Assembly: GCA_015066635.1 (NCBI GenBank)
Contig: SVOA01000006.1
Location: 1 to 64,000, forward strand
Direction: 5' to 3'
Source: Oscillospiraceae bacterium
Lineage (GTDB): Bacteria; Bacillota; Clostridia; Oscillospirales; Acutalibacteraceae
DNA: 64,000 bases
This document shows, piece after piece, positions 1 to 64,000 of this stretch; position 1 is the first letter of the stretch, and every line of letters starts with the position of its first letter. The notes beneath the pieces are model-generated. The model made no database searches and was not told where the DNA came from. It was given only the letters and a program-made list of their open reading frames with translations. Made by a program: the position numbers and the translations under genes.

Positions 1-128
1 CCAACTTTTTGCACCCGTAAACACCGCAAAAAGTTGGTAGCGACATTTTTTCTGTTCGGTTGCAAGCGCCCTCTCAACGAAAAAATGTCGCTACCAACTT
101 TTTGCGGTGTTTACGGGTGCATTTTTTT
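1..128. repeat. 43-bp perfect inverted repeat with a nested alternative hairpin
   Basis: Bases 10-52 and 79-121 are exact reverse complements, separated by a 26-base loop, and the right arm is followed by seven T. Bases 1-12 can also pair with 26-37, inside the left arm, so two mutually exclusive hairpins are possible on the plus strand. It could be a large intrinsic terminator, an attenuator or a small mobile-type repeat. The upstream gene lies outside the window, so its role is unknown. Confidence 0.85.
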
Positions 129-195
129 ATGGTAAAAAAAGAGACGAGGAGAATCGAGTGGTATTAACAGCCGCCCTATGATAAATCTTATATTC

Positions 196-227
196 AAAAA
201 AGCAGCACCCTTCAGGGTGCTGCTTTT
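196..227 (-). terminator. Intrinsic terminator of the 6S-like RNA
   Basis: A 9-bp perfect stem (202-210 with 215-223, GCAGCACCC/GGGTGCTGC) with a 4-base loop is followed on the minus strand by a run of T. Confidence 0.85.
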
Positions 228-426
228 AACTAATACCCACCCGACCGTGCCGGTCAGTAATAACCTGCGTGTAAAAGCAGGTGGGCGCCTGACTGATTCC
301 TCCGTATGCTCCCAGCGTCCGAAATAATTTCGGGAGGTCTGCTCCACGGAATCATGTACAACGGCTCCCGATAGAAGAGTGTTGGGTTAATAATGAACCG
401 AACATTTATCGCATCGGGCAGGCAAT
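199..426 (-). ncRNA. ssrS: Probable 6S RNA
   Basis: Read on the minus strand, the region folds into the 6S plan. A closing stem pairs 413-424 with 234-245. A large open central bubble follows, with a small hairpin in its 3' side (263-282, ACCTGC/GCAGGT). A long apical arm closes with 294-300 paired to 348-354. A strong terminator sits at the 3' end. 6S RNA binds the housekeeping RNA polymerase holoenzyme and mimics an open promoter. A TATTAT box lies at 425-430, but no good -35 box is visible, so processing from the DUF1292 transcript is possible. The call rests on architecture, not on a covariance search. Confidence 0.65.
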
Positions 427-451
427 AATAGTTTTGACTTCTTTTAAATGA

Positions 452-751
452 TTATTCCTTTTCCTCTATGTCAAAAACTTCGCTTAATCTCTCCTCAAAA
501 AGCGCGCCGATTTCGTCAAACTCGGCGTCATCCTCGATGGGCTCAAGATAGGTCTCTCCGTCCTCCTCGGAAACTTTGAGAATTATCAGCTCGCCGTCGT
601 CGTCGAGTATGTCCTCGGAATCGTCATAGTAGGGAATCAGGGCGACATATCTGCCCTTATCGGTTTCAATTCTGTCGAGCTCCTCAAAGACGTGCTCGTT
701 GCCGTCCTCGTCAACTACGCTGACAATATCGGGACCGTATTCATCACTCAT
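452..751 (-). CDS. DUF1292 (YrzB-type) acidic protein
   Basis: This 99-residue, strongly acidic protein has the family opening of alternating beta strands (DIVSVVDEDGNEHVFEELD, residues 8-26) and the later block YVALIPYY. It matches the UPF0473/DUF1292 family of Bacillota, whose biochemical role is unknown. In Bacillus the relative yrzB lies beside yrrK and ruvX homologues; those genes are not visible here because the gene is the last one before the 6S-like RNA. No membrane segment or cysteine motif is present. The minus-strand gene stands 66 bases downstream of the epimerase-like gene and may share its transcript. Confidence 0.85.
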   Translation of the reverse strand: MSDEYGPDIVSVVDEDGNEHVFEELDRIETDKGRYVALIPYYDDSEDILDDDGELIILKVSEEDGETYLEPIEDDAEFDEIGALFEERLSEVFDIEEKE

Positions 752-817
752 AATAGTATATCTGCCTTTCTTTTTCTTTAATACTATTTTATCTCAAAAC
801 GCAGAGTTCGTCAACCT

Positions 818-1675
818 TTATTCTTCGGTAAATTCTGCCGTCCAGGCAAAGGAAAATTCCTCTCCTGCACCGAGAATTACGTTGCCTCTCTTGACAAAGA
901 AGCTGTCGGACTTTTTGTGGGAATCGTTTATGCCGTACCACGGTTCAAGGCATACAAACGGGGCGTTAGGTTTAGCCCATACCGAAAAGAACGGCGCGTC
1001 CCCGAAAGTGAATTTAATCTTTTTGCCGACGCTGTCAAGACAGAGCACGGCATAATCGGACCTGGGGCTTTCAAAAATCATAACGTCTTTGTCAAAGGTG
1101 TGCTCCTCTAACGGAATCGTATCTTCTCCGTCAAGAATAAAATCTTTTTCGCCGTTTAAAAGCGAGTCCGTGCCTATTCTCTCGCAGTATTTCGTTTCGG
1201 GTTTTTCAAAGACAATTCTGTCCCCGATACTGCAGTTGAAGGCAGGGTGTGCGCCCAGAGAAAAAGCCATACTGCGGCTGTTTGTGTTTCTGACCGTGTG
1301 AGTTACGGTAAGAGCGTTTCCCGAAACCTCGAATTTCACATAAAGCTCGTATTTAAACGGAAAAGACTTTAAGGTCTCTGCGTCCTCGGTCTGCAGAAAT
1401 GTCAGACTGCTCCCGCTTTCGGAAACGAGTTTGAAATCGCGGTGCCTTGCGATACCGTGCCTTATTATCGAATATTCCCTGCCGTCCACGGTGCAGACGT
1501 CGTCAAGAAGTCTGCCTATAATCGGGAAAAGAATGGGGGACTGTCCGTTCCATACCTTTTCGTCGCCCTGCCAGAGAAATTCATAACCCGTTTTCTTTGA
1601 CCTGATACCTGTCAGCCCTGCGCCGAAGTCCTTAACCTCTATAATCAGCCTGTCGCTCTGAGCGGTTCTTTGCAT
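818..1675 (-). CDS. Aldose 1-epimerase family protein (LacX-type)
   Basis: The 285-residue protein belongs to the galactose mutarotase superfamily, of which LacX-like proteins interconvert sugar anomers or phosphosugars in the cytoplasm. Visible family blocks are GYEFLWQGDEKVWNG near residues 30-44, LFPIIGRL near 49-56, the histidine-containing GIARHRDF near 74-81, and GAHPAFNC near 141-148. Length is typical for the LacX group. The ATG follows an AGGAGAT ribosome binding site. The exact sugar cannot be read from the sequence, and neighbours give no pathway hint. Confidence 0.85.
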   Translation of the reverse strand: MQRTAQSDRLIIEVKDFGAGLTGIRSKKTGYEFLWQGDEKVWNGQSPILFPIIGRLLDDVCTVDGREYSIIRHGIARHRDFKLVSESGSSLTFLQTEDAETLKSFPFKYELYVKFEVSGNALTVTHTVRNTNSRSMAFSLGAHPAFNCSIGDRIVFEKPETKYCERIGTDSLLNGEKDFILDGEDTIPLEEHTFDKDVMIFESPRSDYAVLCLDSVGKKIKFTFGDAPFFSVWAKPNAPFVCLEPWYGINDSHKKSDSFFVKRGNVILGAGEEFSFAWTAEFTEE

Positions 1676-1771
1676 ATAATCATCTCCTGCGCTTATTTTA
1701 ACATTTTCCGAACCGCTTTTAAAGTCAAATGTTAATATTTTTATAAAATTTGCAAAATTTCATTTTTAGTG

Positions 1772-1800
1772 TTGACCTAAAAATAAAAATAAAGTAAAAT
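1772..1800 (+). promoter_or_regulatory. Sigma-A-type promoter for the gene at 1854
   Basis: TTGACC at 1772-1777 and TAAAAT at 1795-1800 are separated by 17 bases, in an AT-rich divergent intergenic region. It is about 54 bases upstream of the proposed start. Confidence 0.65.
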
Positions 1801-1853
1801 AAAGTAAATAATTATGATTTTTAGTTTTTTTATATAGATTATCGGTGAAAAAT

Positions 1854-2525
1854 ATGAAACAGATTTTTGCTTTTGAAGTTTTCGATATAATACCCTGTCC
1901 CGAGGGAATTATAATATCGCAAAAGGAGCTTTATAACGGTACGAGTTATAAGGTCAGTTTTTTGCTGTATGACATAAATCTCGACCGTAAAACTCCTGTT
2001 ACAAGGGACGTTTATCAGAATTATAAATTCGGCGACAACTACGAGAAATTATGTGATGTGATAGGGGACTATGTTTCCTGCGACGTCGCCTTCTTTAAGA
2101 ACGGAAGCACGGTAATAGTCTATCCCACGGGCGAGGCGGGCATCTTTGACAAAAACGCAAAGAACGTCTTTACCGCAGACCTCTTTTACCGCGACTGCCC
2201 GATTTCAAGCGTTGCGGCGGACACGGCTCAGTTCTGGACAGCCGTACCTATGCAGAATTCCATTATCAGCTACTCAATTCCCCATAAGAAATTCAGTATG
2301 CGCATCGGCTCGGAAAACGCTATGACCTTTAACGAGCCCGTCAGCGTCAGCCGTTACGGCAGCGACCTTTATATCTGCTGCGCGGGAGGGTGTAAGATAC
2401 GCACGGTCAGCCTTGACTCTTATCTTGCCGACGATTACCGTCAGTTTGACGAGCCCGTGTATAAATATCTGCGCTCCGCAGGCAAGGAATTTGTCGTGCT
2501 CAGCTCGGGCGTTTATATGCTTTGA
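1854..2525 (+). CDS. Hypothetical protein, family not recognised
   Basis: This 223-residue protein has no signal peptide, no membrane segment and no motif that I recognise. It is rich in beta-type alternating segments such as KVSFLLYDINLD, VSCDVAFFKNGSTVIVY and SVSRYGSDLYICCAGG, which suggests a beta-propeller-like or repeat-sheet fold. This is inference only. I chose the ATG at 1854, six bases after a GGTG; a GTG three codons upstream is in frame but has no ribosome binding site. The gene is monocistronic, with its own promoter and terminator. Confidence 0.75.
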   Translation: MKQIFAFEVFDIIPCPEGIIISQKELYNGTSYKVSFLLYDINLDRKTPVTRDVYQNYKFGDNYEKLCDVIGDYVSCDVAFFKNGSTVIVYPTGEAGIFDKNAKNVFTADLFYRDCPISSVAADTAQFWTAVPMQNSIISYSIPHKKFSMRIGSENAMTFNEPVSVSRYGSDLYICCAGGCKIRTVSLDSYLADDYRQFDEPVYKYLRSAGKEFVVLSSGVYML

Positions 2526-2530
2526 ATCAC

Positions 2531-2557
2531 AGTCCGTCTATGACGGACTTTTCTTTT
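2531..2557 (+). terminator. Intrinsic terminator after the hypothetical gene
   Basis: An 8-bp stem (AGTCCGTC at 2531-2538 with GACGGACT at 2542-2549) with a 3-base loop is followed by a T-rich tract. Confidence 0.85.
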
Positions 2558-2615
2558 TGAAAAAATAAACATATTACATATACATTTTCAGCCAAAAAGT
2601 GATGAATTTACACAA

Positions 2616-2663
2616 AATACAAAATGTTGTATTTTTTTGTTTACAAACACAACATTTTGTATT
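2616..2663 (+). promoter_or_regulatory. Two copies of an 18-bp palindromic operator at the pyrR promoter
   Basis: Bases 2616-2633 read AATACAA-4-TTGTATT, a perfect palindrome. Bases 2646-2663 read AACACAA-4-TTGTATT, with one mismatch. Their centres are 30 bp apart, about three helical turns. One lies just upstream of the -35 box and the other fills the spacer between -35 and -10. Viewed together they form a 15-bp inverted repeat. The layout is that of a repressor operator. I do not recognise the regulator. Confidence 0.7.
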
Positions 2664-2668
2664 ATAAT
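2640..2668 (+). promoter_or_regulatory. pyrR-uraA promoter
   Basis: TTTACA (2640-2645) and a consensus TATAAT (2663-2668) are spaced by 17 bases. The second operator copy occupies the spacer. Confidence 0.8.
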
Positions 2669-2690
2669 ATCAAACAAGATAATTTAAAGT

Positions 2691-2771
2691 CCTTTAATTC
2701 GGTACGGGATACCGGCAAGGCGGCGGATAAACCATAAGTATATGCCTTGTCGTTATGACAGGGCATTTTTT
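2691..2771 (+). promoter_or_regulatory. PyrR-binding attenuator leader
   Basis: Bases 2691-2720 fold as CCTT, an internal loop, CGGTA, loop CGGGA, TACCG, then AAGG. This is the shape of the PyrR-binding loop of Bacillota pyr leaders. A terminator hairpin (2744-2751 with 2757-2764) followed by T6 ends just upstream of pyrR. By analogy with Bacillus, UMP-bound PyrR would stabilise the loop and favour termination. Confidence 0.8.
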
Positions 2772-2788
2772 CATAAAGAGGTAATGTG

Positions 2789-3325
2789 ATGAGCGGTAAA
2801 GTCATAATTGATGCGCAGACAATGACGCGCACTCTTGCAAGGCTTTCTCACGAAATTATAGAAAGAAACCCCGACAGCAAAACGCTGTGCTTAATCGGCA
2901 TAAAGCGCAGGGGAGTGCCGCTGGCAAAGATTTTAAAGGAAAACATAGAGAAGTTTTCGGACATCAAAATCGAACTCGGCGAGCTTGATATAACTCTTTA
3001 CAGAGACGACCTGACAGAGAAGTTTGACACGCCTCATCTCAATTCAACCGTAATTGATTTTGACATCAACAACAAAACAGTAATTCTTGTTGACGATGTC
3101 ATTTTTACGGGCAGGACGGCGAGGGCTGCCATGGATGCAGTAATGGAGCTCGGCAGACCGTCCGTAATTCAGCTCGCGGTTATGGTTGACAGAGGACACA
3201 GAGAGCTTCCGATTTTTGCAAACTATGTCGGCAAGAATATCCCCACCTCAAAGGACGAGTTCGTAAGCGTACGCCTTGAGGAAACGGACGGCGTTACGGA
3301 AGTCGCAATATCTCAGAAAAAGTAA
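2789..3325 (+). CDS. pyrR: Pyr operon attenuator / uracil phosphoribosyltransferase PyrR
   Basis: The 178-residue protein has the phosphoribosyltransferase PRPP-binding loop VILVDDVIFTGRT at about residues 98-110. It also has the PyrR-type N-terminal block LARLSHEIIERN and GIKRRGVPLA. PyrR binds nascent pyr leader RNA when UMP is high and has secondary uracil phosphoribosyltransferase activity. The ATG at 2789 is preferred over the adjoining in-frame GTG at 2786 because the AAAGAGGT site is then six to seven bases away. It is cotranscribed with the uracil permease 36 bases downstream, and its own leader carries the matching binding loop, which indicates autoregulation. Confidence 0.93.
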   Translation: MSGKVIIDAQTMTRTLARLSHEIIERNPDSKTLCLIGIKRRGVPLAKILKENIEKFSDIKIELGELDITLYRDDLTEKFDTPHLNSTVIDFDINNKTVILVDDVIFTGRTARAAMDAVMELGRPSVIQLAVMVDRGHRELPIFANYVGKNIPTSKDEFVSVRLEETDGVTEVAISQKK

Positions 3326-3360
3326 ATAAAGGCGCAAGCCTTAAATATAGGAGGATATGT

Positions 3361-4728
3361 ATGAATCTCATCTACAACATCAAGGACAAGCCGAAATTCG
3401 GTCAGCTGATCGTATTCGCTTTCCAGCAGTTACTCGCAATTCTCGCGGCAACTATCGCAGTTCCCGCAATCATCGGCAACGGAATGAGCCAGTCGGCAGC
3501 GCTCTTCGGCGCAGGCGTAGGTACAGTTGTTTACCTTCTCTTTACGAAGTTCAACAGCCCCGTGTTCCTCGGTTCATCCTTCGCATTTATCGGCTCAATG
3601 TTCGCCGCATTTGCAGGTGCAGCCGCAGAGTCAACATTGGGACATTTCGGACTTATTCTCGGCGCTGTTTTTGCAGGCCTTGTATATGTCGTAATCGCAA
3701 TTATTGTTAAAATCGCAGGCGTTAAATGGATTAACAAGCTTATGCCCGCAGTTGTTATAGGACCGACAGTTTCAATTATCGGACTTTCACTTGCAGGCAA
3801 CGCCGTCGGCGACCTCACGGTAGGTAAGGTTCTCGACGCTGAGGGCGCTTCCGTAGCTAACCCCTATGTTTGTCTCATCTGCGGTCTTGTAACTCTCTTT
3901 ACAGTTATTCTTGCATCTGTTTACGGCAAAAAGATGATGAAGTTAATTCCCTTCATTATCGGTATCCTTGCAGGTTATATAGTTGCTACAATCTTTACCG
4001 TTATCGGTCTCAAGACAGGCAACACCGACTTTCAGATTATCGACTTCAGCGTTTTCCAGGGTATGAAGATTTTTGCTGTTCCGGACTTTACCTTTATCAA
4101 GGCATTCCAGAGCATTCACGACGTAAAGGCTTCATATATCGCAACTATCGCTGTTGCTTATGTTCCCGTAGCATTCGTTGTATTTGCCGAGCATATCGCT
4201 GACCACAAGAATCTTTCCTCAATCATCGGTAAGGAACTTCTTGAGGAACCCGGCCTTCACAGAACGCTTCTCGGCGACGGTATCGGTTCAATGGCGGGCG
4301 CACTCTTCGGCGGCTGCCCGAACACAACATACGGCGAGTCGGTTGGCTGCGTAGCTATCACGGGTAACGCTTCGGTAGTTACAATTCTTGCAACTGCAAT
4401 TATGTCAATTGTTATTTCCTTCTTCGGACCGTTCGTAACCTTCCTTTCGACAATTCCGAACTGCGTAATGGGCGGCGTTTGCATTACCCTTTACGGTTTC
4501 ATCGCAGTATCCGGTCTTAAAATGATTCAGAAGGTTGACCTCGGCGCTAACAGAAACCTCTTTGTTGTAGCAGTTATCCTTATCTGCGGTATCGGCGGAC
4601 TTACGCTGACCTTCGGCAAGGTTACTCTTACAGAGGTTGCCTGCGCACTTATCCTCGGCATTATCGTTAATGCAATTCTTCCCAAGGACAAAGACAGCGT
4701 TGAAGAAGTAGTTGACACAGAGGAATAA
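3361..4728 (+). CDS. uraA: Uracil permease, NCS2 nucleobase transporter
   Basis: The 455-residue integral membrane protein is full length for the NCS2 family and shows about a dozen hydrophobic segments. The two glutamates that bind uracil in E. coli UraA have counterparts: E277 in FAEHIADHKN and E326 in GGCPNTTYGES. It imports uracil by cation symport across the cytoplasmic membrane. The gene follows pyrR with a strong AGGAGG site, the same order as Bacillus pyrR-pyrP, and should share the PyrR attenuator. Xanthine transporters are in the same superfamily, but the context favours uracil. Confidence 0.92.
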   Translation: MNLIYNIKDKPKFGQLIVFAFQQLLAILAATIAVPAIIGNGMSQSAALFGAGVGTVVYLLFTKFNSPVFLGSSFAFIGSMFAAFAGAAAESTLGHFGLILGAVFAGLVYVVIAIIVKIAGVKWINKLMPAVVIGPTVSIIGLSLAGNAVGDLTVGKVLDAEGASVANPYVCLICGLVTLFTVILASVYGKKMMKLIPFIIGILAGYIVATIFTVIGLKTGNTDFQIIDFSVFQGMKIFAVPDFTFIKAFQSIHDVKASYIATIAVAYVPVAFVVFAEHIADHKNLSSIIGKELLEEPGLHRTLLGDGIGSMAGALFGGCPNTTYGESVGCVAITGNASVVTILATAIMSIVISFFGPFVTFLSTIPNCVMGGVCITLYGFIAVSGLKMIQKVDLGANRNLFVVAVILICGIGGLTLTFGKVTLTEVACALILGIIVNAILPKDKDSVEEVVDTEE

Positions 4729-4753
4729 GCTGAAATTCAGCTGAAAAATTATT

Positions 4754-4793
4754 AAAGGACACGGATTACTCCGTGTCCTTTGTTTTGTTTTTT
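4754..4793 (+). terminator. Bidirectional terminator between uraA and the small cysteine protein gene
   Basis: The 11-bp stem AAAGGACACGG/CCGTGTCCTTT (4754-4764 with 4771-4781) is followed by T-rich DNA on the plus strand. It is also preceded by A-rich DNA that would serve the minus-strand gene. Confidence 0.85.
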
Positions 4794-5019
4794 ACAGCTT
4801 GAAATCATCCTCGCTGAATTCCTGCATTTTCGGCGCTCTTTTCGGTACGCGCTTCATAATGTCATACTTGTACTTACGGCAATGAAAGTCATTTTTGACC
4901 ACGCCCTTTTTGGGGCAGAGAACGGTCTTGCCGTCGGGCGCGGGTCTCCCGTACTGACAGTATTCGCAGGCAGGGGAAATATCCTCGGTGTTAAAAAGCG
5001 ATTTTTTCATATCCTTCAC
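4792..5019 (-). CDS. Small cysteine-containing protein, putative metal site
   Basis: This 75-residue protein contains CEYCQYG near residue 18, a further cysteine in VLCPKKG and a HC pair in FHCRKYKYD. That gives four cysteines suitable for one zinc or Fe-S site. The C-terminal half is basic then acidic, with no membrane segment. Proteins of this sort are widespread and uncharacterised in Clostridia; I do not recognise a named family. It is separated by 27 bases from ylbJ, which is upstream on the same strand, so the two may be cotranscribed. Confidence 0.7.
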   Translation of the reverse strand: MKDMKKSLFNTEDISPACEYCQYGRPAPDGKTVLCPKKGVVKNDFHCRKYKYDIMKRVPKRAPKMQEFSEDDFKL

Positions 5020-5046
5020 TCCGTTTTGAAATCTGATATGATTTTA

Positions 5047-6099
5047 TCACACTTTTTTTCTCGTATCAACCTCAAATATCGCAAGCACGCACATAATGAC
5101 GGTGCATACCGAGCCCGACAGCGAAACGGAATACGGAACTCCGACAGTTTGGGAAAAACCTGCAAAAACCTCCGAATCAATGTGAAACGCTTTTAAAAGC
5201 AGGAGTGAAAATATATACGAAAAAACCCCTGCCGCGCTTCTTGAAATCAATAAGGTTAAAAAACCTGCTCCGCTTTTTTCGGTGTCGGAAAGTATCTGAA
5301 ACATAACCGATATTCCGCCGAAGGAAATCAGTGCCGAAACAAACGGCAGAGAATACGTTTGCGAGCACATCTTTACTCCGTTTGTAACTTCTGAAAACGA
5401 GCATAAAAGTCTTGCGGCATCAGACTCGGACAGGGAAGATATAAAACCCGTTACACCGCCGAAAAACAGCACCCACACGCAGATTTTAAGCACCGAATAT
5501 GCGGCGCCCGTAACGGCTTTTGTAAATGCCGCAGCAGGGCTTGAAACGATATATTTTCCCGATTCTGCCTCGCTTGATTTCTCCTTGAAAACAAGCCCTG
5601 ACAAAAGCCCGATTGTTACGGAAGCCGCAAGCGAGCTCAGATACAGAATTATGCCGATTTTTGCGCTGCCGTAAAACCCGTTTCCGACGGCGCCTATTAT
5701 AAAGGCGGGACCTGCGTTTACGGTAAAAAGATTAAGTCTTTTTGCGCTCTGCTTTGTGATTTTTCCCTCGCCGAGCAGCAGAGAGGTCATTTTTGCTCCG
5801 ACGGGATAACCGCCGATAAAGGACATCAGAATTATACCCGCAGAGATTTCGGGCAGATTAAAAAGCTTTTTTACCGCTTTTCCCGTCAGTGCGCCGAACA
5901 AATCGCACAAGCCCGAATAAGCCGCAAAATGCGACAGCGCCATAAACATAACAAGCGACGGCACAAGCGTTTCGATGCACACCTGCATCGCGTCTCTGAT
6001 TCCCTTTGCAAACGGCTCGGGACTTTTTATCAGCGCCGCGGCAAAAAGAACGGTAAGCGTTGATATAATCAGGATTTTAAATACTTCTTTTTTGTTCAT
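5047..6099 (-). CDS. ylbJ: Sporulation integral membrane protein YlbJ-like
   Basis: The 350-residue polytopic protein shows the YlbJ/nucleoside-recognition blocks FIGGYPVGAKMTS near residues 94-106 and NLFTVNAGPAFIIGAVG near 122-138, plus about eight hydrophobic segments. In Bacillus YlbJ is needed for normal spore cortex/coat maturation and is made in the developing spore. It starts at ATG 6099, 70 bases from the divergent yqfC, so the two sporulation units face away from each other and could share a control region. No sporulation sigma promoter could be assigned with confidence. Confidence 0.85.
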   Translation of the reverse strand: MNKKEVFKILIISTLTVLFAAALIKSPEPFAKGIRDAMQVCIETLVPSLVMFMALSHFAAYSGLCDLFGALTGKAVKKLFNLPEISAGIILMSFIGGYPVGAKMTSLLLGEGKITKQSAKRLNLFTVNAGPAFIIGAVGNGFYGSAKIGIILYLSSLAASVTIGLLSGLVFKEKSSEAESGKYIVSSPAAAFTKAVTGAAYSVLKICVWVLFFGGVTGFISSLSESDAARLLCSFSEVTNGVKMCSQTYSLPFVSALISFGGISVMFQILSDTEKSGAGFLTLLISRSAAGVFSYIFSLLLLKAFHIDSEVFAGFSQTVGVPYSVSLSGSVCTVIMCVLAIFEVDTRKKV

Positions 6100-6168
6100 A
6101 ACATCACTCTTTTCGGGTTATCAAAGTATATGCTCTCTCATATAAATATATGAGTGAGGTGATGAGGG

Positions 6169-6483
6169 TTGCAGGCAAAAAACAAAGAGCGTTCCCGTCA
6201 GACGCCCGTAAAAAGAATTCTCAAAAAAGCGATAAACGTTCCGATGCTTACCGACATAAGCGTTCCTCATATTCAGTCTGAGGGGAATACGGAATTTATT
6301 GTTGACGGGTGCAGAGGCATAATAGAATATGAGCAGGACAGAATCACTCTTGACGCGGATTCTCTCGTTATTGCCTTCACGGGCGATAATATGGAACTTA
6401 AATCGTATTCCGATATAGAAACGGTCATTTCGGGTGAAATCTTTTCCGTGGAATTCAGAAGTCAGCGGGGGAAGGGACATTGA
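6169..6483 (+). CDS. yqfC: Sporulation protein YqfC
   Basis: The 104-residue protein matches YqfC in size and in its central block DRITLDADSLVIAFTGDNMEL. In Bacillus yqfC and yqfD are a mother-cell pair required for efficient sporulation. The start is TTG at 6169, six bases after GAGGTGA. The ATG at 6162 is in another frame. The stop overlaps the start of yqfD by four bases (TTGA), which indicates translational coupling. Confidence 0.87.
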   Translation: MQAKNKERSRQTPVKRILKKAINVPMLTDISVPHIQSEGNTEFIVDGCRGIIEYEQDRITLDADSLVIAFTGDNMELKSYSDIETVISGEIFSVEFRSQRGKGH

Positions 6484-7643
6484 TTATCATAAGACTTATC
6501 AGATGGCTTACGGGCTATGTATCTTTCAAGGCGGAGGGAGGATTTGCCGAGAGATTTGTAAACCTCTGCACCCTGCGCCATATCCCTCTGTGGAATCTGA
6601 AAAGAGATAAAAACTGCCTGTATGCCGAAACGACAGTAAAGGGTTATAAAAGCATAAGACTTCCTGCCTCGCGCTCGGGAGCAAGAGTAAAAATGACGGC
6701 AAAAAAGGGACTGCCGTTTTTTATTAACTCCAACCGTAAAAGGCGGGGACTTCTCATCGGTCTTTTTGCTTCCTTTGCGGTTGTCATACTGCTTCACAGT
6801 ATGCTGTGGAGCATAACCGTAACGGGCAATAAAAATATTTCCGAGGAAGAAATTCTAAAGGTCTTTGAAGCCGAAGGCGTTAAAATCGGCGCCTTAAAAA
6901 GCAGAATAGACGTTGAGAAAACTGCGTATAATGCGCAGAAAGCCAAACCCGAAATACTCTGGGCGAGCGTAAACATCAAGGGCTCGCGCGCCGAGATAGT
7001 GGTTAAGGAGGTTACTCCCTCGCCCGAGTTTCCAAACACCGATATACCGATGAACGTGGTCGCCTGTGAGGACGGCGAAATTACTGCGGTTAATGCAAGC
7101 GTCGGCGAGGAGGCAGTAAAGGTCGGCGACCTTGTCTTAAAGGGCGATTTGCTCATAAGCGGCACTCTTGAATACCCCGACGGAACGACCTGCCTTGTAT
7201 CTGCCCGCGGAGGAGTAAAGGCGAAGGTTGACAGAAGCATAAACATAAGCGACGGCAATTTTGTATTCAATTCTCCCGACAGACTTAAAAAGAGATACAG
7301 TCTGAGCGTGCTCGGGCTTGAAATACCGCTCAGCTTTTTTGCAAAATCGGAACATACCCACAGGGACGAAGCGTATCTTATCAGAAACGGCATAAAGCTG
7401 CCTTTGGGTATGATACGGGACACGGGCTTTGACTTCGGGGAAGCAAAGCAGTTGACAGAGGAAAAAACTGTTTTGTATATCGCAAAAATCTACTCTGAAA
7501 AAGCCGAGGATATATACAAAAGCACCTCGGTTTTATCCTGCGATTTTTCCTTTGATTCGGGCGCTTCTCAGCCGTCCGTTTCGGCAAGCTTCAGATGTGA
7601 AAAGGATATAGGCGAATTTCGGGAAATTTTCATTGAAAAATAG
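6480..7643 (+). CDS. yqfD: Sporulation protein YqfD
   Basis: The 387-residue protein has a cytoplasmic N-terminal region, one membrane segment near residues 91-111 (GLLIGLFASFAVVILLHSM), and a long extracytoplasmic part. That part contains the POTRA-like stretch WSITVTGNKNISEEEILKVFEAEGV found in YqfD/SpoIV-type proteins. It begins at a TTG overlapping the yqfC stop. It is expected at the forespore-engulfing membrane during sporulation. Length and topology match the family. Confidence 0.87.
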   Translation: MIIIRLIRWLTGYVSFKAEGGFAERFVNLCTLRHIPLWNLKRDKNCLYAETTVKGYKSIRLPASRSGARVKMTAKKGLPFFINSNRKRRGLLIGLFASFAVVILLHSMLWSITVTGNKNISEEEILKVFEAEGVKIGALKSRIDVEKTAYNAQKAKPEILWASVNIKGSRAEIVVKEVTPSPEFPNTDIPMNVVACEDGEITAVNASVGEEAVKVGDLVLKGDLLISGTLEYPDGTTCLVSARGGVKAKVDRSINISDGNFVFNSPDRLKKRYSLSVLGLEIPLSFFAKSEHTHRDEAYLIRNGIKLPLGMIRDTGFDFGEAKQLTEEKTVLYIAKIYSEKAEDIYKSTSVLSCDFSFDSGASQPSVSASFRCEKDIGEFREIFIEK

Positions 7644-7662
7644 TCGCATTATGTGGTATTAT
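7633..7662 (+). promoter_or_regulatory. Probable phoH promoter
   Basis: TTGAAA (7633-7638) and TATTAT (7657-7662) have an 18-base spacer. They overlap the last codons of yqfD and lie about 50 bases upstream of phoH. Confidence 0.5.
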
Positions 7663-7712
7663 ATATTGTGTATAGGCAAATATATAATTCTTTTTGAGAA
7701 GGATGGTAAAAA

Positions 7713-8675
7713 TTGGCAGAGCAAAGTATCAGTATTGACAGAATGGAACACGCCGTAACGCTTTTCGGCAGCTTTGACGAGAACGTTAAAATCATTGAGA
7801 AGGAATACGGTGTCGCAGTTATCAGCAGGGGCTCTGAGCTTAAAATCACGGGTGAGCCCGAGGCTGTCAACAAGGCGACAAGGGCAGTCAACGGTCTGCT
7901 TATGCTTATAAATAAAGGCGAGGCTCTTTCGGAGCAAAATGTCAGATATGTCATCAGTCTTGTCAACGAGGATTCCGAGGAGAAGCTCTCGGACATTACG
8001 GGAGACTGCATCTGCATTACCGCAAAGGGCAAACCCGTCAAGCCAAAGACCATAGGACAGAAAAAGTATATTGAGGCAATAAAGAATAATACAATTACTC
8101 TCGGCGCGGGACCTGCGGGTACGGGCAAAACTTACCTTGCCGTTGCCATGGCTGTTACGGCTTTCCGCGCGAAGGAAGTCAACCGCATCATCCTTACACG
8201 CCCAGCAGTAGAGGCAGGCGAAAAGCTGGGTTTCCTGCCCGGCGACCTTCAGCAGAAGGTTGACCCGTATCTGCGTCCGCTCTACGACGCGCTGTTTGAT
8301 ATGCTCGGCGCAGAGAGCTTTCAGAAGTATCAGGAGAGGGGAAGCATAGAGGTTGCGCCTCTTGCCTATATGCGAGGCAGAACCCTCGACGACTCGTTTA
8401 TTATTCTTGACGAGGCGCAGAACGCCACAAGAGAGCAGATGAAGATGTTTTTAACCCGTCTGGGCTTTAATTCAAAAATGGTCGTAACGGGCGACATCAC
8501 GCAGATAGATTTACCCGACGGCAAAAAATCGGGACTTACTCAGGCGATGAGAATTCTCAGAAATATTCCCGATATTGCGATAAATGAATTTTCGGAAAAG
8601 GACGTTGTCAGGCACAGACTTGTGCAGGACATAGTCAAGGCATATGAAAAAAGTGATGAGGGGAGAAAGAAATGA
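7713..8675 (+). CDS. phoH: PhoH family P-loop ATPase
   Basis: The 320-residue protein has a Walker A motif GPAGTGKT at residues 133-140, a Walker B-type FIILDEAQNAT near 230, and the family block RMRGRTLDDSF-like sequence just before it. The N-terminal 100 residues form a KH-like RNA-binding region. PhoH proteins are linked to RNA metabolism, and here the gene overlaps ybeY by four bases, which supports a ribosome/RNA role. The start is TTG 7713 after GAAGGATGG. Confidence 0.92.
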   Translation: MAEQSISIDRMEHAVTLFGSFDENVKIIEKEYGVAVISRGSELKITGEPEAVNKATRAVNGLLMLINKGEALSEQNVRYVISLVNEDSEEKLSDITGDCICITAKGKPVKPKTIGQKKYIEAIKNNTITLGAGPAGTGKTYLAVAMAVTAFRAKEVNRIILTRPAVEAGEKLGFLPGDLQQKVDPYLRPLYDALFDMLGAESFQKYQERGSIEVAPLAYMRGRTLDDSFIILDEAQNATREQMKMFLTRLGFNSKMVVTGDITQIDLPDGKKSGLTQAMRILRNIPDIAINEFSEKDVVRHRLVQDIVKAYEKSDEGRKK

Positions 8676-9178
8676 CGGACAAGGTCAGGGTAATTATTTC
8701 CAACAGACAGAAAGAGGTCAAGGTTCCCACGGGCGTCAGAATGCTCGTCAGGCGTTGCTGTCATGCCGTGCTTCTCGAGGAGGGCTTTGACGGCTCGGCA
8801 GAGGTCAGCGTCAGCTTTGTCGATAACGGGCAGATACATGAACTCAATAAGCAGTACAGAGACACAGACAGTGAGACGGATGTGCTGTCATTCCCTTTGG
8901 GCGAGGACGGAGTATATGACATAAATCACGACACGGGAGCCAAAATGCTCGGCGACATCATTATTTCCCTGCCCAAGGCAGTAGCGCAGGCAGAGGAATA
9001 CGGACACTCGCTTCAGCGTGAAATCGCATTTCTGACGGTTCACTCTATGCTTCATCTTTTGGGCTACGACCACGAGGACGGCGGTCTTGAAGCGGTCAGA
9101 ATGAGGGAAAAAGAGGAAACCGTTCTGACTAAACTCGGTCTTAAAAGAAACGACAGTTATTATATTGACGGGGAATAA
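8672..9178 (+). CDS. ybeY: Endoribonuclease YbeY, rRNA maturation factor
   Basis: The 168-residue protein carries the zinc motif H-x3-H-x5-H in HSMLHLLGYDHE near its C-terminus, with ELNKQYRDTDSETDVLSFPL upstream, both diagnostic of YbeY. It acts in 16S rRNA 3'-end maturation and ribosome quality control. The start overlaps phoH by ATGA and the stop is three bases from dgkA, consistent with one operon. Confidence 0.94.
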   Translation: MTDKVRVIISNRQKEVKVPTGVRMLVRRCCHAVLLEEGFDGSAEVSVSFVDNGQIHELNKQYRDTDSETDVLSFPLGEDGVYDINHDTGAKMLGDIIISLPKAVAQAEEYGHSLQREIAFLTVHSMLHLLGYDHEDGGLEAVRMREKEETVLTKLGLKRNDSYYIDGE

Positions 9179-9181
9179 ACA

Positions 9182-9673
9182 ATGAAAAATCTTTTTCTGA
9201 GCTTCGGCTATGCTTTCAGAGGTATTTACTACGCTCTGAAATACGAGAGGAATATGAGAATACATTTTACCTGTATGGTCTATATGTATTGTTTCCTGCT
9301 TATATATGATTTCTTTGAGGTTACGGCAACACAGTTTGCGGTTATTTTCCTTGCAAATGCACTTGTTACGGCGCTTGAACTTGTCAACACCGCGGTTGAA
9401 CGCTCGGTTGACCTTGCGTCAAAGGAACATACCGAAAAGGGAAAAATAGCCAAGGATACTGCGGCGGGCGCAGTGCTTATTGCCGCAATATTTGCGGTGC
9501 TTGTCGGCATAGCGATACTCGGTCAGCCCGAAGCGTTTAAGGCTATGTACGCATATTATACGGACAAGCCGTATATGTTTGTGATTTTCGCCCTGTCGAT
9601 TATTCCCGCAACCGTATTTATTTTCAGAGGCTTCGGAAAAGCGTCAACGGGCGACAATTCGTCGGATAAATAA
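9182..9673 (+). CDS. dgkA: Diacylglycerol/undecaprenol kinase
   Basis: The signature ELVNTAVE lies at residues 66-73, followed by SKEHTEKGKIAKDTAAGAVL, the active-site region of DgkA-type membrane kinases. In Gram-positive bacteria the enzyme phosphorylates undecaprenol and so recycles the cell-wall lipid carrier. At 163 residues it is longer than the usual 120-140. The extra C-terminal part adds one more hydrophobic segment (YMFVIFALSIIPATVFIF). The position after ybeY is the standard Bacillota order. Confidence 0.9.
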   Translation: MKNLFLSFGYAFRGIYYALKYERNMRIHFTCMVYMYCFLLIYDFFEVTATQFAVIFLANALVTALELVNTAVERSVDLASKEHTEKGKIAKDTAAGAVLIAAIFAVLVGIAILGQPEAFKAMYAYYTDKPYMFVIFALSIIPATVFIFRGFGKASTGDNSSDK

Positions 9674-9684
9674 CGGGAGAGAAT

Positions 9685-9990
9685 ATGGCATCAGATAAAG
9701 AATATCTCGATTTCGTGCTTGAACAGTTAAGCGGCGCCGACGGTATTACTTACCGCGCGATGATGGGCGAATATATAATCTATTGCAGGGGAAAGGTTAT
9801 CGGCGGAATTTACGACGATCGCTTCCTTGTAAAACCCACACAGTCGGCAAAACGCCTTCTGCCCGATGCTGCGGAGGAATTGCCCTATGACGGCGCTAAG
9901 CCGATGCTGCTGGTCGGAGATTTGGACAGCAGAGAGCTTCTCTGCGAGCTTGTCAGCGCCGTAGCCGACGATTTACCCGATAAGAAATAA
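9685..9990 (+). CDS. TfoX N-terminal-domain protein
   Basis: The 101-residue protein consists only of the TfoX N-terminal domain: MASDKEYLDFVLEQL, then ITYRAMMGEYIIYCRGKVIGGIYDDRFLVKPT and a closing helix. The domain occurs in the competence regulator TfoX of Proteobacteria, but stand-alone versions in Bacillota have no known role. It is 11 bases after dgkA and probably in the same transcript. It occupies the place where cdd (cytidine deaminase) lies in Bacillus. Confidence 0.82.
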   Translation: MASDKEYLDFVLEQLSGADGITYRAMMGEYIIYCRGKVIGGIYDDRFLVKPTQSAKRLLPDAAEELPYDGAKPMLLVGDLDSRELLCELVSAVADDLPDKK

Positions 9991-10029
9991 TAACAGAATC
10001 GGAGTTTGTCGGGTGAAAGGAATACTAAA

Positions 10030-11139
10030 ATGAAAAAAGCCGGAAAAATTATACTGAAAATACTGCTTATTCTGCTTGCATTGGTTATCGCATTTACTGC
10101 TGTAACGTTTGTCATCCACAAGGTTAAGAGAAAAAAAGAGGTCGCATTACTTAAGGAGCAGGGTTATTATAATCCCGTTTCGGTAGGTGATTATTCAATA
10201 AACGTTACCGCTTTCGGTAACAGGGACGGAGAGCACACCGTTGTCGGTCTTGCAGGTCTCGGTATGGCTGATTTTTCGGTTGCCGCAAGACAGATGACAA
10301 AGGAAATTGAAAAGGATAATCTCGTTGTATTTGTTGACCGTGCAGGATACGGCTTCAGCGGCGATACCGATAATGATATGACTAACGAGCAGATAGTCGG
10401 CGATTACCGTACTGCTCTCAAAAATGCGGGTTACAATCCGCCTTATCTGCTTATGGCTCATTCAATAGGCGGTGCGTATGCAAACTACTGGTGCTCAAAT
10501 TACCCCGATGAAATTGAGGCGGTTGTGTTTGTTGACGGCAGTCAGCTTTCCGAAGATGCTTTTGAAGATGAAGCTGATTTTAACGGCTCAGTCGGCGCAT
10601 TTGAACGGCTTGAAGTGTTCCTCGCAAAGCTCGGCTTCGGCAGGTACGTTTTAAGGCAGAACTTTTATTTTTATCCCGACAATTATTCTGACGAAGAACA
10701 GTATCTCGGCGACGCTTTGACACTTATGGAGTATGAGAATATCGCAGGATTTTCCGAATCAAAATTACTTGCGAAAAATGCACAGGAAGCTTTTGATACG
10801 CTTGTTACTAATGATATTCCGAAGCTCTATATTTGCGCTTCGTGGGGCATACAGACGGTTGACGACGTACTTAAAAATAACAAGTGGATAAACCGTCAGA
10901 TTGAGAAGAATAAGATGAAATTCAATCCCCGTCCGGAGGTTTACGAAGGCAACGAGGAAACTGTCGATAAAATGCTTGAACAGACAAAAGAGTTAAGGGA
11001 AACAGTTATCGTGCCCTATGCCGAAAAGATGGGTAACTGTGAAGTTGTCTGCCTTGCGGGCGACCATATGATTTATGAACAGAGACCCGAGGATTGCTCA
11101 AAGCTGATTGTCGATTTTATTGAAAAGCTTGACAGCTAA
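10030..11139 (+). CDS. Membrane-anchored alpha/beta hydrolase
   Basis: The 369-residue protein begins with one hydrophobic anchor (residues 7-30) and continues with an alpha/beta-hydrolase fold. The nucleophile elbow is AHSIGG with Ser145, after FVDRAGYGFSG, and a likely catalytic histidine lies in AGDHMIYEQRP near the end. The extracytoplasmic placement of the catalytic domain is inferred from the N-terminal anchor. The substrate is unknown. I use ATG 10030, preceded by GAAAGGA; an upstream TTG at 10006 has no ribosome binding site. Confidence 0.82.
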   Translation: MKKAGKIILKILLILLALVIAFTAVTFVIHKVKRKKEVALLKEQGYYNPVSVGDYSINVTAFGNRDGEHTVVGLAGLGMADFSVAARQMTKEIEKDNLVVFVDRAGYGFSGDTDNDMTNEQIVGDYRTALKNAGYNPPYLLMAHSIGGAYANYWCSNYPDEIEAVVFVDGSQLSEDAFEDEADFNGSVGAFERLEVFLAKLGFGRYVLRQNFYFYPDNYSDEEQYLGDALTLMEYENIAGFSESKLLAKNAQEAFDTLVTNDIPKLYICASWGIQTVDDVLKNNKWINRQIEKNKMKFNPRPEVYEGNEETVDKMLEQTKELRETVIVPYAEKMGNCEVVCLAGDHMIYEQRPEDCSKLIVDFIEKLDS

Positions 11140-11160
11140 AAAACTAAAAAGGAAATAATT

Positions 11161-12060
11161 ATGCCAAAATCAAAAACCGCCTTTGTCGCCATTGTCGGCA
11201 AGGCAAACGTAGGAAAATCATCAATACTCAATAAGCTTATCGGCTCGAAGATAGCTATTGTTTCGTCGAAGCCGCAGACCACCCGTACACGCATTATGGG
11301 CGTGCTGACGACCGATGACAATGTTCAGCTCGTCTTTACCGACACACCCGGCTTTCACAAGCCGAAAACCAAGCTCGGCGAAAAAATGGTGCAGGCGGTT
11401 TCCGACTCTATTTCGGGAGTTGACTGCTGTCTGTTTGTCGTTGACGCTTCGGACGCAAAACTCAATTCAGCCGAAACCGAGCTTATAGAAAAATTCAAAA
11501 AAGAAAAAATGACGGTTATTCTCGCCGTAAACAAAATTGATATGATACCTGAGAAAACCGATTTGTTAAAAATAATTGCCGATATTTCGGCGCTTTACGA
11601 TTTTGCGGCGGTTGTGCCTGTCAGCGCACAGACGGGGGACGGACTTGACGCTTTGCTTGACGAGTTAAAGGCACAGTCGTCGGAGAGCGTACACTTCTTC
11701 CCCGACGACACCCTTACCGACCAGCCCGAAAGAGTGCTTGCCGCCGAAATTATCAGAGAAAAAATGCTTCGCCTTTTAGATAAGGAAATTCCTCACGGCA
11801 CCGCCGTTGCCATAGAAAAAATGCGCGAGAGGGACGGCGCCGATATTATGGACGTTGAGGCAACAATTTACTGTGAACGCGAAAGCCACAAGGGCATAAT
11901 TATCGGAAAAGGCGGAAATATGCTCAAAAAAATTTCCACCTATGCGCGTCAGGATATGGAAAAATTCTTTGACATAAAGATTAACCTGAAATGCTGGGTA
12001 AAGGTCAAAGAGGACTGGAGAAACAGAGAGGGACTTATTCACAATTTTGGTTTGGATTAA
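11161..12060 (+). CDS. era: GTPase Era
   Basis: The 299-residue protein has G1 GKANVGKS at residues 13-20, G3 DTPG at 61-64 and G4 NKID at 124-127. A C-terminal KH domain has the GKGG loop in HKGIIIGKGGNMLKKIS. Era binds the 3' end of 16S rRNA and helps mature the 30S subunit. Size is typical. The gene is 21 bases after the hydrolase gene and precedes yqzL and recO, the conserved order. Confidence 0.96.
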   Translation: MPKSKTAFVAIVGKANVGKSSILNKLIGSKIAIVSSKPQTTRTRIMGVLTTDDNVQLVFTDTPGFHKPKTKLGEKMVQAVSDSISGVDCCLFVVDASDAKLNSAETELIEKFKKEKMTVILAVNKIDMIPEKTDLLKIIADISALYDFAAVVPVSAQTGDGLDALLDELKAQSSESVHFFPDDTLTDQPERVLAAEIIREKMLRLLDKEIPHGTAVAIEKMRERDGADIMDVEATIYCERESHKGIIIGKGGNMLKKISTYARQDMEKFFDIKINLKCWVKVKEDWRNREGLIHNFGLD

Positions 12061-12070
12061 CAGTTATAAA

Positions 12071-12121
12071 ACCGCCTTTACGGGATAACTTAAAAATATA
12101 AGTTTAAAAGGCGGTGCTTTT
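12071..12121 (+). promoter_or_regulatory. Terminator-like hairpin covering the yqzL ribosome binding site
   Basis: A 9-bp perfect stem (12071-12079 with 12107-12115, ACCGCCTTT/AAAGGCGGT) encloses a second stem (12087-12092 with 12099-12104) and is followed by GCTTTT. The 3' arm contains the purine-rich ribosome binding site of yqzL. The element could attenuate transcription into yqzL-recO or hide the ribosome binding site. Confidence 0.6.
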
Positions 12122-12277
12122 ATGAAAAGCGAAGACTACTGGGTTATTTTTTCAAAAACGGGCAGCGTTGAGGATTATCACCGCTACCGTGTGATACTCG
12201 AAGCAGAGCAAAAAGAAAAGGAAGACTATGACTCGCAACACAAAGGGACTGATAATAAAGGAGCAAAGTATAGGTGA
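12122..12277 (+). CDS. yqzL: YqzL-like small protein
   Basis: This short frame encodes 51 residues beginning MKSEDYWVIFSKTGSVEDY. The block W-x-I-F-S-x-T-G-x-x-x-x-Y is the signature of the YqzL family, found between era and recO in Bacillota. Its position here, between exactly those two genes, supports the call. Function is unknown. The ATG follows AAGGCGGTG within a hairpin, and the 3' end overlaps the first 50 bases of recO in another frame. The C-terminal half is probably a poorly conserved extension. Confidence 0.72.
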   Translation: MKSEDYWVIFSKTGSVEDYHRYRVILEAEQKEKEDYDSQHKGTDNKGAKYR

Positions 12278-12971
12278 GCAGGACAAGCTTGTAACCGTGC
12301 TTACCGACGATATGGGCGTTATCAGGGCATTTGTCAGAGGCGCCAAAAGCGTAAAGAGCAAAAAGCAGTCCGCAACGGGACTGCTGTGTTATTCGTCGCT
12401 TTCCCTATACAGCGGAAAGGACGCTTACATAATTGACGATGCCCGTGCCATTGAGGTCTTTTTCGGGCTTCGCTCCGATATAGAGAAGCTCGCACTTGCA
12501 CAGTATTTTGCCGAGCTTTCCTTTGAACTCGCGCCGCAGGAAATTGACGGCGACGAGTATCTGCGCGTTGTACTCAATTCCCTTTATATGCTTTCCGAAA
12601 ACAAGCGTCCCGCTTTGCAGGTCAAGGCGATTACCGAACTCCGTCTGTTAAGTCTTGCGGGCTATATGCCCAACCTCGTTGCCTGCGACCGGTGCGGAGA
12701 GTACGAAACCCCGACAATGTTCTTTAACTTTGAGCACGGAATTATCTTTTGCGAGAACTGTGCGCCCAGCGAGGTTGCGCTTCCCGTGGAACTTCAGGTA
12801 ATTTCATATATGAGGCACATAGTTTTTTCGGAGCTTAAAAAGCTTTATAATTTCACGGTCCCCGACAGAAAACTCGAGGAGCTTTCGTACATTACGGAAA
12901 CGTATATGAAAACCAAAACGGACAGAACCTTCAAAACCCTTGATTTTTATAATTCACTGAGGAATACATAA
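12228..12971 (+). CDS. recO: DNA repair protein RecO
   Basis: The 247-residue protein has the N-terminal OB-fold block TRNTKGLIIKEQSIGEQDKL and a zinc site with C153, C156, C175 and C178 in two CxxC pairs. RecO loads RecA onto SSB-coated DNA with RecR in the RecFOR pathway. The start ATG follows AAGGA and lies inside yqzL. The stop shares its last base with the ATG of mutS2, so the two are coupled. Confidence 0.95.
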   Translation: MTRNTKGLIIKEQSIGEQDKLVTVLTDDMGVIRAFVRGAKSVKSKKQSATGLLCYSSLSLYSGKDAYIIDDARAIEVFFGLRSDIEKLALAQYFAELSFELAPQEIDGDEYLRVVLNSLYMLSENKRPALQVKAITELRLLSLAGYMPNLVACDRCGEYETPTMFFNFEHGIIFCENCAPSEVALPVELQVISYMRHIVFSELKKLYNFTVPDRKLEELSYITETYMKTKTDRTFKTLDFYNSLRNT

Positions 12972-15346
12972 TGCAAAAAGACTACATCTCACTTGAACTC
13001 GATAAAATTTTAAAAGTTCTTTCCGAGCTTACTTCCTGCCCCGACGCAGGACAGAAGGCTCTTGAACTTACACCCGTAAGCGACATAAACGCCGTCGGGA
13101 AGCTGCTTTCGGAAACCGAGGCGGCTCATATACTCATAGCCAAATACGGTGCGCCGTCCTTCGGCGGACTTGTGAATATCGACAACCCGTTAAGGCGCGC
13201 AGAGGCGGGCGGAGTGCTCAATATGCACGAGCTGCTTGAAATTGCTCAGGTACTGCGCGTCATCAGAGGCATAGTTTCGTGGCGGGAGAAGTCCTCGGGC
13301 ACCGAAACGGCGATAGACTATCTCTTTAACGCCGTCTCGTCCAACAAGTATCTTGAAGAGAAGATAACAAACGCCGTCATTTCCGATACCGAAATGAGCG
13401 ACAATGCCTCTCCCGAACTCAAAAACATCAGACGCAAAATCAGAGTGCAGGAGTCGAGAATAAGAGATAAACTCGAGGAAATGATACGCTCTGCGCACTA
13501 CAAAAACAGTCTTCAGGAGGCAATCGTTACTCAGAGAAACGGGCGCTTTGTCGTTCCCGTAAAAAACGAGCACCGTTCCGAGGTTGCGGGTATGGTGCAT
13601 GACACCTCGTCAAGCGGAGCCACGGTATTCATTGAGCCCGCTTCGGTAGTCGAGGCAAACAATGAAATCAGAGTTCTTCAGTCAAAGGAAAAGGACGAAA
13701 TCGAGAGAATTCTTGCCGAGCTTTCCGCGGAAGCGGCTGAATTCGCCGACTCAATAATTATCGGCTACGAGTGTTCGGTAAATCTGAATTTAATTTTTTC
13801 AAAGGCACAGCTTGCCTATAAGCAGAAGGCGGCAAAGCCCGTAATAAACTCGCAGGGACATCTCAGTTTAAAGCAGGCGAGACATCCTCTTATACCTGCC
13901 TCCGAGGTCGTTCCGATAGACGTAAATCTCGGCAGTGACTTTGACTCGCTGATTATCACGGGACCTAATACGGGCGGCAAAACGGTTTCGATAAAAACAA
14001 TAGGACTTCTGACTCTTATGGCAGAGTGCGGTCTTTTTATTCCCGCTGACGAAAACAGCGAAATCTCGGTCTTTAAAAACGTCCTGTGCGACATAGGCGA
14101 GGAACAGAGCATAGAGCAGTCGCTTTCAACCTTCTCCGCGCATATGACAAAGATAGTTTCGATAGTCGGAACGGCGGACGAAAGCACGCTTGTTTTAATT
14201 GACGAGCTCGGAGCAGGTACGGACCCCGTCGAGGGCGCCGCGCTTGCTGTTAGTATACTCGAGTATCTGCGCTCAAAGGGCGCTAAAATCGCCGCCACCA
14301 CGCATTATTCGGAATTAAAGGAATACGCTATCAGAACTCACAGGGTTGAAAACGCCTCGTGTGAATTTGACGTAAATTCCTTAAAGCCGACATACAAGCT
14401 TTTAATCGGTATTCCCGGACGCTCCAACGCTTTTGCGATAAGCGAAAGGCTGAAGCTTCCTGCGGAGATTATAGAAAACGCTAAGCAGTTTATCTCCGAC
14501 GAGAATTCCCGATTTGAGGACGTTGTCGATACGCTTGAAAAAACGCGTCTTGAAATGGAAAACGAGAAGAAAAAGAACGAGGAGCAGTTTAAGGAAATCG
14601 AAAGCATCAAGGCGTCCGTACAGAAAAAACTTGACGAGGCACAGTTAAAGAGTGATAAGGAAATCAAGGCAGCCACAGAGCAGGCAAAGCAGATAGTCCA
14701 GAACGCAAAACGCGCGGCAAACGCACTTATGCTTGAAATCGAGATGCTCAAAAAGGAGCAGAAAAAGGAGAGCAGCGCCGCAGAACTCGCACGCAAGGCA
14801 AAGTCTGCGCTCAAGGGACATCTGAGTGATATAGACGACCTTACTCAGGATAAATTCTATGAGGAGGATAACGGAGACTACGTCCTTCCCCGTGAGCTTA
14901 AAGCGGGCGATACGGTCTATGTTACCAACCTCGGCGTTAAGGCAGAGGTTCTGTCTGTTTCGGGAAACAGGGCTGAAATTCAGGCAGGTATGATGAAAAC
15001 AAAGGCGGATATTGAAAATCTCCGTCTTGTTGAGGGTAAAAAGTCCGCCGACAAGCCAAGACTCCGTACTCCGCGCAAAGGCGACGAGGCACCCAAATCT
15101 GCCGCAAAGGCGAGCGTTGACCTGCGCGGTATGGACAGAGAGGAAGCGCTTATGACGCTTGACCGTTATCTTGACACGGCGTACCGTTCGGGGCTCGGCG
15201 AGATAACCATTATTCACGGCAAGGGAACGGGAGTGCTGCGCAAGGCAGTTCAGGACTTTTTAAGACATCATCCGAGCATACGCTCATACAGACTCGGCAC
15301 CTACGGAGAGGGCGAGGACGGAGTTACGGTTGCGGAGCTTAAATAA
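12971..15346 (+). CDS. mutS2: Endonuclease MutS2 / ribosome rescue factor
   Basis: The 791-residue protein has the MutS core and ATPase domain with Walker A GPNTGGKT at residues 331-338 and the Walker B region LVLIDELGAGTDP. A long coiled-coil segment spans about residues 515-610. A C-terminal Smr domain carries VDLRGMDREEA and IIHGKGTGVLRKAV. MutS2 suppresses recombination and, in Bacillus, splits collided ribosomes. Length is normal. It overlaps the recO stop by one base. Confidence 0.95.
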   Translation: MQKDYISLELDKILKVLSELTSCPDAGQKALELTPVSDINAVGKLLSETEAAHILIAKYGAPSFGGLVNIDNPLRRAEAGGVLNMHELLEIAQVLRVIRGIVSWREKSSGTETAIDYLFNAVSSNKYLEEKITNAVISDTEMSDNASPELKNIRRKIRVQESRIRDKLEEMIRSAHYKNSLQEAIVTQRNGRFVVPVKNEHRSEVAGMVHDTSSSGATVFIEPASVVEANNEIRVLQSKEKDEIERILAELSAEAAEFADSIIIGYECSVNLNLIFSKAQLAYKQKAAKPVINSQGHLSLKQARHPLIPASEVVPIDVNLGSDFDSLIITGPNTGGKTVSIKTIGLLTLMAECGLFIPADENSEISVFKNVLCDIGEEQSIEQSLSTFSAHMTKIVSIVGTADESTLVLIDELGAGTDPVEGAALAVSILEYLRSKGAKIAATTHYSELKEYAIRTHRVENASCEFDVNSLKPTYKLLIGIPGRSNAFAISERLKLPAEIIENAKQFISDENSRFEDVVDTLEKTRLEMENEKKKNEEQFKEIESIKASVQKKLDEAQLKSDKEIKAATEQAKQIVQNAKRAANALMLEIEMLKKEQKKESSAAELARKAKSALKGHLSDIDDLTQDKFYEEDNGDYVLPRELKAGDTVYVTNLGVKAEVLSVSGNRAEIQAGMMKTKADIENLRLVEGKKSADKPRLRTPRKGDEAPKSAAKASVDLRGMDREEALMTLDRYLDTAYRSGLGEITIIHGKGTGVLRKAVQDFLRHHPSIRSYRLGTYGEGEDGVTVAELK

Positions 15347-15353
15347 TTTTTTG

Positions 15354-15381
15354 TTGCAAACGGCAATAAATATGTTATAAT
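15354..15381 (+). promoter_or_regulatory. Promoter of the lipoprotein-thrH unit
   Basis: TTGCAA (15354-15359) and TATAAT (15376-15381) are spaced by 16 bases, 45 bases upstream of the lipoprotein start. Confidence 0.7.
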
Positions 15382-15426
15382 ATAAAAAGGCAAAAAACTC
15401 TAAATAAAAATGAGGGGTATATTATT

Positions 15427-15864
15427 ATGAAAAAAATCATTTTGGCAGTTGCAGTTCTTATAGTTATTGCGGCGCTTGTTTTCACAGCGTGCGGCAAAAA
15501 AGGCGAGTCTTATGAGGAGGGTTCAACCACCGAAAAGACCGAGGTTCAGACAACGGCTGTTCCCGAGTACTCGACAGAGGAAAACGGAGAGGTTTTCGTT
15601 ACCAATAAGAACGGCGACCATATTCCCGTAACCACCAACAAAAACGGCGAGGTGGATGTCTATGAGGACCTCGTTACCAAGACCGTTGAGCAGGTTAAAG
15701 AAGAAAAGCAGGCAATCGATAACGAGGCAAAGCAGCCTGAAACAAAAGCTCCTTCCACAAAGGCATCTTCGGGCGGCAACGAGCCCTCAACCAAAGGCGC
15801 TATTATAGTCGGCAGCGAAGCACCCGACGACGAGGAGCACGCGGCAATAATCGACTGGACCTGA
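15427..15864 (+). CDS. Putative lipoprotein, threonine/lysine-rich
   Basis: The 145-residue protein has a basic start, a hydrophobic stretch and a lipobox-like end VFTAC with the acceptor at Cys22. The -3 residue is Phe instead of the usual Leu/Val, so lipidation is likely but not certain. The rest is low-complexity, rich in Thr, Glu and Lys, with a repeated VTNKNGD/TTNKNGE element near residues 58-78. It resembles surface spacers, and no enzymatic domain is visible. It is 13 bases upstream of thrH and probably cotranscribed. Confidence 0.75.
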   Translation: MKKIILAVAVLIVIAALVFTACGKKGESYEEGSTTEKTEVQTTAVPEYSTEENGEVFVTNKNGDHIPVTTNKNGEVDVYEDLVTKTVEQVKEEKQAIDNEAKQPETKAPSTKASSGGNEPSTKGAIIVGSEAPDDEEHAAIIDWT

Positions 15865-15877
15865 TAGGAGTTAGTAA

Positions 15878-16477
15878 ATGAACATAGTATGTCTTGATAT
15901 GGAAGGCGTTCTGGTACCTGAAATATGGATAGCCTTTTCGGAAGCCACGGGTATTCCCGAGCTTAAAAAGACCACCAGAGACGAGCCCGACTATGACAAG
16001 CTGATGAAATACCGTCTTGATATTTTAAAACAGCACGGTCTCGGACTTAAAGAAATTCAGGAAACCATTTCCCGTATTGAGCCTATGGAGGGCGCTAAGG
16101 AATTCCTTGACGAGCTTCGTAAAATCACTCAGGTTGTCATACTCAGCGACACCTTCACTCAGTTTGCGGGTCCTCTTATGGAAAAACTCGGTATGCCTAC
16201 CATTTTCTGCAACGAGCTTACAGTCGGCGAAAACGGCGAAATTACCGGCTACCGTATGAGAGTCAAAGACTCCAAGCTTACCACGGTTAAGGCGCTTCAG
16301 TCAGCAGGCTTTGACACGATTGCCTCGGGCGACAGCTATAACGACCTTAAAATGATAAGGGCAAGCAAGGCGGGCTTCCTCTTTAAGAGTACGGAGCAGA
16401 TAAAAAAGGACAACCCCGACCTTGAGGCCTTTGATAACTACGGCGATTTGCTTGCCGCTATCAAAAAAGTTTTATAA
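15878..16477 (+). CDS. thrH: ThrH-type phosphoserine phosphatase / homoserine phosphotransferase
   Basis: The 199-residue HAD-family protein opens MNIVCLDMEGVLVPEIWIAF, with catalytic Asp7 in the DxEG form (Glu9) that sets ThrH apart from SerB. Later blocks VVILSDTFTQF and ASGDSYNDLKMI are HAD motifs II and IV. ThrH dephosphorylates phosphoserine and can pass the phosphate to homoserine. Length matches the family. It could serve serine synthesis here, as no other ser or thr genes are in the window. Confidence 0.9.
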   Translation: MNIVCLDMEGVLVPEIWIAFSEATGIPELKKTTRDEPDYDKLMKYRLDILKQHGLGLKEIQETISRIEPMEGAKEFLDELRKITQVVILSDTFTQFAGPLMEKLGMPTIFCNELTVGENGEITGYRMRVKDSKLTTVKALQSAGFDTIASGDSYNDLKMIRASKAGFLFKSTEQIKKDNPDLEAFDNYGDLLAAIKKVL

Positions 16478-16482
16478 AAATA

Positions 16483-16519
16483 AAGTGAGTAACCGTTTTG
16501 GTTACTCACTTCTTTTTTT
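16483..16519 (+). terminator. Bidirectional terminator after thrH
   Basis: A 12-bp perfect stem AAGTGAGTAACC/GGTTACTCACTT (16483-16494 with 16500-16511) is followed by C and T8. The minus-strand side is also T-rich and would end the B6 operon. Confidence 0.92.
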
Positions 16520-16527
16520 TGCCTGTA

Positions 16528-16740
16528 TTACAGCTTTTTGATTATCTTTGCGTAATTTTCCTCAAGGTGGGGAAAAACACAGTCCGAGCAGTCTTTTTTG
16601 CCGTTTTCGAGTATTTTATAATTTCCGCCGCACTCCTTTTCGTAAAGGGGACAGAAGCAGAAAAGACAGTTAATTCTGTCAATTCCCCTGTGGCAGGGGT
16701 AGTATTCGCAGTCCTTGTTCTCAAAGAATTTATAACTCAT
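16528..16740 (-). CDS. Cysteine-rich small-domain protein
   Basis: The 70-residue protein has nine cysteines arranged as CEYYPCH, CLFCFCPLYEKECGG and CSDC, matching the uncharacterised cysteine-rich small domain common in Clostridia. It probably binds metal or Fe-S. It is the last gene of a tight minus-strand series (pyridoxal kinase, ECF S component, radical SAM protein, this gene) and is four bases after the radical SAM stop. A functional link to the radical SAM enzyme is inference from this spacing. Confidence 0.8.
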   Translation of the reverse strand: MSYKFFENKDCEYYPCHRGIDRINCLFCFCPLYEKECGGNYKILENGKKDCSDCVFPHLEENYAKIIKKL

Positions 16741-16744
16741 TTCA

Positions 16745-17356
16745 TCACTCCGAATAAACTCTGACTCTCAGCGGTATATCCATACTGTCCGCAATTTCAC
16801 GGCATTTTTCAATGTCCTCTTTGCTTATCACGTCAACTACCGAGAACTTTGTGTAAGCGCCGTATTTTTTACACTGTGAGGCGAATTTCAGAATTGCAGG
16901 GAAGGCCTTGTCCCCGAAACTCGGATGGCACAGCGCCTCGTATTTTTCCGAGGTCGGCGCATTCAGCGAAACGGAAACTATATCGAATACCCCGCAGATT
17001 TCCTCTGCGGTTTCTTTTTTGTTGATAAGGTCTGAGAGCCCGTTTGTGTTGATTCTCAGTTTGCATGCGGGCATCTTATCTTTTAGATATTTTGCGCTTT
17101 TAATCAGATTAACGTAAGCGCAGGTTGGCTCGCCGTATCCGCAGAAGATTATTTCATCAGAATAAGGAGAAAAATCAAAGGCGTCAATTTCCTTCTTTAT
17201 GTCCTCAAAATCGGGGGAATGCGAGGAGAACCACAGGTTTTGCGCGTCTCCGACGCTGTCTCCGTTTTTTCTGATGCAGAATTCGCATCTGCACGGACAG
17301 GCGTTAGTGATGTTGAGATAAACGTGTCCCTCAAAAGTGTAGATAATGTTTGTCAT
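16745..17356 (-). CDS. Short radical SAM protein, TatD-associated type
   Basis: The 203-residue protein has the radical SAM motif C-x3-C-x2-C with Cys20, Cys24 and Cys27 (ACPCRCEFC). It also has the SAM-binding GEPT in IIFCGYGEPTC and RINTNGL. Its short length and sequence style resemble the clostridial TatD-linked radical SAM group, of unknown reaction, but no tatD gene is adjacent here. It probably makes an S-adenosylmethionine radical in the cytoplasm. It lies three bases after the ECF S component and four before a cysteine-rich protein, in one likely operon. Confidence 0.83.
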   Translation of the reverse strand: MTNIIYTFEGHVYLNITNACPCRCEFCIRKNGDSVGDAQNLWFSSHSPDFEDIKKEIDAFDFSPYSDEIIFCGYGEPTCAYVNLIKSAKYLKDKMPACKLRINTNGLSDLINKKETAEEICGVFDIVSVSLNAPTSEKYEALCHPSFGDKAFPAILKFASQCKKYGAYTKFSVVDVISKEDIEKCREIADSMDIPLRVRVYSE

Positions 17357-17359
17357 GCT

Positions 17360-17893
17360 TTAACCTCTGTATTTATTTAAAAAGTTTGTCTTATCAAGCG
17401 AAACGCCGATTATCAGGAATACAGCCGTGCTCACAGCCGCCTGAATCAAATCAAACGGAATTGACACAGCCGCCGCTTCCGTACTGTAAAGCACGGACGA
17501 GGCTCCGAAGTAACCTGCGACTGTAACAATACCGGAAATAAGCGAGGCGACAACCGACCTTGCCGAAAAAATCTTGATGCCGTTTGCCTTACGGCTTTTA
17601 TTTATAAGCAGCCGGAACACAAGTGCATTCAACGCTTTGATTACTGCCGTGAACGGAGCCCATACCGCGGCGCCCGCAAGTATGTCCGCCGCCGCGCCGC
17701 CCACAGCCGCAGAAGCCATGGCAAAGGGGAGAGGGAGTACGGATGATGCGAGGTAAATGATACTGTCCCCGAAGTGTATATAACCCTCGTTAATGCCTGT
17801 TCCTACTTTTAAAAATGCAGTCAGCACGGCTGTCAGAGCCGCAAAAACCGCCGCCATTGAAAGCGTATATATTTTTTTATCCTTTTTATTCAT
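17360..17893 (-). CDS. ECF transporter S component, predicted vitamin B6 uptake
   Basis: The 177-residue membrane protein has about six hydrophobic segments and an early INEGYIHFGDSIIYLAS block typical of ECF S components of the ThiT/HMP/PdxU kind. S components bind the vitamin and share an energising module encoded elsewhere. The start overlaps the end of the pyridoxal kinase gene by eight bases. That, together with the divergent PdxR-type regulator, suggests a pyridoxine/pyridoxal substrate. The substrate is inference. Confidence 0.8.
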   Translation of the reverse strand: MNKKDKKIYTLSMAAVFAALTAVLTAFLKVGTGINEGYIHFGDSIIYLASSVLPLPFAMASAAVGGAAADILAGAAVWAPFTAVIKALNALVFRLLINKSRKANGIKIFSARSVVASLISGIVTVAGYFGASSVLYSTEAAAVSIPFDLIQAAVSTAVFLIIGVSLDKTNFLNKYRG

Positions 17894-18722
17894 TTATTAA
17901 AGCCTCTATATATTTCTCAAAATTTATTCCTTCATTTCGGTCCGTGCCCTTTCTGACCGAATCCCTTACTGCCTTTTCAATGAAACGGCTCGCCTTTTTA
18001 ACCGCGTAAGCCGTGCTCATACCCTTTGTGAGCTCCGCAGTAACGATACACGCAAAGATGTCGCCCGTGCCTGAAAAGCTGCCGCCGAAAAGTTCGCTCT
18101 TTATGACGGTTACGGAATGGTTATCGTTGATGATATTCGCAATACAGCCGTCCTTTTTAACGCCCGTAACGATAACTGTTTTAAGTCTGCCGTTAATGAG
18201 CCTGCTCGCTTTTTCGGCTATCATTTCATAGTAGCTGTCGCTGTCGGCTTCGGCGGTTAACTTTTTATATCCCGTGTCCGTCAGAATACAGAGCTCAGAC
18301 AGATTAGGCGTGATAATATCCGCTTTTTTTGTCAGGTCGATAACCTTTTTGCACAGCGCCGCCGAATAAGAGGAATAGACGATTCCGTCATCCGCCATAA
18401 CGGGGTCAACCGAAGTAAGCGTGTCGGGACGGCTGATTCTGTCAATGCTTTGCGAAATAATATCAGCCTGCCTTGTGTCGGACAGAAAGCCCGTAAGCAC
18501 GGAATCTGCCTTGAAGCCGAGCTTTACCCACTCGTCAATATATGAAGTGAGCGAGTCTGTAAGCGGTATATGAGTATAACTCGGGTATCCCGTCTGATTT
18601 GACAGCACGGCAGTAGGCACGGGACAGCACTGTACCCCGAGCGCGGAAACTATCGGCAGAGCCGCCGTCAGCGAGCATTTGCCGAAGCCTGATATGTCAT
18701 TGAAAACTGCCATTTTTTTCAT
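17886..18722 (-). CDS. Pyridoxal/pyridoxamine kinase
   Basis: The 278-residue ribokinase-fold protein has NDISGFGKCSLTAALPIVSALG at its start and ends with the anion-hole motif GTGD at residues 218-221 (Asp221 as the catalytic base). TITPNLSEL-like sequence (ITPNLSELCIL) lies near residue 137. It phosphorylates B6 vitamers to their 5'-phosphates. It is the first gene of the minus-strand operon and is divergent from a PdxR/MocR regulator. The exact vitamer preference (PdxY versus PdxK type) cannot be read. Confidence 0.9.
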   Translation of the reverse strand: MKKMAVFNDISGFGKCSLTAALPIVSALGVQCCPVPTAVLSNQTGYPSYTHIPLTDSLTSYIDEWVKLGFKADSVLTGFLSDTRQADIISQSIDRISRPDTLTSVDPVMADDGIVYSSYSAALCKKVIDLTKKADIITPNLSELCILTDTGYKKLTAEADSDSYYEMIAEKASRLINGRLKTVIVTGVKKDGCIANIINDNHSVTVIKSELFGGSFSGTGDIFACIVTAELTKGMSTAYAVKKASRFIEKAVRDSVRKGTDRNEGINFEKYIEALINE

Positions 18723-18744
18723 AGCGGAACACCTTTTTTTACCG

Positions 18745-18773
18745 TTGATTTTTATTTCGGTTTAGTATATAAT
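18745..18773 (+). promoter_or_regulatory. Promoter of the PdxR-type regulator
   Basis: TTGATT (18745-18750) and TATAAT (18768-18773) have a 17-base spacer. They lie in the 109-base divergent region shared with the kinase operon, where the regulator probably also binds. Confidence 0.65.
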
Positions 18774-18831
18774 ACAACTGAACTGTCATTAAATAAATAG
18801 ACAAATTCCGATAAAATAAAGAGGTCAATTT

Positions 18832-20136
18832 ATGAAAAAAGATAAGTTTCTGTATCTCGAAATCTATGACCGTTACAAGCAGATGATTGTTTCGGGCAAA
18901 CTGAAAAACGGCGAGAGACTGCCGAGCATACGCTCCTCGGCAGAGCTTAACAATGTCAGCAAAACCACGGTAGAGCAGGCATATATGCTTCTGTGCGACG
19001 ACGGATATGTTATTCCGAAAAATCAGAGCGGCTTCTATGTCTCGGGCAGGGCGGAGACGATTGCCGCCGCAGAAAAAAGCCGTCTTGAAAAGGAGAGGGA
19101 CAATTCCGTTGTTTCCGACTACACCTCGACAGGTGTTGACAGCGAAATCTTTGACCTTAACCTCTGGTCGCGCTACATCAAGAACGCTCTGCGCAAAAGC
19201 TATATGCTTACGGAATACGGCGAGCCGCAGGGGGAGGAGGGACTGCGCGAAAAAATTGCCGAATATGTAAAAAGCAACCGCAACTGTATCTGCGACAGGG
19301 ACGACATAGTCATAGGCGCCGGCGTACAGACGCTTCTGAATATACTCTGCGCGCTGATAAAGGACAAAAAAACCGTCTGCTTTAACGAGCGCTCGTACAG
19401 GCAGGGAGTTGCGGTCTTTTCAGACCACGGCTTTAAAATAACCGACAGTCCCGAAAAAGCTGATGTGCTGTATTATTCCCCGTCATATTACACCGACAGC
19501 CGTATGACAAATGTCGGTTACCGCCATCAGCTTGTAAAACGCGCACACGAAAACGGTCAGCTAATTATCGAGGACGATTACGACAGCGAATTCCGCGACC
19601 TGACAACGCCTACTCCGACGCTTCAGGGACTTGACAGCGCAAACGTAGTTTATATCGGCACGTTTTCAAAGCTTCTGCTGCCTTCCATACGCATAAGCTA
19701 TATGATACTGCCCGAGAAGCTGCTCTCAAAATACAGACGCATTTATAAGAATTACAATCAAACCGTTTCCATACCCGACCAGCTTGCGCTTGAGGAGTTT
19801 ATAGCCGACCGCAAGCTTCACTCACAGCTCAAGAGGGCAAAGAAAATTTATTCGCAGAAGTCAAAGCTTCTGTGCGACTGTCTTAAAAAGGAATTCGGCG
19901 CAGGGGTAAGCATTGACAGACTGCCGACTCCGCTTTATGTCGGCTGCCGGATAAAGACGCGCGCCGATTTCCAAAAGGTTTCGGAGATTCTCGGCAGCGC
20001 ACAAAGAAAAATACGGCTGATGAACACTCCGTCGGAGGATGGCTGTTTATCTCTGCTTTTCTCGGTCTCCTCGGTTAAAACTGAGTATATTCCCGAGGAC
20101 ATACACAGACTGTCTCTTGCGCTGAAAAATGTATGA
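18832..20136 (+). CDS. pdxR: MocR/PdxR-family regulator (GntR helix-turn-helix plus aminotransferase domain)
   Basis: The 434-residue protein has an N-terminal GntR-type winged helix (residues 7-72, LPSIRSSAELNNVSKTTVEQAY). It is joined to a fold-type I aminotransferase domain with the PLP-binding lysine at about K280 (GTFSK) and the aspartate in EDDYDSEF near 247-254. Such regulators sense PLP and control B6 synthesis or salvage. Here it faces a pyridoxal kinase and ECF S-component operon, so control of B6 salvage is the likely job. Length is slightly short for the family but both domains are complete. Confidence 0.87.
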   Translation: MKKDKFLYLEIYDRYKQMIVSGKLKNGERLPSIRSSAELNNVSKTTVEQAYMLLCDDGYVIPKNQSGFYVSGRAETIAAAEKSRLEKERDNSVVSDYTSTGVDSEIFDLNLWSRYIKNALRKSYMLTEYGEPQGEEGLREKIAEYVKSNRNCICDRDDIVIGAGVQTLLNILCALIKDKKTVCFNERSYRQGVAVFSDHGFKITDSPEKADVLYYSPSYYTDSRMTNVGYRHQLVKRAHENGQLIIEDDYDSEFRDLTTPTPTLQGLDSANVVYIGTFSKLLLPSIRISYMILPEKLLSKYRRIYKNYNQTVSIPDQLALEEFIADRKLHSQLKRAKKIYSQKSKLLCDCLKKEFGAGVSIDRLPTPLYVGCRIKTRADFQKVSEILGSAQRKIRLMNTPSEDGCLSLLFSVSSVKTEYIPEDIHRLSLALKNV

Positions 20137-20241
20137 AAATGTTTCATTTAAGACATAATATAATAATATATAAAATAATATACAAAAAAATTGCAAAAAA
20201 CACTTAAAAATTTTAAAGAAAAAAATCAAAATATGATAGAT

Positions 20242-20344
20242 TTTTAACAAAGTTAGTGTTATAATTCTTATGCTAATTAAATATGGGGCAGTTTGCCCGC
20301 AGTTTATAAGGCAAAAAACCAATTTTTAAGGAGGAAATCGGTTA
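20242..20344 (+). promoter_or_regulatory. Hydrogenase operon promoter and leader
   Basis: A consensus TATAAT lies at 20260-20265 with only a weak -35 match. An imperfect inverted repeat (20242-20249 with 20257-20264, 7 of 8 pairs) overlaps it and could be an operator. The leader has a small GGGCA/TGCCC hairpin near 20285-20297 and ends in AAGGAGG. The preceding stretch 20137-20241 is very AT-rich and holds no gene. Confidence 0.5.
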
Positions 20345-20842
20345 ATGCTTAAAAAAATCAGTAAAATTCCCTTTAAGGGAACCGAGGAGCAGAAGGCAAA
20401 GCTTGACGCCGTTATAAAAGAATGCTCCGGCGACAAGAGCCTGCTTATGCACGTTATGCAGGAGGCTCAGGACATTTACGGCTACCTTCCCTATGAGGTT
20501 CAGGTTATGATAGCCGAGGGTATGGATGTTCCGCTTGAGAAGGTTTACGGCGTATCAACATTTTATGCTCAGTTTGCTCTTTCGCCCAAGGGAGAGTACA
20601 ACATCTCGGTATGCTTAGGTACAGCGTGTTATGTTAAGGGCTCTCAGGAGGTTCTCGATAAAATAAGCGAGGAGCTCGGCATTGAGTCGGGCGAGTGCAC
20701 GGCTGACGGTAAATTTTCGCTTGAAGCCTGCCGTTGCATAGGCGCCTGCGGACTTGCTCCCGTAATGATGGTCAACGATGACGTTTACGGTAAGCTTACC
20801 GCTAAGGAAATACCCGAAATTCTTAAAAAGTACGGCGCATAA
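20345..20842 (+). CDS. hydC: [FeFe]-hydrogenase subunit HydC (NuoE-like)
   Basis: The 165-residue protein has the thioredoxin-like [2Fe-2S] ferredoxin fold of the 24-kDa Complex I subunit. Ligands are Cys90, Cys95, Cys131 and Cys135 (C-x4-C and C-x3-C). It passes electrons between the NADH-binding HydB and the hydrogenase HydA in the trimeric, electron-bifurcating type of enzyme. The start follows AAGGAGG. It leads a five-gene operon and ends two bases before the ATPase-domain gene. Confidence 0.9.
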   Translation: MLKKISKIPFKGTEEQKAKLDAVIKECSGDKSLLMHVMQEAQDIYGYLPYEVQVMIAEGMDVPLEKVYGVSTFYAQFALSPKGEYNISVCLGTACYVKGSQEVLDKISEELGIESGECTADGKFSLEACRCIGACGLAPVMMVNDDVYGKLTAKEIPEILKKYGA

Positions 20843-20844
20843 CT

Positions 20845-21396
20845 ATGCGTGAACTTTCACTTAATATTCTTGATGTCGCTCAGAATTCCATTTCCGCCGG
20901 CGCGTCTCTGATAACTGTTGAGGTTACGGAGGACACGGAGCTTAAAACTCTGTCGGTAAATATTATCGACAACGGCAGCGGGATGACTTCAGAGCAGCTC
21001 GAAAAGGTCAGGGACCCTTTCTATACCACCAGAACCACGAGAAAGGTCGGTATGGGAATTCCGCTTTTTAAGATGGCTGCGGAGCAGACGGGCGGGTGCT
21101 TCTCGATAAACTCGGCGCCCGGCAAGGGAACGGAGGTCAGCGCGGTTTTTAAAACCGACAGCGTTGATTTCACGCCTCTCGGGGATATGCGCTCGACCGT
21201 AATAATGCTTGTAACAATGAATACCGACAGGGACTTTGTTTACAGGCGTGTGCTCGACGGCAGAGAATTTGTCCTTGACACACGGGAAATCAAGGCAGTG
21301 CTCGGGGAAGTACCGCTTGACAATCCCGACGTAACCGAGTGGCTTAAAGGATATATTGATGAAAATGTTAATAATTTGTACGGAGGTGTTCAGTAA
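20845..21396 (+). CDS. Stand-alone histidine-kinase-like ATPase domain protein
   Basis: The 183-residue protein is a single HATPase_c domain. It has an N-box-like ILDVAQNSISAGAS, a G1 box IIDNGSGM, and G2/G3 boxes GMGIPLFKMAAEQTGG and GKGTEVSAVF. There is no sensor region and no phospho-accepting His domain. A C-terminal part of about 60 residues looks specific to this group. Similar genes sit inside hydrogenase operons of other Clostridia, where their role is unknown. The start is two bases after hydC, and the stop overlaps the next gene by one base. Confidence 0.82.
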   Translation: MRELSLNILDVAQNSISAGASLITVEVTEDTELKTLSVNIIDNGSGMTSEQLEKVRDPFYTTRTTRKVGMGIPLFKMAAEQTGGCFSINSAPGKGTEVSAVFKTDSVDFTPLGDMRSTVIMLVTMNTDRDFVYRRVLDGREFVLDTREIKAVLGEVPLDNPDVTEWLKGYIDENVNNLYGGVQ

Positions 21397-21767
21397 TGAA
21401 ATCACTTGAAGAGCTTATGGCTATAAAAGAAAAGACTATGAAAAAAATGACGGTCAGAGAGGACACGGGCGACGACGTTACAAGAATCGTTGTCGGTATG
21501 GCTACCTGCGGTATCGCGGCAGGCGCAAGACCCGTTCTCAACGCTCTTGTTGACGAGGTTGCAAAGCGCAACCTTAAAGGCGTAACCGTTTCTCAGACGG
21601 GCTGTATAGGTATGTGCCAGTACGAACCCATTGTTGAGGTTACGGAGCCCGGCAAGGAAAAGGTAACATATGTCAAGATGACAGCCGAGAAAGCAATCAA
21701 AGTAATCAATGACCATATTGTTAACGGCAACCCCGTTGCCGAATATACAGTAGGCGCTATCAAATAA
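21396..21767 (+). CDS. Thioredoxin-like [2Fe-2S] ferredoxin subunit of the hydrogenase
   Basis: The 123-residue protein has the NuoE-like [2Fe-2S] pattern, with a cysteine in VGMATCGIAAGARP and the pair in QTGCIGMCQYEP. Only three of the usual four ligand cysteines are obvious. The N-terminal 25 residues form a charged helix (LEELMAIKEKTMKKM). It probably relays electrons within or to the HydABC complex and lies 12 bases before hydB. Related proteins are called HydD or [2Fe-2S] domain protein in some genomes. Confidence 0.8.
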   Translation: MKSLEELMAIKEKTMKKMTVREDTGDDVTRIVVGMATCGIAAGARPVLNALVDEVAKRNLKGVTVSQTGCIGMCQYEPIVEVTEPGKEKVTYVKMTAEKAIKVINDHIVNGNPVAEYTVGAIK

Positions 21768-21779
21768 AGGAGGAAAAGT

Positions 21780-23588
21780 ATGTATCGTTCTCATGTACTG
21801 GTTTGCGGCGGTACCGGATGTACCTCCTCAAACAGCGCAGCGATTATCGAGGCAATGGAGTCCGAGCTTCAGAAGCAGGGACTTCAGGATGAAGTAAAAG
21901 TTATCAGGACAGGCTGCTTCGGACTTTGCGCATTAGGACCGATTATGGTCGTTTATCCCGAGGGAGCCTTCTACAGCCAGGTTAAGGTTGAGGATGTCCC
22001 CGAAATCGTAGAGGAGCATCTTCTCAAGGGAAGACTCGTTAAAAGACTTCTCTATGATGAGACAGTTAATAAGGATGAGGTTAAGTCTCTCAAGGAGACG
22101 GACTTCTATAAGAAGCAGCACAGAGTAGCGCTTCGTAACTGCGGCGTTATTGACCCCGAGAATATTGACGAGTATATCGCATTTGACGGTTATCAGGCTC
22201 TTGCAAAATGTCTTACGGAGCTCAAGCCCGAGGACGTTGTAAAGATAGTTTCCGACTCGGGACTCAGAGGCAGAGGCGGCGGCGGATTCCCCACCGGCAG
22301 AAAGTGGAGCTTTACCGCGGCAAATAAGGCAGACCAGAAATACGTTGTCTGCAACGCCGACGAAGGCGACCCCGGCGCATTTATGGACCGTTCGGTTCTT
22401 GAAGGCGACCCGCACTGTATCGTTGAGGCAATGGCTATCTGCGGATATGCAACAGGCGCAACAGAGGGTTACATCTATGTACGCGCAGAGTATCCCATAG
22501 CGGTTAAAAGACTTAATATCGCCATAGAGCAGGCCAAAGAATACGGACTGCTCGGCAAGAATATCTTTGATTCGGGCTTTGATTTTGACCTTCATGTACG
22601 TCTCGGCGCAGGCGCTTTCGTATGCGGCGAGGAAACAGCGCTTATGACAAGTATCGAAGGCAACAGAGGCGAACCCAGACCCCGTCCTCCTTATCCGGCG
22701 GTCAATGGACTTTTCCAGAAGCCCACTACCGAGAATAACGTTGAAACCTTTGCAAATATTCCTCAGATTATCCTTAAAGGCGCAGACTGGTTTGCGTCAA
22801 TGGGTACCGAGAAGTCAAAGGGCACCAAGGTTTTCGCTCTCGGCGGAAAAATCAAGAATACGGGACTTGTTGAGATTCCGATGGGTACGACGCTCCGTGA
22901 AATCATTGAGGAAATCGGCGGCGGAATTCCCAACGGCAAGAAGTTCAAGGCAGCTCAGACGGGCGGACCCTCGGGCGGATGTATTCCCGCTTCTCTTATG
23001 GACACGCCTATCGACTACGATAACCTCACGGCTATCGGCTGTATGATGGGTTCGGGCGGACTTATCGTAATGGACGAAGACAACTGTATGGTTGATATTG
23101 CAAAATTCTTCCTCAACTTCACGGTTGACGAGTCCTGCGGTAAATGTACTCCCTGCCGCGTAGGTACAAAGAGACTTCTTGAAATGCTCGACAAAATCAC
23201 TTCGGGCAAGGGAACTCTTGAGGACCTTGACAAGCTTGAGGACCTCTGCTATTACATCAAGCAGAATTCACTCTGCGGTCTCGGACAGACTGCTCCCAAC
23301 CCCGTACTCGCAACTCTCAAATTCTTCAGAGACGAGTATATTGCACACGTTGTTGATAAGAAGTGTCCTGCAGGCGTTTGCAAAGACCTGCTTACCTTCG
23401 TAATCGACAGGGAAAAATGTATCGGCTGCGGTATGTGCGCAAGAAACTGCCCGGCAGATACCATAGTAAAGACAGATTACACCGCGCCCGGCCACAAGCT
23501 TCCCTCATACGAGATTAACGCCGACAAGTGCGTTAAGTGCGGAGCGTGTATGGCTAACTGCAAGGTTAATGCAATAAGCAAGAAATAA
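21780..23588 (+). CDS. hydB: [FeFe]-hydrogenase subunit HydB (NuoF-like, NADH-binding)
   Basis: The 602-residue protein has three parts. An N-terminal thioredoxin-like [2Fe-2S] domain holds CGGTGCTSS and RTGCFGLCALGP. A NuoF core follows with the FMN/NAD glycine loop GRGGGGFPTGRKW and the cluster motif ESCGKCTPCRVGTKR. A C-terminal pair of [4Fe-4S] sites has CIGCGMCARNCP and CVKCGACMANCK. This is the layout of HydB in trimeric bifurcating hydrogenases, which couple NADH and reduced ferredoxin to H2. It sits between the small ferredoxin gene and hydA with a good AGGAGG site. Confidence 0.94.
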   Translation: MYRSHVLVCGGTGCTSSNSAAIIEAMESELQKQGLQDEVKVIRTGCFGLCALGPIMVVYPEGAFYSQVKVEDVPEIVEEHLLKGRLVKRLLYDETVNKDEVKSLKETDFYKKQHRVALRNCGVIDPENIDEYIAFDGYQALAKCLTELKPEDVVKIVSDSGLRGRGGGGFPTGRKWSFTAANKADQKYVVCNADEGDPGAFMDRSVLEGDPHCIVEAMAICGYATGATEGYIYVRAEYPIAVKRLNIAIEQAKEYGLLGKNIFDSGFDFDLHVRLGAGAFVCGEETALMTSIEGNRGEPRPRPPYPAVNGLFQKPTTENNVETFANIPQIILKGADWFASMGTEKSKGTKVFALGGKIKNTGLVEIPMGTTLREIIEEIGGGIPNGKKFKAAQTGGPSGGCIPASLMDTPIDYDNLTAIGCMMGSGGLIVMDEDNCMVDIAKFFLNFTVDESCGKCTPCRVGTKRLLEMLDKITSGKGTLEDLDKLEDLCYYIKQNSLCGLGQTAPNPVLATLKFFRDEYIAHVVDKKCPAGVCKDLLTFVIDREKCIGCGMCARNCPADTIVKTDYTAPGHKLPSYEINADKCVKCGACMANCKVNAISKK

Positions 23589-23600
23589 GGAGTGTGCCGT

Positions 23601-25343
23601 ATGGAAAATGTAAATATTAAAATCAATGGTATGCCCTTGAGTGTACCTGCAGGAATTTCAATACTTGAGGCCGCAAGAATTGCAGGCATAGAAATTCCCA
23701 CGCTTTGCTATCTTAAAGATATTAACGAAATCGGCGCGTGCCGTATCTGTATGGTAGAGGTTGTAGGCGCAAGAAGTCTTGTTACTGCCTGCGTTTTCCC
23801 CGTAGCAGAGGGTATGGAAATCTACACCAACACCGAGAAGGTACGCAAGTCGCGTAAAACTACTCTTGAGCTTATACTTTCAACTCACGACAAGAACTGT
23901 CTTTCGTGCGTAAGAAGCGGAACCTGCGAGCTTCAGCAGCTCTGTAAGGAATTCGGCGTTGACGACCCCGACTATTTCAAGGGCGAGGTTATTAAATACG
24001 ATTTTGACGACTCCGCAGCTCATATGATAAGGGATAACAACAAGTGTATCCTTTGCCGCCGCTGTATAGCAGCCTGCGACAATCAGGGTATCAGCGTTAT
24101 CGGCGCAAACGCAAGAGGCTTTGACACTCACGTTTCCTCAGCGTTTGACAAGGACCTGGCAGACGTTTCCTGCATCTCCTGCGGTCAGTGTATCGTTAAC
24201 TGTCCGACAGGCGCTATCGTTGAGAAGGACGATACGGCAAAGGTTCTCGAAGCTATCCAAGACCCCGATAAGTTCGTTATCGTAAATACAGCGCCTTCCA
24301 TCCGCGCAACTCTCGGCGAGGCATTCGGTATGCATATCGGAACAAATGTTGAGGGCAAGATGGTTGCGGCACTCCGCAGACTCGGCTTCGACAAGGTGTT
24401 TGATACCGACTTCGCAGCTGACCTTACCATTATGGAGGAGGCAACCGAGCTTGTTGAGCGCGTCAAGAACGGCGGAGTTCTGCCTATGATTACCTCCTGC
24501 TCACCCGGTTGGATTAAGTACTGCGAGCATTACTATCCCGAGCTTATTCCGCATCTTTCAACCTGCAAATCTCCTCAGCAGATGTTCGGCGCAGTTATGA
24601 AGACTTACTATGCGGAGAAGATGGGCATTGACCCCAAGGATATGGTCGTTGTCGGCATTATGCCCTGTACTGCAAAGAAATTCGAGACCAAGCGTCCCGA
24701 CCAGTCCGCATCGGGCTATCCGGATATTGATATCGCTCTTACCACCCGTGAGCTTGCGAGAATGATAGAAAGCGCAGGTATCTTCTTTAAGCACCTTCCC
24801 GACGAGGAATTTGACCAGCCCTTCGGCGAGTCAACGGGCGCAGGCACTATCTTCGGCGCAACGGGCGGCGTTATGGAAGCGGCGCTTCGTACTGCAGTCA
24901 AGCTGATTACAGGCGAGGAAGCTCCCAACATCGACTTCGAGGAAGTCAGAGGAATGAAGAATATCAAGGAAGCCGATTACAAGGTAGGCGACCTTGATGT
25001 CAAGGTAGCGGTTGCAAGCGGCACAAAGAATGCCAAGGTTATTATGGACAAGATTAAGTCGGGCGAGGCAGACTATCTCTTTATCGAGATTATGGGATGC
25101 CCCGGCGGCTGTATCAACGGCGGCGGTCAGCCTATTCAGCACGCTGTTGTCCGTAACTTCGTTGACCTCAAGGCAAGACGCGCAGCTGCTCTCTACGAGG
25201 ATGATAAGAAGGACGTTAAGAGAAGAAGCCACGAAAACGTCGCCGTCAAGGAGCTCTACGATAATTATCTTGAAGCTCCCGGCAGCCACAAGGCGCACAA
25301 TATTCTCCACACCTCTTATGTACCGAGAAAGAAGTACAACTGA
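23601..25343 (+). CDS. hydA: [FeFe]-hydrogenase catalytic subunit HydA
   Basis: The 580-residue protein is complete. The N-terminal [2Fe-2S] ligands are C36, C47, C50 and C64. The His-Cys cluster is H96, C100, C103 and C109. Two [4Fe-4S] clusters follow at C149-C159 and C191-C201. The H-cluster cysteines are C300 (TSCSPGW), C356 (MPCTAKK), C500 and C504 (MGCPGGC). It reduces protons or oxidises H2 in the cytoplasm with HydB and HydC. I start it at ATG 23601, eight bases after AAGGAG, and not at the GTG at 23592. The maturases HydEFG are not in this window. Confidence 0.96.
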   Translation: MENVNIKINGMPLSVPAGISILEAARIAGIEIPTLCYLKDINEIGACRICMVEVVGARSLVTACVFPVAEGMEIYTNTEKVRKSRKTTLELILSTHDKNCLSCVRSGTCELQQLCKEFGVDDPDYFKGEVIKYDFDDSAAHMIRDNNKCILCRRCIAACDNQGISVIGANARGFDTHVSSAFDKDLADVSCISCGQCIVNCPTGAIVEKDDTAKVLEAIQDPDKFVIVNTAPSIRATLGEAFGMHIGTNVEGKMVAALRRLGFDKVFDTDFAADLTIMEEATELVERVKNGGVLPMITSCSPGWIKYCEHYYPELIPHLSTCKSPQQMFGAVMKTYYAEKMGIDPKDMVVVGIMPCTAKKFETKRPDQSASGYPDIDIALTTRELARMIESAGIFFKHLPDEEFDQPFGESTGAGTIFGATGGVMEAALRTAVKLITGEEAPNIDFEEVRGMKNIKEADYKVGDLDVKVAVASGTKNAKVIMDKIKSGEADYLFIEIMGCPGGCINGGGQPIQHAVVRNFVDLKARRAAALYEDDKKDVKRRSHENVAVKELYDNYLEAPGSHKAHNILHTSYVPRKKYN

Positions 25344-25361
25344 TTTCATTAAATGAACACG

Positions 25362-25397
25362 GCAGACTGAGATATATTTCTCAGTCTGCTTTTTTTA
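25362..25397 (+). terminator. Terminator of the hydrogenase operon
   Basis: An 11-bp stem GCAGACTGAGA/TCTCAGTCTGC (25362-25372 with 25379-25389) is followed by T7. Confidence 0.92.
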
Positions 25398-25420
25398 TCC
25401 GCATTTTACTTATTTGTCTA

Positions 25421-25449
25421 TTGAAAATCGGACGTCTGTTTATTATAAT
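25421..25449 (+). promoter_or_regulatory. Promoter of the symporter-aroEK-aroQ unit
   Basis: TTGAAA (25421-25426) and TATAAT (25444-25449) are spaced by 17 bases, 30 bases before the symporter start. Confidence 0.75.
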
Positions 25450-25478
25450 TAAAATATATCAAAAGAGGAGGCGACGTT

Positions 25479-26963
25479 ATGGATGAAGAAAAGGTATTGA
25501 CCGAAATCCCCGACTCTGCGGAAGACGGCAAAGTCCCCACGGGGGAACTGTTTGCATATACCGCGGCTCTGACAGGACAGAATCTTACCTATCATTTTGT
25601 TAATCAGTGGATTTTTTATTTCTGCACCAACGTTATCGGTATAAGTCCAATAAAGGTCGGTTTCCTTACGGGCTTTTCAAAGGTATGGGACGCGCTCAAC
25701 GACCCGATAGTCGGCACTTTGATAGACCGCAGAAGGACAAAGCCGGGACAGAAGCTTCATCCGTATCTCGGCAAGCTTCCCGTTATTATCGGAATTCTCA
25801 CGGCGCTTATGTTTGTAGATTTCGGTCTGGGCGAAACCGCCGCTATGGTAATATTCCTTTGCATCTATATAGCGTGGGACCTTACATATTCGTTTCAGGA
25901 TGTCGCTCTGTGGGGGATGATGGCGCTCATTTCACCTAAATCCCACGAAAGGGAACGTGTTTCCCAATGGCTGAATATCGGCGTTGCCGCCGCTATCGGA
26001 GCGGTAGGTCTTATCCCGCTTATCAAGGGCACGGTTGAGGCGAATTCGGGCAGAATAGAGGCATCTCTCGGCATAACCGAAGCGCGTCAGATGACTGTAC
26101 TTTTCCTTGCTTTCGGTATTGTTTTCGGCTTCGGCGGAGAGCTTATGTCCATACTCGCATATAAGACCAAGGAGAGAGTAGCGTTTGTCAATACCGAAAA
26201 CCGTCCTTTCAAAGAGGACATAAAGGCGCTTTTCAGAAACAAAATGCTTCTGCTTCTCTTACTTGCACAGCTTGTCAACTTTATCGGCGGAGCAATTCCG
26301 TGGATATATTTCTTTGACTACTGCGTTTCGTTCAACTTCAGGGGTACGGAAATAAACGGCTCCACGGCACAGTTTATCTACGGACTGCTTATCAGCGTTT
26401 TCTCAACCGTAAGTATGTTCTTTGCCGTTAAAATAAGCGACAGAATAGGCGGTATGAGAAACATAATCATAATCGCCCAGATAATGAATGTCATCTGCCG
26501 TATTGCGGCTTACTTCGCCGGCTTTAACTCAACAAAAAGCATAGTTGCCGTTATAGTGATAATGGCGATTTCCTCGATACCTGCAAATATGGTCGGTATC
26601 GCACAGAGAGCTCTTCTGAGCGACGCCATAAACTATGAGGAATGGAAAACAGGCAAACGCACCGAGGGCGTCAGCAACTCGATGCAGAATCTTACAAACA
26701 AGTTAGGCGACGCGTTAAAGCTTATCGCGGCGGGCGTAATACTCTCAGCGCTCGGCTTCAGCGCCGACAAGGGCATTACGGGACAGCCCGAAATATTCTA
26801 TAAGGCGCAGTGGCCTCTGTTTATGCTTCTGCCCGCACTCGGCTCAATTCTGTATCTCATACCGTTTATGTTTATAAGGTATTCAAAGGTACAGCGCGAG
26901 CAGGTTGAAAGAGAGCTTGAGCAAAGACACCTCGAAGCCCTAACACAGGAAAAGGAAGCATAA
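25479..26963 (+). CDS. MFS transporter, GPH-type cation symporter family
   Basis: The 494-residue membrane protein has about twelve hydrophobic segments and the early block KVWDALNDPIVGTLIDRRRTKPG, typical of the glycoside-pentoside-hexuronide:cation symporters (MelB/YihO-like). Such proteins take up sugars with Na+ or H+. The start follows AGAGGAGG. One base separates its stop from the aroE-aroK fusion gene, so the two are cotranscribed. The substrate is not readable, and neither glycosidase genes nor a sugar regulator adjoin it. Confidence 0.85.
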   Translation: MDEEKVLTEIPDSAEDGKVPTGELFAYTAALTGQNLTYHFVNQWIFYFCTNVIGISPIKVGFLTGFSKVWDALNDPIVGTLIDRRRTKPGQKLHPYLGKLPVIIGILTALMFVDFGLGETAAMVIFLCIYIAWDLTYSFQDVALWGMMALISPKSHERERVSQWLNIGVAAAIGAVGLIPLIKGTVEANSGRIEASLGITEARQMTVLFLAFGIVFGFGGELMSILAYKTKERVAFVNTENRPFKEDIKALFRNKMLLLLLLAQLVNFIGGAIPWIYFFDYCVSFNFRGTEINGSTAQFIYGLLISVFSTVSMFFAVKISDRIGGMRNIIIIAQIMNVICRIAAYFAGFNSTKSIVAVIVIMAISSIPANMVGIAQRALLSDAINYEEWKTGKRTEGVSNSMQNLTNKLGDALKLIAAGVILSALGFSADKGITGQPEIFYKAQWPLFMLLPALGSILYLIPFMFIRYSKVQREQVERELEQRHLEALTQEKEA

Positions 26964-26964
26964 T

Positions 26965-28182
26965 ATGTACGGACTTCTCGGCAAAAGTTTATCGCACAGC
27001 TATTCTCCTCTTATTCATAAACTGCTTGCAGGCTATGAATACACGCTTTTTGAAAAAGCGGAAGGGGAAGTTGAGGAATTTCTCAAAAACGGAGATTTCA
27101 GGGGTATAAACGTTACAATTCCATATAAAAAGACCGTTATGAAATATCTTGACGGGCTTGACGCAAGCGCCTTTAAAATCGGAAGCGTCAATACCGTTGT
27201 ACGCCGTGATGACGGCACTCTGTACGGATATAATACCGATTATGACGGCTTTAAAAATCTTGTGCTTTACAGTAAAATTCCCGTAAAGGATAAAAAGGTG
27301 CTCGTTCTCGGAACGGGCGGCGCCTCGGCTGCCGTTTCTGCGGTGCTCAGAGACCTCGGAGCAGGAGAAATAATCTTTGTCTCAAGAAACGGAGCGGATA
27401 ATTACGGTAATATTCAACGGCATTACGACGCGGATATTGCGGTAAACACCACACCCGTCGGTATGTTCCCCGAGTGCTTTGACTCTCCGCTTGACCTGAC
27501 GGACTTTAAGTCGCTTTCTGCGGTGTTTGACATAATCTACAACCCCTGCAATACAAAACTTCTTTTGCAGGCGGAAACGCTCGGAATACCCGCTTTTTCG
27601 GGACTGCGTATGCTTGTTTATCAGGCAAAGAAGGCGGCTGAACTGTTCACGGGAAGCGAAATACGGGATGAAAAATGCGAGCAGGTAATTAAAGAAATTG
27701 AATTCCGTATGAAGAATATAGTTCTTATCGGTATGCCCGGCTGCGGCAAAACCACCGTCGGAAAGCTGCTTGCGGACAAGCTGTCAAGAGAATTTCTGGA
27801 CAGCGACAATACGGTTGAGGAAAAAACGGGTATGAAAATTCCCGATATAATAAACGCTCACGGTGAGCAGACCTTCAGACGCTTTGAGAGTGCGGCGCTG
27901 CGGGAGCTCTGCGTTCTTTCGGGCAAGGTTATCGCCACGGGCGGAGGAGCCGTTACGCAAGAGGAAAACCTTGAAACGCTCAGACTCAATTCCTTTGTCA
28001 TCTTTTTAAACCGTGATATAAACGCGCTTCCCACCGACAACCGTCCGCTGTCAAAAGCGCAGGGAGTCGGAGAGCTATATAAAAAAAGACTTCCCTTGTA
28101 CCGTATGTTCTGCGATACCGAAATTGCGGCAGACGGCACACCCGAGGAAGTATGTCAAAGAATTTTAAAGGAGATACTATGA
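26965..28182 (+). CDS. aroE-aroK: Fused shikimate dehydrogenase - shikimate kinase
   Basis: The 405-residue protein joins two consecutive shikimate-pathway enzymes. Residues 1-246 are AroE: the SLSHSYSP substrate motif, catalytic Lys55 in NVTIPYKK, Asp92 in NTDYDG, the NADP loop VLGTGGASAA and Gln220. Residues 249-405 are AroK: Walker A GMPGCGKT at 256-263, GEQTFRRFE near 300-308 and IATGGGAV near 323-330. No ribosome binding site precedes the internal Met249, so a single polypeptide is expected. Both active sites look intact. The stop overlaps aroQ by four bases. Confidence 0.93.
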   Translation: MYGLLGKSLSHSYSPLIHKLLAGYEYTLFEKAEGEVEEFLKNGDFRGINVTIPYKKTVMKYLDGLDASAFKIGSVNTVVRRDDGTLYGYNTDYDGFKNLVLYSKIPVKDKKVLVLGTGGASAAVSAVLRDLGAGEIIFVSRNGADNYGNIQRHYDADIAVNTTPVGMFPECFDSPLDLTDFKSLSAVFDIIYNPCNTKLLLQAETLGIPAFSGLRMLVYQAKKAAELFTGSEIRDEKCEQVIKEIEFRMKNIVLIGMPGCGKTTVGKLLADKLSREFLDSDNTVEEKTGMKIPDIINAHGEQTFRRFESAALRELCVLSGKVIATGGGAVTQEENLETLRLNSFVIFLNRDINALPTDNRPLSKAQGVGELYKKRLPLYRMFCDTEIAADGTPEEVCQRILKEIL

Positions 28183-28610
28183 AAAAATTACTCATAATAA
28201 ACGGACCGAATATCAATATGCTCGGAGTGCGCGAACCCGATATTTACGGCAGATTAAGCTACGGAGAGCTTGTTAAAAAAATAGGGGAATGGGCGTCCGA
28301 GCTCGGCTGTGAAGCCGAGTGCTTTCAGTCAAACAGCGAGGGAGAAATAGTTACAAAAATTCAGCGCGCATTTTTTGACGAGGTTGACGGCATAGTAATA
28401 AACCCCGCCGCATATACGCACACGAGTATTGCCATACTCGACGCTCTCAAGGCGGTAAGAATTCCTGCCGCCGAGGTGCATATCTCCGACATAAACACCC
28501 GCGAGGAATTCCGTAAAACTTCTTATGCAGGTATGGCGTGTGAGGCGCATTTTATAGGTCTAGGACCTGATGGCTACAAAAAGGCAATGGAATATCTTTG
28601 CTCAAAATAA
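28179..28610 (+). CDS. aroQ: Type II 3-dehydroquinate dehydratase
   Basis: The 143-residue protein has LIINGPNINMLGVREPDIYG at the start, with the catalytic tyrosine in the mobile loop. INPAAYTHTSIAILDAL and VEVHISDINTREEFRK-like sequence follow, all diagnostic of AroQ. It makes 3-dehydroshikimate, the substrate of the AroE half of the preceding gene. The ATG at 28179 overlaps the aroE-aroK stop and follows AAGGAGAT. A longer in-frame start upstream lacks a site. Confidence 0.95.
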   Translation: MKKLLIINGPNINMLGVREPDIYGRLSYGELVKKIGEWASELGCEAECFQSNSEGEIVTKIQRAFFDEVDGIVINPAAYTHTSIAILDALKAVRIPAAEVHISDINTREEFRKTSYAGMACEAHFIGLGPDGYKKAMEYLCSK

Positions 28611-28619
28611 ACCAACCTT

Positions 28620-28647
28620 ACGGCGCCCTGCGGGCGTCCGTTTTTTT
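28620..28647 (+). terminator. Terminator after aroQ
   Basis: The GC-rich stem ACGG-C-GCCC / GGGC-G-(T)CCGT with loop TGC (28620-28640) is followed by T7. Confidence 0.88.
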
Positions 28648-28658
28648 ATAAAAAAATA

Positions 28659-28686
28659 TTGAATATTTCACAAAGTGTGATAAAAT
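28659..28686 (+). promoter_or_regulatory. Aquaporin gene promoter
   Basis: TTGAAT (28659-28664) and TAAAAT (28681-28686) are spaced by 16 bases. The leader has a short AAGTAT/ATACTT hairpin. Confidence 0.6.
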
Positions 28687-28730
28687 AAAAATGTAAGTAT
28701 GCAAATACTTAAATTTACGGAGGTGTTAGT

Positions 28731-29438
28731 ATGAAATTAGTTAAAAAACTTATTGCGGAATTTATCGGCACCTGCGTTCTCGTAACGCTTGGATGCGGAA
28801 CCGCAATGCTTGTAGGCTGTGATGCCGAAAAAGGCGGCGGATATATCCTTACCGCACTTGCATTCGGTCTTGTAATCGTAGGAATGGCTTACTGTATAGG
28901 CAATATTTCGGGCTGCCACATCAACCCTGCCGTATCACTTGGCGTTCTCATCAGCGGCGGAATGACCTTCGGCGAATTCGTCGGCTATGTGGTTGCACAG
29001 TGCCTCGGCGCACTTGCAGGCGCAGGACTGCTTGCGGGTATCTTCTCACTCGGCAGAGTTGAGGACATGACGGGCGGCTTCGGCTCAAACGGACTTGCGG
29101 GAGTTAACGGAAGTATCGGAGCAGGAATTCTTGTCGAGATAGTTCTCACATTTATCTTTGTTCTCACAATACTCGGCGTTACCTCAAAGAAGGCAGGCCA
29201 CGGGTCCTTCGGCGGACTTATTATCGGTCTTACCCTTACTCTTGTCCACATCCTCGGCATAGGACTTACCGGCACGTCGGTTAACCCTGCCAGAAGCTTC
29301 GGACCCGCAGTAGTAGCGGCAATCAGCGGCAATACAGAGCCCATTTCACAGCTCTGGATATTCATTGTTGCTCCTCTTGCAGGCGCGGCAATCGCAGCAC
29401 TTTGCTACAAATTCCTTGAAGCAGGCAAAGAGGACTGA
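28731..29438 (+). CDS. aqpZ: Aquaporin (MIP family, AqpZ-like)
   Basis: The 235-residue membrane protein has six hydrophobic segments and both NPA boxes, at residues 65-67 (GCHINPAVS) and 185-187 (TSVNPARSFGPA). The arginine after the second box (R188) and the TGTSVNPARSFGPA context resemble water-selective AqpZ more than glycerol channels. No glycerol genes adjoin it. It is monocistronic, with its own promoter and terminator. Confidence 0.92.
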   Translation: MKLVKKLIAEFIGTCVLVTLGCGTAMLVGCDAEKGGGYILTALAFGLVIVGMAYCIGNISGCHINPAVSLGVLISGGMTFGEFVGYVVAQCLGALAGAGLLAGIFSLGRVEDMTGGFGSNGLAGVNGSIGAGILVEIVLTFIFVLTILGVTSKKAGHGSFGGLIIGLTLTLVHILGIGLTGTSVNPARSFGPAVVAAISGNTEPISQLWIFIVAPLAGAAIAALCYKFLEAGKED

Positions 29439-29450
29439 TATTATAATCTA

Positions 29451-29485
29451 AGTGTCTGAGATTTTTATATTTCAGACGCTTTTTG
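29451..29485 (+). terminator. Terminator after aqpZ
   Basis: The stem AGTGTCTGA/TCAGACGCT (29451-29459 with 29472-29480, one G-U pair) is followed by T5. Confidence 0.82.
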
Positions 29486-29509
29486 CTTTTTAAAAGGAGA
29501 ATGAATTGT

Positions 29510-31060
29510 ATGAAGAAAATCAAAAAACTTTTAGCCGTAATTATCAGTACGGCAATGATTATCGGTGTTCTGTCCGCAGGCTTTACGTCATTTGCGGGAA
29601 CTGCTTATGTACTCTGGGTAAACGGAGTGAAAGTTGACCCCGATAATTATACTATTTCCTGCGGAGACGGCTCTGCCGAGTTTATTCCCGAAACAAACAC
29701 GCTTATCCTTAAAGATGCGGTTATTGAGAACAGCTATGAGGTAAGCTCATGGGAGGGGTACTGTATTTATTCGGAAATAACCGACCTTACAATTGTTCTT
29801 GAAGGGGACAATACAATTCATCCGAACTCCGATTCGGACGCCATCAATATTGCAGGCGGATGTAATGTGACCATCAAAGGCGGCTCTTCGGAAAACCACA
29901 GTCTGAAAATCAATGAAGGATATTACGGTATATACACGGGAAGCTGGGGAACCGAAGGAGGCAATCTCAGAATAGAAGACTGTGATATAATTGTTGATAA
30001 CACAAGTGCGGCAGGTATCTGGGCAAATCGTAATATAGATTTTGTCAATGCAAATGTTTATGTTGACAGAACTTCACAGCAATCTTACAACGGTATAGTT
30101 TCAAATGTCAGCAGTACAATTACCGTTGACAATTCCAACGTTCAGGTGCTGAATAACGCCGCGGCTATGCATTTCGGCAACGGCGACGATTCCTCGCATA
30201 ATCTTGTTGTTAAAAACGGAAGTTTTGTTTCGCTTGTGTCCTTTAATGATGACGAAAGAGGTCAGGCTATAAGATTTGAACCCGACTGCGATACGGGTGC
30301 AGTTAACGGTAATATAACAATAGGAGACGGAATTCTTGCAGTCAACTCAAAGGTTGCCGGAGTAAACTTCCCGCACGAAATCGGTAATGTTTATGCTGAC
30401 GAGGGCTATGAATTAAGCTATGTAATCGGCGACGGTATCGGCAACCCGGGTAAAACCGTTATTCAGGGTGTGTTTCCGTACAGAGGCTTCCCTGATGTAA
30501 GCACTGATGCATGGTATTTCAGCGCTGTTAAATACTGCGCTCAGAGGGGCTTTATCGCGGGTTATCAGAACGGTAAATTCGGACCTGCCGACAGCATACA
30601 GAGACAGGACTTTGTGCTTATCCTTGCACGTGTTTTCGGTGCAGACCTTGACGCTTATGCAAATGTTGACTGCGGACTTAAAGACGTTGTTCCCGGCGCA
30701 TATTACGCGGCGGCAATAAGCTGGTCTGTTGATAACGGTCTTGTTTACGGTTATCAGAACGGCAACTTCGGTGTCGGAGATCAGATTACGAGAGAGCAGA
30801 TTTGTACTATTCTTTACAGATACTTTTACAACGGAGATATGGATAACGCCGATGATATCTTATCACGTTTCCCCGACAAGGGCAGTATCAGTCCGTTTGC
30901 CGTAAACGGCGTAGCGTGGTGCGTTAATGTCGGCTTTATCGGCGGTATGCAGGACGGCAGAATGGCTCCGGTAGCGTCTGCAAGCCGTGCTGAAATCGCC
31001 CGTATCATAATGAATATGGAAACAATACTTGCCGATGCACTTGTACCGAGCTATACATAA
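29510..31060 (+). CDS. Secreted beta-helix protein with C-terminal SLH domains
   Basis: The 516-residue protein has a signal peptide (about residues 1-27, ending SFA). A central region with repeated short strands such as LTIVLEGDNTI, VTIKGG and LRIEDCDI follows, like the right-handed beta-helix carbohydrate-binding domains of Cthe_2159 type. Three SLH modules occupy the C-terminal ~190 residues (FPDVSTDAWYFSAVKYCAQ, ITREQICTILYR, SRAEIARIIMN). SLH modules bind secondary cell-wall polymers, so it should be displayed on the cell surface. I use ATG 29510, nine bases from AGGAGA. The ATG at 29501 is too close to that site. Confidence 0.88.
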   Translation: MKKIKKLLAVIISTAMIIGVLSAGFTSFAGTAYVLWVNGVKVDPDNYTISCGDGSAEFIPETNTLILKDAVIENSYEVSSWEGYCIYSEITDLTIVLEGDNTIHPNSDSDAINIAGGCNVTIKGGSSENHSLKINEGYYGIYTGSWGTEGGNLRIEDCDIIVDNTSAAGIWANRNIDFVNANVYVDRTSQQSYNGIVSNVSSTITVDNSNVQVLNNAAAMHFGNGDDSSHNLVVKNGSFVSLVSFNDDERGQAIRFEPDCDTGAVNGNITIGDGILAVNSKVAGVNFPHEIGNVYADEGYELSYVIGDGIGNPGKTVIQGVFPYRGFPDVSTDAWYFSAVKYCAQRGFIAGYQNGKFGPADSIQRQDFVLILARVFGADLDAYANVDCGLKDVVPGAYYAAAISWSVDNGLVYGYQNGNFGVGDQITREQICTILYRYFYNGDMDNADDILSRFPDKGSISPFAVNGVAWCVNVGFIGGMQDGRMAPVASASRAEIARIIMNMETILADALVPSYT

Positions 31061-31076
31061 TTGATTAAATAAAATA

Positions 31077-31114
31077 ACGGAAGTGAGCTTTGCTCGCTTC
31101 CGTTTTTCTTTTTG
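31077..31114 (+). terminator. Bidirectional terminator between SLH gene and nagB
   Basis: The stem ACGGAAGTGAG/CTCGCTTCCGT (31077-31102, one G-U pair) is followed by T5 and T-rich DNA. It also faces the minus-strand nagB end. Confidence 0.85.
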
Positions 31115-31121
31115 TCTTATT

Positions 31122-31850
31122 TTATAAAAGACTTGCCGCCGCTTTGTCGAGGAATATCTCAACATCGTGGTGGAACTGAAGAATTGACACGGGGCAGACG
31201 GGCGTAACGTCGCCGTTTACCAAAGCCGCTATTGCGTCTGCTTTCTCAATTCCCGTGGCGATAAGCACTATCTTTTTTGCCTTCATTATAGAGCCGACGC
31301 CCATAGTCAGCGCCTCTGTCGGCATAGGGTTTTCCGAGAAATATTTTTTATTCGCGTTTATGGTTGACTGAGTGAGTTTAACTTTAAACGAGCCCTTTGA
31401 GAAGCAGATGGACGGCTCGTTAAATCCTATATGACCGTTTCTGCCGACGCCTAAAAGCTGTATGTCAATGTGCGCTTTTTCAAGCATTTCGTCATATTTT
31501 CTGCACTCTTTTTCGGTGTCTCTTGCGTTGCCGTTAAGGAAATGTATGTTCTTCTCTTTAATGTCGGTGCGGTCAAAAAGCTGCTCGTGCATAAAGCTGT
31601 AATAACTGTTTTTGTCGCTTCTCGGCAGATTAACGTATTCGTCAAGGTTATATGTGCTTACATTTTTCAGCGAAACCTTACCGCTTTCGCAGGCTTTGCA
31701 TATGTATTTATATGTCGGTATCGGGGAAGCGCCCGTGGCAAGTCCGAGCGTAATATCGGGCTTTTCGTTTATAGCGTCAACAAACATACGTCCGACTGCT
31801 TTTCCTATTTCTCTGGCGTTATCCATAACAGTAATTCTCATTTCGGACAC
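31122..31850 (-). CDS. nagB: Glucosamine-6-phosphate deaminase
   Basis: The 242-residue protein has the NagB blocks LGLATGASPIPTYKYI near residues 36-51, TYNLDEYVNLPRSDKNSY near 66-83, and LLGVGRNGHIGFNEPS near 133-148. The last holds the catalytic His/Glu region. It converts glucosamine-6-phosphate to fructose-6-phosphate and ammonia in amino-sugar catabolism. It is a single gene on the minus strand, divergent from acpS, with no nagA beside it. Length is typical. Confidence 0.95.
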   Translation of the reverse strand: MSEMRITVMDNAREIGKAVGRMFVDAINEKPDITLGLATGASPIPTYKYICKACESGKVSLKNVSTYNLDEYVNLPRSDKNSYYSFMHEQLFDRTDIKEKNIHFLNGNARDTEKECRKYDEMLEKAHIDIQLLGVGRNGHIGFNEPSICFSKGSFKVKLTQSTINANKKYFSENPMPTEALTMGVGSIMKAKKIVLIATGIEKADAIAALVNGDVTPVCPVSILQFHHDVEIFLDKAAASLL

Positions 31851-31954
31851 CTCGCTTTAAAATCTGTTTTCAACATTTTACCATAAAATATATTTTTTTC
31901 AATAAAAAATAGTAATTTTGCGCGTTTTATGTTACAATGTTTAAGGTGATAATA

Positions 31955-32308
31955 ATGATAGCAAACGGAATTGATTTAATTGAAATATCAAGAATTGAAA
32001 AAGCTTTAAAAAGCGAAGGTTTCATTTCAAAGGTTTACGGCGAAAGCGAGTTAAAGGAACTCTCTGTAAAAAAAGCTCAGAGCTACGCTGCCGCCTTCTG
32101 TGCCAAGGAAGCGCTTGCAAAGGCGCTCGGCACGGGAATTTCGGGTTTTAAGCTTAATGAAGCCGAGGTGCTTCACGACGAAAAAGGCAAACCTTATTTT
32201 AAACTTTCGGGCTCGGCACTGGAGCTTGCAAAAGGGTTGTCGTTTGCGCTGAGTATCACTCATACCGACGAATATGCCGCCGCGGTTGTAACGGCGTACA
32301 GCGAATAA
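31955..32308 (+). CDS. acpS: Holo-[acyl-carrier-protein] synthase
   Basis: The 117-residue protein opens MIANGIDLIEISRIEKAL, with the metal-binding Asp7, and has FCAKEALAKALGTGI with the partner Glu near residue 55. These are the AcpS signatures. It transfers 4'-phosphopantetheine from CoA to acyl carrier protein. ATG 31955 follows AAGGTGAT and matches the family start; an upstream ATG at 31937 would add six unconserved residues. It heads a unit with nnr, as in many Bacillota. Confidence 0.94.
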   Translation: MIANGIDLIEISRIEKALKSEGFISKVYGESELKELSVKKAQSYAAAFCAKEALAKALGTGISGFKLNEAEVLHDEKGKPYFKLSGSALELAKGLSFALSITHTDEYAAAVVTAYSE

Positions 32309-32328
32309 AACAGAGGAAAGGAAAAAGT

Positions 32329-33867
32329 ATGGTAAAGATTCTTTCGTTAAACCAGATAAAGCAGGTCGAGGACAAGGCAAACGAGGGCGGCATTACATAT
32401 TTCCGCCTTATGGAGAATGCGGGCAGCGCCTGCGCCAAGATTATCAGAAACCGTTTTGACGATACGGGACTTCGCAGGGTTTCGGTTGTATGCGGCAAGG
32501 GTAAAAACGGCGGAGACGGCTTCGTTATCGCGAGAAAACTGCATGAGAACGGCTACAAGGTGCGCGTGATTCTCGCCCACGGAGAGCCTCAGGCGGAGAA
32601 CGCAAAGGAAATGTACGCCCGTGTTAAAGACCTTGGAATTGACGTTGAGTTTTACAGTCCGGGCAGTGAAAATCAAAAGCAGTTTATACAGAATTCCGAC
32701 ATAATAGTCGACTGTATTTTCGGTACGGGCTTCAAGGGCTATCCCGACGCGGATACCGCCGAGCTTTTTGATATTATTTCGTCAAGCGGCGGTACGGTTA
32801 TAAGCATTGATTTGCCGAGCGGTCTTTATACCGATTCGAGCGAAATCGGCTCAACTGCGGTAAAAGCCGACATCACGATTACGGTAATAGGTCTTAAATA
32901 CTCTCTTGTATATTATCCGTCCGCCGAGTTTGCAGGCGAGATTAAGGTTGCCTCCATAGGTATTCCCGAGGAGGTGCTCGAGGGCTGCGACAGCGCCTAT
33001 ACTCTGAATTTTTCCGATATTAAATCAAAGTTTACCGCAAGGGATGAAAACGCCAATAAGGGCGATTTCGGCAAGGCGCTTATTATAGCGGGAAGCTACG
33101 AAATGCCGGGTGCGGCGGTGCTTGCGTCATCGACTTGTATAGGCAGCGGAGCGGGACTTGTAAAACTCGCGTTTCCCGATAAGGCATATCCTGCGGTTGC
33201 TTCGCAGTGTCCCGAAAAGGTGCTTGTCCCTCTCCCGTGTAATGAGCAGGGGAGAATATCTTCGCTTTCGTTTAAGAGAATTTCAGACGAACTTAAAAAA
33301 TGCGACGCCGTGCTTATCGGCTGCGGACTCGGAAACGACAGCGATATTTTAAGCCTGACCGAGCTTGTGCTGTCATCCTCGGAGGTCCCCGTAATTCTTG
33401 ATGCAGACGCGCTCAACGCCTTAAAAGGCAGAGCGGAAATCATAAAAGAAGCAAATGCTCCCGTAGTCATAACTCCGCATCCGGGCGAGGCGGCAAGACT
33501 GCTCGGCATCGGGGTTCCGGAGGTACAGTCCGACAGACTCAAAGCGGCCGAAAAGCTGTATGAACTTACGGGCGCAACGGTTGTGCTTAAAGGCTCAAGG
33601 ACTGTCGTTACGAGAAACGGCAGAACTTTCTATATAAATATGACAGGCAATTCGGGTATGGCTACGGCGGGCAGCGGAGATGTGCTCGCAGGTCTTATCG
33701 CGTCAATGCTCTGTCAGAAGATGTCGCCCTTTGTTGCGGCTGTCAGCGGCGTATATATACACGGACTCGCAGGGGACAGCGCTTCGGGTAAATATTCCAA
33801 AATGGGCGTTACCGCTTCAAAAATAATAAATGAACTTCCGTCGGTGCTTACTTCATTTGAAAAATAA
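32329..33867 (+). CDS. nnr: Bifunctional NAD(P)H-hydrate epimerase/dehydratase
   Basis: The 512-residue protein has an N-terminal YjeF_N epimerase domain (residues 1-210, CGKGKNGGDGFVIARKL) and a C-terminal ADP-dependent dehydratase domain (about 225-512). The latter includes VITPHPGEAARLLG and the GSGDVLAG catalytic loop. It repairs hydrated NADH and NADPH. The order acpS-nnr is common in Bacillota. There is a 20-base gap with an AGAGGAAAGG site upstream. Confidence 0.94.
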   Translation: MVKILSLNQIKQVEDKANEGGITYFRLMENAGSACAKIIRNRFDDTGLRRVSVVCGKGKNGGDGFVIARKLHENGYKVRVILAHGEPQAENAKEMYARVKDLGIDVEFYSPGSENQKQFIQNSDIIVDCIFGTGFKGYPDADTAELFDIISSSGGTVISIDLPSGLYTDSSEIGSTAVKADITITVIGLKYSLVYYPSAEFAGEIKVASIGIPEEVLEGCDSAYTLNFSDIKSKFTARDENANKGDFGKALIIAGSYEMPGAAVLASSTCIGSGAGLVKLAFPDKAYPAVASQCPEKVLVPLPCNEQGRISSLSFKRISDELKKCDAVLIGCGLGNDSDILSLTELVLSSSEVPVILDADALNALKGRAEIIKEANAPVVITPHPGEAARLLGIGVPEVQSDRLKAAEKLYELTGATVVLKGSRTVVTRNGRTFYINMTGNSGMATAGSGDVLAGLIASMLCQKMSPFVAAVSGVYIHGLAGDSASGKYSKMGVTASKIINELPSVLTSFEK

Positions 33868-33988
33868 GTAACCCGAAAAGCGGAAATTCAATATAATATT
33901 ATTGCTCCCCCGATAAAAATGTTTACAGAGGTAATTTACGGGTAAAAATAATAGTACAGAACAAATTGCCTTTGGAGAGTGATAATAA

Positions 33989-34339
33989 ATGACAGTTAAA
34001 CGAGGGGATATTTACTATGCAGATTTAAGTCCCGTTATCGGCTCGGAGCAGGGAGGAATGCGTCCCGTACTTATAGTTCAGAATGATGTCGGCAACCGTT
34101 ACAGCCCCACTGTTATCGCCGCCGCCATCACAAGTCAGAAGTACAAGACAAAGCTTCCCACGCATATCAGCGTAAACGCCGACCGCTGCGGACTGCAAAA
34201 AGATTCCGTGGTACTGCTTGAGCAGGTCAGAACCCTCGACAAGCAGAGACTTCGGGAACGTATGGGAAATCTCCCCGACAGCGAAATGAATAAAATCAAC
34301 CGCGCATTATCCGTAAGCTTCGGACTTGTCAGCGGATAA
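33989..34339 (+). CDS. mazF: MazF/PemK-type endoribonuclease toxin (EndoA-like), no adjacent antitoxin
   Basis: The 116-residue protein has VKRGDIYYADLSPVIGSEQGG and RPVLIVQNDVGNRYSPTVI at its N-terminus, and LLEQVRTLDKQRL later. These are the EndoA/NdoA blocks with the basic catalytic residues. It cleaves mRNA at short motifs. In Bacillus the antitoxin gene precedes it directly. Here the 121 bases upstream contain no open frame of useful length, so the partner is missing or encoded elsewhere. It follows acpS and nnr, roughly the Bacillus neighbourhood (acpS-...-ndoA). Confidence 0.92.
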   Translation: MTVKRGDIYYADLSPVIGSEQGGMRPVLIVQNDVGNRYSPTVIAAAITSQKYKTKLPTHISVNADRCGLQKDSVVLLEQVRTLDKQRLRERMGNLPDSEMNKINRALSVSFGLVSG

Positions 34340-34351
34340 TTCAAAAATGTG

Positions 34352-34380
34352 TTGACAAGTAACAAAAACCGTTCTACAAT
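34352..34380 (+). promoter_or_regulatory. Strong promoter of the phage-derived lysis cassette
   Basis: A consensus TTGACA (34352-34357) and TACAAT (34375-34380) have a 17-base spacer. It starts 13 bases after the mazF stop, so the cassette is transcribed on its own. Confidence 0.82.
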
Positions 34381-34404
34381 ATAATGTGCGAGTGAGCGAA
34401 AAAT

Positions 34405-34450
34405 AACACCTTTGAAATCTTACGGTTTCTTAGGTGTTGTTTTAATTTTA
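34405..34450 (+). terminator. Leader attenuator/terminator before the sigma-like gene
   Basis: AACACCT (34405-34411) pairs with AGGTGTT (34432-34438), and GAAATC pairs with GGTTTC inside it. The hairpin is followed by GTTTTAATTTT. It lies between the promoter and the first gene, so some transcription should stop here unless antiterminated. Confidence 0.7.
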
Positions 34451-34469
34451 CCGTGATTAAGGAGGAGTA

Positions 34470-34880
34470 ATGGAACAGCTTATCAGCCTTAATGAGGACG
34501 AATATGTTTATCTTTCGGAAAACCTTGACATCATTACGGACAACTCTCCCGAGCGGCTGCCCGGATACATAATGACCGAAAGAAAGGCGAATTTTAAAAG
34601 ACTTCTTAACCTCGCGCTTGAAACCGAGCTTGACCAAACCGAGCAAAAATGTATTAAGCTCAGGTTTTACGAGGAAAGAAGCATCAGCGAAATTGCCGAA
34701 GCTCTCGGGCTCGGGCGTACGCAGGTTTACAGAATAATCGACAGGGCAGCCGACAAACTGTACGGCTGCTTAAAATATGCGTATTTCTGCGGCTTCGGAC
34801 TTTTAAAGCTGCCCGAGAATTTTGAAACACTCATTAAAAACGGAGGAGTATATGAACACAGTATCATTAAACATCACTAA
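34470..34880 (+). CDS. Sigma-70 region-4-like regulator, phage-type
   Basis: The 136-residue protein has a sigma-region-4-like helix-turn-helix near residues 65-95 (LRFYEERSISEIAEALGLGRTQVYRIIDRAADKL). Its N-terminal part does not resemble sigma region 2 clearly. Small proteins of this kind act as late-gene regulators in phages, or as TcdR/UviA-like alternative sigma factors beside bacteriocin and toxin genes. The start follows AAGGAGGAG. The 3' end overlaps the next gene by 29 bases. A regulatory role for the cassette is inference. Confidence 0.75.
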   Translation: MEQLISLNEDEYVYLSENLDIITDNSPERLPGYIMTERKANFKRLLNLALETELDQTEQKCIKLRFYEERSISEIAEALGLGRTQVYRIIDRAADKLYGCLKYAYFCGFGLLKLPENFETLIKNGGVYEHSIIKHH

Positions 34881-35922
34881 AGGAAATTTTGAAAACAGCG
34901 TTATAAATGCGGGCGTTATGTATGAGCATAAAAACACACTGCTTGAATTAACTCTTGACCCCGAGTACATAGACCCCGATTACAGCTATTATCTGACGTT
35001 TGCCATGCCCTCGGGAATTGCAAGGACAGACTATCTCGAACCCGACGGAAACGGCGTAATTTCGTACCTTATACCCAATACGGTTACGGGAAATATGGCA
35101 GTTCTCTGCGCGCTCAATATCGTTAAAATCAACCCCGAAACAAACGAAACGGAGCTTGTCATCAAGCCTGCCGAAATACGCCTTATGTTCTCATCCGCGT
35201 CGGGCAGCGACGACGGTCTTTGCAGGGAATACGATTTCTCGGTAAACGCCTTGCTTGAAGGCATAAAAAACGGCACCTTCAAGGGAGAGAAGGGGGACAA
35301 AGGCGACAAAGGGGACAAAGGGGACAAGGGAGATATGGGCGAGTGCGGCGTTACCGTTGACGGCGAATTGTCCGCCTCCAGCGAGAACCCCGTGCAGAAC
35401 TGCGTTGTTAAGTCGGAGCTTGACAGTCTCAGAAGCTATACCGACACAAAGAGCGCAGAGGGCAAATTAAGGCATATTGCTTCGGGAGAAATAGCGTCGG
35501 GCGAAACGCTTACCCAGTTGACAATAAACCGCGACGCAAATAACGGGATGTTCTTTCTCAGACACGCCGTTTTAAGGCTTCAGCTCAGAATTGATGAGCC
35601 TTCGGTACAGCTTACTTTGAGAATAAGGACAAACAACGGTCAGCGCTATCTCTGCTATAAAAAGCTTTCGTACCGTTCAAACACGAGAGTTTACTGCGAA
35701 TCCGACTGCAGCATACCCTTCGGTATGACAAAGACAACGAATACGATATTTACAAGTTCCTCTTCCTCGGCGCAGGGTACGACGGAGAGCAACGGCTGTT
35801 CATTTATCGCAAATCATGAGAACAGTGTCGCCGAAATATCCGATATTGAGGTTTTCTTCCTTAACGGAAGTGAATTTGTAACCCTGCTTCCCGGCACTAA
35901 ATACGAACTCTGGGGGTATTGA
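34852..35922 (+). CDS. Phage-type fibre/baseplate protein with collagen-like repeat
   Basis: The 356-residue protein has an N-terminal domain like the BppU/DUF2479 baseplate family (NTVSLNITKGNFENSVINAG through about residue 125). Seven G-x-y triplets follow near residues 145-165, mostly Gly-Asp-Lys, a trimer-forming collagen-like spacer. The C-terminal beta-rich half ends at TKYELWGY and is probably a receptor- or sugar-binding head. Such proteins attach phage tails to cell surfaces. No tail genes are present here. The start follows GGAGGAG inside the upstream gene. Confidence 0.78.
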   Translation: MNTVSLNITKGNFENSVINAGVMYEHKNTLLELTLDPEYIDPDYSYYLTFAMPSGIARTDYLEPDGNGVISYLIPNTVTGNMAVLCALNIVKINPETNETELVIKPAEIRLMFSSASGSDDGLCREYDFSVNALLEGIKNGTFKGEKGDKGDKGDKGDKGDMGECGVTVDGELSASSENPVQNCVVKSELDSLRSYTDTKSAEGKLRHIASGEIASGETLTQLTINRDANNGMFFLRHAVLRLQLRIDEPSVQLTLRIRTNNGQRYLCYKKLSYRSNTRVYCESDCSIPFGMTKTTNTIFTSSSSSAQGTTESNGCSFIANHENSVAEISDIEVFFLNGSEFVTLLPGTKYELWGY

Positions 35923-36193
35923 TACGGATAATATTGCGACAGCTCTCATAACGGGGGGACTTGCCCTTGTCGGCGTGATAATAACAAATGCAGTCAATGC
36001 GAGAAACGTCAACAGAAGCATTGAAAATCAGCTCAGAATCAGTCAGGCCGTAACCGATACAAGACTTTCCGAGCTGACAAGAGAGGTCAGAGAGCACAAC
36101 AACTTTGCACGGCGTATGCCCGTTCTCGAGGAGCAGATAAATTCTCTTGAACGCCGTGTTACTCAAATCGAAAGAAGGAAAATTGATATATGA
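35918..36193 (+). CDS. Phage small membrane protein (XhlA-like position), probable ATT start
   Basis: From ATT at 35918 the frame encodes 91 residues. A hydrophobic segment near residues 6-22 (IATALITGGLALVGVIIT) is followed by a charged coiled coil with TDTRLSELTREVREHNN, a block common in small proteins next to phage holins. The first ATG/GTG/TTG in frame is GTG 35975, which would cut the membrane segment. ATT overlaps the upstream stop as ATTGA, a coupled arrangement. The stop overlaps the holin ATG by four bases. Confidence 0.68.
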   Translation: MDTDNIATALITGGLALVGVIITNAVNARNVNRSIENQLRISQAVTDTRLSELTREVREHNNFARRMPVLEEQINSLERRVTQIERRKIDI

Positions 36194-36441
36194 AATTAAA
36201 CTTCAGAGCAAGACTTCATAACAGGGCCTTTGTAATAACAATGTCCACGGCAGTTATCGCCTTTGTTTATCAGATACTGTCGCTCGTCGGCATAACTCCG
36301 CGCATCAGCGAGGAGAGTACGGTACAGCTCGTAATGCTTGCGGTAAATATTCTCTGCGCTCTCGGTGTGTTTATAGACCCCACTACCGAGGGTATCAGCG
36401 ACTCGGAACGCGCCATGAAATATTACTCATCCGAGGAATAA
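36190..36441 (+). CDS. Phage holin, phi-LC3 type
   Basis: The 83-residue protein has the MKLNFRARLHNRAFVITMSTA opening, two membrane segments and the ending GVFIDPTTEGISDSERAMKYY, which are the features of the phi-LC3 holin family. It would permeabilise the membrane and let the GH25 lysozyme reach the wall. The start overlaps the upstream membrane protein, and the lysozyme gene follows 55 bases later. Confidence 0.88.
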   Translation: MKLNFRARLHNRAFVITMSTAVIAFVYQILSLVGITPRISEESTVQLVMLAVNILCALGVFIDPTTEGISDSERAMKYYSSEE

Positions 36442-36496
36442 AAACGGTTTTTTTAAAATATAAATAATACAAGACCCGTTTGAAAGGAGTGTCATA

Positions 36497-37348
36497 ATGG
36501 CAAACGGAATTGATGTAAGCAAATATCAGGGAAATATTGATTTTACGGCTGTGAAGCAGGCGGGTACGGATTTTGTGATTATACGCGCGGGTTACGGCAA
36601 ATACGGCAGTCAGAAGGACCCTATGTTCGAGACCAATTACAGAAACGCGAAAAAGGCGGGACTGAATGTCGGTGCCTACTGGTACAGCTATGCTAAGTCG
36701 GTCGAGGATGCAAAAAAAGAAGCGGAGGTCTTTCTTGAAATAATAAGGGGCAAGACTTTCGAGATGCCCGTTGCCTATGATGTGGAGGAGAGCGCGCAGG
36801 CACAGAAGGGCAAAAAGTTCGTTTCGGACGTTGTCAGAGCCTTTTGCGAGAGGATGGAATACAGCGGCTATTTTGTCAGCGTATATGCAAATAAATTCTG
36901 GCTTGACAACTACATTGACGACGACGTCAAGAGAAAATACGACATCTGGCTTGCGCAGTGGAGCAGCGTGCCGACCTACACGGGAAAATACGGTATGTGG
37001 CAGAATTCCTCGTCGGGCAGGGTAAACGGAGTTTCGGGCAGATGCGACACCGACATTTCGTATAAGAATTATCCCGCTATTATGCGTGAATATGCTCTCA
37101 ACGGCTTTAAGCCGCAGAGCCCGTCGAAGCCCCTGTCAAAGGGAACCGTAATCTCTCTTTACAACACGCCCGTCTATATCTCAGCCACGGCAAAGCTTCC
37201 CGCGACAAAAAAGAGCGGGACCTACTACATTTACGACGGCATCGAGATAAACGGCAGATACCGCATAACAAACAGCGTGGAACGCGTAGGAAAGAAACCC
37301 GAGAGCAAATATGTTACGGGCTATGTGAACGCCTCCGACATAAGATAA
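36497..37348 (+). CDS. GH25 lysozyme (phage-type endolysin)
   Basis: The 283-residue protein has a GH25 muramidase domain in residues 1-200: MANGIDVSKYQG with a catalytic-pocket Asp6, VIIRAGYGKYGSQKDP, VAYDVEE with the catalytic acids, and WLAQWSS. A C-terminal SH3-like wall-binding region spans about 215-283. No signal peptide is present, so it depends on the holin for export. It cleaves the MurNAc-GlcNAc bond of peptidoglycan. It ends the cassette before a terminator. Confidence 0.92.
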   Translation: MANGIDVSKYQGNIDFTAVKQAGTDFVIIRAGYGKYGSQKDPMFETNYRNAKKAGLNVGAYWYSYAKSVEDAKKEAEVFLEIIRGKTFEMPVAYDVEESAQAQKGKKFVSDVVRAFCERMEYSGYFVSVYANKFWLDNYIDDDVKRKYDIWLAQWSSVPTYTGKYGMWQNSSSGRVNGVSGRCDTDISYKNYPAIMREYALNGFKPQSPSKPLSKGTVISLYNTPVYISATAKLPATKKSGTYYIYDGIEINGRYRITNSVERVGKKPESKYVTGYVNASDIR

Positions 37349-37375
37349 TCGGGAATCGGAATAATTCATAAAAAA

Positions 37376-37411
37376 GCGCTTTTTCCGTTACGGCGGAAAA
37401 GGCGTTTTTTT
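37376..37411 (+). terminator. Terminator of the lysis cassette
   Basis: The stem CGCTTTTTCCG/CGGAAAAGGCG (within 37377-37404, one G-U pair) with a short loop is followed by T7. Confidence 0.88.
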
Positions 37412-37447
37412 CCTGCTATAAATTATTATAATATAATATATATTTAA

Positions 37448-37556
37448 TTGACTTTTATTTGTTTAAGTGATATAGTTATAATCAGCTTACTATGGAGTAT
37501 TGTAGGCTGTGTTGATGTACGCTTTTTTAAACGAAGTGTCTTTTCAGGGTGATTTG
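37448..37556 (+). promoter_or_regulatory. Promoter and leader of the exopolysaccharide locus
   Basis: TTGACT (37448-37453) and TATAGT (37471-37476) have a 17-base spacer. A second TATAAT lies six bases on. The ~80-base leader has a 7-bp hairpin (37484-37490 with 37502-37508) with no T tract. No other promoter of this strength is visible before 59,103, so a single long transcript is possible. Confidence 0.65.
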
Positions 37557-38195
37557 ATGTATAAACATTTTTTCAAAAGATTTATAGATACCGTGATTTC
37601 GGTTTTTGCTCTTATTCTGCTTTCTCCCGTAATGCTTGTTACGGCGGTTCTTATCAAAGCGGAGTCAAAGGGACCTGTCATCTTTAAACAGAAGCGTCTC
37701 GGACTTGACGGCAGGGAGTTTGACATATACAAATTCCGTTCCATGGTGCAGAATGCCGAGCATACGGGTTCGGGAGTTTACTCGGGTAAAAATGACGCGA
37801 GAGTTACAAAGGTCGGCAGGATAATACGCAAAACAAGTATTGACGAGCTGCCTCAGCTTATCAATATCCTTAAAGGCGATATGGCGCTTATAGGACCGCG
37901 GCCTCCGCTTACATATCATCCGTGGACCTTTGACAAATACACCGACGCGCAGAAACGTATGTTTGAAGTTCGTCCGGGTATTACGGGCTGGGCTCAGGTC
38001 AACGGGCGCAAGGATGTCGAGTGGCACAGACGAATTGAGCTTAACGTCTGGTATGTTGACCACGTCTCGCTTTTACTTGATATAAAGATTCTGTTTATGA
38101 CCGTTTTCAAGGTGCTTACAAACGCCGACAACGAAAACACGGGCGCAACGGTTGCTTCCGAGGAAAAGACGGAAGAAACGGTTACAACAAAGTAG
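37557..38195 (+). CDS. Initiating sugar-phosphate transferase (PglC-like)
   Basis: The 212-residue protein is the short, monotopic type of phosphoglycosyl transferase. One hydrophobic hairpin lies near residues 8-30, then FKQKRLGLDGREFDIYKFRSM, SIDELPQLINILKGDMALIGPRPP and the C-terminal RPGITGWAQVNGR. It puts the first sugar-1-phosphate on undecaprenyl phosphate at the cytoplasmic membrane and so starts repeat-unit synthesis. The ATG at 37557 follows AGGGTGAT. An upstream TTG would add 16 unconserved residues. It heads the locus. Confidence 0.9.
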   Translation: MYKHFFKRFIDTVISVFALILLSPVMLVTAVLIKAESKGPVIFKQKRLGLDGREFDIYKFRSMVQNAEHTGSGVYSGKNDARVTKVGRIIRKTSIDELPQLINILKGDMALIGPRPPLTYHPWTFDKYTDAQKRMFEVRPGITGWAQVNGRKDVEWHRRIELNVWYVDHVSLLLDIKILFMTVFKVLTNADNENTGATVASEEKTEETVTTK

Positions 38196-38203
38196 GTTGG
38201 AAT

Positions 38204-39073
38204 ATGGCATTAAGACTTCTCTACATTACGAATATTCCCGAGGTTGCACGCATCGCCGAGAAAAACGGCGTTGAGCGCATTATGGTCGATATGGAATATA
38301 TCGGCAAATCGGACCGTCAGGGTGGTATGGATACGGTACAGCTTCATCACAGCTTTGACGACATAAGAAATATAAAAAATTCGCTTACCTCGTCCGAGCT
38401 TATAGTCAGAATCAACCCCATACACGCTCAGACCGGGGACTATCCTTCCTCAAAGGAGGAAATCGACAGAACCGTTGACAACGGAGCCGATATAATAATG
38501 CTTCCGTATTTCAAAACGGTTGACGAAGTACGCTTCTTTATCGACGCGGTAGGCGGCAGAGCAAAAACCCTGCTGCTCTTTGAAACAAAGGAGAGCGCAG
38601 AGCTTTGCGACGAGATTATCGGGCTTGACGGCATTGACGAGGTACATATAGGGCTTAACGATATGAGTCTTTCCTACGGAATGAATTTTATGTTTGAGCT
38701 TCTTCCCTGCGGCACGGCTGACAGACTTTGCGGTAAGTTCAGGCAAAAGGGCATACCGTACGGCTTCGGCGGAATTGCGGCTCTCGGGCTCGGCATGGTA
38801 CCTGCGGAAATGATTATTAAGGAGCATTACCGTCTCGGCTCGACGGGAGCCATACTTTCAAGAAGCTTCTGCAACACCGATAACTTTGATTCATATGACG
38901 CTATTGCAAAGGTCTTTGAGGACGGACTGCGAGACATACGCGCTCTTGAAGCCGAGTGTCAGAAAATGCTCGACTCGGGCAACATCGATTATTTTGAAAA
39001 CAACAGACGGGAAACCTATGCGGCAATAAATAAGGTCGCAGAGATTTTGAGAAAGAAAAAACAACAGTCATAA
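38204..39073 (+). CDS. HpcH/HpaI-type aldolase family protein
   Basis: The 289-residue protein is a PEP/pyruvate-type TIM barrel. It has a likely metal ligand Glu127 in LLLFETKES and Asp153 in VHIGLNDMSLS, matching the HpaI pair, and RIMVDMEYIG near the N-terminus. Family members join pyruvate or acetyl-CoA to aldehydes, or split 2-keto-3-deoxy acids. In this polysaccharide locus it could make or process an unusual acidic substituent. This is inference. It is eight bases after the sugar transferase. Confidence 0.8.
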   Translation: MALRLLYITNIPEVARIAEKNGVERIMVDMEYIGKSDRQGGMDTVQLHHSFDDIRNIKNSLTSSELIVRINPIHAQTGDYPSSKEEIDRTVDNGADIIMLPYFKTVDEVRFFIDAVGGRAKTLLLFETKESAELCDEIIGLDGIDEVHIGLNDMSLSYGMNFMFELLPCGTADRLCGKFRQKGIPYGFGGIAALGLGMVPAEMIIKEHYRLGSTGAILSRSFCNTDNFDSYDAIAKVFEDGLRDIRALEAECQKMLDSGNIDYFENNRRETYAAINKVAEILRKKKQQS

Positions 39074-39089
39074 GAAACGGAGGGAATAT

Positions 39090-39995
39090 ATGAAGCTGCT
39101 TATAACGGGCGCATGGAACGACGCGGGAAAATATATTCCCGAAATAGAGAAAGAGCATACCGTCTGCTTTTTGCAGAACGAGAGAGATAACCCCGACTGC
39201 AACCTGTCGGAAATCGAGGGAATTATCTGCAACGGCTTTTTCCTGTATCATTCCATTGAGGAGTTAACCTCGCTTAGATATATTCAGGTAACCTCTGCGG
39301 GACTTGACAGACTGCCCGCAGATTACATAGAGAAAAACGGCATTAAGCTTTTTAATGCAAGGGGAGTTTATTCCCGACCCATGGCGGAGTTTGCTCTAAT
39401 GAGCGTTCTGTCGCTTTATAAGAATTCAAAAAAGCTCTTTGAGAATCAGAAAAACAAAATCTGGGAGAAGCAGAGAACTGTTTTTGAACTTACGGGCAAA
39501 AAAGTGCTTATATTCGGCTGCGGAAGCGTAGGCAGCGAATGTGCCGACGTCTTTTCGGCGCTCGGCTGCACCGTTGAGGGCGCTGACATACTTCCTTACG
39601 AAAATCCGCGCTTTGCAAAAATTTACCCCGTAACAAACGCTTCAAAGCTGCTTGAGGACGCGGATATAGTTATTCTGACTTTGCCGCTTTGCGACTCGAC
39701 AAGAGGTATGTTCTCGGATAAACTTTTTTCGTGTATGAAGCAGGGCAGCGTATTCGTTAATATCTCAAGAGGCGCGGTTGTCAATACCGAAGCGCTCATA
39801 CGCGCGCTTTCCGACAGACTTCTCGGCGCCGCCGCAGACGTCTTTGAGGAGGAGCCGCTTTCTGCGGACAGTCCTCTGTGGGATATTCCCAATCTCATAC
39901 TCACGCCGCACAACAGCTTTATCGGAGAGGGCAACTCCGGCAGACTTTCGGCGGTTATTATGAATAATCTTAAAAATACGGAGACGGCAAAATGA
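39090..39995 (+). CDS. D-2-hydroxyacid dehydrogenase family protein
   Basis: The 301-residue protein has the NAD-binding loop in VLIFGCGSVGSE (residues 139-150) and the catalytic set Arg227 (NISRGAVVN), Glu254 and His274 (LTPHNS). All of these are intact for the 2-hydroxyacid dehydrogenase family. It should interconvert a D-2-hydroxy acid and a 2-keto acid. It is placed 16 bases after the aldolase and overlaps a glycosyltransferase by four bases, which suggests these genes share a pathway for a polymer component. Confidence 0.87.
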   Translation: MKLLITGAWNDAGKYIPEIEKEHTVCFLQNERDNPDCNLSEIEGIICNGFFLYHSIEELTSLRYIQVTSAGLDRLPADYIEKNGIKLFNARGVYSRPMAEFALMSVLSLYKNSKKLFENQKNKIWEKQRTVFELTGKKVLIFGCGSVGSECADVFSALGCTVEGADILPYENPRFAKIYPVTNASKLLEDADIVILTLPLCDSTRGMFSDKLFSCMKQGSVFVNISRGAVVNTEALIRALSDRLLGAAADVFEEEPLSADSPLWDIPNLILTPHNSFIGEGNSGRLSAVIMNNLKNTETAK

Positions 39996-41095
39996 AATTT
40001 ATCCTGATTTCGCCGAAAAACAGAACGGTTTACAATTTCCGCGGCGACCTTGTCCGCGAAATTATAAATAAAGGCTATGAGGTTCTGGTTACGGGTCCCG
40101 ACAATACCGACGTCGATAAAATCACGGCGCTCGGAGCAAGATTTGTTGAAATACCCATGAATAAAACGGGTACAAGCATACTCGGGGACCTGAAATATTC
40201 AAAACGGCTTTATGAGCTTTTCAAAAAGGAAAAACCCGACGCCGTGCTCGCTTACACCGTCAAGCCCGTTGTTTACGGCTCAATAGCGGCTAAGAGGGCA
40301 GGGGTCAAAAACATAAACGGTATGATTACGGGCGGAGGCTACGCCTTTACCTCGAAATCGCTTAAAGCGAGAGTAATCGGCATCATAGTCCGCACGCTTT
40401 ATAAAATCGGGCTTTCGGGGGCAGACAACATAATTTTTCAGAATTCGGACGATTTGACAGAATTCTGCGACAGGGGACTTGTAAAGAGAGACAAATGCCG
40501 CGTAGTAAACGGCTCGGGCGTAAACACTTCGCACTTCGTCCCCGTGCCTTATCCCGAAAAGACCTCGTTCTTTATGCTTTCAAGACTGCTTAAAAGCAAG
40601 GGAGTTGCCGAGTATCTTGAAGCCGCGGAAACGGTCAAGCGGAAATATCCCGACACGCAGTTTTATCTTTTGGGCAAGTACGAAACCGCTATGCAGGACG
40701 CGATACCCAGAGAGGAAATCGAGCGTTACATAAATGACGGCGTCGTTACGCGCTTTGAGGAAACCTCGGATGTAAGACCGTATTATGAAAAATGCAGCGT
40801 CTATGTGCTTCCCTCATACAGAGAGGGCACCCCGAGAACCGTACTCGAGGCTATGGCTATGGCAAGACCGATTATTACGACGGATACTCAGGGCTGCCGC
40901 GAAACGGTAGAGGACGGCAGAAACGGTTTCCTTGTTCCCGTAGGGGACAGCAAAACTCTTGCTGACAGAATGCTTTACTTTATCGAAAATACGGATAAGA
41001 TTTCACAAATGGGTAAAGAGAGCAAGGCGCTTTGCGACGAGAAATATGAGGTCGCAAAGGTCAACAGGGATATGTTAAAAATAATGAGTTTATAA
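39992..41095 (+). CDS. Glycosyltransferase, GT4 family
   Basis: The 367-residue protein has a GT-B fold with an N-terminal [20 protein letters not shown] and the block [19 protein letters not shown]. Its C-terminal motif [23 protein letters not shown] contains the family E-x7-E. It resembles the CapM/EpsD group that adds a sugar from UDP- or GDP-sugar donors to lipid-linked chains in the cytoplasm. It is coupled to the dehydrogenase upstream by ATGA. Confidence 0.9.
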
Positions 41096-41114
41096 TATCA
41101 AAGGAGAAAACGGT

Positions 41115-42440
41115 ATGTTCACAGATTTGTATCAGAAAATTGTTGCGGGAGAGGAAAAAATCGCGCTTGTAGGTTTGGGCTATGTCGGTATGCCTATCGC
41201 AGTTGCTTTCTCAAAGAAAGTTAAGGTTGTGGGCTTCGACCTCAATGAGAAAAAAATAGCTTTATATAAATCGGGCATCGACCCCACCAACGAGGTAGGC
41301 GACGAAGCCATCAAAAACTGCACGGTTGACTTTACCGCAGACGAAAACAAATTAAAGGAAGCAAAGTTCTTTATCGTAGCGGTTCCCACACCCGTAAATG
41401 ATGACCATACTCCCGACCTTACACCCGTTGAGGGCGCAAGCGAAATAGTCGGCAGAAATCTCACAAAGGGCTCTGTGGTAGTTTACGAGAGCACCGTATA
41501 TCCCGGAGTAACCGAGGATGTCTGCATTCCGATACTCGAAAAAATGTCGGGACTTAAATGCGGAGTTGACTTCAAAATCGGCTATTCTCCCGAGAGAATC
41601 AACCCCGGCGACAAAGTACACCGTCTTGAAACCATTACCAAGATAGTTTCGGGTATGGACGCCGAAACGCTTGACTGCGTTGCAAAGGTTTACGAGCTTG
41701 TAGTTGACGCGGGCGTGCACCGTGCCGCAACCATCAAGGTCGCAGAGGCGGCGAAGGTTATAGAAAACAGCCAGAGAGACATCAATATCGCGTTTATGAA
41801 CGAGCTTTCCATCATCTTCAACAAGATGGGTATTGATACAAAGTCGGTTCTTGAAGCCGCAGGAACAAAATGGAATTTCCTTAAATTCTATCCCGGACTT
41901 GTCGGCGGACACTGCATAGGCGTTGACCCGTATTACCTTACCTACAAGGCGGAGAGTCTCGGCTATCACAGTCAGATAATTCTTTCGGGCAGACGCATCA
42001 ACGACGATATGGGCAAGTACGTTGCCGAAAGCACCGTCAAAAATCTTATCAAGGCAGACGTTTCCATAAAGAACGCAAAGGTCGCAATTCTCGGCTTTAC
42101 CTTCAAGGAGAACTGCCCCGATACAAGAAACACCAAGATTATCGACATCTATAACGAGCTGAAGGAATACGGCATTACCGCCGTTATCGCAGACCCCGCC
42201 GCAGACAAAGATGAGGCGAAGAGACTTTACGGCATTGAGTTTGCCGATATTTCCGACATAGAGGGCTGTGACGCGGTTATCCTTGCGGTTGCTCACGAGC
42301 AGTTCAAAACGCTTACCGAAGCGGACTTTGACAAAATGTTCAAGGCAGGCGCAAACTGTGAGAAGGTGCTTGTTGACATCAAGGGACTTCTTGACAGAAA
42401 CGCATACGAAAAAGCAGGATACAATTACTGGAGATTATAA
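41115..42440 (+). CDS. tviB: UDP-N-acetyl-hexosamine 6-dehydrogenase (TviB/WbpO-like)
   Basis: The 441-residue protein has the NAD loop [11 protein letters not shown] near residues 19-29, Lys/Asn catalytic region [17 protein letters not shown], and the nucleophile Cys267 in [12 protein letters not shown]. This matches the WbpO/TviB branch, which oxidises UDP-GlcNAc or UDP-GalNAc to the uronic acid. It is followed two bases later by a 4-epimerase, the same pair that makes UDP-GalNAcA for the Vi antigen. The hexosamine preference is inferred from this pairing. Confidence 0.9.
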
Positions 42441-42442
42441 TT

Positions 42443-43417
42443 ATGGGCTTTACCGAAATCACTTTCCCGAAAGATACGCTTTTCCTTGTTACGGGAGGCG
42501 CGGGTTTTATAGGTTCAAACCTATGCGAAGCAATACTCAATAAGGGCTGCCGTGTCAGATGTCTTGACGACCTCTCGACGGGCAAGCAGAAAAATGTCGA
42601 TATGTTCCTCGATAACCCGAATTATGAATTCATAAAGGGCGACATCAAGGACCTCGATACCTGTATGAAGGCGTGCGAGGGCGTTGACTTTGTTCTGAAT
42701 CAGGCTGCGTGGGGCAGCGTACCGCGTTCGCTTGAAATGCCTCTGTTTTACTGTCAGAATAATATTCAGGGAACTCTGAATATGCTTGAGGCGGCAAGAC
42801 AGAACGGCGTTAAAAAATTTGTGTATGCCTCATCCTCATCGGTTTACGGCGACGAGCCAAATCTTCCCAAGACCGAGGGCAGAGAGGGCAACCTGCTCTC
42901 TCCCTACGCACTTACAAAGCGCTGTGATGAGGAGTGGGCAAAGCTCTACACCATGCACTACGGACTTGACACCTACGGTATGAGATACTTCAATGTATTC
43001 GGCAGACGTCAGGACCCCGACGGAGCGTATGCGGCTGTTATTCCGAAATTCCTCAAACAGCTTATGAGAGGCGAAACGCCGACCATAAACGGCGACGGTA
43101 AGCAGAGCAGAGATTTTACCTATGTTGACAATGTCATTGAGGCAAATCTGCGCGCGTGCAAGGCTTCTCACGAGGCGGCAGGCGAGGCCTACAATATAGC
43201 TTACGGCGGCAGGGAATACCTTATTGACATTTACTACGGTCTTACCGAAGCGCTCGGACTTGATACCGAGCCGAATTTCGGACCCGACCGCAAGGGAGAC
43301 ATCAAGCACTCCAACGCAGATATTTCAAAGGCGAAACGGCTTCTCGGCTATGACCCGAGCTATTCCTTTGCCGACGGAATCAAGCTTGCAATAGAGTGGT
43401 ACAAAAATAATTTATAA
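42443..43417 (+). CDS. tviC: UDP-GlcNAc(A) 4-epimerase (TviC/WbpP-like)
   Basis: The 324-residue short-chain dehydrogenase-type epimerase has GGAGFIG at residues 18-24. YASSSSVYG supplies the catalytic serine, and Tyr155/Lys159 form the YxxxK pair. RYFNVFGRRQDPDGAYAAVIPKF is typical of the WbpP/TviC group. With the dehydrogenase upstream it should yield UDP-N-acetylgalactosaminuronic acid. The coupling distance is two bases. Confidence 0.9.
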   Translation: MGFTEITFPKDTLFLVTGGAGFIGSNLCEAILNKGCRVRCLDDLSTGKQKNVDMFLDNPNYEFIKGDIKDLDTCMKACEGVDFVLNQAAWGSVPRSLEMPLFYCQNNIQGTLNMLEAARQNGVKKFVYASSSSVYGDEPNLPKTEGREGNLLSPYALTKRCDEEWAKLYTMHYGLDTYGMRYFNVFGRRQDPDGAYAAVIPKFLKQLMRGETPTINGDGKQSRDFTYVDNVIEANLRACKASHEAAGEAYNIAYGGREYLIDIYYGLTEALGLDTEPNFGPDRKGDIKHSNADISKAKRLLGYDPSYSFADGIKLAIEWYKNNL

Positions 43418-43429
43418 AGAGCAGGGTTT

Positions 43430-44656
43430 ATGAGGGTTTTACAGATAAACGCAGTCAATAAAATTTCATCAACGGGCAGAACCTGCCTTGAAATGTCCGA
43501 GTGGTTAAACCGTTCGGGGCATGAGTGCGTTACCGCCTTTTCAAAGGGCATATCGGTAAATCCCGAAAGAGAATTCCGTATCGGCAGCGCCAAAGATGTT
43601 AAGCTGCACGGTCTTTTTTCAAGGCTCAGCGGCAAGCAGGGGTATTTTTCCTTCGGCGCCACTAAAGAACTTCTGAAATTTGCCGACGCTTACGAACCCG
43701 ACGCGGTAATACTCAGAAACCTTCACGGAAACTACATAAACCTTCCCATGCTCCTTAAATATCTTGCAGATAAAGACATACCGACGGTTGCGGTGCTTCA
43801 CGACTGCTGGTTCTTTACGGGCAAATGCTGTCATTATACCGTTGACGGCTGTTACCGCTGGCAGGAAAACTGCGGAAACTGTCCGAGCCTTAAAAAGTAC
43901 AACGTCAGCTGGTTCTTTGACAGAACTCCTGAAATGCTTGCGGATAAAAAAAGACTTTTCGGCGCAATAAAGCACCTCGGGGTTGTCGCCGTATCCGACT
44001 GGCTTAAAGGCGAGGCGGAAAAGGCGCCCGTTTTTGAGAACGCCGAGGTTATTACAAGAATTTATAACTGGATAGACACAGAAACCTTCCGTCCTCTGTA
44101 TGACGCAGAGCTTAAAAAGGAACTCGGTCTTGACGGCAAAAAAACAATTCTTTTTGCCGCGGCGGGCTGGAGTATGAATCTCGGGCTTAAAACAGCCCTT
44201 GAAATCTCGGAAAAGCTTGAGGGGGACGAGAGAATGCTGCTTGTCGGCAATCTCCCCGAGGATATAAAAACAAACGGCAGGGTTATCTGTCTGCCGACAA
44301 CCGATTCGGTAGAGAAGCTTGTTAAGCTTTATTCGCTTGCGGATGTGTTCGTTCAGCCCTCGCTTGAGCAGACCTTCGGCAAGGTCATAGCAGAGGCAGA
44401 GTCCTGCGGCACGCCTGCCGTATGCTTTAAGAGCACGGCAAACCCCGAGCTTGTCGGCAACGGCTGCGGAGCTTCTGTCGAAGCGGGCGACATTGACGCA
44501 ATGCTTTCCGAAATACGCAAAATTCTTGCGGACGGCAAGGAAAAATACTCAGAAAACTGCCGTAATTTTGTCAAAGCAAATTTTGAAATGGATACAAACC
44601 TTAAAGAATATATGAAGCTTTTGCAAAAACTTTGCGAGGAGAAAAACAATGGCTGA
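43430..44656 (+). CDS. Glycosyltransferase GT4, first of two paralogues
   Basis: The 408-residue protein has the opening MRVLQINAVNKISSTGRT, the acceptor-side block LHGNYINLPMLLKYLADKDI and a cysteine-containing stretch CWFFTGKCCHYTVDGCYRW. The GT-B C-terminal motif QPSLEQTFGKVIAEAESCGTPAV closes it. It resembles WcaC-like transferases of exopolysaccharide loci. A close relative lies at 48,044. The 3' end overlaps the next gene by eight bases. Confidence 0.88.
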   Translation: MRVLQINAVNKISSTGRTCLEMSEWLNRSGHECVTAFSKGISVNPEREFRIGSAKDVKLHGLFSRLSGKQGYFSFGATKELLKFADAYEPDAVILRNLHGNYINLPMLLKYLADKDIPTVAVLHDCWFFTGKCCHYTVDGCYRWQENCGNCPSLKKYNVSWFFDRTPEMLADKKRLFGAIKHLGVVAVSDWLKGEAEKAPVFENAEVITRIYNWIDTETFRPLYDAELKKELGLDGKKTILFAAAGWSMNLGLKTALEISEKLEGDERMLLVGNLPEDIKTNGRVICLPTTDSVEKLVKLYSLADVFVQPSLEQTFGKVIAEAESCGTPAVCFKSTANPELVGNGCGASVEAGDIDAMLSEIRKILADGKEKYSENCRNFVKANFEMDTNLKEYMKLLQKLCEEKNNG

Positions 44657-45704
44657 GCTTTCCGTTATCATACCGATATACAATGCAGAGGAATATCTGC
44701 ACGAATGTATTGACAGTACGCTCTGTCAGACTATGAGCGATATTGAAATAATACTTGTTGACGACGGTGCGACCGACTCAAGTCCCGACATCTGCGACGA
44801 ATATGCCCGCAAAGATTCAAGGGTAAGAGTAGTTCACAAGCCCAACGGGGGAGTATGCGACGCGAGAAACGCAGGTATTAGAGAGGTCAAAACGCCCTAC
44901 TTTACCTTCCTTGAGAGCGATGACTGGCTTCCCGAGGACGCCTGCGAAAAGATGTTCCGTTATGTTGAGAATAACGGCGCCGAATTCGTTATCGGCTCAT
45001 ATTATAAGGTCTCGACCTCGGGCACAACGGTAAAACACCCTCTGCCGGAGAAGGAAATTTTCTTTGACGAAAACACGGTTAAATCAGAGCTTCTCGAGTA
45101 TGTAATGGGACTTACGGGAGCGAGACTTAAAACTCCCGGTAATGTTGATTCCCTGCTTACCGACACAGCAAAGCTCTATAAGACCTCGATAGTAAAAGAC
45201 AATGACATATACTGGATAAGCCGTAAGGAAATATATTCCGACTGTCTTGAATATATCCTGCGCTATGCGTCTTACTGTAAGAGCGCCGTATTCTTTGACG
45301 AGCCTGTCTATTATTACAGACGTACCAATACGGGTTCGCAGACGGCGGGCTACCGTGCCGACACCATAAAGCTGTGGGACGTTCAGTTTGACAGTATGCG
45401 CGACTTCATCACGGGGAACGGATTTGAACATCTTTGGACGGCGTTCTATTCAAGAGTCTGCTTCTCGATTATCCCGATAGGGGGCAACGCCTACCGTTCG
45501 GGAAGTCGTAAAGAGGCGATGAGGCAAATCCGTCAGTTCCTTAAAAACCCGATTTATAAAGAGGCGTTTGCCAATTTCCGCATAAATGATTTGCCCGTTC
45601 ACTTCAGACCGCTTTTCTTCTTTGCAAAGCATAAAATGTATTACTCGTTTTATGTGATGACGGTTGTTATGAGAAAAATAATGAATTCCCAGAGGGGTAT
45701 GTAA
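44649..45704 (+). CDS. Glycosyltransferase GT2
   Basis: The 351-residue protein has a GT-A fold. ELSVIIPIYNAEEYLHECIDS opens it, VDDGATDSSPDICDEY is the nucleotide-binding part, and LESDDWL holds the metal-binding acidic motif. It probably adds one sugar to the lipid-linked repeat. There is no membrane segment at the N-terminus and only weak hydrophobic helices at the C-terminus. The stop directly abuts the next GT2 gene. Donor and acceptor are unknown. Confidence 0.9.
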   Translation: MAELSVIIPIYNAEEYLHECIDSTLCQTMSDIEIILVDDGATDSSPDICDEYARKDSRVRVVHKPNGGVCDARNAGIREVKTPYFTFLESDDWLPEDACEKMFRYVENNGAEFVIGSYYKVSTSGTTVKHPLPEKEIFFDENTVKSELLEYVMGLTGARLKTPGNVDSLLTDTAKLYKTSIVKDNDIYWISRKEIYSDCLEYILRYASYCKSAVFFDEPVYYYRRTNTGSQTAGYRADTIKLWDVQFDSMRDFITGNGFEHLWTAFYSRVCFSIIPIGGNAYRSGSRKEAMRQIRQFLKNPIYKEAFANFRINDLPVHFRPLFFFAKHKMYYSFYVMTVVMRKIMNSQRGM

Positions 45705-46745
45705 ATGTCCAGAAAAGTCAGTATAGTAATTCCCGTTTACAAAACCGAAAAGTATCTGCGTAAGAGTGCGGCTTCCGCGCTTTCGCAGAGTTATGAAAAT
45801 ACCGAAATTATCCTTGTTGACGACGGCTCGCCCGACGGCTGTCCCGAAATCTGCGACAGTCTTGCGGCGGAATATGACAGATTTTCCGTTATACACAAGC
45901 AAAACGGCGGACTCTCCTCGGCGAGAAATGCAGGTATTGAGGCGGCAAAAGGCGATTACATACTTTTTCTTGACTCGGACGATACGCTTCCCGATTATCT
46001 CATTTCGGATATGGTCGGGATAATGGAAAACGACGGCAGCGACGCCGTGATTCCCGACTCGTATTACAAGGTTTATGAGGACAGGGACGACGAGGCGTTG
46101 TCGTATCATTTTACAAAGGAAATGTTTTCCGCAGACCCCAAGGTTTTTGCCCTTGAGGTGCTTATAGGCAAGGGCAGGGCAAGACGCTCGACCGCCGTGC
46201 TTTACAGATTGTCCGTTATCAAGGACAATAATATCCGCTATCCCGTCGGCAGGATAAGCGAGGATTTTTTCTTCAGTCTTGATTTCTTTAAATTTGCAAA
46301 TAAGCTTTCGCTTTATGAGAAGCCGTCTTTATACAATCTCAAGCGCGCGGGCAGTATTTCCTCGTCTTACTATGAGAATTTCTTTGACACCGTGCTCGAA
46401 ATGGACGGAGAGGTCAAGGACTTTATAAATTCGCTTGATTCCGAAAAATATTCGGACTTCATAAAGGGCAGACGCGAAACTCTGCTTTTCAGAAATGTGC
46501 TGATTTATGCCATAAATGTAATGGGCGACAAGAAACATTCTTACCGTGAGCGGCGCGGCAAATGTGTTGAGATGTTTAAACATCCGAGCTTTACACAGGC
46601 GCTTCGCGGAGATACGGGAATTCCGTATTTTGAGGGCAGGGTACAGAAAACCTATATGAAGATTTCATTGAAGCTGATTAAAATGAAGCTGTATAAGCTG
46701 ACCTGCTTTTTCGCCTTTGTTGCGGCAAAGATAAATACTGTTTGA
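45705..46745 (+). CDS. Glycosyltransferase GT2
   Basis: The 346-residue GT-A protein has VSIVIPVYKTEKYLRKSAASAL, LVDDGSPDGCPEICDSL and the acidic motif LDSDDTLPDY. It is similar in layout to the preceding GT2 and starts one base after its stop, so the pair may have arisen by duplication, though the sequences have diverged widely. It likely acts in the same repeat-unit assembly. Linkage unknown. Confidence 0.9.
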   Translation: MSRKVSIVIPVYKTEKYLRKSAASALSQSYENTEIILVDDGSPDGCPEICDSLAAEYDRFSVIHKQNGGLSSARNAGIEAAKGDYILFLDSDDTLPDYLISDMVGIMENDGSDAVIPDSYYKVYEDRDDEALSYHFTKEMFSADPKVFALEVLIGKGRARRSTAVLYRLSVIKDNNIRYPVGRISEDFFFSLDFFKFANKLSLYEKPSLYNLKRAGSISSSYYENFFDTVLEMDGEVKDFINSLDSEKYSDFIKGRRETLLFRNVLIYAINVMGDKKHSYRERRGKCVEMFKHPSFTQALRGDTGIPYFEGRVQKTYMKISLKLIKMKLYKLTCFFAFVAAKINTV

Positions 46746-46755
46746 GGTGTGGAAA

Positions 46756-48039
46756 TTGAGAATACTCATAGTTTCAAATTCTCCGTGGAGAAGCGATAAC
46801 AGCTTCGGCAATTCTTTTTCAAACATTTTTGAGGGAATTGATAACATTGAGATAGCAAATATCTGCTGTAAATACGGAGCTCCTCAGAACAATGTCGCTT
46901 CAAAATATTTCAGAATTACCGAAAAATCGCTTATAAACAATCTGTTAAAGGGCAAGCCCTCGGGCGAGGAGGTATTTGCCGAAAAAACCGACAGCGTTTC
47001 GGACATGTCGGGCGAGGCAACCTTTAACAAGGTTAAAAAATACAAGAGTATCCCGATGTACTGGGCAAGGGCACTTATCTGGAAAATCGGCAGGTGGAAG
47101 TCAGGGGAGCTTATAAGGTTTCTTGACGATTTCAAACCCGAGATTCTGTTTATACCCGTCTATTATTCCCATTACATCCACGATATAAATAAATTCATAA
47201 TCGACCGTTACAATATCCCGTGCGTGGGCTATGTTTCGGACGATGTATATACTCTGCGCCAGTTTTCTCTGTCTCCGTTTTACTGGATAGACAGACTTAT
47301 TCTGAGACCTAAGATGAAAAAGGTCTTTTCGTGGTGCAAAACCGTATATGTCATCTCGGAAACGCAGAGAAGGGAATATGCGGAGATTTTCGGCGACAAG
47401 TTTAAGATACTTACCAAATGCGCCGATTTCAGCGATGAGAACAAACCCGCCTTCAAAGCGCCCAGCGAAACGCTGAAGCTCGTCTATGCGGGAAACGTCA
47501 GCAGGGGAAGATACAAAATACTTGCCCGTCTTTGCAGCAGCATTAAGGAACTTAATTCGGACGGCAAAAAGTTTTTTCTTGACATTTATACATCGACGCC
47601 TCTTTCGGACAGACAGCGTTCTGCGCTGAATATTGACGGCTCGTCGCAGCTTCATCCGCCCGTCAGCTATAATGAAATTCTTATGATACAGAAGCAGGCT
47701 GACATACTCGTTCACGCGGAGGCGTTCGATTTAAGAGAGAAACTCGTAACGCATCAGTCCTTTTCAACAAAGATAGTCGATTATCTCGCCTCGGGCAGAT
47801 GTATACTCGCAATAGGAGACAGCTTCTGCGCCTCGGTACAGTATTTTATAGATAATGACTGCGGAGCGGTTGCGCAGACTCCCGACGAAATAGAACAGAG
47901 ATTACGGGAACTGTACGACAATAAAGACCTGCTTTCCGGATACGCGGACAAGGCGTGGGAATCGGGCAGAAGAAATCATCAGCGCAGCGTAATGCAAAAG
48001 GAACTTTACGCAGAGCTTGAAAAAGCATTGGAGAAGTAA
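46756..48039 (+). CDS. Glycosyltransferase, GT-B type
   Basis: The 427-residue protein opens LRILIVSNSPWRSDNSFGNSF and has LKLVYAGNVSRGRYKILARL in the middle and SFSTKIVDYLASGRCILAIG near the C-terminus. These match GT4-like transferases. The start is TTG 46756, six bases after GAGGTG. The in-frame GTG at 46747 lies within that site. It closely follows the GT2 pair. Confidence 0.83.
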   Translation: MRILIVSNSPWRSDNSFGNSFSNIFEGIDNIEIANICCKYGAPQNNVASKYFRITEKSLINNLLKGKPSGEEVFAEKTDSVSDMSGEATFNKVKKYKSIPMYWARALIWKIGRWKSGELIRFLDDFKPEILFIPVYYSHYIHDINKFIIDRYNIPCVGYVSDDVYTLRQFSLSPFYWIDRLILRPKMKKVFSWCKTVYVISETQRREYAEIFGDKFKILTKCADFSDENKPAFKAPSETLKLVYAGNVSRGRYKILARLCSSIKELNSDGKKFFLDIYTSTPLSDRQRSALNIDGSSQLHPPVSYNEILMIQKQADILVHAEAFDLREKLVTHQSFSTKIVDYLASGRCILAIGDSFCASVQYFIDNDCGAVAQTPDEIEQRLRELYDNKDLLSGYADKAWESGRRNHQRSVMQKELYAELEKALEK

Positions 48040-48043
48040 AAGA

Positions 48044-49249
48044 ATGAGAGTTTTACAGATAAACGCCGTATATAAACGCTTCAGCACGGGCAGAAGCGTT
48101 ATGGAACTCAACGATGACCTGAATTCGGCGGGCATAGAGTCTTTTGCCGCCTGTTCAAGGACCTACGGGGCGGACGGAGTTTATCAAATCGGCAATGAGA
48201 TGTCGATAAAGCTTCACGGCTTTCTCTCCCGTCTTACGGGCAGACAGGGATATTTCTCAAAGGGCAATACAAGGAAGCTCATTTCATATATTGACAGATT
48301 AAAGCCCGATGTTGTGCATCTTCATAACCTTCACGCAAACTATATAAATCTTCCTATGCTTCTTACTTATCTTGCAGAGAAGGATATTCCGACGGTTGCC
48401 TCGCTGTATGACTGCTGGTTCTTTACGGGCAAATGTATGCATTACACCGAGCAGGGCTGTTACAAATGGGAAAAGCTCTGCGGAAACTGTCCGCAGTTAA
48501 AAGAAGGAAATATCAGCTGGTTTTCCGACAGCACGGCAAAGGTGCACGCCGATAAAATCAGACTGTTCAACAATATACCGCGTCTTGCAATAGTCGGTAT
48601 ATCCGATTGGATAACAAATGAGTGCAGACGCTCTCCCATAGCAAAAAACGCAAAAATAATCGACAGAGTATATCTCTGGATAGATATGGAAAAATTCAAA
48701 CCCGTTGACGCTTCCGAAAGGAAAAGGAAAATGGGACTTGAAGATAAATTCATCATTATCGGCGTAGCCGAGCAGTGGGGAAAGCCAAAAGGACTTGACA
48801 GATTTATAAATCTTGCCTCAAAGCTTTCCGAGGATAAGGTAATCGTTCTTGTCGGCAATCCCGACCCCGAAACCGAACTGCCCGACAATGTAATCTGCGT
48901 CGGCAGAACGGACTCTCAGGAGGAAATGTGCGAGTATTACTCAATGGCTGACGTTTTCGTTACCTTTTCATATCAGGAAACTTTCGGCAAGGTTTCGGCA
49001 GAGGCGCTGGCCTCGGGAACGCCCGTTATCTGCTTTAACTCGACAGCAAACCCCGAGCTCGTAGGGGAGAGGTGCGGTATTGTTGTTGAGAAGGACGAGC
49101 CCGACGGGATATTAAACGCCGTAAATGAAATTTCAAAACAGCCAAAAAGCTATTATTCACGGTATTGCGTTGAGTTTGCAAGAAACAACTTTGCACGCAA
49201 GCTGTGTACCGCAAAATTTGAGGACATCTATAAAAAGCTATCGCTTTAA
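48044..49249 (+). CDS. Glycosyltransferase GT4, second of two paralogues
   Basis: The 401-residue protein is strikingly similar to the product of the gene at 43,430. It shares MRVLQINAVYKRFSTGRS, LHANYINLPMLLTYLAEKDI, CWFFTGKCMHYTEQGCYKW and SYQETFGKVSAEALASGTPVI. The two may add similar sugars at different positions of the repeat. ATG 48044 follows GGAGA and matches the paralogue's start. An upstream ATG at 48017 overlaps the preceding gene. Confidence 0.9.
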   Translation: MRVLQINAVYKRFSTGRSVMELNDDLNSAGIESFAACSRTYGADGVYQIGNEMSIKLHGFLSRLTGRQGYFSKGNTRKLISYIDRLKPDVVHLHNLHANYINLPMLLTYLAEKDIPTVASLYDCWFFTGKCMHYTEQGCYKWEKLCGNCPQLKEGNISWFSDSTAKVHADKIRLFNNIPRLAIVGISDWITNECRRSPIAKNAKIIDRVYLWIDMEKFKPVDASERKRKMGLEDKFIIIGVAEQWGKPKGLDRFINLASKLSEDKVIVLVGNPDPETELPDNVICVGRTDSQEEMCEYYSMADVFVTFSYQETFGKVSAEALASGTPVICFNSTANPELVGERCGIVVEKDEPDGILNAVNEISKQPKSYYSRYCVEFARNNFARKLCTAKFEDIYKKLSL

Positions 49250-49264
49250 AATAAGGATCGGGTT

Positions 49265-50317
49265 ATGAACATCTATTTAATCAATGTATTGTTAACGGTT
49301 GTGTGGGGCATTGCTTTCCTTGTTATCGATAAGAGCAAGAGAAGTAAGGCTTTCTTCTGCATACTCACATCAATTCAGTGGACGCTGATTTCGGGACTCC
49401 GCGGAATGAGCGTTTCAAAAGATATGTATTCTTACCGTCTCAGGTTTAATGCCGTTAAAAATATGTCGTGGAAGTCAATATTTGACAACTTCTACATAGT
49501 CTATGTTGACGAGGAGGGCAAGGATCCCGGATATGAAGTTTTTGAGAAAATTTTTCAACTGTTTTCGGACAATTACCATGCCTTCATTTTCGTAATTGCG
49601 CTTATATTCTTTACCGCGATGGGAATATGGATTTATAAAAACTCCGATTACAGTTTCCTGTCGATGATTATATTTGACTCTTTCCTGTATTCCTTCTTTG
49701 CGCTTACGGGACTTCGTCAGACTCTCGCGACTGTTTTGATAGTATTTATAGGCGGCAAATATGTTCATGAGAGAAAATTCTGGAAATTTATTTTGGTAGC
49801 GCTGATAGCATTTACAATACACAAATCGATAATATGTTTTCTACCGTTCTATTTTGTCTCACAGATACCTATTACAAGGAAGTATATTATCGGTGTGCTT
49901 GCTTCATTCCCGATACTGTTTGTCTTCAGAAACCAGTTTTTCCGTATTATCGGAAGCGTTGTCGGTTACGAATACGGTGCGCTTGAGAGTACGGGAGCTT
50001 ACAATTTTACATTTATGTATCTTGTGATTATCCTTCTTTCGCTGATAATGTTCAACTATATCAAGGAAAACTGCGAGGACTACACAATGTATTTCAATGC
50101 GCTGTTTATGGGACTTATCTTTATACCGCTTGTATTCGTAAATCCCGCGGCAATGCGTGTTGTTCAGTATTATTCGCTTTATCTTATGCTTTTTGTGCCC
50201 AAGATAGTTAAGTCCTTCCACAAGGAGATAAGAATACCCGTCTATGTGCTTCTGGTAGCAGTGCTTCTTGTAGCAACAAGCGCATTCACAAGAAACTACG
50301 CATTTTTCTGGGAATAA
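49265..50317 (+). CDS. EpsG/Wzy-like polysaccharide polymerase, copy 1
   Basis: The 350-residue polytopic membrane protein has about ten hydrophobic segments and the EpsG-type blocks SGLRGMSVSKDMYSYRLRF near residue 48, LTGLRQTLATVLIVF near 153 and AFTIHKSIICFLPFY near 180. EpsG proteins are thought to polymerise lipid-linked repeats at the outer face of the membrane. An equally long relative follows 27 bases downstream. It ends RNYAFFWE. Confidence 0.88.
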   Translation: MNIYLINVLLTVVWGIAFLVIDKSKRSKAFFCILTSIQWTLISGLRGMSVSKDMYSYRLRFNAVKNMSWKSIFDNFYIVYVDEEGKDPGYEVFEKIFQLFSDNYHAFIFVIALIFFTAMGIWIYKNSDYSFLSMIIFDSFLYSFFALTGLRQTLATVLIVFIGGKYVHERKFWKFILVALIAFTIHKSIICFLPFYFVSQIPITRKYIIGVLASFPILFVFRNQFFRIIGSVVGYEYGALESTGAYNFTFMYLVIILLSLIMFNYIKENCEDYTMYFNALFMGLIFIPLVFVNPAAMRVVQYYSLYLMLFVPKIVKSFHKEIRIPVYVLLVAVLLVATSAFTRNYAFFWE

Positions 50318-50344
50318 AAACAAAACTTAAAAGGTTTTATAATT

Positions 50345-51397
50345 ATGAATGTATTTTTAATCAATATGATTTTTGCTTTTGTCCTGGGACTTTCGCTGCT
50401 GTTTGTTCACAAGACGGAGTATAAAAAGAAAATGTATGTTTTTCTGATGACGCTGTCGTGGGTAATTATATCGGGACTCCGCGGTATGAGCGTCGGTCCC
50501 GACACGCTTTCTTACAGAAACCGTTTTAACATTACCCTGCGTACATCGTGGAGAAACCTTTTTGACAATTTCTACATAGTTTATGTCAACGACGAGGGCA
50601 AGGACCCCGGTTACTCGGTGTTTGAGAAGTTGGTGCAGATTTTCACCGATAATTATCAGGTTTATCTTGTAATTATTGCAATACTTTTCTTTGTCTCCAT
50701 GGGTATCTGGCTTTACAAAAACTCTTCGGAGCTTTGTCTAAGCTATATGATATTTTCCTCTTTCCTTTTCGGCTTTTACGCAATTACGGGCATACGTCAG
50801 ACCATTGCGACCGTGCTTGCCGTTTTCCTCGGCACAAAGTTTATCAAGGAAAAATCGCTTGTAAAGTTCCTTATAGTAATGGCTGTTGCATTTACGATAC
50901 ATAAATCGTCAATTTGCTTTTTGCCGTTTTACTTCATATCCTCAATTCCCGTTAACAAAAAAACAATCGCAGGCTTCCTTGTGCTGATACCCGTAACCTT
51001 TATTTTTAACAAGCAGATTTTCAGCATACTCGGTTACCTTGTAGGTTATGAATACAGCGAGCTTGAGAATAAAGGAGCATACGGTTTTACAATTCTTTAT
51101 GCTGCCGTACTTGTAATGATGCTGTTATTCCTCAAAAAGATAAAGGAAAACTGCGAAAACTACAAGATGCTTTACAATGCTTTGTTTATGGGAATGCTTT
51201 TTATCCCCATAGTTTTTGTAAACCCGACAAGTATGCGTGTCGTTCAGTATTATTCGCTGTTTATAATGCTGTCAGTGCCCGAACTCTACAGAGCCATTTC
51301 AAAAAATTACAGGGGACTGTTCTTTATCGGCTCGATTGCGGCGCTCTTCTTGGTAACAAATGTTTACAGCTATGAATATGTGTTCTTCTGGCAATAA
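50345..51397 (+). CDS. EpsG/Wzy-like polysaccharide polymerase, copy 2
   Basis: The 350-residue membrane protein has exactly the length of copy 1 and repeats its landmarks: SGLRGMSVGPDTLSYRNRF, FDNFYIVYVNDEGKDPGY, ITGIRQTIATVLAVF, AFTIHKSSICFLPFY and the end YEYVFFWQ. This is a tandem duplication. Both reading frames are intact. Two polymerases might give two linkages, or one may be a replacement in progress. Confidence 0.88.
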   Translation: MNVFLINMIFAFVLGLSLLFVHKTEYKKKMYVFLMTLSWVIISGLRGMSVGPDTLSYRNRFNITLRTSWRNLFDNFYIVYVNDEGKDPGYSVFEKLVQIFTDNYQVYLVIIAILFFVSMGIWLYKNSSELCLSYMIFSSFLFGFYAITGIRQTIATVLAVFLGTKFIKEKSLVKFLIVMAVAFTIHKSSICFLPFYFISSIPVNKKTIAGFLVLIPVTFIFNKQIFSILGYLVGYEYSELENKGAYGFTILYAAVLVMMLLFLKKIKENCENYKMLYNALFMGMLFIPIVFVNPTSMRVVQYYSLFIMLSVPELYRAISKNYRGLFFIGSIAALFLVTNVYSYEYVFFWQ

Positions 51398-51450
51398 GCG
51401 CTGAAAAGTGACAGTGTTTCTCTAATATATTCAATATCGAAGGTGTTTGT

Positions 51451-52599
51451 ATGGATTCCGTAAAATACATTTCCTATTATGACAGTAATGAGAATAAAGA
51501 TGAAAACAGAAATGTATGTTTGTCTGCAATAACAAAGATGGATTATATATGTTCGGCTATAAAGAAGAACAATTATAATATTGAAATTATTTCAGCCAGT
51601 CGGACAAGAGGAAAACATGGGGTTAAGTCAAAAAAATACAACAACGAATATGCTTCTGTTAAGCTGTTTTCCTCTTTGGGTTGCGGAAATATAATTAAGA
51701 ATCTGATAGATTATGTGTATTTACAGATGCAACTGTTTTTCTATTGCTTGTTTAATATTTCAAAAGAAGAAACCGTAATAGTCTATCATTCTCTGGGATA
51801 TATGCGTTTGATATCAATACTGAAAACAATTAAAAAATTCAGATTGATACTCGAGGTGGAAGAGATATACTCTCATGTTACGGGAAAAGCTGGCGGAGAA
51901 GAAAAGGAACTGAAATTTTTTGAAAAAGCCGACGGATACATTTTCCCAACGGAACTCCTTAATGAAAAAGTCAATGTTAATAATAAACCGTATGTAATTA
52001 TTTACGGTACATATATGCCCGAAAAGAAATACGATACGATTTTTAACGATAATATAATTCACTGTGTATATGCAGGAACTCTGGATCCGAGAAAAGGAGC
52101 GCTGACCGCGGCTAAGGCTGCTTCACTGCTGGGAAAAGACTATCATGTTCATGTTCTCGGATTCGGCTCTGAAAAGGATAAACAGCTTATTATTGACGAG
52201 GTGGACTTAAATCGGAAAAACGGTTATAATAATTTGAGCTTTGACGGTTTGCTTGGAGGAGAGGAGTATTTGAGATTTATCCAATCTTGTCAGGTCGGGT
52301 TCAGCACCCAGAGTCCTTCGGTCGGATTTAACGAAACTTCTTTCCCGTCCAAAGTATTGTCATATTTGTCAAACGGATTGAGAGTCGTATCAATTGATAT
52401 TGAGTCCATCAGGTGCTCCAAGGTGTCCGACTTACTGTATTTCTATCATTACGATACACCTAAAAGCATAGCAGATACGGTAAAAAGCATTGATTTCTCT
52501 GATGGTTACGACAGCCGAAAACTAATTAACGGGCTTGATAAGGGCTTTACCGATTCTATTAACACTCTTTTGAAAAATGTGGGGAATTATACGGTATGA
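51451..52599 (+). CDS. Glycosyltransferase, GT4-like, AT-rich gene
   Basis: The 382-residue protein has a GT-B-like C-terminal half: HCVYAGTLDPRKGALTAAKAASLL, LSFDGLLGGEEYLRFIQSCQVGF, FPSKVLSYLSNGLRVVS. Its N-terminal half is less conserved (VIVYHSLGYMRLISILKTIK). Base composition differs from its neighbours: the line 51541-51600 has 15 G/C of 60, against 27 of 60 at 48721-48780. This suggests recent transfer. It overlaps the acetyltransferase gene by four bases, and the two form one AT-rich block. Confidence 0.82.
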   Translation: MDSVKYISYYDSNENKDENRNVCLSAITKMDYICSAIKKNNYNIEIISASRTRGKHGVKSKKYNNEYASVKLFSSLGCGNIIKNLIDYVYLQMQLFFYCLFNISKEETVIVYHSLGYMRLISILKTIKKFRLILEVEEIYSHVTGKAGGEEKELKFFEKADGYIFPTELLNEKVNVNNKPYVIIYGTYMPEKKYDTIFNDNIIHCVYAGTLDPRKGALTAAKAASLLGKDYHVHVLGFGSEKDKQLIIDEVDLNRKNGYNNLSFDGLLGGEEYLRFIQSCQVGFSTQSPSVGFNETSFPSKVLSYLSNGLRVVSIDIESIRCSKVSDLLYFYHYDTPKSIADTVKSIDFSDGYDSRKLINGLDKGFTDSINTLLKNVGNYTV

Positions 52600-53132
52600 T
52601 ATTATTGATAGACAAATTTATAAAAAAAATTAAACGCGGCTGGACAAAAAGCGTTTTTAAGAGAATAGTTAACTGTAAGCATAATTCGTTCAAACTGGTC
52701 GGTGATGTTATCGCGATAAATCCCAATGTTACAATAGGAAAGAATGTAGTGATTCTTCCTGATGTTATGTTCCACGGAGACGGTCCGATTGTTTTGGGAG
52801 ATAATGTAACAATAGGAAACGGAACTATTATATACTCTTCAAAGCAGGGGGGAGTATATATCGGGAACAATTCAATGATTGCCGCTCAGTGTTATATTAT
52901 TGACATGGATCACGGAGTACGGAAGGATATATTGATCAGAGATCAGGAAAATACCGTTGCCCCGATTGTGATAGGAAACGACTGCTGGATTGCGGCAGAT
53001 GTCACGGTTCTTAAAGGCAGTAAGATTAACGATGGTGCGATTGTCGGAGCAAAGGCTTTGGTCAACGGAGAAATCCCCGAGAATGCAATAGCGGTAGGGA
53101 TTCCGGCAAAAGTTATCAATTATCGCAGTTAG
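52596..53132 (+). CDS. Hexapeptide-repeat acyltransferase
   Basis: The 178-residue protein is a left-handed beta-helix O-acetyltransferase of the WcaF/CatB type. Hexapeptide runs are visible at IAINPNVTIGKNVVILPDV, VLGDNVTIGNG and PIVIGNDCWIAADVTVLKGS. The likely catalytic histidine is in YIIDMDHGVRK, and the ending NAIAVGIPAKVINYR is typical. It would acetylate the polymer or a precursor from acetyl-CoA. The gene is AT-rich like the transferase it overlaps. Confidence 0.9.
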   Translation: MILLIDKFIKKIKRGWTKSVFKRIVNCKHNSFKLVGDVIAINPNVTIGKNVVILPDVMFHGDGPIVLGDNVTIGNGTIIYSSKQGGVYIGNNSMIAAQCYIIDMDHGVRKDILIRDQENTVAPIVIGNDCWIAADVTVLKGSKINDGAIVGAKALVNGEIPENAIAVGIPAKVINYRS

Positions 53133-53140
53133 AGGTAATT

Positions 53141-54679
53141 ATGAACAGAAAAATAGGAGTAATTTATTCATACGCGTTAATGCTTGTTGAGGTCTTCTCG
53201 GCAATGCTTTTTACGCCGTTTTTAATTAAAACTCTCGGCAGTTCCGATTACGGTGTTTATCAGCTTATAACTTCCATAACCTCATATCTGCTTATTCTTG
53301 ACCTCGGAATAGGAAATGCTGTCATACGCTTTATGGCGAAGTTCCGTGCAAACAACAACCTGCAGAAGCAAGAGGAGTTTCTCGGAATAGCGACCGTCTA
53401 TTATATGGCGATAGCGCTTGTTGCCGTTATTGCGGGCGCGGTAATAATTATTATTTTCCCGACCGCCTTTGCAAAGGGACTTACGCCCGAGGAAATCTCA
53501 ACCGCAAGAAAGCTGCTTGTTATCACGGTCTGCAATGTTGCCGTTACTCTCGGCACGTCAAGCTTTGCCACAACGCTTATAGCGTATGAACGTTTTTCCT
53601 TTTCCAAGGGACTGAGTATCCTTACGGCTCTGCTCAAAGTATTGCTTTCCGTAATAGCACTTTTACTCGGAATGAGCAGCTTCGGAATAGTGCTTGTCCA
53701 CTTTATTACCAACTTCTCAACAAGACTTTTATATGTGCTTTATGTATTGCTGAAACTGAAAATAAAGCCGAAATTCTCAAATCCCGATTTCGGATTTATC
53801 AAGGAAACGGTTTCGTATTCCTCATTTGTTTTGCTTCAGATGATAGCAACTCAGATAAACTCGATGACCGACTCCGTTTTGCTCGGTATTCTTGCTAAGG
53901 GTTCTTCGGCTATAATCGCCGTTTACGGTGTCGGCGCGCAGATAATTCAGTATTTCAAAACCATAGGCAGCCATATAAACGGGGTGCTTATGGCAGGCGT
54001 TGTAAGACTTGTTGAGAACGGGGCAACGCCTAAGGAAATACAGAACGAAATGGTGCGCATCGGCAGAATGCTCCTTATGATGCTCGGCATGGTATTTACC
54101 GTTTTTATCGTAAACGGCAGACAGTTTATGATACTCTGGGCAGGGGAGAGCTACGAAAAAGGCTATATGGTTGCTGTTGCAATTATGGTGCCTACGATGT
54201 TTACCGTTGTTCAGAATATAGGCAGTCAGGTCCTCTGGGCTATGAACAGACACAGACGTCAGGCAGTTGTTCAGGTCATTTCGGCGCTGATAAACATAGT
54301 CCTTACGGCGCTGCTGATTATGTGGAAGCCTCTCGAGGGCGCAGTAATCGGTTCGGTAATAGCTCTTACGGTCGGCGATGTAATCTGTATGAACATTATG
54401 TACAGAAAAGAAATCGGTATAAGCACTATCGGATATTTCTCGGGACTTTTCAAGGGAATACTTCCCTCACTGTTTATTGCAGCAGGGCTCGGTTACGGCT
54501 TTGACAGACTCGGAATAACTCCGAAGGGCTGGATAGGCTTCTTTATCGACTGTGCGGTAATGGTATTTATTTACGGTATCTGTATGTTGGCTTTCGGTCT
54601 TAACAAATCCGAAAAAACAATGTTTAAGAATATATTTACAAAAATTTTCAAAAAGCTGAAGATTATAAAAGGAGAATGA
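53141..54679 (+). CDS. wzx: Wzx-type repeat-unit flippase
   Basis: The 512-residue membrane protein has about fourteen hydrophobic segments. It opens RKIGVIYSYALMLVEVFSAMLFTPFLIKTLGSSDYGVYQL, the family signature of the polysaccharide-transport MATE/MVF clan. It flips undecaprenyl-linked repeats across the membrane for polymerisation by the EpsG-like proteins. Its normal base composition returns after the AT-rich pair. The 3' end ends six bases before the start of capE. Confidence 0.9.
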   Translation: MNRKIGVIYSYALMLVEVFSAMLFTPFLIKTLGSSDYGVYQLITSITSYLLILDLGIGNAVIRFMAKFRANNNLQKQEEFLGIATVYYMAIALVAVIAGAVIIIIFPTAFAKGLTPEEISTARKLLVITVCNVAVTLGTSSFATTLIAYERFSFSKGLSILTALLKVLLSVIALLLGMSSFGIVLVHFITNFSTRLLYVLYVLLKLKIKPKFSNPDFGFIKETVSYSSFVLLQMIATQINSMTDSVLLGILAKGSSAIIAVYGVGAQIIQYFKTIGSHINGVLMAGVVRLVENGATPKEIQNEMVRIGRMLLMMLGMVFTVFIVNGRQFMILWAGESYEKGYMVAVAIMVPTMFTVVQNIGSQVLWAMNRHRRQAVVQVISALINIVLTALLIMWKPLEGAVIGSVIALTVGDVICMNIMYRKEIGISTIGYFSGLFKGILPSLFIAAGLGYGFDRLGITPKGWIGFFIDCAVMVFIYGICMLAFGLNKSEKTMFKNIFTKIFKKLKIIKGE

Positions 54680-54684
54680 TTTAT

Positions 54685-55731
54685 ATGTCGCTTTTTACAG
54701 GTAAAACCCTTATGATTACAGGCGGAACGGGATCTTTCGGAAACGCTGTGCTCAACAGATTTCTCAAGACCGACATCGGAGAAATCAGAATACTCTCAAG
54801 AGACGAGAAAAAGCAGGACGATATGCGCCACGAGTTTCAGGCAAATATGCCCGAAGTCAGCGATAAGATTAAATTCTTTATCGGCGACGTCAGAGACCTT
54901 GCGAGCGTAAAAAATGCCATGCACGGCGTTGACTATATCTTCCACGCGGCGGCTCTCAAGCAGGTTCCTTCCTGCGAGTTTTTCCCGCTTGAAGCGGTCA
55001 AAACCAATGTAATAGGTACCGACAATGTGCTTACAGCGGCTATTGACGAGGGAGTTAAGACCGTTATCTGTCTTTCCACCGACAAGGCGGCATATCCCGT
55101 AAACGCTATGGGTACCTCAAAGGCAATGATGGAAAAGGTTATCGTTGCAAAGTCGAGAACAGTTTACCCCGACAAAACAAAAATCTGCTGTACCCGTTAC
55201 GGCAACGTAATGTGCTCAAGGGGCTCTGTTATTCCTTTGTGGATAGAGCAGATTAAAGAGGGCAAACCCATTACAATTACCGAGCCGAATATGACGCGCT
55301 TCATTATGAGTCTTGACGAAGCTGTCGATTTGGTCCTCTTTGCGTTTGAAAACGGCGTATCGGGAGATATACTTGTTCAGAAGGCTCCTGCCTGCACAAT
55401 AGGTGTTCTTGCCGAAGCCGTTAAGCAGCTTTTCTGCCCCGACACCGAAATCAAGGTTATCGGCATACGCCACGGCGAAAAGATGTATGAAACCCTGCTT
55501 ACAAACGAGGAGTGCGCTCACGCAACCGATATGGGCGACTTTTACAGAGTGCCTGCGGACAAGCGTTCGCTCAATTACGACAAGTACTTCAATGACGGCG
55601 ATAAGGACAGAAACACCCTTACAGAGTTCAATTCCAATAACACGGATTTGCTCAGCGTTGAGCAGGTTAAGGAAAAACTCCTTTCGCTTGAATACATAAG
55701 AGACGAATTATCAAAAACGGAGGGTAAATAA
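54685..55731 (+). CDS. capE: UDP-GlcNAc 4,6-dehydratase/5-epimerase (CapE/FnlA-like)
   Basis: The 348-residue protein has the NAD loop TGGTGSFG at residues 12-19, CLSTDKAAYPVNAMGTSKAMMEK with the active-site lysine region, and TRFIMSLDEAVDLVLFAF. It fits the CapE/FnlA group that starts UDP-N-acetyl-L-fucosamine synthesis, and the next two steps (capF, capG) are encoded at 56,805 and 57,976. ATG 54685 is ten bases after AAAGGAG. ATG 54676 is too close to that site. Confidence 0.9.
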   Translation: MSLFTGKTLMITGGTGSFGNAVLNRFLKTDIGEIRILSRDEKKQDDMRHEFQANMPEVSDKIKFFIGDVRDLASVKNAMHGVDYIFHAAALKQVPSCEFFPLEAVKTNVIGTDNVLTAAIDEGVKTVICLSTDKAAYPVNAMGTSKAMMEKVIVAKSRTVYPDKTKICCTRYGNVMCSRGSVIPLWIEQIKEGKPITITEPNMTRFIMSLDEAVDLVLFAFENGVSGDILVQKAPACTIGVLAEAVKQLFCPDTEIKVIGIRHGEKMYETLLTNEECAHATDMGDFYRVPADKRSLNYDKYFNDGDKDRNTLTEFNSNNTDLLSVEQVKEKLLSLEYIRDELSKTEGK

Positions 55732-55732
55732 T

Positions 55733-56788
55733 ATGTCAGAATTATCAAAACAACCGGAACGCAACACCGATGGAGTGCTGTTCAGTATAGTAATCCCCGT
55801 CTATAATGCTACCAAGTATCTGGAAGATTGCCTTAACTCTATTTCGTCTCAGAGCTTGTCAAAAGAGTTATATGAAATAGTTTGCGTTGAGGACTGTTCC
55901 ACGGACAAATCTTATGATTTGCTTATGGAACTTGGTAAGAATATAGAGAATATACGCATTTTTAAAAATGAAGAAAACTTAGGGCAGGCACCGACAAGAA
56001 ATGTCGGACTTGGAAAGGCAGTCGGAAAGTATGTTTGGTTTGTTGATGATGACGATATAATTTATCCCAATGTACTTGAGAGTATAGCTGAATTGCTCTT
56101 GAAAAACGAACCCGATGCTTTGATCTGCGATTTCAAAAAAATTGACGGCAATTATAAACTCAGAGACTGTAAAGGAGATATTAAGTTCGGCGGAGATTAC
56201 TTTGAATGCGACAGTCTTATAAAAAATGCACCTTGTAATATTGAAACACAGCAGCATAAAACATATATCTGGTGCTGCATGTACAGAAAAGACTTTATGG
56301 AGTCTCACAACATGGACTTTGACGAAGATATGCCGATATGCGAGGATATAGATTTCTTTGTAAAGTGGCCGAAAGTCAGCAAGATTATTAAGGCAGACCT
56401 GTTATGTTATCTATACAGAGACTGGGAGGGCTCAACAGTACATTTGGCTGACAATTACAAAAAAGGTTATTATTCAAGTATCAGAATCCTTGAAAAGTAT
56501 GTTGAGCGTAATAAAGATACAGAAAACATTGAAAACAATAAAGAATACCAAAATGATATCGCAACCTTTAAGCACAATATAGCCAATACTCTGGTGCAGG
56601 TAAAAGACATAAACTTTGTTAAGGATAAGCTTGGATACCTGAAATCAAAGGGATATTATCCTTATCCGTTTAACTTTGCGGTTTTTAATTCAAAAGAGCC
56701 TATTTTTAAGAAACTTGCACTGTTTGTTTTACCGATTAAACCGTTATTTATTTTGATAAATAAACTTTACGGAAAAATAAATAAATAA
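55733..56788 (+). CDS. Glycosyltransferase GT2, AT-rich insertion between capE and capF
   Basis: The 351-residue GT-A protein has FSIVIPVYNATKYLEDCLNSI, CVEDCSTDKSYDLL, NLGQAPTRNVGLGKAVGKY and the metal motif VDDDDI. It separates capE from capF and is AT-rich: line 55921-55980 has 16 G/C of 60, against 29 of 60 in capE at 55441-55500. It therefore seems to have been inserted. It may transfer FucNAc or the adjoining sugar, but this is inference from position. Confidence 0.87.
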   Translation: MSELSKQPERNTDGVLFSIVIPVYNATKYLEDCLNSISSQSLSKELYEIVCVEDCSTDKSYDLLMELGKNIENIRIFKNEENLGQAPTRNVGLGKAVGKYVWFVDDDDIIYPNVLESIAELLLKNEPDALICDFKKIDGNYKLRDCKGDIKFGGDYFECDSLIKNAPCNIETQQHKTYIWCCMYRKDFMESHNMDFDEDMPICEDIDFFVKWPKVSKIIKADLLCYLYRDWEGSTVHLADNYKKGYYSSIRILEKYVERNKDTENIENNKEYQNDIATFKHNIANTLVQVKDINFVKDKLGYLKSKGYYPYPFNFAVFNSKEPIFKKLALFVLPIKPLFILINKLYGKINK

Positions 56789-56804
56789 AAAAGAGGAAAT
56801 GCTG

Positions 56805-57956
56805 ATGAAAATCTTAGTAACAGGCGCAAACGGCTTTGTCGGCAAAAACCTGATTTCCACACTTGAAACCATAAGAGACGGCAAAAACAGATCAACCGAC
56901 CTGCCGACAGACCTTGAGATATTACCCTATGACATCGGTACTCCCGATGAGCTTTTCGAGCAGTACTGCAGGGAATGCGATTTCGTCTATAATCTTGTAG
57001 GTGTTCACAGACCCAAAGACGACAGCGAGTTTATGACGGGCAATTACGGATTTGTTTCGACTCTGCTCGACACTCTTGAAAGGGTAGGGAACTCACCGAG
57101 AATTGCTTTCTCGTCATCCGTTCAGGCAGAGCTTAACAACCCGTACGGCGAGAGCAAAAGGGCGGCGGAAAACGCCATATTTGACTATTCCGAAAGGACG
57201 GGCGCAAAGGTCTATATTTTCCGCTTTACAAATATTTTCGGCAAGTGGTCAAGACCGAATTACAACAGCGTTGTCGCAACCTTCTGCTACAATATTGCAA
57301 ATGACCTCCCGATAAGTATCAGAGACCGTAACTACGAAATGAAGCTCGTATATATTGACGATGTGGTCAATCAGATGCTTGAGGTCCTTATGGACAGGGG
57401 AATAAAATGCGGTGATTTTTATGCCGTTCCGGAGTTCCATAATGTTACGCTCGGCGAGCTTGCAGATATGATTTACTCGTTCAAGGAGAGTCGTAATAAC
57501 CGCTTCATACCCGATATGACCGAGGGAAGCTTTTCCAAAAAGCTTTACAGTACATATCTTTCATATCTTCCCAAGGACGGTTTTTCATATCCGTTAAACC
57601 AGAATACAGACGAGAGAGGCTCTTTTACCGAGGTGCTTAAAACCGAGAATTTCGGTCAGGTTTCGGTAAATATTTCCAAGCCTCACATTACAAAGGGAGA
57701 GCACTGGCACCACACCAAGAACGAGAAATTCCTTGTGGTTCACGGCAAAGGCGTTATACGTTTCCGTAAAATAGATTCCGATGAAATTATCGAATACTAT
57801 GTTTCGGGCGACAAGCTTGAGGTTGTCGATATTCCCACGGGATACACTCACAATATTGAGAATCTCGGCGACGACGATATGGTAACGCTTATGTGGGCAA
57901 ACGAGTGCTTTAACCCCGACAGACCCGATACCTTTGCGCTTAAAGTAAAAGAGTAA
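56805..57956 (+). CDS. capF: UDP-sugar 3-epimerase/4-reductase CapF (FnlB-like)
   Basis: The 383-residue protein joins an N-terminal extended-SDR reductase (MKILVTGANGFVGKNL; FSSSVQAELNNPYGESKRAAE with the YxxxK pair) to a C-terminal cupin epimerase domain. The cupin, from about residue 265, holds HWHHTKNEKFLVVHGKGVIRFR with metal-binding histidines. This two-domain layout is specific to CapF. It performs the second stage of UDP-L-FucNAc synthesis. ATG 56805 is eight bases after AGAGG. ATG 56799 is too near. Confidence 0.93.
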   Translation: MKILVTGANGFVGKNLISTLETIRDGKNRSTDLPTDLEILPYDIGTPDELFEQYCRECDFVYNLVGVHRPKDDSEFMTGNYGFVSTLLDTLERVGNSPRIAFSSSVQAELNNPYGESKRAAENAIFDYSERTGAKVYIFRFTNIFGKWSRPNYNSVVATFCYNIANDLPISIRDRNYEMKLVYIDDVVNQMLEVLMDRGIKCGDFYAVPEFHNVTLGELADMIYSFKESRNNRFIPDMTEGSFSKKLYSTYLSYLPKDGFSYPLNQNTDERGSFTEVLKTENFGQVSVNISKPHITKGEHWHHTKNEKFLVVHGKGVIRFRKIDSDEIIEYYVSGDKLEVVDIPTGYTHNIENLGDDDMVTLMWANECFNPDRPDTFALKVKE

Positions 57957-57975
57957 TCCGAAAGGAGATTATATA

Positions 57976-59103
57976 ATGGAAAAGCTGAAGCTGATGACCA
58001 TACTCGGCACAAGACCCGAAATAATACGCCTTGCGCCGACAATAAGATGCGCAGACAGATACTTTAATCATATTCTTGTCCACACGGGGCAGAATTACGA
58101 CTACACGCTCAACGAGGTTTTCTTTAAGGACCTTGAACTGCGTGAGCCCGATTACTATCTTGACGCGGTCGGAAAGAATCTCGGCGAAACAATGGGAAGC
58201 ATCATATCAAAATCGTATGATGTTCTTGTTAAGGAAAAACCCGACGCCGTGCTCATACTCGGCGACACGAATTCCTCGCTTGCGGCAATTTCAGCCAAAA
58301 GGCTCAAAATACCGATTTTCCATATGGAAGCAGGTAACCGATGCTGGGACTGGAACGTGCCCGAAATGATTAACAGAACGATAGTTGACCATATTTCCGA
58401 CATTAACCTTCCTTATACCGAGCACAGCCGCCGTTATCTTCTTAAGGAAGGACTGGACGGCAAAAGCATATTTGTAACAGGTTCTCCGATGCCCGAGGTT
58501 TTCAAGATTTACGGCGATAAGCTGGAGGGCAGCGATGTGCTTTCAAGACTTTCGCTCGAAAAGGGCAAATATATACTTCTTTCCTCTCACAGAGAGGAGA
58601 ATATCGACTCCGAGGAGCATTTTATGTCGCTTATGACCGCGGTCAACGAGATAGCGGAGGAGTACAAAATGCCTGTAATATATTCCACTCATCCGAGAAG
58701 CAAAAAGATGATAGAAAAACGCGGCTTCAAGTTTAATCCGCTGGTAAGAAGTCTTGAGCCCTTCGGCTTCTTTGACTACAACGTGCTTCAGAAGAACGCA
58801 TACTGCGTGCTTTCGGACAGCGGAACTCTTTCCGAGGAGAGCGCAATTCTCGGCTTCCCCGCAGTTCTTATCAGAACCTCAACCGAAAGACCCGAGGTCC
58901 TTGACAAAGGCACTGTCGTTATCGGAGGCATAAAGGGCAAAGACGTCAAACAGGCTATGGAACTTGCCGTTTCAATGTTTGACAACAACGAGGAAACCGT
59001 TATGGCGGAGGACTATTCCGACACCAATGTTTCCGTAAAGGTCTGCAAAATCATTCAGAGCTATGCAAAGATAGTTAAGCTCACTACATGGAATGAATTT
59101 TAA
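57976..59103 (+). CDS. capG: UDP-sugar 2-epimerase CapG (FnlC/WecB-like)
   Basis: The 375-residue protein belongs to the non-hydrolysing UDP-GlcNAc 2-epimerase family: LMTILGTRPEIIRLAPTIR, HTGQNYDYTLNEVFF, HMEAGNRCWDWNVPEMINR and SHREENIDSEEHF. The RCWDWNVPEMINR variant, in place of WecB's SGDLYSPWPEEANR-type sequence, marks the CapG/FnlC branch. It finishes UDP-L-FucNAc. It is the last gene of the polysaccharide locus, and no terminator is visible after it. Confidence 0.92.
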   Translation: MEKLKLMTILGTRPEIIRLAPTIRCADRYFNHILVHTGQNYDYTLNEVFFKDLELREPDYYLDAVGKNLGETMGSIISKSYDVLVKEKPDAVLILGDTNSSLAAISAKRLKIPIFHMEAGNRCWDWNVPEMINRTIVDHISDINLPYTEHSRRYLLKEGLDGKSIFVTGSPMPEVFKIYGDKLEGSDVLSRLSLEKGKYILLSSHREENIDSEEHFMSLMTAVNEIAEEYKMPVIYSTHPRSKKMIEKRGFKFNPLVRSLEPFGFFDYNVLQKNAYCVLSDSGTLSEESAILGFPAVLIRTSTERPEVLDKGTVVIGGIKGKDVKQAMELAVSMFDNNEETVMAEDYSDTNVSVKVCKIIQSYAKIVKLTTWNEF

Positions 59104-59129
59104 ACCGTTATACCGCGGAGAAAAAAGTA

Positions 59130-59252
59130 TTGACTTCTTGCTTCTTCGCTGATATAATAATAACTCGCTGAAAATGTTTATTTGTTTTCGGCTCCTTCCC
59201 TTAACAAATCTATCTAAGGTTAAGGGCAAAGTCCACAAGGAGGTGCAAAAAG
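59130..59252 (+). promoter_or_regulatory. rpsF-ssb-rpsR promoter and leader
   Basis: TTGACT (59130-59135) and TATAAT (59153-59158) have a 17-base spacer. The leader contains an 8-bp perfect hairpin, CCCTTAAC/GTTAAGGG (59198-59205 with 59219-59226), followed by AAGGAGGTG. The hairpin may be a ribosomal-protein autoregulatory site. Confidence 0.75.
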
Positions 59253-59534
59253 ATGGTAAAGTATGAATCAATCTTCGTTTTCTCGGTTGAGAATAAGACC
59301 GACGAGGACGTAAAAGCTCTTGTTGAAAAATTCAGCGCTTTGATTGAGAAAAACGGTACTCTCGAGAGCATTGACGAATGGGGCAGGAGAAAGCTTGCTT
59401 ACCTCATCAATGACGAGGCAGAGGGCTTCTATGTGCTCTATAACTTCGAGAGCGAACCCGCTTTCCCGGCTGAGCTTGAAAGAATCGCCGGCATTACCGA
59501 GGGCGTTCTTCGCTCAATCGTTGTTAAAAAATAA
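59253..59534 (+). CDS. rpsF: Ribosomal protein bS6
   Basis: The 93-residue protein is complete: KYESIFVFSVENKTDEDVKALVEKF, GRRKLAYLINDEAEGFYVLYNFES, and the ending RIAGITEGVLRSIVVKK. bS6 binds bS18 on the 30S platform. It leads the conserved rpsF-ssb-rpsR operon with a strong AAGGAGGTG site. Confidence 0.97.
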   Translation: MVKYESIFVFSVENKTDEDVKALVEKFSALIEKNGTLESIDEWGRRKLAYLINDEAEGFYVLYNFESEPAFPAELERIAGITEGVLRSIVVKK

Positions 59535-59549
59535 CGGAGGTATTATTTA

Positions 59550-60035
59550 ATGATTAACTGTGCAGTTATTATGGGCAGACTTACTGCTGACCCCGAGCTC
59601 AGAAAGACACCGACAGGTAAATCTGTTGTCAATTTTACCGTAGCCGTTGACAGAACCTATGTCAGACCCGGCGAGGACAGACAGGCAGATTTCATCAATG
59701 TTGTCGCATGGAATCAGACTGCAGATTTTATCACAAGATATTTCCGTAAGGGTTCAATGATTGCCGTTCAGGGCTCAATTCAGACACGTTCTTATGAGGA
59801 TAAGAACGGTAACAAAAGACAGGCCGTTGAGATCTTAGCGGACAACGTTTCGTTCTGCGGTTCAAAGGCATCAAACGATCAGGCACAGCAAAACAGATTT
59901 GAGGCGCCTGCTCAGAATGCTCCCGCATATCAGAGCGAAAGCACCGATTCCTTCAATGAAATCGGCGTTTCCGAAAACGGAGATACAATCGGCTTCGGCG
60001 AACAGGCAGACGGAGAAGACGAGCTTCCCTTCTGA
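59550..60035 (+). CDS. ssb: Single-stranded DNA-binding protein
   Basis: The 161-residue protein has an OB fold in residues 1-108 (MINCAVIMGRLTADPELRKTPTGK, ADFINVVAWNQTADFI, GSIQTRSYEDKNGNKRQAVEI). A Gln/Ala-rich linker leads to an acidic tip ending DELPF, which recruits repair and replication proteins. It lies between rpsF and rpsR, as in most Bacillota. Confidence 0.97.
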   Translation: MINCAVIMGRLTADPELRKTPTGKSVVNFTVAVDRTYVRPGEDRQADFINVVAWNQTADFITRYFRKGSMIAVQGSIQTRSYEDKNGNKRQAVEILADNVSFCGSKASNDQAQQNRFEAPAQNAPAYQSESTDSFNEIGVSENGDTIGFGEQADGEDELPF

Positions 60036-60072
60036 TACGCCGTAATTTAAGATTTTAACAGGAGGATATATC

Positions 60073-60321
60073 ATGGCTAACGAAAAAGCACAGGGCGCAC
60101 GCCCCATGAACAGAAAACGCAAGAAAGTATGCGCTTTCTGCGTTGAAAAGGTTGACAAGATTGACTATAAGGACGCCGCAAAGCTTCGCCGTTTCACTTC
60201 AGAGAGAGCAAAGATTCTCCCCAGAAGAGTTACGGGAACCTGCGCATATCATCAGAGAGAGCTGACCACAGCTATCAAGAGAGCAAGGGCTATCGCTCTG
60301 CTTCCTTATACTTCAGACTGA
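60073..60321 (+). CDS. rpsR: Ribosomal protein bS18
   Basis: The 82-residue protein has [24 protein letters not shown] and [30 protein letters not shown]. The CxxC plus a further Cys and His indicate the zinc-binding (C+) form. It pairs with bS6 in the 30S subunit. It has an AGGAGG site and is followed by a strong terminator. Confidence 0.97.
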
Positions 60322-60333
60322 TTACAAAGAATT

Positions 60334-60362
60334 TACCCCGTCTGTATGACGGGGTATTTTTT
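60334..60362 (+). terminator. Terminator of the rpsF-ssb-rpsR operon
   Basis: The stem TACCCCGTC/GACGGGGTA (60334-60342 with 60348-60356) with a 5-base loop is followed by T7. Confidence 0.92.
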
Positions 60363-60421
60363 TATGCCTGTGTATATTTTTCCATTTTACTTCCCACAAT
60401 ATAATCAAGGGAGGTGATTTT

Positions 60422-60595
60422 ATGACATCCAAGGAGCTTATGTATATTGAGGACGCGCTCGGACACGAGCAGTATTTCCTGACAAAGTTCGGCGAGATAG
60501 CGAACAGTCTGCAGGACGGCGAGCTCAAAAACTGCGTCAACGCCATGACCGCAAAGCATCAGGCGCTTTTTGACGGCTTTATGAATCTTTTATAA
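60422..60595 (+). CDS. Small spore-coat-like protein, 57 residues
   Basis: A 57-codon frame starts at ATG 60422 seven bases after GGGAGGTGAT, a very strong ribosome binding site. The sequence MTSKELMYIEDALGHEQYFLTKF followed by two helices resembles the N-terminal part of CotF-type and ferritin-like coat proteins. The gene lies 21 bases before a CotF-like gene. Both would be expected in the spore coat, which is inference from the neighbour and helix pattern. Confidence 0.72.
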   Translation: MTSKELMYIEDALGHEQYFLTKFGEIANSLQDGELKNCVNAMTAKHQALFDGFMNLL

Positions 60596-60616
60596 CATTG
60601 AAACGGAGTATTTAAC

Positions 60617-60862
60617 ATGGATGACAGAAACTTAATGGAAAATCTGCTTATGCTCGAGAAAGGAGCCTGCGACCTCTACACTCACGGTACCGTTGAGTCG
60701 GCAACTCCGGAGGTAACACAGCAGTTTAAAAACGCGCTTAACGATTCACTCTGTATGCAGGGCGACATTTTTAAGAAAATGCAGGCAAAGGGCTGGTATG
60801 CTCCCGAGCAGGCGGAGGCGTCAAAGCTCGGCACGGTAAAACAGAAATTCGCCACGGCATAA
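60617..60862 (+). CDS. CotF-type spore coat protein
   Basis: The 81-residue protein has NLMENLLMLEKGACDLYTHGTVES, then FKNALNDSLCMQGDIFKKMQAKGWY, the coat protein F family pattern. Such proteins form part of the outer spore layers. It is shorter than Bacillus CotF but of usual size for clostridial members. It follows the 57-residue gene with 21 bases between them. Confidence 0.85.
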   Translation: MDDRNLMENLLMLEKGACDLYTHGTVESATPEVTQQFKNALNDSLCMQGDIFKKMQAKGWYAPEQAEASKLGTVKQKFATA

Positions 60863-60876
60863 TCTTCGGTTTTTAA

Positions 60877-60910
60877 AACGGACAGCACTTGCGGCTGTCC
60901 GTTATTTATG
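60877..60910 (+). terminator. Terminator after the coat genes
   Basis: The stem AACGGACAGC/GCTGTCCGTT (60877-60886 with 60894-60903) has a 7-base loop. The T tract after it is short, so it may be leaky. Confidence 0.7.
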
Positions 60911-60964
60911 TTAAAATAAAATATATGTAAGTCTTATATGACTTCTGCAAAGGGGAGATATGAT

Positions 60965-63352
60965 ATGAGCGAATACTTTGATATTTTCAAAATAGAAACT
61001 GCGCCTGTGACTCAGGACAAAAATACCGTTACCGAGGGTAAGGTCAGAGTCAGCGTGCTTACAGACAGCCTTGTCCGTGTCGAAAAGCATAAAAACGGCA
61101 GCTTTTGTGACGCTCCGACACAGACCGTGCTTTTCCGTGATTTTGACAGTCCGCAGTTTGAAAGCAGCGTTTCGGGCGGGCATATTCATATAAAAACGGA
61201 AAAAGCGGAGTTCTCGGTAAACTTCAGAACAGGCAAAATGGAATACATAATTCTTGATGCAGAGAAGCATTACGAATATAAATCGGGCAACCTCAAGGGC
61301 ACAAAGAGAACTCTTGACCGCAGCTTCGGTGCGGTAAAGCTCGGAGACGGCATAATGTCAAAAAACGGTATTGCCGTCCTTGACGATACGCGCTCTCTTG
61401 TAATTAACGAGGACGGTACGCTCACGGACAAAAACCCGGACTGCATTGATAAATACTATTTTGCCTATGCTCACGATTACAGACGCGCGCTGAGGGACTT
61501 CTTCCGTCTGACGGGCTTTCCCGACCTTATTCCGAGGTTTGCGCTCGGCAACTGGTGGTCGCGTTACAAGGCGTACACTCAGGATGAGTATATTGCTCTT
61601 ATTCAGAAATTCAAGGACAGAAATATACCTCTTTGCGTAGCGACGGTCGATATGGACTGGCATTGGGTTGACATCAAAAAGCAGTTCGGCGGCGTCAAGC
61701 AGGATGACAAGGGCGGATTAAGAAAATGGATATTCGGCTCGGGCTGGACGGGTTACAGCTGGAATACCGAGCTTTTCCCCGACCCCGACGGTTTTCTGAA
61801 ATGGCTTAAAAAACAGAATCTCAAGGTAACTCTTAATCTTCATCCCGCAGACGGAGTCCGCTTCTTTGAGGAAGCATATAAGGAATTTGCGGAATATATG
61901 GGCATAGACCCTAAATCAAAAAAGAGCATTGAATTCGATATTACCGACAAAAAGTTTATCGAAGGGTATTTCAAATATCTTCACGAGCCCATGGAAAAGG
62001 CAGGCGTTGACTTCTGGTGGATAGACTGGCAGCAGGGGACAAAGACAAAAATCGACGGTCTTGACCCTCTGTGGGCGCTCAACCACTATCACTATCTGCA
62101 CTCGGGAAGCAACGGCACGAGACCTCTTATACTTTCTCGCTTTGCCGGCGCGGGCTCGCACCGTTATCCTCTCGGCTTTTCGGGAGATACGGCGCAGAAC
62201 TGGAAGGTTCTCAATTTCCAGCCCTACTTTACGAATACGGCCGCCAATATAGGTTACACCTGGTGGAGCCATGACATCGGCGGACATATGATGGGCAGTA
62301 AGGATGATGAGCTGTATCTTCGCTGGGTACAGTACGGCGTTTTCAGCCCGATAATGAGACTTCACTCGACCTCAAACGAGTTTATGGGCAAGGAGCCGTG
62401 GAATTATTCCGCGCCCGTTGAACGCGGCGTTACCGAAATGCTCAGACTCCGACACAGACTCATACCGTACATTTACTCGATGAATTACAAAACGCACACC
62501 GAGGGACTTGCTCTGTGCGAACCGTTATATTACGGCGACCCCGAAGAGGAAAACGCATATAAATACGGCAACGCATACCGCTTCGGTACCGAGCTTGTTG
62601 TAAGCCCCGTAACAGAGCCCGTTGACAGAAGCACCAACCTCGCAAAGACTTCTCTGTATCTTCCCGAGGGCAGATATACGGACTTCTTTACGGGCAGGAT
62701 ATACAAGGGCGGCAGGGTGTATAATATGTATCGCGACATCGGTTCGATTCCCGTTCTCGCGCGCGAGGGAGCCGTTATCCCCATGGACGGCACAGACGCG
62801 TCAAACGGCGCAGGCAACCCCCGAAAGCTTGACGTTCTTGTTTACAGAGGAAACAACAGCTTTACAATGTATGAGGATGACGGAATCAGTCTCGACTATA
62901 AGGCAGGTAAATACTGTAAAACCGTGTTTGACGTTTCGGAAAAGGACGATACCCTTGAGCTGAAGCTTCACACCGAGGGCGACACGGGCGTTATCCCCAA
63001 AAAGCGCAGATACCGCTTTATCTTCAGGGACATAGTCAGCGCTCAGGCAGACATTTTTGCCGACGGACTCCGCGTAGCGTCGGCGAATGTAAGCGACAAA
63101 AACGGATATGTTGAATTAAGCGCCGAGCTTCAGCCCGACTGCGAGGTCAGAATTATTCTTACCGACGTAAAGGTTCTTACAAACCCGCCCAAGAGGGAGA
63201 TGCTTATTGAACTGATTTCAAAATATCAGTGCTCAAACGGCGAAAAGAAGAAAAAATACAGCGACTATACAGACGGTAAATGCGGAATTCCCGATCTCAT
63301 TTCCGAGTGCTTCCGCGGGCCGCTTGAGGAAATAGAAAATATTTGTCTATAA
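60965..63352 (+). CDS. Glycoside hydrolase family 31 (alpha-glucosidase-type)
   Basis: The 795-residue enzyme has an N-terminal beta domain to about residue 170, then a TIM barrel with the nucleophile Asp354 in WWIDWQQG and the acid/base Asp408 in GFSGDTAQNW. The substrate loops NWWSRYKAYTQDEY and WWSHDIGGHMMG are also present. There is no signal peptide, so it works in the cytoplasm. GH31 members act on alpha-glucosides, isomalto- or alpha-xylosides, and the specificity is not readable here. ATG 60965 follows AAGGGGAGAT. ATG 60938 has no site. Confidence 0.9.
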   Translation: MSEYFDIFKIETAPVTQDKNTVTEGKVRVSVLTDSLVRVEKHKNGSFCDAPTQTVLFRDFDSPQFESSVSGGHIHIKTEKAEFSVNFRTGKMEYIILDAEKHYEYKSGNLKGTKRTLDRSFGAVKLGDGIMSKNGIAVLDDTRSLVINEDGTLTDKNPDCIDKYYFAYAHDYRRALRDFFRLTGFPDLIPRFALGNWWSRYKAYTQDEYIALIQKFKDRNIPLCVATVDMDWHWVDIKKQFGGVKQDDKGGLRKWIFGSGWTGYSWNTELFPDPDGFLKWLKKQNLKVTLNLHPADGVRFFEEAYKEFAEYMGIDPKSKKSIEFDITDKKFIEGYFKYLHEPMEKAGVDFWWIDWQQGTKTKIDGLDPLWALNHYHYLHSGSNGTRPLILSRFAGAGSHRYPLGFSGDTAQNWKVLNFQPYFTNTAANIGYTWWSHDIGGHMMGSKDDELYLRWVQYGVFSPIMRLHSTSNEFMGKEPWNYSAPVERGVTEMLRLRHRLIPYIYSMNYKTHTEGLALCEPLYYGDPEEENAYKYGNAYRFGTELVVSPVTEPVDRSTNLAKTSLYLPEGRYTDFFTGRIYKGGRVYNMYRDIGSIPVLAREGAVIPMDGTDASNGAGNPRKLDVLVYRGNNSFTMYEDDGISLDYKAGKYCKTVFDVSEKDDTLELKLHTEGDTGVIPKKRRYRFIFRDIVSAQADIFADGLRVASANVSDKNGYVELSAELQPDCEVRIILTDVKVLTNPPKREMLIELISKYQCSNGEKKKKYSDYTDGKCGIPDLISECFRGPLEEIENICL

Positions 63353-63355
63353 ATC

Positions 63356-63384
63356 TTGTCATGCGCAAAATTTAGTGATATTAT
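63356..63384 (+). promoter_or_regulatory. Promoter for the membrane sensor-like gene
   Basis: TTGTCA (63356-63361) and TATTAT (63379-63384) have a 17-base spacer, directly after the GH31 stop. Confidence 0.65.
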
Positions 63385-63417
63385 ATTGTTATAAAGGTAA
63401 AAGGGGAGGTGTAATCA

Positions 63418-64000
63418 ATGCTGAACAGTATATCGACAGTCTTGTTCGGGGACATGGTATGTGCCCTCGTCCTTATCGCGTTGTCGAGCCGTTCCTCAAA
63501 GCAGTTCAGAATACTTGCCGAGGAAAGATTCTTCCTTGAAATTATCCTGTCGGCATTGATTATGATTGTCGCCGACGTTATTTCCGCGCTGGTATCGGGC
63601 AGTATGTTTGCAGGCGCTAAAATTCTGAACGGAATTGTCTGCGGCATCTATCTTTTCGAGATGAGCTTTATCGGTTTTCTGTGGCTTATATACGTTGACT
63701 ATAAGCTTAACAGATTAAACGCCAAAAAGGACTTCAAGACCAGGGTTTTCAATTACGCTATACCCATGGCGGTACTTCTTGTGCTCATTATATCCTCACA
63801 GCAGACGCACATCATTTATTACATTGACGAGGCGAATATTTACCACAAAGGCAGACTCTATATCATACAGGTTATTGTAATGGTATTCTACATCTTTTAC
63901 CCGACGGTGCTTTCTCTTATTGAGGCGCGCAAGCAGGTCAGCCGCGAGGCGAGAAAAGAGAAAAATTCACTTTCTATGTTTGCCGAGGCGGCGCTTATCT
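63418..64000 (+). CDS. Multi-pass membrane protein, partial (N-terminal part of a sensor?)
   Basis: The open frame runs off the window after 194 codons. It shows about six hydrophobic segments in the first 165 residues, then a charged helix (SLIEARKQVSREARKEKNSL). ATG 63418 follows GGGGAGGTG. N-terminal membrane domains of this shape are common in front of GGDEF or histidine-kinase domains in Clostridia, but the effector domain is outside the window and the class is a guess. Confidence 0.7.
   Translation, partial: MLNSISTVLFGDMVCALVLIALSSRSSKQFRILAEERFFLEIILSALIMIVADVISALVSGSMFAGAKILNGIVCGIYLFEMSFIGFLWLIYVDYKLNRLNAKKDFKTRVFNYAIPMAVLLVLIISSQQTHIIYYIDEANIYHKGRLYIIQVIVMVFYIFYPTVLSLIEARKQVSREARKEKNSLSMFAEAALI

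Follow-up and report, generated by a model that had tools for sequence, protein, structure and literature searches.

A five-gene lysis cassette on the 64,000-nucleotide stretch of DNA analysed here (the window) is probably locus II, encoding lysis and a fibre, of a domesticated and vertically inherited particle resembling a gene transfer agent (GTA), the head of which is encoded at locus I elsewhere in the same genome. The system is most likely GTA-like, as judged from its architecture and conservation. An isolated lysis cassette is thereby tied to its missing head locus, making it half of a probable DNA-packaging machine. This machine is kept in nearly every sampled species of the genus and, judging by the capsid marker, occurs in roughly half of the genera sampled from the family.

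A lysis cassette headed by a sigma region 4 protein

A preliminary description of the window had reported a promoter, a leader attenuator, five tightly packed genes and a terminator. This arrangement is real, as all of these elements were confirmed between 34352 and 37411 and the five genes are intact and on the same strand (Table 1). The cassette neighbours that could be named in the window's genome (G000) are cellular genes (acpS, nnr, mazF and a sugar transferase). At the DNA level, similarity to phages amounted to three short matches. For the terminator, one feature prediction gave a minus-strand counterpart only.

Table 1. Features of the lysis cassette in the window.
Feature	Position	Strand	Evidence and distribution
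Promoter TTGACA-17-TACAAT	34352..34380	+	11/12 match; same element in relatives
Leader hairpin with T-rich tail, attenuator-like	34400..34449 (hairpin 34400-34443)	+	z -8.1
SIG, region-4-only sigma-like regulator	34470..34880	+	domain/profile matches; 38/39 genus genomes
Fibre: N-terminal anchor, GEKGDKGD collagen-like stalk, variable tip	34852..35922	+	26/36 genus cassettes
XhlA-like membrane/coiled-coil accessory protein	35918..36193	+	phrog_1863; probable ATT start overlapping fibre stop
phi-LC3 type holin	36190..36441	+	domain/profile matches
GH25 endolysin	36497..37348	+	domain/profile matches; 36/36 genus cassettes, one broken
Intrinsic terminator	37370..37411	+	z -6.6

The first gene of the cassette, SIG, encodes a sigma region 4 domain alone, without region 2, and sigma region 4 domains were among the matches listed in a fold comparison. 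SIG was found in the window's genome and in 37 of the 38 other genomes of the genus. The sole exception among the 39 genomes is G005 (85% complete), which has head genes and no SIG match. Cassettes were compared from 36 of the 38 SIG-positive genomes, as the gene caller missed SIG in the other two (L034 in G002 and L057 in G037), and the SIG frame is intact in all 36. In other genera a SIG-like gene often has a small coiled-coil gene as its partner; the short loci (3 kb) available showed no recognisable lysis gene beside these pairs. All 120 family genomes had SIG matches at E<1e-3; these must include ordinary sigma factors, and thresholds were therefore varied. A region-4-only sigma-like protein at the head of such a locus is new here, and the earlier proposal of a sigma-like regulator coupled to lysis of the producer cells is consistent with the findings.

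SIG, an XhlA-like accessory protein, a holin and a GH25 endolysin are each present in 36/36 genus cassettes, with a single broken endolysin (in L042). The fibre gene is present in 26 of these cassettes. The proteins filling the lysis positions differ in type. The accessory protein is of the window's XhlA-like type in 8/36 cassettes and of a second XhlA-like type in 28/36, while the holin slot holds a phi-LC3 type in 2/36 and a Hol44-type in 34/36, and G053, from a related genus, has an SPP1-type holin and an amidase. Five accessory or holin gene calls were short, with frames that are open upstream and contain start-like codons. This swapping of holin and endolysin types within the same slot is new here, and the exchange of types with retention of function argues for selection on lysis itself.

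In the fibre, the N-terminal anchor of ~140 amino acids is conserved and the tip varies from one species to another; in one case the tip is a GDSL esterase domain. Release of the fibre had been put forward as a possible purpose of the cassette, which would make the fibre the dedicated cargo of a type 10-like secretion system. This candidate cargo is absent from 10/36 cassettes, whereas the other four genes occur in 36/36 (one endolysin being broken), suggesting that releasing the fibre is not what the cassette is chiefly for.

The head locus and its probable link to the cassette

The earlier view that the cassette is self-contained is not supported: the window's genome has a single head locus outside the window, and a capsid gene is present in 36/39 genus genomes. 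The reported lack of capsid, portal and terminase genes holds within the window and does not extend to the genome. The head locus encodes TerS, TerL, a portal, a protease, an HK97-type capsid and three small proteins. In G000 an assembly break splits it between contig C16, where it runs from ~17.8 kb to the end, and contig C25, where it runs from ~13.5 kb to the end; inside the capsid gene the two ends share an overlap of 116 bp with 99.1% identity. TerS and TerL of G000 match Terminase_2 (3e-13) and Terminase_6N (3e-17), respectively, and the G029 homologues of the portal and capsid match phrog_30703 (1.5e-122) and phrog_3922 (2.7e-98). Matches to the Pfam portal family were single and mostly weak and occurred in 21/39 genus genomes; the Pfam capsid family PF05065 was matched in 7/39, in G027 directly behind such a portal.

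The capsid profile search was positive in G000 and negative in three genus genomes: G016 (81% complete), G036 (68%) and G031 (96%). TerL is absent from G031 and G036 and gave a marginal match in G016, so that G031 has the cassette with neither TerL nor capsid. G035 has a full TerL, but its capsid gene is represented only by fragments at contig ends. The head-locus neighbours named in G000 are cellular (PHP, hydrogenase, HATPase and DRTGG genes, and glgB), as are six neighbours in G034, and the glycogen (glg) operon lies within the fetched head-locus stretch in 10/18 genus genomes. Some database records classed as viral may in fact be this chromosomal head locus. The distance from the cassette to the head locus is ~9 kb in G023 and ~10 kb in G053; every other genus genome that has the two loci carries them on separate contigs.

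Both loci are nearly universal within the genus, so their co-occurrence there says little. Across the family (120 genomes from 119 genera), the capsid was found in 63 genomes, always as a single copy except in G000, where the gene is split. At a SIG threshold of E<1e-9, 49 genomes have both markers, 14 have the capsid alone, 6 have SIG alone and 51 have neither (p 2.5e-14, a statistic that ignores phylogeny). The exceptions therefore amount to 14/63 capsid-positive genomes without a good SIG match and 6/57 capsid-negative genomes with one. Among the 27 genus genomes having SIG, GH25 and capsid, evolutionary distances are correlated between the loci (Mantel r of 0.59 for SIG-capsid and 0.56 for GH25-capsid, 0/2000 permutations each). 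Near-universal single copies with correlated distances point to vertical inheritance, as in a GTA.

Pairwise dN/dS (NG86, computable pairs only, with dS >1 in many pairs) was 0.09-0.28 for SIG, 0.03-0.12 for GH25, 0.14-0.35 for the fibre and 0.03-0.25 for the head genes. Purifying selection is thus seen at both loci, as for a GTA, with all values well below 1 (0.03-0.35). The earlier view that the cassette is not decaying is borne out by this and by the reading frames, which are intact in 36/36 SIG genes and 35/36 endolysin genes.

Promoters, leaders and a LexA-type box

A LexA-type box, GAACNNNNGTTC, was identified near the promoter in 30/36 genus cassettes. Counting all cassette promoters, it occurs in 31/39 (30/36 in the genus and 1/3 in others) versus 0.14 expected by shuffling. 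The window's own promoter and those of five close relatives have no LexA-type box. Searches with CGAACNNNNGTTC gave forward counts of 3 in G000, 5 in G034 and 3 in G022, compared with 45, 25 and 11 for the reversed control. One of the G034 sites precedes recA, and G000 and G022 have sites close to genes for Y-family polymerases. Several sites in G000, with others in G034 and G022, are away from known SOS genes. The rarity of the motif, the recA site and the Y-family polymerase sites support GAACNNNNGTTC as a LexA box. According to the available part of one source, the Bacillus subtilis LexA consensus is identical to it (PMC4234289). The presence of a LexA-type box on the cassettes of most of the genus is new here.

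A terminator-like leader hairpin is present in 28/34 genus cassettes (L060 and L064 were left out of this count because of their start calls). Some head operons are also preceded by a hairpin, together with a shared element, CTATGGGTGAAAGG. At a threshold of at least 11/14 matches, this element occurs in 27/111 head-operon upstream regions versus 2/111 shuffles (111 of 199 loci had enough upstream sequence), an enrichment that is no more than suggestive, since the same set of sequences had supplied the consensus. No match to CTATGGGTGAAAGG was found in the window.

From this gene content we infer packaging of DNA, its delivery, targets for SIG, a fibre mounted on the particle and lysis of the producer. 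The locus II promoter would be switched on by a signal, which in most of the genus may be DNA damage acting via LexA, the box being absent in the window's clade, and the leader terminator may damp leaky expression. SIG, with region 4 and no region 2, would help RNA polymerase at GTA promoters; our guess is that it acts at the CTATGGGTGAAAGG element upstream of the head genes. Host DNA would be loaded into small capsids by the terminase, the fibre would serve as the receptor-binding part of the particle, and the XhlA-like protein, holin and endolysin would together break open the producer cell and so free the particles. More tentatively, as a possibility that we would not yet favour, a single ancient GTA may extend across 62/119 sampled genera of the family, with a sigma-region-4 switch, with sacrificial lysis freed from LexA upon DNA damage in most of the genus and with a particle pared down in this genus to head and fibre, lacking tail and baseplate. 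If so, the way in which this pared-down particle delivers DNA would be new.

Alternative explanations and known systems

Baseplate J was undetected in 37/39 genus genomes, with weak matches in the other two, which is new here. Sipho_tail was matched in only 1/39 genus genomes and a tape measure in only 5/39 (none in G000), and all five genomes with tape-measure or tail matches also have a PF05065 capsid. For most of the genus, three family searches thus gave neither baseplate nor tail. The head locus of several other genera runs on into genes for a LysM protein, a hub, a sheath-initiator-like protein, baseplate J and a Gp48-like protein, and neither sheath nor tape measure was recognised at these head/baseplate loci. 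When head and baseplate profiles were run on the window and loci L031-L070 (755,555 bases), 39/41 cassette loci gave nothing. The two exceptions, L036 (G023) and L069 (G053), have a head locus of the same type nearby, and 0/41 cassette loci had a baseplate match. The preliminary description was therefore right that the cassette is not one end of a prophage.

One alternative is a killing particle like PBSX of Bacillus subtilis, in which head and fibre would be released by lysis and kill kin instead of moving DNA. PBSX is one contiguous element. In the partial accounts available, it packages ~13 kb of random host DNA, is induced by DNA damage and has a sigma-like protein, Xpf; the fibre tips described here likewise vary in the manner of receptor-binding proteins. 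The same accounts list Xpf with sigma regions 2 and 4, whereas SIG has region 4 only. With no sheath or tape measure recognised at the loci, tape measures confined to five PF05065-positive genomes and baseplate J matched weakly in two, there is no recognised tail through which a tailocin mechanism could easily be seen to work, and we regard such a particle as unlikely. We give somewhat less credence to a stand-alone lysis and export module, in which the regulator turns on holin and endolysin and the fibre or cytoplasmic proteins are released with no particle involved. The separation of cassette and head locus in most genomes, the cassette of G031 and reports, available in part, of holins that release proteins without a phage all agree with such a module, but the ten fibre-less cassettes, the co-occurrence with the capsid and the correlated distances do not.

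Capsid-forming satellites (cf-PICIs) make their own head and borrow a tail from a helper phage, and head genes without recognised tail genes would suit such an element. Against it, the head locus is single-copy, with the glg operon in the stretch examined in 10/18 genomes and cellular genes as its named neighbours in G000 and G034, the lysis genes are at a separate site, and the capsid is far more widespread (36/39 genomes) than the PF05065 capsids (7/39) and tape measures (5/39); we consider this explanation very improbable. The loci are scarcely likely to be remnants of decayed prophages. The genes do belong to phage families and the L042 endolysin is broken, but dN/dS is well below 1 at both loci and 35/36 endolysin and 36/36 SIG frames are intact. 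Together with the 39/41 loci lacking head or baseplate profile matches, these results led us to reject a prophage end or remnant.

The analogies first offered for the cassette were TcdR-TcdE, UviA-UviB and type 10 secretion, which, in the partial descriptions available, share with it a sigma-like regulator and a holin, or a holin and an endolysin. A cargo gene is central to these systems, whereas the candidate cargo here, the fibre, is dispensable, and none of them is known to have a capsid locus. They fit worse than a two-locus GTA. The particles of RcGTA and CcGTA, from Alphaproteobacteria, are tailed. The available parts of two accounts describe dedicated activators for both, for CcGTA anti-termination together with accessory genes at other genomic sites, and a tentative similarity of GafA to sigma DNA-binding domains (PMC11150451, PMC9638019). 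In these respects they resemble the present system, and their regulators are not known to be related to SIG.

The closest counterpart is FpGTA of Faecalibacterium (Nat Commun 2026), for which a full-text search of the open-access literature, preprints excluded, found one paper only (PMC12946183). As far as the available part of that account describes it, FpGTA has a head operon (TerS, TerL, portal and capsid) and, as a second locus, a 5.5 kb operon encoding a tail fibre/receptor-binding protein, a holin and an endolysin (PMC12946183). Its capsids are ~40 nm with tails that were not identifiable, 8.4-8.9 kb of random host DNA is packaged, lysis occurs in late stationary phase, packaging is reported while transfer is not, and the authors consider GTAs likely to be SOS-inducible (PMC12946183). 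The same two-locus layout, head apart from receptor-binding protein, holin and endolysin, is found here, with the fibre in 26/36 cassettes. The likeness is one of architecture, the proteins having been compared by description. The genus is the one holding Candidatus Fimenecus excrementavium, not Faecalibacterium, and searches of the open-access literature, preprints excluded, found no published account of either locus in it. G025, from the same genus, has 3,999 bp identical to a Candidatus Fimenecus excrementavium record among the matches listed, and NCBI places that organism in Clostridia incertae sedis; the two listings of relatives comprised the best 80 of 571 and the best 80 of 360. Locus II of FpGTA is reported in 5/12 strains and annotated with a baseplate (PMC12946183), compared with 38/39 genomes here and baseplate J undetected in 37/39. 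The available part of the FpGTA account names neither a regulator nor a LexA box; the word 'sigma' occurs once in the paper. This genus has a candidate regulator, SIG, and LexA-type boxes in most cassettes, and we propose SIG as the regulator, and DNA damage as what induces expression, in GTAs laid out like FpGTA.

Database records of the head locus and the cassette

The head locus (TerS, TerL, portal, protease, HK97-type capsid and three small genes) also occurs in MT835508.1, a GenBank record filed as 'Bacteriophage sp.', where rpoA, secY and further genes of that region lie close to it. This record is a piece of chromosome. A second 'Bacteriophage sp.' record from a faecal sample of the same kind, MT835647.1, contains the five-gene lysis/fibre cassette, with a fibre that closely resembles that of genome G006; the genes downstream of this cassette look cellular by eye.

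A sequence search of IMG/VR identified 360 contigs with a relative of the head-locus capsid gene. Taken as a set, the best 80 of these (L251-L330) include 73 shorter than 15 kb.

Apparent fusions and extensions in other genera

The final small gene of the head locus is apparently fused to a fibre-like domain in four loci from other genera (L135, L136, L137 and L143), an arrangement that reads as if the connector carried the fibre. Separately, the sigma-like regulator (SIG) of three other genera (L067, L068 and L069) has a C-terminal extension that appears helix-turn-helix-like by eye.

Genes in and beside the cassette

Features at the cassette boundary and the fibre-accessory gene junction (window positions)
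Feature	Position	Remark
MazF/PemK gene	33989-34339	Immediately upstream of the cassette
ATT start codon (probable), accessory gene	35918	Overlaps the fibre stop as ATTGA

A similar MazF/PemK gene lies approximately 1 kb behind a SIG-like gene pair of G042 (L343). Downstream of a LexA-type box, genomes G022 and G034 (L378 and L382) have a second small coiled-coil gene, which by eye resembles the small coiled-coil gene that follows SIG in other cassettes.
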